From: an uncultured Flavobacterium sp.
GTDB lineage: Bacteria > Bacteroidota > Bacteroidia > Flavobacteriales > Flavobacteriaceae
Assembly: GCF_946481155.1 (NCBI RefSeq)
Contig: NZ_CAMLMK010000081.1
Span: 1 to 12,017, forward strand
Direction of reading: 5' to 3'
Length of the DNA: 12,017 nt
The notes beneath the pieces are model-generated. The model was not told the DNA's origin, did not search any database, and saw only the letters and a list, made by a program, of their open reading frames with translations. Positions 1 through 12,017 of the stretch are shown here, piece after piece. The position numbers and the translations under genes were made by a program. The first letter of the stretch is position 1, and every line of letters begins with the position of its first letter.

Positions 1-45
1 CTTTCGACTTTTGACTTTCGACTTTTGACTTTTGACTTTCGACTT
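1..45. repeat. Heptamer tandem repeat CTTTYGA
   Basis: Six consecutive 7-bp units alternate between CTTTCGA and CTTTTGA (order C,T,C,T,T,C at the fifth base), followed by a partial CTT. The array runs off the left edge, so its full size is unknown. On the minus strand it reads as TCRAAAG repeats starting immediately after the nadC stop codon. It is a simple sequence repeat at a gene end; no function can be read from it. Confidence 0.9.
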
Positions 46-907
46 AAACATATAACGCTTTTAAACTCAAATCCATGTTGTAAATGGAATGGGTCAATGC
101 ACCGGATGATACAAAATTCACGCCACATTTGGCATATTCGTGTACGGTTTTTTCGTCAATACCCCCTGAAGATTCGGTAAAGCATTTGTTTCCTATCATC
201 TTCACTGCGGTTCGGGTATCCTCGTAATTAAAATTATCCAGAAGTATTCTGTATACTCCTTCGTTCTTGAGGATTTCTTCCACTTCGCTTAGGGTTCTTG
301 CCTCTACTATTATCTTCAGATCAAGATTGTTTTCTTTTAGGTATAGGTTTGTTTTTTGGATTGCTTTTGAAATTCCGCCTGCGAAATCATTGTGGTTGTC
401 CTTCAGCATAATCATGTCATATAAGCCAAAACGATGGTTCTCGCCACCGGCAATCTTTACGGCCCACTTTTCTAGTGCGCGTATGCCTGGTGTAGTTTTA
501 CGGGTGTCTAATATTTTAGTATTGGTTCCGTCCAGTAAATCTACGAATACCTTTGTTTTGGTAGCTATGGCGCTCATTCGCTGCATGGCATTTAATACCA
601 AACGTTCTGCTTTCAGGATGGATTGCGAGCTGCCTGACACATAGAAAACTATGTCGCCGTATCTTACTGTACTTCCGTCGTGGATAAGCACTTCTACATC
701 CAATAGCGGATCTACATATTCGAATACCATCTTGGCGAATTCAACACCGGCAATGGTGCCTTCATCTTTCACCAGTAGCTTTGCTTTGCCTATTGCGTCT
801 TCGGGAATGCATGCCAATGAGCTGTGGTCCCCTTCTCCGACATCTTCGCGAATGGCATTGGCTATTATTATTTCGAGTTCCTTATGAAACTGTTTATCTG
901 AAATCAT
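44..907 (-). CDS. nadC: Nicotinate-nucleotide pyrophosphorylase (quinolinate phosphoribosyltransferase, decarboxylating)
   Basis: This cytoplasmic enzyme makes nicotinate mononucleotide from quinolinate and PRPP, releasing CO2 and pyrophosphate, in de novo NAD synthesis. The 287-residue length fits the family. The N-terminal half (about 1-115) contains EDVGEGDHSS at 21-30 and the ERLVLNAMQRMSAIAT block at 101-116. The barrel half carries DTRKTTPGIRALEKWAV at 134-150, GGENHRFGLYD at 154-164, MLKDNH at 167-172, EARTLSE at 202-208, LLDNF at 222-226 and ESSGGI at 245-250; these hold the Arg, Lys, His, Glu and Asp residues that bind quinolinate and the phosphoribosyl group in known NadC structures. 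It stands alone, divergent from the serine hydrolase at 1289; no nadA or nadB is present here. The stop abuts the heptamer repeat. Confidence 0.97.
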   Translation of the reverse strand: MISDKQFHKELEIIIANAIREDVGEGDHSSLACIPEDAIGKAKLLVKDEGTIAGVEFAKMVFEYVDPLLDVEVLIHDGSTVRYGDIVFYVSGSSQSILKAERLVLNAMQRMSAIATKTKVFVDLLDGTNTKILDTRKTTPGIRALEKWAVKIAGGENHRFGLYDMIMLKDNHNDFAGGISKAIQKTNLYLKENNLDLKIIVEARTLSEVEEILKNEGVYRILLDNFNYEDTRTAVKMIGNKCFTESSGGIDEKTVHEYAKCGVNFVSSGALTHSIYNMDLSLKALYV

Positions 908-1288
908 AATCGTACAATTTATAGGCTAAAATAAGACATATTTTGGAATCGTAGGCAATTGTTAAAATGTTTTAGCCATCTTTTTAAACACGTTGTGCTC
1001 CTATTGATTTGGTATTGCTCTTATACTGCACTTTGATTGCACTTAAGGAAACTAATACATTCCACCAGGACTCTATTGCGCAAGGGTTGGCATGACCATG
1101 GAGTAAGCACGGCTTTGATACGGCTTTAGGATATTCTATAAGATAATTAAGATATTTATTACAATTTTCATTATGTTTGTAACTGAATTATAAGTCGTTG
1201 CGAAAATCAGTTGGCTCAAAGCGATCGGAAACACAGCAGGATTTAATTCGGCAAGTAAAATCATTATCAATCAAAAAAATCAAAAAGA
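908..1288. other. Intergenic region between divergent nadC and serine hydrolase
   Basis: This 381-bp stretch holds no convincing ORF. It must contain the nadC promoter (minus strand), for which I see no clean match to TAnnTTTG, and the plus-strand promoter element at 1172-1179. A short direct repeat ACGGCTTT occurs at 1109-1116 and 1120-1127. I see no RNA gene or riboswitch-like structure. Confidence 0.6.
1172..1179 (+). promoter_or_regulatory. Bacteroidota -7 promoter element (TATGTTTG)
   Basis: TATGTTTG matches the Bacteroidota sigma-factor -7 consensus TAnnTTTG and lies about 110 bp before the serine hydrolase start. The surrounding ATTATGTTTGTA is identical to the element before the recombinase at 6523, which supports it as a genuine promoter of this genome. 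A clear -33 TTG is not visible at the usual distance. Confidence 0.6.
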
Positions 1289-2494
1289 ATGAAATCAGTA
1301 CTCATCACACTGTTTTCTTTGGCTCTTTCCGTGTACTCTCAAAACGCGACGGGCCAAAGTACACAAAGTTCGCTTGACAATCCTGCAAGTTCGCTTGACG
1401 CTGTCATTGAACAAAAAATGAATGAATCCGGAATTGTTGGTATTGGCGCGGCAATTATTGTTGACAATGAAGTTGTCTGGACCAAAGGGTATGGCTATGC
1501 CGACAAAGACAACAAAATTCCGTTTACTCCAACTACCATTATGAATGTTGGCTCCATCAGCAAGACTTTTACCGGTGTAGCTTTGATGCGTGCCATTGAG
1601 CAGAAGAAACTTTCGCTTGACGAAGACATAAACAAGTACCTGCCATTTAAAGTGGTCAATCCTTATTTTCCGAATGAAAAGATTACCTTAAGGCATTTGG
1701 CTACCCATACTTCGGGAATTACCGACCGTGCGCCAATTTACGACAGTGCGTATCATTATGGCGGTGATCCGATCGAAACCCTGGAAGCCTTTTTGAAGAA
1801 CTATTTTATTCCCGGTAGTACATCCTATGCCAAGGAAAATTTCCTGAATTACAAACCGGGAAGTTACCGGGAATACTCGAACATTGCTGCGGCACTAGCG
1901 GGTTATATTGTTGAATTGCGCACTGATGAGAAATTAAATCTGTACAGTAAAAAGCATATTTTCAAACCGCTGAAGATGGATGACACAGGCTGGTTTCTTT
2001 CGGAAATTAATTTAAAAAACCACTCCAAGCTTTACGATAAGCAAACCGATGTTCTTAAGCCTGTTGCGTTATACAGCTTGGCTACTTATCCGGACGGTGG
2101 CGTTCGTACTTCGGTTACCGATTTATCGAAGTTCTTTATTAGCTTGCTAAATGAAGGCAGCTATAAAGGTACGAGAATCTTAAAAAAGGAGTCGGTTGCA
2201 GAAATGTTGAAGTTTCAGTTTCCGGACACTTTCAGACCAGAAAACGTGCAGCCGGAAAAATTAAATTCCGGGATCTTTTGGGCTACCAAACAAGGCGCTA
2301 CTCAAATTGGCCATAGTGGAAGCGACCCGGGTGTAAAAGCGGAAATGCTTTCTAATCTTTCGAAGGATGTCGCTGTTGTTTTAATTTCGAACACTACGCT
2401 TACCACTGAAAACATGCTTAAGTACTACTTCGGTATTTATGATGCACTTCGGCAGTATGGAGCACAATTGAAGGAAGCTTCCACCACAAAATAA
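1289..2494 (+). CDS. Secreted serine hydrolase, beta-lactamase class C / DD-peptidase fold
   Basis: A serine hydrolase of the beta-lactamase-related family (class C beta-lactamase, D-alanyl-D-alanine carboxypeptidase, esterase). The N-terminus (MKSVLITLFSLALSVYSQ) is a signal peptide, so it acts in the periplasm or at the surface. The three active-site motifs are present in order: SxxK as SISK at 89-92 (nucleophile S89, K92), YxN as YSN at 196-198, and HSG at 342-344 in the place of the KTG box. Length 401 suits the family. HxG instead of KTG is common in family members that are esterases or peptidases rather than true beta-lactamases, so antibiotic resistance should not be assumed and the substrate is unknown. 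It is followed after 83 bp by a second member of the fold, suggesting an old duplication or a pair with related substrates. Confidence 0.9.
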   Translation: MKSVLITLFSLALSVYSQNATGQSTQSSLDNPASSLDAVIEQKMNESGIVGIGAAIIVDNEVVWTKGYGYADKDNKIPFTPTTIMNVGSISKTFTGVALMRAIEQKKLSLDEDINKYLPFKVVNPYFPNEKITLRHLATHTSGITDRAPIYDSAYHYGGDPIETLEAFLKNYFIPGSTSYAKENFLNYKPGSYREYSNIAAALAGYIVELRTDEKLNLYSKKHIFKPLKMDDTGWFLSEINLKNHSKLYDKQTDVLKPVALYSLATYPDGGVRTSVTDLSKFFISLLNEGSYKGTRILKKESVAEMLKFQFPDTFRPENVQPEKLNSGIFWATKQGATQIGHSGSDPGVKAEMLSNLSKDVAVVLISNTTLTTENMLKYYFGIYDALRQYGAQLKEASTTK

Positions 2495-2524
2495 CGAGTG
2501 ATTTTACAAAGAATGACTTTTCGG

Positions 2525-2542
2525 TTTCGATAGCTATCGGAA
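2525..2542. repeat. Short perfect palindrome between the two serine hydrolase genes
   Basis: CGATAGCTATCG at 2528-2539 is a perfect 12-bp palindrome, extendable by TTT on the left pairing with GAA on the right (one G-T pair). It has no T-run on either side, so it is a poor intrinsic terminator. It may be a dispersed palindromic repeat or a processing hairpin; the sequence alone cannot tell. Confidence 0.55.
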
Positions 2543-2607
2543 CAAAACCTTGTATTTAAATAAGCTAATAAGAAGCTATGAATAAACATATTAAACACAA
2601 ATTTCAC

Positions 2608-3702
2608 ATGAAAAAATATATAAGACAAAACTTTTTGCTGCTACTGCTTTTTATCACTATTGGCAGTCCGGCGCAACTGCTTTCAGCACAAAACCTTGAA
2701 ACTAAAATAGACAGTGTGCTACTCACTGTGTTTAAAGATAATAAAGGGCCTGGCGGCGTATTTTTAGTAGCGCAAAAAGGAAAACCCATTTACCAAAAAG
2801 CATTCGGCAAAGCCAATGTACTACAGGATATTGATTTAACTCCGAAAAGCGTTTTTCAATTGGGGTCGATTACCAAGCAATTTACTACCGTTGCCATATT
2901 AATGCTGGAGGAACAGGGAAAGCTAAATGTGAACAATCCGGTTTCGAAATACATTCCTGACTATCCTTCAGGGGATAAGATTACTTTGCATCATTTGCTG
3001 ACACATACGTCGGGCATTAAAGATTTTACTAAAATGAAAGCCTTAAAGGATATTGCCCAAAAGGATTTATCCCCCAAAGAAATGGTAGATTTCTTTAAAA
3101 ATGAGACTGTAGATTTTGCTCCGGGCGAAAAGTTTGAGTATAGCAATTCCGGATATATCGTTTTGGGTTATATCATAGAATTGGTTTCCGGAACAACGTA
3201 TGAAAACTACATCAATACACATATTTTTAAAAAATTGAAAATGAACAATTCCCGTTACGCCAATGATGATGCCGATATTGCTAACAGAGCGTATGGCTAT
3301 CATAAGAAGGAAAACGATTATGTAGATAAAAGGAAGATCAGTTTCAACATTCCTTTTTCCTCAGGCGCATTGATGTCGACCGCAGATGATATGCTGAAAT
3401 GGCAAAATGCTTTAAACCGGAATTTATTACTTAAATCCAATACCATGAAAAAAGCCTACACAAAATACACTCTAAACAATGGAGAGGCATTTACGTATGG
3501 CTATGGGTGGCACCTTAAGGAAATTGACGCAGTCGCGGTAAGAGAGCATGGCGGAAGTATATTCGGGTTTAAAACTATGGGTGTTTATGTTCCGGAAATA
3601 GATGTTTATGTTATTGGATTCAGCAATTGCGACTGTAATTCGCCAACGCAGGCAGCGAGGGATATTGCCGCGATGACTATCAAAGAATTGAAAAAGCAAT
3701 AG
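2608..3702 (+). CDS. Secreted serine hydrolase, beta-lactamase/penicillin-binding-protein fold
   Basis: A second beta-lactamase-related serine hydrolase. The open frame begins at 2578, but the ATG at 2608 is preferred because it puts a classic signal peptide (MKKYIRQNFLLLLLFITIGS, then cleavage near SAQ) at the very N-terminus. Counting from 2578, the motifs are SITK at 97-100 (S97, K100), YSN at 188-190 and HGG at 324-326. The segment LTHTSGIKDF at 141-150 is the usual conserved block between the first two motifs. It shares motif layout with the upstream hydrolase but is clearly diverged in sequence, so it is a paralogue rather than a recent copy. It may share a transcript with the upstream gene and ends at the terminator at 3722. 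The substrate is unknown; peptide or ester cleavage in the cell envelope is the safe inference. Confidence 0.9.
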   Translation: MKKYIRQNFLLLLLFITIGSPAQLLSAQNLETKIDSVLLTVFKDNKGPGGVFLVAQKGKPIYQKAFGKANVLQDIDLTPKSVFQLGSITKQFTTVAILMLEEQGKLNVNNPVSKYIPDYPSGDKITLHHLLTHTSGIKDFTKMKALKDIAQKDLSPKEMVDFFKNETVDFAPGEKFEYSNSGYIVLGYIIELVSGTTYENYINTHIFKKLKMNNSRYANDDADIANRAYGYHKKENDYVDKRKISFNIPFSSGALMSTADDMLKWQNALNRNLLLKSNTMKKAYTKYTLNNGEAFTYGYGWHLKEIDAVAVREHGGSIFGFKTMGVYVPEIDVYVIGFSNCDCNSPTQAARDIAAMTIKELKKQ

Positions 3703-3721
3703 ATTCTTATTACATCAAATC

Positions 3722-3755
3722 AAGGGTTTTAAGGAAAAAACTTAAGACCCTTTTT
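3722..3755 (+). terminator. Intrinsic terminator after the serine hydrolase pair
   Basis: AAGGGTTTTAAG (3722-3733) pairs with CTTAAGACCCTT (3741-3752) with a single T-G wobble, around a 7-nt A-rich loop, and is followed by more T residues. It lies 19 bp after the stop codon. The complementary strand also offers a T-run from the A-rich flank, but no gene on that strand needs it. The T-tract merges with the promoter element of the next gene. Confidence 0.8.
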
Positions 3756-3756
3756 G

Positions 3757-3764
3757 TATATTTG
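3757..3764 (+). promoter_or_regulatory. Bacteroidota -7 promoter element (TATATTTG)
   Basis: TATATTTG matches TAnnTTTG and sits 23 bp before the TPR gene start, directly behind the terminator, which is where a new transcription unit should begin. The 15-mer TTTTTGTATATTTGG at 3751-3765 recurs exactly in the central loop of the fifth cassette recombination site at 11903-11917. Confidence 0.65.
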
Positions 3765-3787
3765 GGAGATATACAATGAAGTAAAAC

Positions 3788-4600
3788 ATGGGAAACATTA
3801 GGACTATTCTTTTCACTGCATTGCTGACAACGCTTCCCTACTCCACCGCCAGTGCCCAGGATGCGGAAGCCTTCCTGAAAACGGCTGAGGAATTTAAAAG
3901 CAAATCGGTTCCCGACAGTGCGCTGGTATATTATGAAAAGGCAGCCGCAGTCTTCCACAAAAACGGCAATACCGAAAAAACAATAAACGCCTACAATAAT
4001 ATAGGAACCATTTTAAACCGTCTTGACAAATATGACAAGGCAAAGTTTTACTTAGAAAAAGCGCTGGCCGAAGGACGTTCGGTAAATGACACCAGCAGCT
4101 TAGCAATCGCTACAGCCTACATTACATTAGGTGTTACTTATGGTGCTGAAAATAAGTTTGATGAATCTTTACTTTACCACAACAAAGCACTTTCCATCCG
4201 GCTTTCAAAATTGGGCGAAAACAGTGCTGACGTTGCTACCAGCTATGGGAATATCGGTAACGTTTATTTTCGCAAAAAAGAATACGAGCCAGCTATTGAA
4301 GCCCATCTGAAAGCAAAAGAGATCAGGGAGAAACTATTCGGCACAAAAAGCAATGAAGTTGTTCAGACCTATACCAATTTAGGAAATGCTTATAAAGAGC
4401 AAAAACATTATACAGAAGCATTGCGCTATTATGAAAAAGCCTTGAACAACAAAATAGAACAGTTGGGACAAGAACATAAAGATTTGGTTAAATATTTCAA
4501 GAATGTAAGCGAAGTTTATCAGGTAATGGGTAATGTTCCGAAGTACGAAGAATACCGAATGAAAGGCGAAGTACTTGAAAAAAGCAATAAAAACAGATAA
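3788..4600 (+). CDS. Secreted tetratricopeptide-repeat protein
   Basis: A 270-residue protein with a signal peptide (MGNIRTILFTALLTTLPYST, cleavage near ASAQ) and then almost nothing but TPR helices. Repeats can be placed at about 25-58, 65-98, 108-141, 150-183, 192-225 and 234-265, each with the small-residue/aromatic pattern of TPRs (for example AYNNIGTILNRLDKYDKAKF and SYGNIGNVYFRKKEYEPAIE). The longer 42-residue spacing of the middle repeats (with LG.NS.DVA.SY) is the kinesin-light-chain-like TPR type. TPRs bind other proteins; there is no catalytic or HTH domain and no C-terminal membrane segment. The DUF4153 membrane protein begins 39 bp downstream in the same direction and is probably in the same operon, so the two could cooperate, but this is inference from spacing only. 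Confidence 0.85.
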   Translation: MGNIRTILFTALLTTLPYSTASAQDAEAFLKTAEEFKSKSVPDSALVYYEKAAAVFHKNGNTEKTINAYNNIGTILNRLDKYDKAKFYLEKALAEGRSVNDTSSLAIATAYITLGVTYGAENKFDESLLYHNKALSIRLSKLGENSADVATSYGNIGNVYFRKKEYEPAIEAHLKAKEIREKLFGTKSNEVVQTYTNLGNAYKEQKHYTEALRYYEKALNNKIEQLGQEHKDLVKYFKNVSEVYQVMGNVPKYEEYRMKGEVLEKSNKNR

Positions 4601-4639
4601 AAAACCATCTTAAACAGGCAACAACTTATAAGAAAACTT

Positions 4640-6400
4640 ATGGAAAAAATTCGTGCCCTTTCGGAAAAAGTCAAAAACGTTCTTCTACGCTATCCCATGG
4701 TTTTGGCAATGGCGGTTCTTATGGCCGGAACCATCATTTATATGATTGAAAATGATTGGCGGCCGGAAAAAGATTTCCTTCCGATGCGAATCATTCTAAC
4801 TGCTGCACTGGGTATTTCACTGATGTTTGCCATAAAAATGCTGTCTCAGCGTGTGGGAAAAGAGTTATTGTGGCATGGTATAGGCATTATTTTACTGGTA
4901 GCCTACTTCCTGATTCTGCCGGAAACGGAAAAAGATTTTACAGATGTATATGCCTTTGTCATTTTTCCTGTAATGATCATCTCCCATTTGCTGGTTTCCT
5001 GCATTGCGTTTCTAAGAAGCGAGCCGGAAGTCAAATTCTGGGAATTCAATAAAAACCTTTTTATCAATTTCGTATTGACTGCAATATTTACCGGTGTGCT
5101 GACCGGTGGTGTTATGCTTGCGATTGTTGCGGTTCAGGAGCTTTTCAACATTGATTTTAAACCTGAAACTTATGGAGAAACCTTTGCCTTCTTCTCTATT
5201 ATCGGCAGTGTGTTTATTTTTCTGCTTTTTAATGAAAAAGGACTGGAATATCTGGAAAAAGAAGGAAGTTATCCCGTTGTTTTGAAGTTCTTTACCCAAT
5301 TTATCCTCATCCCGCTGCTGTTAATCTACGTTGTAATCCTCTATTTTTATTCTTTTAAAATATTGTTTCAATGGGAACTGCCGCAGGGATGGGTTTCCTA
5401 TTTAATTTTGGCTTATTCCATATTGGGAATATTGGCCTTACTTTTAGTCCATCCCCTGAAAGAAGATTCTGCAAAATCGTGGGTAAGGATTTTCAGCAGG
5501 CTGTTTTATATTACCCTGGCTCCTCTGATCGCATTACTGTTTACCGCAATTTTCACAAGGTTATTAGAGTATGGTTTTACGGAACCACGCTATTATGTAC
5601 TTTTATTAGCGGTTTGGTTATTGAGTGTAGTCCTATATTTTATTGCGGGCAAAAGACCGACGATTAAATTCATCCCCATCTCACTTATTATCATAGGCTT
5701 ATTTGCTTTGTTATTCCCTTATGTGAATGCATTCTCGGTAGCGAAACGAAGCCAGAAAACAGAATTGGAAAATCTACTAAAAGAACACCACTTGGTTGCC
5801 AACGGTAAAATTGACTTCAGCAAAAAGATTACAGCTGATGTGACAGATAATATCTCGGATAAGTTTGAATTTTTAAGTGAGCGACGTGAATATGACTATT
5901 TGAGTACTTTCCTTCCGGATACGGCTCGTACTAAATTGGAAGGACAGCAAGTATGGCATATAAAAGGCATATTCAGTAATGTTGCCGAGGGTTCTGCAAA
6001 GGATAAATCCAATTATTTGGACCTAACCAGTAAAAACGGATTTGCTGAAGTTCAGGATTACCATTACATCATCAGAGAACAGGATTTAATTGGGAAAGGC
6101 GTAACCATTGGTCAGAGTCATTTTACCCTGGAAAGCAGAACCTATTTTGCTAACCCAGAGTACATGCTGAGACTAAATTCAGAAGAACAGTTGGACTTAA
6201 TGCCAAAAATTAAAAAACTGATTGACAGGCATAAAGAACTTGAAGGCATTGTGGAAGTCGATAATCTGTTTGTGGAAGGTGAGATTGGCCAATTTCATGT
6301 AAAAGTCATTTTCAACACCCTTGGACGATCTACCCATGGAGCCGATACACGCTACGATTTTTCGAATGCTTTATTTCTACTAAAAGACAAGTCTAAATAG
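4640..6400 (+). CDS. DUF4153-type multi-pass membrane protein
   Basis: A 586-residue inner-membrane protein. About 11 hydrophobic segments can be placed near residues 20-36, 48-66, 78-93, 104-123, 140-165, 180-197, 217-240, 250-270, 287-307, 317-335 and 344-362. A soluble C-terminal part of about 220 residues follows, starting near 370 (LENLLKEHHLVANGKIDF). The arrangement and this C-terminal start are as I recall them for the Bacteroidota DUF4153 family, whose function is not established. There are no recognisable transporter, kinase or protease motifs. It follows the TPR gene closely and has no promoter of its own that I can see. Family assignment is from memory of the pattern and is moderately sure; the membrane topology is well supported. 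Confidence 0.75.
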   Translation: MEKIRALSEKVKNVLLRYPMVLAMAVLMAGTIIYMIENDWRPEKDFLPMRIILTAALGISLMFAIKMLSQRVGKELLWHGIGIILLVAYFLILPETEKDFTDVYAFVIFPVMIISHLLVSCIAFLRSEPEVKFWEFNKNLFINFVLTAIFTGVLTGGVMLAIVAVQELFNIDFKPETYGETFAFFSIIGSVFIFLLFNEKGLEYLEKEGSYPVVLKFFTQFILIPLLLIYVVILYFYSFKILFQWELPQGWVSYLILAYSILGILALLLVHPLKEDSAKSWVRIFSRLFYITLAPLIALLFTAIFTRLLEYGFTEPRYYVLLLAVWLLSVVLYFIAGKRPTIKFIPISLIIIGLFALLFPYVNAFSVAKRSQKTELENLLKEHHLVANGKIDFSKKITADVTDNISDKFEFLSERREYDYLSTFLPDTARTKLEGQQVWHIKGIFSNVAEGSAKDKSNYLDLTSKNGFAEVQDYHYIIREQDLIGKGVTIGQSHFTLESRTYFANPEYMLRLNSEEQLDLMPKIKKLIDRHKELEGIVEVDNLFVEGEIGQFHVKVIFNTLGRSTHGADTRYDFSNALFLLKDKSK

Positions 6401-6522
6401 ATATTGATTATGGGCAATAAACTATTTCTTCTGTGTAGCAGTGGTTTTAAGTAAGTGGTTCTAAATGAATTCACAGCCCAATTTTCGTAATTATGAATTT
6501 AGGATAATTACTACAAATTTAT

Positions 6523-6530
6523 TATGTTTG
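6523..6530 (+). promoter_or_regulatory. -7 promoter element (TATGTTTG) overlapping the first ATG of the recombinase frame
   Basis: TATGTTTG matches TAnnTTTG and sits in ATTATGTTTGTA, the same 12-mer found before the gene at 1289. The first ATG of the recombinase frame (6524-6526) lies inside this element, so if the promoter is real transcription starts near 6536 and that ATG cannot be used. Translation would then begin at 6548 or 6551. Confidence 0.55.
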
Positions 6531-6547
6531 TATATAAACTATACGCC

Positions 6548-7621
6548 ATGATGAATGATTTTACGCCTTACACTTTTACTTTCGGAAGCCATTTTAATCA
6601 GCGGGTCATTTATATTTCCTTTGAGAATAAAGCCGAATTGATTGCGCCGATACGCCAGTTACGGGGTGCCAGATGGAACCCTACCCTGAAATCCTGGCAT
6701 GTTCCCGACAATAAACATTACCGTGATTTATTTGGATTGACGAATGAGTTTAGTGTAGGGAAAACTGTGCTGTCCCGCATTGTTCCTGTAAACCAAAATG
6801 AATTGCAGCGGATGGTTGAGCAGCTCAAGCTAAAAGGTTACAGCAATAATACGCTTCGGTGTTATGCCAATGAATTTGCCCAATACCTTTACTTTATAAA
6901 AGACAAGCCGGCGCGATACTGCGATGGGAATGTTGTCCGTGATTATCTGCTTCACTGCATTGAAGAGTTGCGTTTGACTGAGAGTACGCTTCACAGCAGG
7001 ATAAGTGGCATTAAGTTTTATTATGAGCAGGTTTTGTTTCAGGAAAAGATCTTTGTTGAAATTCCGCGGCCTAAAAAGCAAAGTAAGCTCCCGAAGGCAC
7101 TGAATGTTTATGAAGTGAAGCGTATTCTGGATGCGGCTGAAAATTTAAAGCACAACACCATGCTGAAATTATGTTATGGGATGGGTTTGCGACTTAGTGA
7201 GATCATTAATCTGAAAATCGCACATATCGACAGTAAAACCATGCAGGTGTTGATTGAGCGTGGTAAGGGAAAGAAAGATCGTTATGTGAATCTGCCGGCT
7301 AGTATTCTGGAGCAACTTCGCTCCTACTATCTGCAATACAAGCCTAAAGAATATTTATTTGAAGGGCAGCATGGCGGGCCGTATAGTGCGAGGAGCATAC
7401 AGGAGGTCTTTAAGAAATCGTTGACCAAGGCACGTATTACAAAAAAAGTTGGCATTCATAGTTTGCGGCACAGTTACGCAACCCATTTGCTGGAGAGCGG
7501 TACGGACATCCGGTTCATACAGGAATTGCTGGGTCACAATGATATAAAGACCACTTTGGTGTACACTCATGTTTCTGACAATTCGATCCGAAAAATTGTT
7601 AGTCCGCTCGACAATCTATGA
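6548..7621 (+). CDS. Tyrosine recombinase, putative integrase of the cassette array (integron-like)
   Basis: The frame is open from an ATG at 6524 (365 residues); 6548 is chosen because a promoter element covers the first ATG. Numbering from 6524: an extra N-terminal domain at about 17-75 (IRQLRGARWNPTLKSWHVP at 43-61), a SAM-like core-binding domain at about 89-180, and the catalytic domain from about 190. Catalytic residues are R223 (GMGLRLSEI), a lysine in GKGKKDR (247-253), H312 and R315 (HSLRHS), H338 (LLGH) and Y347 (YTH). The C-terminus is SPLDNL, like the SPLDxL end of IntI. The roughly 30-residue IntI-specific insert before the HxLRH box is absent, so by domain layout it is closer to XerC/XerD. 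It lies immediately upstream of the cassettes, in the same direction, which supports a role in their excision and integration at G^TT. That role is inferred from position. A housekeeping XerC/D is less likely given the extra domain and the neighbourhood. Confidence 0.88.
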   Translation: MMNDFTPYTFTFGSHFNQRVIYISFENKAELIAPIRQLRGARWNPTLKSWHVPDNKHYRDLFGLTNEFSVGKTVLSRIVPVNQNELQRMVEQLKLKGYSNNTLRCYANEFAQYLYFIKDKPARYCDGNVVRDYLLHCIEELRLTESTLHSRISGIKFYYEQVLFQEKIFVEIPRPKKQSKLPKALNVYEVKRILDAAENLKHNTMLKLCYGMGLRLSEIINLKIAHIDSKTMQVLIERGKGKKDRYVNLPASILEQLRSYYLQYKPKEYLFEGQHGGPYSARSIQEVFKKSLTKARITKKVGIHSLRHSYATHLLESGTDIRFIQELLGHNDIKTTLVYTHVSDNSIRKIVSPLDNL

Positions 7622-7631
7622 TTAAATTACT

Positions 7632-7639
7632 TACATTTG
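7632..7639 (+). promoter_or_regulatory. Candidate -7 element (TACATTTG) after the recombinase, facing the array
   Basis: TACATTTG matches TAnnTTTG eleven bases after the recombinase stop codon and points toward the first cassette. It could be the equivalent of the integron cassette promoter Pc. No -33 element is visible, and two hairpins (7674 and 7805) lie between it and the first cassette gene, so its use is uncertain. Confidence 0.3.
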
Positions 7640-7673
7640 GCTGTTGAAAGGCGGAAAAAATATATTTATATCT

Positions 7674-7690
7674 ATTGCGCAAACCGCAAT
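7674..7690 (+). terminator. Possible terminator after the recombinase gene
   Basis: ATTGCG (7674-7679) pairs perfectly with CGCAAT (7685-7690) around a 5-nt loop, followed by a T-rich stretch that includes eight T in a row from about 7706. The stem is short and the first downstream bases (GCATTATTTT) are not a clean T-run, so it is a weak candidate. Confidence 0.35.
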
Positions 7691-7738
7691 GCATTATTTT
7701 ATATATTTTTTTTAAAAACCCTTTATTTATCAACATTT

Positions 7739-7788
7739 TAACAGGCTCTGTTTATTTCGTGTAGTGCGTATAAATAAGAGTTAGTGGC
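7739..7788 (+). other. Candidate attI-like insertion site before cassette 1
   Basis: The first cassette boundary is G^TTAGTGGC at 7780. Upstream, TAACAG at 7739-7744 repeats the left edge of the attC sites (TAACAG), and TTATTT (7752-7757) is complementary to AAATAA (7772-7777), just inside the boundary. This makes a short site of about 45 bp, much smaller than the attC sites and without their GCGG arm or GGGAC spacer. It fits the position of a primary attI site between integrase and first cassette; that role is inference. Confidence 0.5.
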
Positions 7789-7804
7789 AAGGCTATGACG
7801 ACAC

Positions 7805-7832
7805 AACCCGACAGACAAATCGGGTTCTTTTT
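7805..7832 (+). terminator. Intrinsic terminator at the head of cassette 1
   Basis: AACCCGA (7805-7811) pairs with TCGGGTT (7820-7826) around an 8-nt loop and is followed by CTTTTT. It lies inside cassette 1, 24 bp from its start and before its promoter. It would stop transcripts entering from the recombinase side and insulate the cassette operon. Confidence 0.75.
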
Positions 7833-7852
7833 GATATTTTGTATTTTAGTAA

Positions 7853-7882
7853 TTGCTTAAATAAACAAATTAACTATCTTTG
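7853..7882 (+). promoter_or_regulatory. Bacteroidota -33/-7 promoter of the metal-resistance operon
   Basis: TTG at 7853-7855, a 19-nt spacer and TATCTTTG at 7875-7882 form the best -33/-7 promoter in the window. ATTGC (7852-7856) and GCAAT (7882-7886) are an inverted repeat bracketing the promoter, a possible operator for the ArsR-type regulator encoded just downstream. The expected transcription start is near 7887, at or next to the ATG, so the mRNA may be nearly leaderless. Confidence 0.7.
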
Positions 7883-7886
7883 CAAT

Positions 7887-8261
7887 ATGGACAACAATTC
7901 TTGCATACGACAACAAGCGGACATTAAACAAATAAATCGCTGTAAAAACCGAGTTTCAGAACTCAACGGCTCGTTTGACTATTTATCGAACGGACTTGAA
8001 TTAGCGGGAAACAACGTAAGACTGAAAATTCTCTTTCTATTATATGAAGAAAAACGACTCTGTGTTTGTGATATGAGCGACATTCTTGGTATGACAATTT
8101 CGGCAATTTCACAACACTTGCGAAAACTCAAAGACCGAAAACTAATTGAAACCGAACGAGAAGCACAAACCATTTTTTACTCATTGACAAAAGAGTATGA
8201 AAAAATGCTGAAACCGTTTTTTAAAATACTTGACGAAAACAAAATTTTAGAAACATTATGA
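7887..8261 (+). CDS. ArsR/SmtB-family metal-responsive repressor
   Basis: The frame is open from 7839, but the upstream ATG lies before the promoter, so the ATG at 7887 (MDNNSCIRQQ) is chosen, giving 124 residues. It is a winged-helix ArsR/SmtB repressor. The metal-binding motif LCVCD (C59, C61) opens the recognition helix region, followed by the HTH MSDILGMTISAISQHLRKLK at about 63-82 and the wing ETEREAQTIFYSL at 88-100. Extra cysteines at 6 and 19 could complete a thiol site, as in arsenic, cadmium or mercury sensors of this family. Its TGA overlaps the ATG of the next gene (ATGA), so it is translationally coupled to the MerTP gene and very likely represses its own operon until metal arrives. 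Mercury is the likeliest inducer by context; arsenic or cadmium is possible. Confidence 0.88.
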   Translation: MDNNSCIRQQADIKQINRCKNRVSELNGSFDYLSNGLELAGNNVRLKILFLLYEEKRLCVCDMSDILGMTISAISQHLRKLKDRKLIETEREAQTIFYSLTKEYEKMLKPFFKILDENKILETL

Positions 8262-8857
8262 AAACAGACAAAAAACTAATCGGAGCAGGACTTTTAACAG
8301 CAATTGCAGCTTCATTGTGTTGTATTACTCCAGTCTTGGCTTTAGTAGCAGGAACAAGCGGACTTGCTTCTACTTTTTCTTGGCTCGAACCTTTCAGACC
8401 GTATTTTATCGGTTTGACAATTTTGGTTCTTGGTTTTGCTTGGTATCAAAAGTTGAAACCTAAAAAGCAAATTGACTGCAACTGTGAGACAGAAGAAAAA
8501 CCAAAATTCATTCAGTCAAAAATGTTTTTAGGAATTGTAACAGCATTTGCAATCGTTATGCTTGCCTTTCCATACTATTCAAGCATTTTCTACCCAAAGA
8601 AAGAAAAGCAAATCAAAGTAGTGGACAAATCCAATATTCAAAAAGTAAAATTTACGATTAGCGGAATGACTTGTGCGAGTTGCGAAGAACACGTAAATCA
8701 CGAAGTAAATAAATTGACAGGAATAATAAGTTCAAACGCTTCATATGAAAATGGAAATGCAATCATAGAATTTGACAACTCAAAAACAAATATTTCTGAA
8801 ATCGAAAAAGCAATAAACTCAACAGGATATTCTGTAACCGACAAAAAAGAAAATTAA
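8258..8857 (+). CDS. merTP: MerT-MerP fusion mercuric ion transport protein
   Basis: A 199-residue fusion of a MerT-like membrane transporter and a MerP-like heavy-metal-associated (HMA) domain. Membrane segments lie at about 7-33, 48-63 and 88-110. The Cys pair in the first segment (C21-C22, SLCCITPV) and the pair in the loop (C74 and C76, DCNCE) correspond to the Hg(II) relay cysteines of MerT. The HMA domain spans about 128-196 with GMTCASC (C139, C142). In the classic pathway MerP hands Hg(II) to MerT, which passes it inward to mercuric reductase. No merA or merB is seen in this window, so the cassette alone could take up metal but not detoxify it; a partner elsewhere is needed or the real substrate or direction differs. 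It overlaps the regulator by 4 bp and is separated from the next gene by one base. Confidence 0.85.
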   Translation: MKTDKKLIGAGLLTAIAASLCCITPVLALVAGTSGLASTFSWLEPFRPYFIGLTILVLGFAWYQKLKPKKQIDCNCETEEKPKFIQSKMFLGIVTAFAIVMLAFPYYSSIFYPKKEKQIKVVDKSNIQKVKFTISGMTCASCEEHVNHEVNKLTGIISSNASYENGNAIIEFDNSKTNISEIEKAINSTGYSVTDKKEN

Positions 8858-8858
8858 A

Positions 8859-9065
8859 ATGGAAATCAAATTACAATCAACAATAACTTGCCCCAACTGC
8901 GGACATAAGAAAGAAGAAACAATGCCGACAGACGCTTGCCAATATTTTTACGAATGTGAAAAATGCAAACAAGTTCTAAAACCAAAACAAGGCGACTGCT
9001 GTGTTTATTGTAGCTACGGAAGTGTTGCTTGTCCACCAATTCAGCAGGACAAAAAATGTTGCTGA
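8859..9065 (+). CDS. Small GDCCVxC-motif cysteine-rich protein
   Basis: A 68-residue cytoplasmic protein of the GDCCVxC family found next to mer genes. The signature GDCCVYC lies at 45-51, followed by SYGSVACPP at 52-60. CPNC at 11-14 and CEKC at 33-36 look like a zinc-ribbon-type metal site, and the protein ends in CC, giving at least ten cysteines in 68 residues. It starts one base after the MerTP stop and is the last gene of the cassette 1 operon. It probably binds or shuttles the imported metal; the exact role in this family is not established to my knowledge. Some relatives replace a cysteine with selenocysteine; here the motif positions are ordinary TGT/TGC codons. Confidence 0.85.
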   Translation: MEIKLQSTITCPNCGHKKEETMPTDACQYFYECEKCKQVLKPKQGDCCVYCSYGSVACPPIQQDKKCC

Positions 9066-9088
9066 CAGACGGAAAACAAAGAAGCCCA

Positions 9089-9224
9089 GCCACTAACAGC
9101 GGTTTGGCAAAAGTGGCGGTTCAGTGCTTCGTATGACAGTTTTTCGTAAATTTGAAGTGTGTGCTTCGTATGAACATTTGTGGTTAAATCGCCACCTTCG
9201 CCAAGCCGCAAACCGTTAGCAAAC
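9089..9224 (+). repeat. attC-like recombination site of cassette 1 (attC-1)
   Basis: The outer boxes are GCCACTAAC (9089-9097) and CCGTTAGC with the crossover at G9215^TT. Inside, GCGGTTTGGC (9099-9108) pairs with GCCAAGCCGC (9200-9209), and GTGGCG (9113-9118) with CGCCAC (9190-9195). The spacer before GTT is AAACC, different from the GGGAC of the other four sites. The loop contains a 13-bp direct repeat GTGCTTCGTATGA (9124-9136 and 9161-9173). Confidence 0.8.
9147..9154 (+). promoter_or_regulatory. -7-like element TAAATTTG in the loop of attC-1
   Basis: An exact TAnnTTTG match on the cassette-sense strand, 159 bp before the cassette 2 gene start. It belongs to a pattern repeated in all five sites. 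No -33 box is apparent. Confidence 0.4.
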
Positions 9225-9265
9225 ATTTTGGAAAAACGGCACTCTTTAGAAAACTTAATGTCACC

Positions 9266-9294
9266 AATTTTAGTTAGATTATTTAAAATCTAAC
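9266..9294 (+). repeat. Hairpin and flanking direct repeat in cassette 2
   Basis: GTTAGATT (9273-9280) pairs with AATCTAAC (9287-9294) around ATTTAA. The 15-mer AATTTTAGTTAGATT at 9266-9280 recurs exactly at 9744-9758, so the gene is bracketed by a direct repeat. GTTAGAT and ATCTAAC fit the integron core boxes GTTRRRY and RYYYAAC, which could be a scar of an older cassette boundary or chance. Confidence 0.55.
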
Positions 9295-9313
9295 GTGAAT
9301 TACAAAAAAAATT

Positions 9314-9736
9314 ATGAAAATATACAATTATTTATTATTCAGACTATATACTACGTTATCTAAAAACAAACAGTATTCTGAAGGAGTAATTGATTATTTA
9401 GCAACAATTATTTCAACATTATATATTTACATTTTGTTTTATACTTTTTGGGCAATTGTAAATTTTTATTTCCTACCATCTATTGATGAAAGAAACTTCA
9501 ATAAGGCTATTATAGCTATATCCATTCTATTAATAACATATCTGAATTATTACTTTTTCATAAAAGAAAAGAAATTTTTAAATCAAAATTTTAAGGAAGA
9601 CAAAACTGGCGGATACTCAATTTTGGGACTCTTAATTTTTTCTTTTATAATTTTTATTATTGTAGCAAATAAAAATCGTGAAAGAATAACAAATCAAAAC
9701 AAGAATTTAAGTATTGAAAAACAAAATGACAATTAA
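9314..9736 (+). CDS. Small three-span membrane protein, unknown function
   Basis: I do not recognise this 140-residue protein. It has three strongly hydrophobic stretches at about 29-52, 65-83 and 102-118, a charged lysine-rich loop between the second and third (KEKKFLNQNFKEDK at 84-97), and a polar, Asn/Lys-rich tail. There is no signal peptide, lipobox or enzymatic motif. Base composition is markedly more AT-rich than the chromosomal genes to the left, consistent with recent acquisition. It is the only gene of cassette 2, with a leader of about 98 bp. Small membrane proteins are frequent in integron cassettes, including defence and immunity genes, but nothing here points to a specific job. 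Confidence 0.7.
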   Translation: MKIYNYLLFRLYTTLSKNKQYSEGVIDYLATIISTLYIYILFYTFWAIVNFYFLPSIDERNFNKAIIAISILLITYLNYYFFIKEKKFLNQNFKEDKTGGYSILGLLIFSFIIFIIVANKNRERITNQNKNLSIEKQNDN

Positions 9737-9775
9737 TAGTCATAATTTTAGTTAGATTTAGTTATTAATTAAAAC

Positions 9776-9914
9776 GTTTGCTAACAGGGGTTTCATGAAA
9801 TTGGGGCTTTAAGGCTAAATTTAAAGGTTATTTCATATATTTGGCTTCCGTGGTTATGGAATGGTTTGGTAATATATAAACCCCAACTTCATGAAGCCCC
9901 GGGACGTTAACGGC
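9776..9914 (+). repeat. attC-like recombination site of cassette 2 (attC-2)
   Basis: Outer boxes GTTTGCTAAC (9776-9785) and GTTAACGGC (crossover at G9906^TT). The left arm GGGGTTTCATGAAATTGGGG (9787-9806) is nearly complementary to the right arm CCCCAACTTCATGAAGCCCC (9881-9900), followed by the spacer GGGAC (9901-9905). Arms differ in sequence from the other sites but keep the same geometry, which argues for selection on fold rather than sequence. Confidence 0.85.
9836..9843 (+). promoter_or_regulatory. -7-like element TATATTTG in the loop of attC-2
   Basis: An exact TAnnTTTG match on the cassette-sense strand, 79 bp before the cassette 3 start codon. Same octamer as the chromosomal promoter element at 3757. 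Confidence 0.45.
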
Positions 9915-9922
9915 AATACTAC

Positions 9923-10543
9923 ATGACGAAACGCTTAAGTAAAATATCTATTATTCTCATTCTATTAATTACAAGTTGTAATAACTTAAGTAAAAAGGAT
10001 AGTGTCGAAAAGATTGATAATAAGTTTACTCAAAAAAAATATCAAGAAATTATTCCAAATAAAATAGTTTATGAGTTCATCAATAATGTTCTCTTGAAAG
10101 AAAACAAAATATATCAGTTTTGCGGAAATCTGTTGGACAGAAATTCTTTTATAGATATTAAAGGAGATTCTATCTTAATTTCCAAAATCGACACTTTATC
10201 TATATTTTCAAAAGAAGACAAAGCTTTTATCAAGGCTCAATACTTGAATGGTAATAATTTTGTTTTAAATCAAAAACTAATCAAAGAAAGACAACTTATT
10301 AAACTTGATACTACAATTAACTCTAAAGAAGATTATCACAAGTTTTGGGAAAAGGTAGATAAAGAATATGATTGCGTCGGTTTTGTCAGTGTTCCTATAT
10401 TTAATAAAAAGAAAGACATAGTTATAGTTGAAATAAGTTATAATTGCGGTGCCTTTTGTGCTGAAGGAGGAACTTTTATATACAAACTAAATGAAAATAA
10501 TCGTTGGGAATTGCTACTTACTTTGGATAAATGGATCAGCTAA
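9923..10543 (+). CDS. Putative lipoprotein, unknown function
   Basis: A 206-residue protein with a lipoprotein signal: a basic start (MTKRLSK), a hydrophobic core and a lipobox ITSC, with C19 as the likely lipidated residue. Mature protein is therefore anchored in the envelope. The C-terminal part has a compact pattern, VEISYNCGAFCAEGGTFIYK at 169-188 with C175 and C179, then RWELL at 194-198; this resembles a short beta-sheet module (hydrophobic strand, CG-x-C/G loop, strand, W) that I recall from hypothetical proteins of Bacteroidota, but I cannot name it. Further cysteines at 67 and 151 could form disulfides. The leader before the start is only 16 bp inside the cassette, so transcription must begin upstream, in attC-2 or further back. 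AT-rich like the other cassette genes. Confidence 0.75.
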   Translation: MTKRLSKISIILILLITSCNNLSKKDSVEKIDNKFTQKKYQEIIPNKIVYEFINNVLLKENKIYQFCGNLLDRNSFIDIKGDSILISKIDTLSIFSKEDKAFIKAQYLNGNNFVLNQKLIKERQLIKLDTTINSKEDYHKFWEKVDKEYDCVGFVSVPIFNKKKDIVIVEISYNCGAFCAEGGTFIYKLNENNRWELLLTLDKWIS

Positions 10544-10551
10544 TAAGTACA

Positions 10552-10691
10552 GCCGTTAACAGCGGTTTGGCGCAATTGCTGGTTAAATTTTGTATTTGCA
10601 AGCTCCAGGAAAAAACCAACCTTCTCTCCTACTTGGAAACTTTTTGCTAAATTAGCCGCAACTGACGCCAAGCCGCGGGACGTTAGCTGTA
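10552..10691 (+). repeat. attC-like recombination site of cassette 3 (attC-3)
   Basis: Outer boxes GCCGTTAAC (10552-10560) and GTTAGCTGTA (crossover at G10682^TT). Left arm GCGGTTTGGCG (10562-10572) pairs with right arm CGCCAAGCCGC (10666-10676) with one T-G pair, and the stem continues as CAATTGCTGG/CCGCAACTG. Spacer is GGGAC (10677-10681) against a single A on the left side. Confidence 0.85.
10591..10598 (+). promoter_or_regulatory. Degenerate -7-like element TGTATTTG in the loop of attC-3
   Basis: One mismatch to TAnnTTTG, at the equivalent loop position to the elements in the other four sites. On its own this would not be called; it is listed because of the shared pattern. Confidence 0.25.
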
Positions 10692-10710
10692 ACCTTAAAT
10701 CAACGAACCG

Positions 10711-11163
10711 ATGAAAAACATCTTGCTTCTAGGATTAATTTTGTTCTCAAGTCTATCTTTTGCTTGTAGTTGTATTAATGCTAATCGAGAGAACTCCGTA
10801 ATACATACTGAGGTTATAATTAGTGGAAAGATATTATCACAAGAAAACATATTAGTAAAGAGTAAAAGAAACCACGACTTTCAAGCTATAGCTAAAAAAT
10901 ACACTGTTCTTGTAACTGAAAAACTCAAAGGAAAATTAAAAAAAGAGATCATAACTATTTATGGTGATCCTAGTAATTGCGCATATAATTTTCAAGTTGG
11001 AGAAAGCTATATCATATTTGCTATTTATAGAAATAGACATATGGATGATAGTAAGAAGGTAAAGAAATTTTTATTTACAAATAAATGTACTAGAACTGCC
11101 AAACTTGATGACCAAGAAGTAGAGAAAATAAAAGCGTTGTGCAAAGACAAAGGCTACAGCTAA
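10711..11163 (+). CDS. Secreted TIMP/NTR-like (netrin-fold) protein
   Basis: A 150-residue protein with a signal peptide (MKNILLLGLILFSSLSFA) whose mature form would begin with CSC, the Cys-x-Cys start typical of tissue-inhibitor-of-metalloproteinase (TIMP)/NTR OB-fold domains. Downstream features fit that fold: VIISGKILS at 35-43, YTVLVTEKLKG at 64-74, ITIYGDPSNCAYNFQVGESY at 81-100 and NKCTRTAKL at 124-132. Cysteines at 19, 21, 90, 126 and 144 could give the disulfides of the fold. In animals the free N-terminal Cys of TIMPs chelates the metalloprotease zinc; whether this bacterial protein inhibits a protease is inference. A lipoprotein reading is weaker because the residue three before the Cys is Ser. 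The stop TAA is part of the attC outer box (TACAGCTAAC), so the last residues YS are encoded by recombination-site sequence. Confidence 0.75.
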   Translation: MKNILLLGLILFSSLSFACSCINANRENSVIHTEVIISGKILSQENILVKSKRNHDFQAIAKKYTVLVTEKLKGKLKKEIITIYGDPSNCAYNFQVGESYIIFAIYRNRHMDDSKKVKKFLFTNKCTRTAKLDDQEVEKIKALCKDKGYS

Positions 11164-11326
11164 CAGCGGGTTTCTGCAATGGCGGGTTTAGGGATTTATT
11201 TGGGATGGTTAGTGTTTGCATTTCTTCTTTAAACAGAAGTTTTTTCTTTACTACTTTTCGGTATTTTTGTAAACGTCAGTAATAAAAAACCGCCACTGAC
11301 AGAAAGCCGGCGGGACGTTATACCAC
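11155..11326 (+). repeat. attC-like recombination site of cassette 4 (attC-4)
   Basis: Outer boxes TACAGCTAAC (11155-11164) and GTTATACCAC (crossover at G11317^TT). Left arm GCGGGTTTCTG-CAATGGCGG (from 11166) is complementary to right arm CCGCCACTGACAGAAAGCCG (11290-11309), then C and the GGGAC spacer before GTT. At about 166 bp between outer boxes it is the longest of the five. Confidence 0.85.
11262..11269 (+). promoter_or_regulatory. -7-like element TATTTTTG in the loop of attC-4
   Basis: An exact TAnnTTTG match on the cassette-sense strand, 76 bp before the cassette 5 start codon. No clear -33 box. Confidence 0.4.
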
Positions 11327-11345
11327 ATTTTAAAAAAACGAAATC

Positions 11346-11858
11346 GTGAAATTAGAAGAGACAATAAAAAAGAGACAAATAATTGATATTGACACTGCTC
11401 CTAACACAGACAATGTGTATACTGGAATGTGTTTAATTGCGAACTCAGAAATCGTTATGCTTCTTAATTTTGATGAAGAAAACGGCGAATTTGACGGATT
11501 TACAATAGTTAAAAATAAAGACGTTGAGAATTTTAGAATCTGGGAAGAAGATGAATATTCAGAATTAAAAAATGACAATTCAGAAAGTTTAATAGCCAAT
11601 ATTGATCTAAACAATTTTAAAGATTTAGAAAGCTCACTCCAGAGTTTATCTTCTGAATTAGTTGCGATATTTACTTATGATGATGAAGATGATTTTTTTG
11701 TTGGAAAAATATTATCGGTGAAAAAAGAATCTGTAGAATTACATTTAGTGGACGAAGACGCTAAATGGAATGAAATAGAAATAGTTAAACTTAATGACAT
11801 AAGTTATCTAGGGTTTGATACTTCATACGAAAGGGAAATAAAGAAAAACGTGGTATAA
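11346..11858 (+). CDS. Acidic protein with two similar halves, unknown function
   Basis: A 170-residue cytoplasmic protein with a GTG start at 11346; the next in-frame ATG is more than 80 bp in and would cut into the first repeat. I do not recognise the family. It is rich in Asp and Glu. Two segments look alike: YTGMCLIANSEIVMLLNFDE (26-45) with GFTIVKNKDVENFRI after it, and FVGKILSVKKESVELHLVDE (117-136) with IEIVKLNDISYLGF after it. Both read as short beta-strand, turn, strand, acidic loop, then IVKxxDI/V and a final strand, which suggests a duplicated small beta-barrel (SH3/Sm-like) module. No signal peptide, membrane span or catalytic motif. Its stop TAA is part of the attC outer box GTGGTATAAC, so VV at the end comes from recombination-site sequence. 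Confidence 0.75.
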   Translation: MKLEETIKKRQIIDIDTAPNTDNVYTGMCLIANSEIVMLLNFDEENGEFDGFTIVKNKDVENFRIWEEDEYSELKNDNSESLIANIDLNNFKDLESSLQSLSSELVAIFTYDDEDDFFVGKILSVKKESVELHLVDEDAKWNEIEIVKLNDISYLGFDTSYEREIKKNVV

Positions 11859-11985
11859 CAGCGGTTTGCAGCAAGTGGGGTTTTAGGGAAAACTCCAACT
11901 TCTTTTTGTATATTTGGCTTGGTGATAAACCAAACTAAAGGAACAAAATCCCCACCTGCAGCAAGCCGGCGGGACGTTATACCAC
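11850..11985 (+). repeat. attC-like recombination site of cassette 5 (attC-5)
   Basis: Outer boxes GTGGTATAAC (11850-11859) and GTTATACCAC (crossover at G11976^TT); here both outer boxes are complementary because the next cassette has the same start. Left arm GCGGTTTGCAGCAAGTGGGG (11861-11880) is complementary to right arm CCCCACCTGCAGCAAGCCGG (11950-11969) apart from small bulges, then C and the GGGAC spacer before GTT. Confidence 0.87.
11909..11916 (+). promoter_or_regulatory. -7-like element TATATTTG in the loop of attC-5
   Basis: An exact TAnnTTTG match on the cassette-sense strand. The surrounding TTTTTGTATATTTGG (11903-11917) is identical to the promoter region of the TPR gene at 3751-3765. 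Confidence 0.45.
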
Positions 11986-12017
11986 ATTTTAAAAAAACGA
12001 AATCGTGAAATTAGAAG
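11977..12017 (+). mobile_element. Start of gene cassette 6, identical to the start of cassette 5 (cut by window edge)
   Basis: The 42 bases from G11976 to the end match the 42 bases from G11317 exactly, including the leader and the GTG start codon (12005) with its first four codons. This is either a second copy of cassette 5 or a paralogous cassette with an identical head. Confidence 0.7.
12005..12017 (+). CDS. Partial second copy of the acidic two-repeat protein gene
   Basis: GTGAAATTAGAAG repeats the first bases of the gene at 11346 exactly, with the same 28-bp leader from the cassette boundary. Only four codons are inside the window, so identity of the rest is inferred. Confidence 0.5.

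What the first reader, a model, noticed from the sequence alone, without database searches (positions are those of the whole stretch)
7780..12017. Integron-like gene-cassette array with self-complementary cassette ends in a Bacteroidota
Seen directly: five consecutive units each begin with GTTA plus a private sequence and end with the exact 9-10 bp reverse complement of that same private sequence (GTTAGTGGC, GTTAGCAAAC, GTTAACGGC, GTTAGCTGTA, GTTATACCAC), followed by a long imperfect palindrome that ends at the next unit's GTTA. The match is within a unit, not between neighbours, which is what circular cassettes recombining at G^TT predict. Established: integron attC sites have outer boxes RYYYAAC and GTTRRRY that pair within one cassette. 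Here the pairing extends beyond the 7-bp canonical box. To my knowledge typical integrons are rare or poorly described in Bacteroidota.
Basis: partly seen in the sequence, partly recalled or inferred. Interest (0 to 1): 0.9.

Follow-up and report, generated by a model that had tools for sequence, protein, structure and literature searches.

The report
Second integron system in Bacteroidota
Many Bacteroidota carry rows of exchangeable-looking gene units beside a recombinase that is not the classic integron integrase and that likely shuffles them, and the tetracycline-resistance gene tet(X) of an Empedobacter plasmid sits in one such unit.

Summary
Five units (window 7780-11859) have self-complementary ends; a sixth starts at 11976. 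Pairing runs 15 bp with a fixed A/C mismatch at position 11, a G.T pair on the bottom strand (77 of 91 units, 25 loci). The row starts 159 bp behind a XerA-like tyrosine recombinase (6524-7621) that lacks the ~42-residue insertion of integron integrases (58-62 residues in 78 of 78 relatives, 100 in 20 of 20 IntI). Relatives flank such arrays in Bacteroidota, Cohnella, Fusibacter and a Fibrobacterota MAG. A covariance model of the sites hits 142 of 296 Bacteroidota genomes and follows this recombinase (80 of 93 against 62 of 203), not IntI. Cassette 1 is 97% identical to one in Flavobacterium enshiense, in another neighbourhood, with edges exactly at G^TT. tet(X) on an Empedobacter plasmid lies in a complete unit of this type. 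I read it as an integron-like system with its own recombinase branch and site architecture. Ten searches of an open-access library listed no description. Recombination itself is untested.

The parts
6524..7621 (+). Tyrosine recombinase, 365 aa: own N-terminal domain (about residues 12-75), SAM-like domain, catalytic domain; no IntI-specific insertion
   Evidence: (TIGR02249 201 bits under cut-off 265, in two stretches; NF040815 211 under 220)
7767..7780 (+). attI-like junction: CGTATA at 7767-7772, inferred crossover G at 7780
   Evidence: CG[TC][AG]TA at -13 in 15 of 35 first junctions, 0 of 111 later ones
7780..9214 (+). Cassette 1: ArsR/SmtB regulator, MerTP, GDCCVxC protein, recombination site
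   Evidence: 97% identical to a F. enshiense cassette, edges at G^TT
7887..8261 (+). ArsR/SmtB-family regulator (ATG start chosen by eye inside the ORF 7839-8261)
8258..8857 (+). MerTP mercuric transport fusion protein
   Evidence: NF033556 316.5 bits, cut-off 180
8859..9065 (+). GDCCVxC domain protein
   Evidence: NF041374 111.2 bits, cut-off 40
9094..9218 (+). attC-like site 1
   Evidence: 102.6 bits; fold
9215..9905 (+). Cassette 2 (ORF 9314-9736, membrane-protein-like by eye, no family over cut-off)
9782..9909 (+). attC-like site 2
   Evidence: 80.9 bits
9906..10681 (+). Cassette 3 (ORF 9923-10543, lipoprotein-like by eye, no family)
10557..10685 (+). attC-like site 3
   Evidence: 57.7 bits
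10682..11316 (+). Cassette 4 (ORF 10711-11163; sub-threshold matches only)
11161..11320 (+). attC-like site 4 (152-bp gap class)
   Evidence: 42.8 bits
11317..11975 (+). Cassette 5 (ORF 11346-11858, GTG start, no family over cut-off)
11856..11979 (+). attC-like site 5
   Evidence: 58.2 bits
11976..12017 (+). Start of a sixth unit, identical over 42 bases to the start of cassette 5 (likely a tandem copy), cut by the window edge

Best explanation
The window holds a row of five complete gene cassettes that a neighbouring XerA-like tyrosine recombinase, outside the IntI clade, likely inserts and excises at G^TT by recognising the folded bottom strand of each cassette's hairpin site. Shown: units of this type carry a private outer stem of about 15 bp whose position 11 is mostly A/C on the top strand and hence G.T on the bottom; the site has a covarying inner stem and a one-sided spacer; the bottom-strand hairpin is predicted to be the more stable one in 84 of 91 cases; arrays start beside the recombinase, at a junction that often bears a CGTATA-like motif, and nearly always point away from it; one cassette occurs in two genomes in different neighbourhoods with edges at G^TT. 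Inferred: this recombinase is the one that acts; it uses single-stranded bottom-strand substrate; new cassettes enter at the attI-like junction; the position-11 G.T pair and the one-sided spacer stand in for the extrahelical bases of canonical attC sites. The cargo is whatever is captured: here a mercury operon and genes of unknown function.
For: Adjacency: of 80 loci fetched by recombinase similarity alone, 47 hold signature units; of the 155 units clear of the gene, 126 lie behind it and point away, 26 lie in front and point away, 3 lie behind and point towards it. Of 44 loci with at least 2.5 kb behind the gene, 33 have an outward unit within 2.5 kb. Contigs end within 700 bp of the gene's 3' side in 19 of 80 loci and of its 5' side in 3, as repeats would cause. 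Co-occurrence in 296 Bacteroidota genomes: sites in 80 of 93 with the recombinase and 62 of 203 without, p=7e-20; full-length recombinase 37 of 38; canonical IntI 32 of 84 against 110 of 212. None of 20 array genomes has IntI over the cut-off. Site structure: 94.8% of cells paired against 31-40% when slid, 16 of 17 inner pairs with changes on both sides. Strand asymmetry. Mobility: 97%, both edges at G^TT; a third genome, 83%, left edge at the same base. attI-like motif.
Against: No recombination event was observed and no strains of one species were compared. 62 of 203 genomes without a recombinase hit at E<=1e-60 still hold sites, so arrays exist without it or the threshold misses partners; 32 of 84 genomes with canonical IntI hold sites too. 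33 of 80 loci show no signature unit, partly because contigs end. The family is kin to IntI: the best solved-structure match by sequence is an integron integrase (2a3v, 129.7 bits), just ahead of Xer-like 4a8e (127.5), and in the tree IntI and these proteins lie together against most XerC/XerD. R1 scores canonical sites faintly (up to 29 bits; 9 of 13 such hits fall on canonical sites). R1 finds nothing in Cohnella, whose sites pass only the end-pairing tests. Five units in 40 canonical loci also pass the 15-bp test. The structure model is of modest quality (pTM 0.43).
Confidence: 0.85

Rival explanations
1. A canonical integron or an integrase-less cluster of attC sites (CALIN) whose IntI is elsewhere; the neighbouring recombinase is a bystander.
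For: GTTR/YAAC ends and hairpin sites as in attC; R1 recognises canonical sites faintly; canonical IntI exists in 84 of 296 Bacteroidota genomes, 32 of them with R1 sites.
Against: 0 of 20 array genomes have IntI over the cut-off; sites are not positively associated with IntI (odds ratio 0.57) but strongly with this recombinase; arrays begin within about 73-260 bp of the gene in 35 cases, on either side of it; 0 of 9 chosen canonical-IntI genomes carry R1 sites.
Confidence: 0.06
2. A double-stranded Xer-type module system (like pdif modules of Acinetobacter), where the recombinase acts on duplex sites at the GTT junctions and the hairpin is incidental.
For: The best HMM and fold matches of the recombinase are XerA.
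Against: Pairing is private to each unit, the inner stem covaries, and the strands differ in predicted stability, which a duplex site would not need; sites lie between units in one orientation.
Confidence: 0.06
3. Static repeats: palindromic terminators or REP-like elements between ordinary genes, without mobility.
For: The gaps are hairpins downstream of genes.
Against: End-to-end complementarity within units across 0.5-1.3 kb has no role in a terminator; whole-unit sharing with edges at G^TT; arrays start at a recombinase.
Confidence: 0.02

Closest known systems
Integron (IntI + attI + attC cassettes)
   Same: Cassettes bounded by G^TT, private complementary ends (RYYYAAC/GTTRRRY type), folded site between cassettes, arrays starting at an attI-like junction beside a tyrosine recombinase; the recombinase is kin to IntI
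   Different: Recombinase lacks the ~42-residue IntI-specific insertion, lies outside the IntI clade and has its own N-terminal domain; outer stem of about 15 bp with position-11 A/C; spacer 2 nt on one side and about 6 on the other; inner consensus stem in one register without one-sided extra bases; array often on the same strand as the recombinase
XerA and XerC/D recombinases (PDB 5hxy, 4a8e, 1a0p)
   Same: XerA is the best NCBIfam and fold match; similar patch spacing (58-66 residues)
   Different: Chromosome-dimer resolvases act on a duplex dif site (recalled); here a gene next to a cassette array
pdif modules of Acinetobacter plasmids (abstract starts seen in search listings only: PMC6449649, PMC7399989)
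   Same: Accessory genes as modules between Xer-type sites
   Different: There host XerC/XerD and dif-like sites; here long hairpin sites and a linked recombinase
Same-strand integrons of Treponema denticola (recalled)
   Same: Integrase read in the same direction as the cassettes
   Different: Recalled as a true IntI; not tested here

Membership tests
Integron (IntI type) | Integrase with the IntI-specific additional domain (PMC9668308, passages read) | tested here: not met
   58-62 residues between the KGKKDR and HxLRH motifs in 78 of 78 of this set incl. window; 100 in 20 of 20 IntI; TIGR02249 201 bits, cut-off 265
Integron (IntI type) | Integrase falls in the IntI clade | tested here: not met
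   tree of 116 rows: the 20 IntI form one clade (100*), window lies outside it among array-linked relatives (quick method)
Integron (IntI type) | Cassettes with complementary R boxes and G^TT boundary | tested here: met
Integron (IntI type) | attC with unpaired central spacer and two to three extrahelical bases (PMC2727003, passages read) | tested here: not met
   one-sided spacer (2 against about 6 nt); all 17 inner consensus pairs in one register, no one-sided base; tested on 20 sites of the 118-bp class only
Integron (IntI type) | attI next to the integrase | tested here: inconclusive
   a shared motif at the first junction, 15 of 35; recombination at it not shown
Integron (IntI type) | Recombination of the bottom strand of attC by the integrase | not testable with these tools
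   only the predicted stability bias, 84 of 91
CALIN | attC cluster without integron integrase | tested here: inconclusive
   no IntI over cut-off in 20 of 20 array genomes, but another recombinase is linked; IntegronFinder's own models were not available
pdif modules | Modules flanked by dif-like XerC/XerD sites | not tested
   no dif scan was run

The most novel reading that the evidence does not exclude
A second class of integrons, with a recombinase branch of its own and single-strand hairpin sites of its own, whose sites occur in about half of the sampled Bacteroidota genomes and which reaches other phyla, has gone unseen because search tools look for IntI; it is the machine that packed tet(X), a last-resort tetracycline-resistance gene, into a mobile cassette, and the 'xerD' noted beside tet(X) is a remnant of its recombinase.
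Probability: 0.7. Interest if true: 0.96.

Novelty: new variant of a known kind. Interest (0 to 1): 0.93.

Why it matters
Integrons are treated as one family defined by IntI. Here a different recombinase branch appears to run the same kind of gene-capture platform, with different recognition marks, in a phylum where complete integrons were reported as few (PMC9024848, passages read). It makes testable how a recombinase without the IntI-specific domain selects one DNA strand. It also offers an answer to a question left open in PMC7473080 (passages read): whether the xerD gene beside tet(X) has to do with its mobilisation.

Tried and rejected
Promoter in the site: TAnnTTTG occurs in 12 of 57 distinct Bacteroidota sites against a shuffled mean of 2.9, maximum 8; suggestive only, not built upon. 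Internal repeats of the sites: a lag of 19 stands out weakly; no explanation. N-terminal domain: sub-threshold DUF5710 match; the fold search of the whole model gave XerA and IntI first; no function assigned. Rfam: no match up to E=1. Phages: 16 records, distant integrases, all under 60% identity. Distant DNA search of plasmids: 12 records, merTP-region genes and site-only matches. First canonical control failed because the loci were too short (0 of 61); repeated on larger stretches. A regex first gave a 100-residue spacing for L062 and none for many rows; the alignment replaced it. The script stopped with an index error after the energy results and the register lists of three length classes; the 53-bp and canonical register lists were not made.

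Controls on settings: with 6-bp ends and pmin 16, shuffled sequences also gave chains of three or more (25 of 81), so that setting was not used. The array labels and the 91-unit set also admit chains found with 7-bp ends and pmin 16 (shuffled: 3 of 81); the canonical profile used that setting only.

Rows dropped: L048, L056 and L025 (short proteins) left out of the tree, and only every second canonical locus put in (20 of 40); L014 left out of the 91-unit set. R1 was trained on 20 of the 22 listed 118-bp sites; L003, L007, L013, L017 to L020, L034, L040, L048, L051, L062 and L068 are in training, the window is not.
Full report
What is there. The window carries, left to right, nadC (quinolinate phosphoribosyltransferase, minus strand), two beta-lactamase-family (PF00144) proteins, a TPR protein and a DUF4153 protein, then a 365-aa tyrosine recombinase at 6524-7621 and, 159 bp behind it, a row of units that all read the same way. 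Unit 1 holds an ArsR/SmtB regulator, a MerTP fusion and a GDCCVxC protein. Units 2-5 hold one open frame each without a family over its cut-off. A sixth unit starts at 11976 with the first 42 bases of unit 5.

The observation. The five self-complementary end pairs are exactly as reported. Single 9-bp pairs are not rare (shuffled mean 0.5, maximum 3). Chains of units joined by a palindromic gap appeared in 0 of 101 shuffled sequences.

Same system elsewhere. Arrays of up to 14 chained units lie beside the gene in Flavobacterium, Ilyomonas, Rufibacter, Draconibacterium, Pedobacter and, outside the phylum, Cohnella lupini. With a stricter test (15-bp ends, A/C at position 11), 157 units appear in 47 of 80 loci, against 2 on one strand of shuffled sequence of the same length, with 3 units in Fusibacter and 4 in a Fibrobacterota MAG. 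Of the 155 units that lie clear of the gene, 126 lie behind it and point away, 26 lie in front and point away, and 3 lie behind and point towards it. Of 44 loci with enough sequence, 33 have an outward unit within 2.5 kb. L001 also has a small chain upstream of the gene whose frames read towards it, which the stricter test does not count.

A new hallmark. In 91 units from 25 loci (window included), pairing at positions 1-7 is complete by selection and at 8-9 mostly so (0.98, 0.96). It is 0.68 at position 10, drops to 0.02 at position 11, and returns at 12-15 (0.89, 0.93, 0.86, 0.67). Positions 10-15 were not used for detection. Position 11 is A at the start and C at the end in 77 of 91. On the bottom strand this is a G.T pair; on the top strand an A.C mismatch. 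Canonical integron arrays used as controls (28 units from 8 of 20 Bacteroidota loci, 34 from 9 of 20 Gammaproteobacteria loci) lack it: pairing decays from position 8 on. The predicted bottom-strand hairpin is more stable than the top one in 84 of 91 units (mean 4.05 kcal/mol), against 20 of 28 and 28 of 34 in the controls.

Site structure. On 20 sites of the 118-bp class, 94.8% of cells pair, against 31-40% when the partner is slid; 16 of 17 inner pairs change on both sides in some sequence. The spacer between outer and inner stem is 2 nt on one side and about 6 on the other. All 17 inner pairs keep one register, so the consensus shows no one-sided extra base. Canonical attC sites have an unpaired central spacer and two to three such bases (PMC2727003, passages read). 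Distinct site lengths cluster at 53-54, 117-119, 150-153 and 173-184; the canonical Bacteroidota controls lie mostly at 104-117.

The recombinase. It scores 201 bits on the integron-integrase model (cut-off 265) in two stretches; in the array genomes the listed matches likewise split and leave out about positions 180-240. Aligned, the spacing between KGKKDR and HxLRH is 58-62 residues in 78 of 78 of this set, exactly 100 in 20 of 20 IntI, and 58-66 in 18 Xer-type controls. All 78 keep the catalytic R, H, R, H, Y. In a quick tree the 20 IntI form one clade and the window lies outside it with array-linked proteins; IntI and this set lie together against 15 of the 18 Xer-type controls, so the two are kin. 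The best sequence match among solved structures is in fact an integron integrase, by a narrow margin, while the best NCBIfam and fold matches are XerA. Array-linked rows are not one clade, but many rows called 'no array' have contigs that end beside the gene. NCBI's name for model NF040815 is 'site-specific tyrosine recombinase/integron integrase', so some members already bear that label, for example on a Chryseobacterium plasmid with three signature units behind the gene.

Partnership. A covariance model R1 from 20 sites finds all five window sites. It gives at most 29 bits in 40 canonical loci; 9 of those 13 faint hits fall on canonical sites. In 27 chosen genomes it hits 16 of 16 Bacteroidota array genomes (1 to 76 sites; G001, G003, G006, G012 and G014 did not contribute to training, the other 11 did), 0 of 9 genomes with canonical IntI, 1 weak site in Marinicella, and none in Cohnella. 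In 296 Bacteroidota genomes it hits 142 at E<=1e-6, with stricter filters and at most 11 candidates scored a genome, so counts are lower bounds. Cross-tabulated: 80 of 93 genomes with the recombinase and 62 of 203 without; 37 of 38 with a full-length copy among the listed matches; 32 of 84 with canonical IntI against 110 of 212 without. The sites follow this recombinase, not IntI.

Mobility. The window's cassette 1 is 97% identical to a cassette of Flavobacterium enshiense DK69, the fifth of a chain of eight (sixth unit behind the recombinase). In a comparison of the whole sequences the match runs from the G of GTT to just past the next GTT, and 10 of 60 bases to the left agree. A third genome, 83% identical, has its left edge at the same base when compared with the whole window; its match ends with the last gene. 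Of 76 of 299 Flavobacteriaceae with a match, the others listed share only parts, at 83% or less. A nadC stretch lies upstream of the recombinase in F. enshiense too (one gene), which fits a resident platform with changing cassettes.

attI. At 35 first junctions within 260 bp of the gene, on either side of it, CG[TC][AG]TA stands at -13 in 15, and in 0 of 111 later junctions. In the window it is 7767-7772.

tet(X). A shorter relative of the recombinase (match 50% identical over 62% of the query; annotated at 221 aa) precedes tet(X3) on Acinetobacter plasmids. The gene lies in a unit whose ends match in part (12 of 16); the site behind it is only partly matched, both at the record's end of the small plasmid (20.8 bits) and on a larger one (13.4 bits). 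On Empedobacter falsenii plasmid p1681-tetX the unit around tet(X) has matching ends with the position-11 mark and a complete site of 96 bits; tet(X) is listed there as a predicted resistance gene without a CDS row. The same site follows tet(X) on a Proteus plasmid, where I did not find the matching start. A tet(X6) plasmid stretch (L234) and a second Chryseobacterium plasmid (L230) gave no site. The many tet(X4) records were not examined. PMC8635130 (passages read) describes the xerD-tet(X3) arrangement; PMC7473080 (passages read) notes xerD beside tet(X) variants and calls for testing whether it mobilises them.

Literature. Ten searches of an open-access library without preprints listed no paper whose title or abstract start describes such a system; I read passages of seven papers. 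This does not exclude a description elsewhere.

What is inferred. That this recombinase acts on these sites, that it uses the bottom strand, and that entry is at the attI-like junction are inferences. Against it: 62 genomes with sites lack a strong recombinase hit, the family is kin to IntI, R1 has a faint affinity to canonical attC, and no recombination was observed.

Noticed in passing
L233:157-1487, L235:4157-4283, L232:2967-5117, L248:900-2981: tet(X) on an Empedobacter plasmid lies in a complete unit of this system, the same site follows tet(X) on a Proteus plasmid, and on Acinetobacter plasmids tet(X3) follows a shorter relative of the recombinase and has only a partial site.
   Followed up: partly
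296 Bacteroidota genomes: Canonical IntI over NCBI's cut-off occurs in 84 of 296 sampled Bacteroidota genomes, more than the few reported from complete genomes.
   Followed up: partly
69 distinct sites in the 25 loci: Site lengths cluster at 53-54, 117-119, 150-153 and about 173-184, steps of about 32 bp; canonical controls lie elsewhere.
   Followed up: partly
57 distinct Bacteroidota sites: TAnnTTTG, recalled as the Bacteroidota -7 promoter element, occurs in 12 of 57 (shuffled mean 2.9); sites may carry promoters for the next cassette.
   Followed up: no
L001-L080: Contigs end within 700 bp of the recombinase's 3' side in 19 of 80 loci, also in an Undinarchaeota MAG (L053), Paenibacillus (L072) and WOR-3 (L076); hidden arrays may lie beyond.
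   Followed up: no
L081-L100: Twenty stretches of IMG/VR viral contigs hold the site pattern, several with chains of units, e.g. six in L082.
   Followed up: no
about window 9076-9221 against plasmids: Empedobacter, Riemerella and Adhaeribacter plasmids carry a stretch similar to site 1 alone (72-79% identity).
   Followed up: no
L013:16280-17738: A unit with 42-bp perfectly complementary ends in a Cytophagales MAG, perhaps a derived or decayed form.
   Followed up: no
window 6524-6790: The recombinase has an own N-terminal domain with two nearly invariant tryptophans, sub-threshold to DUF5710.
   Followed up: partly
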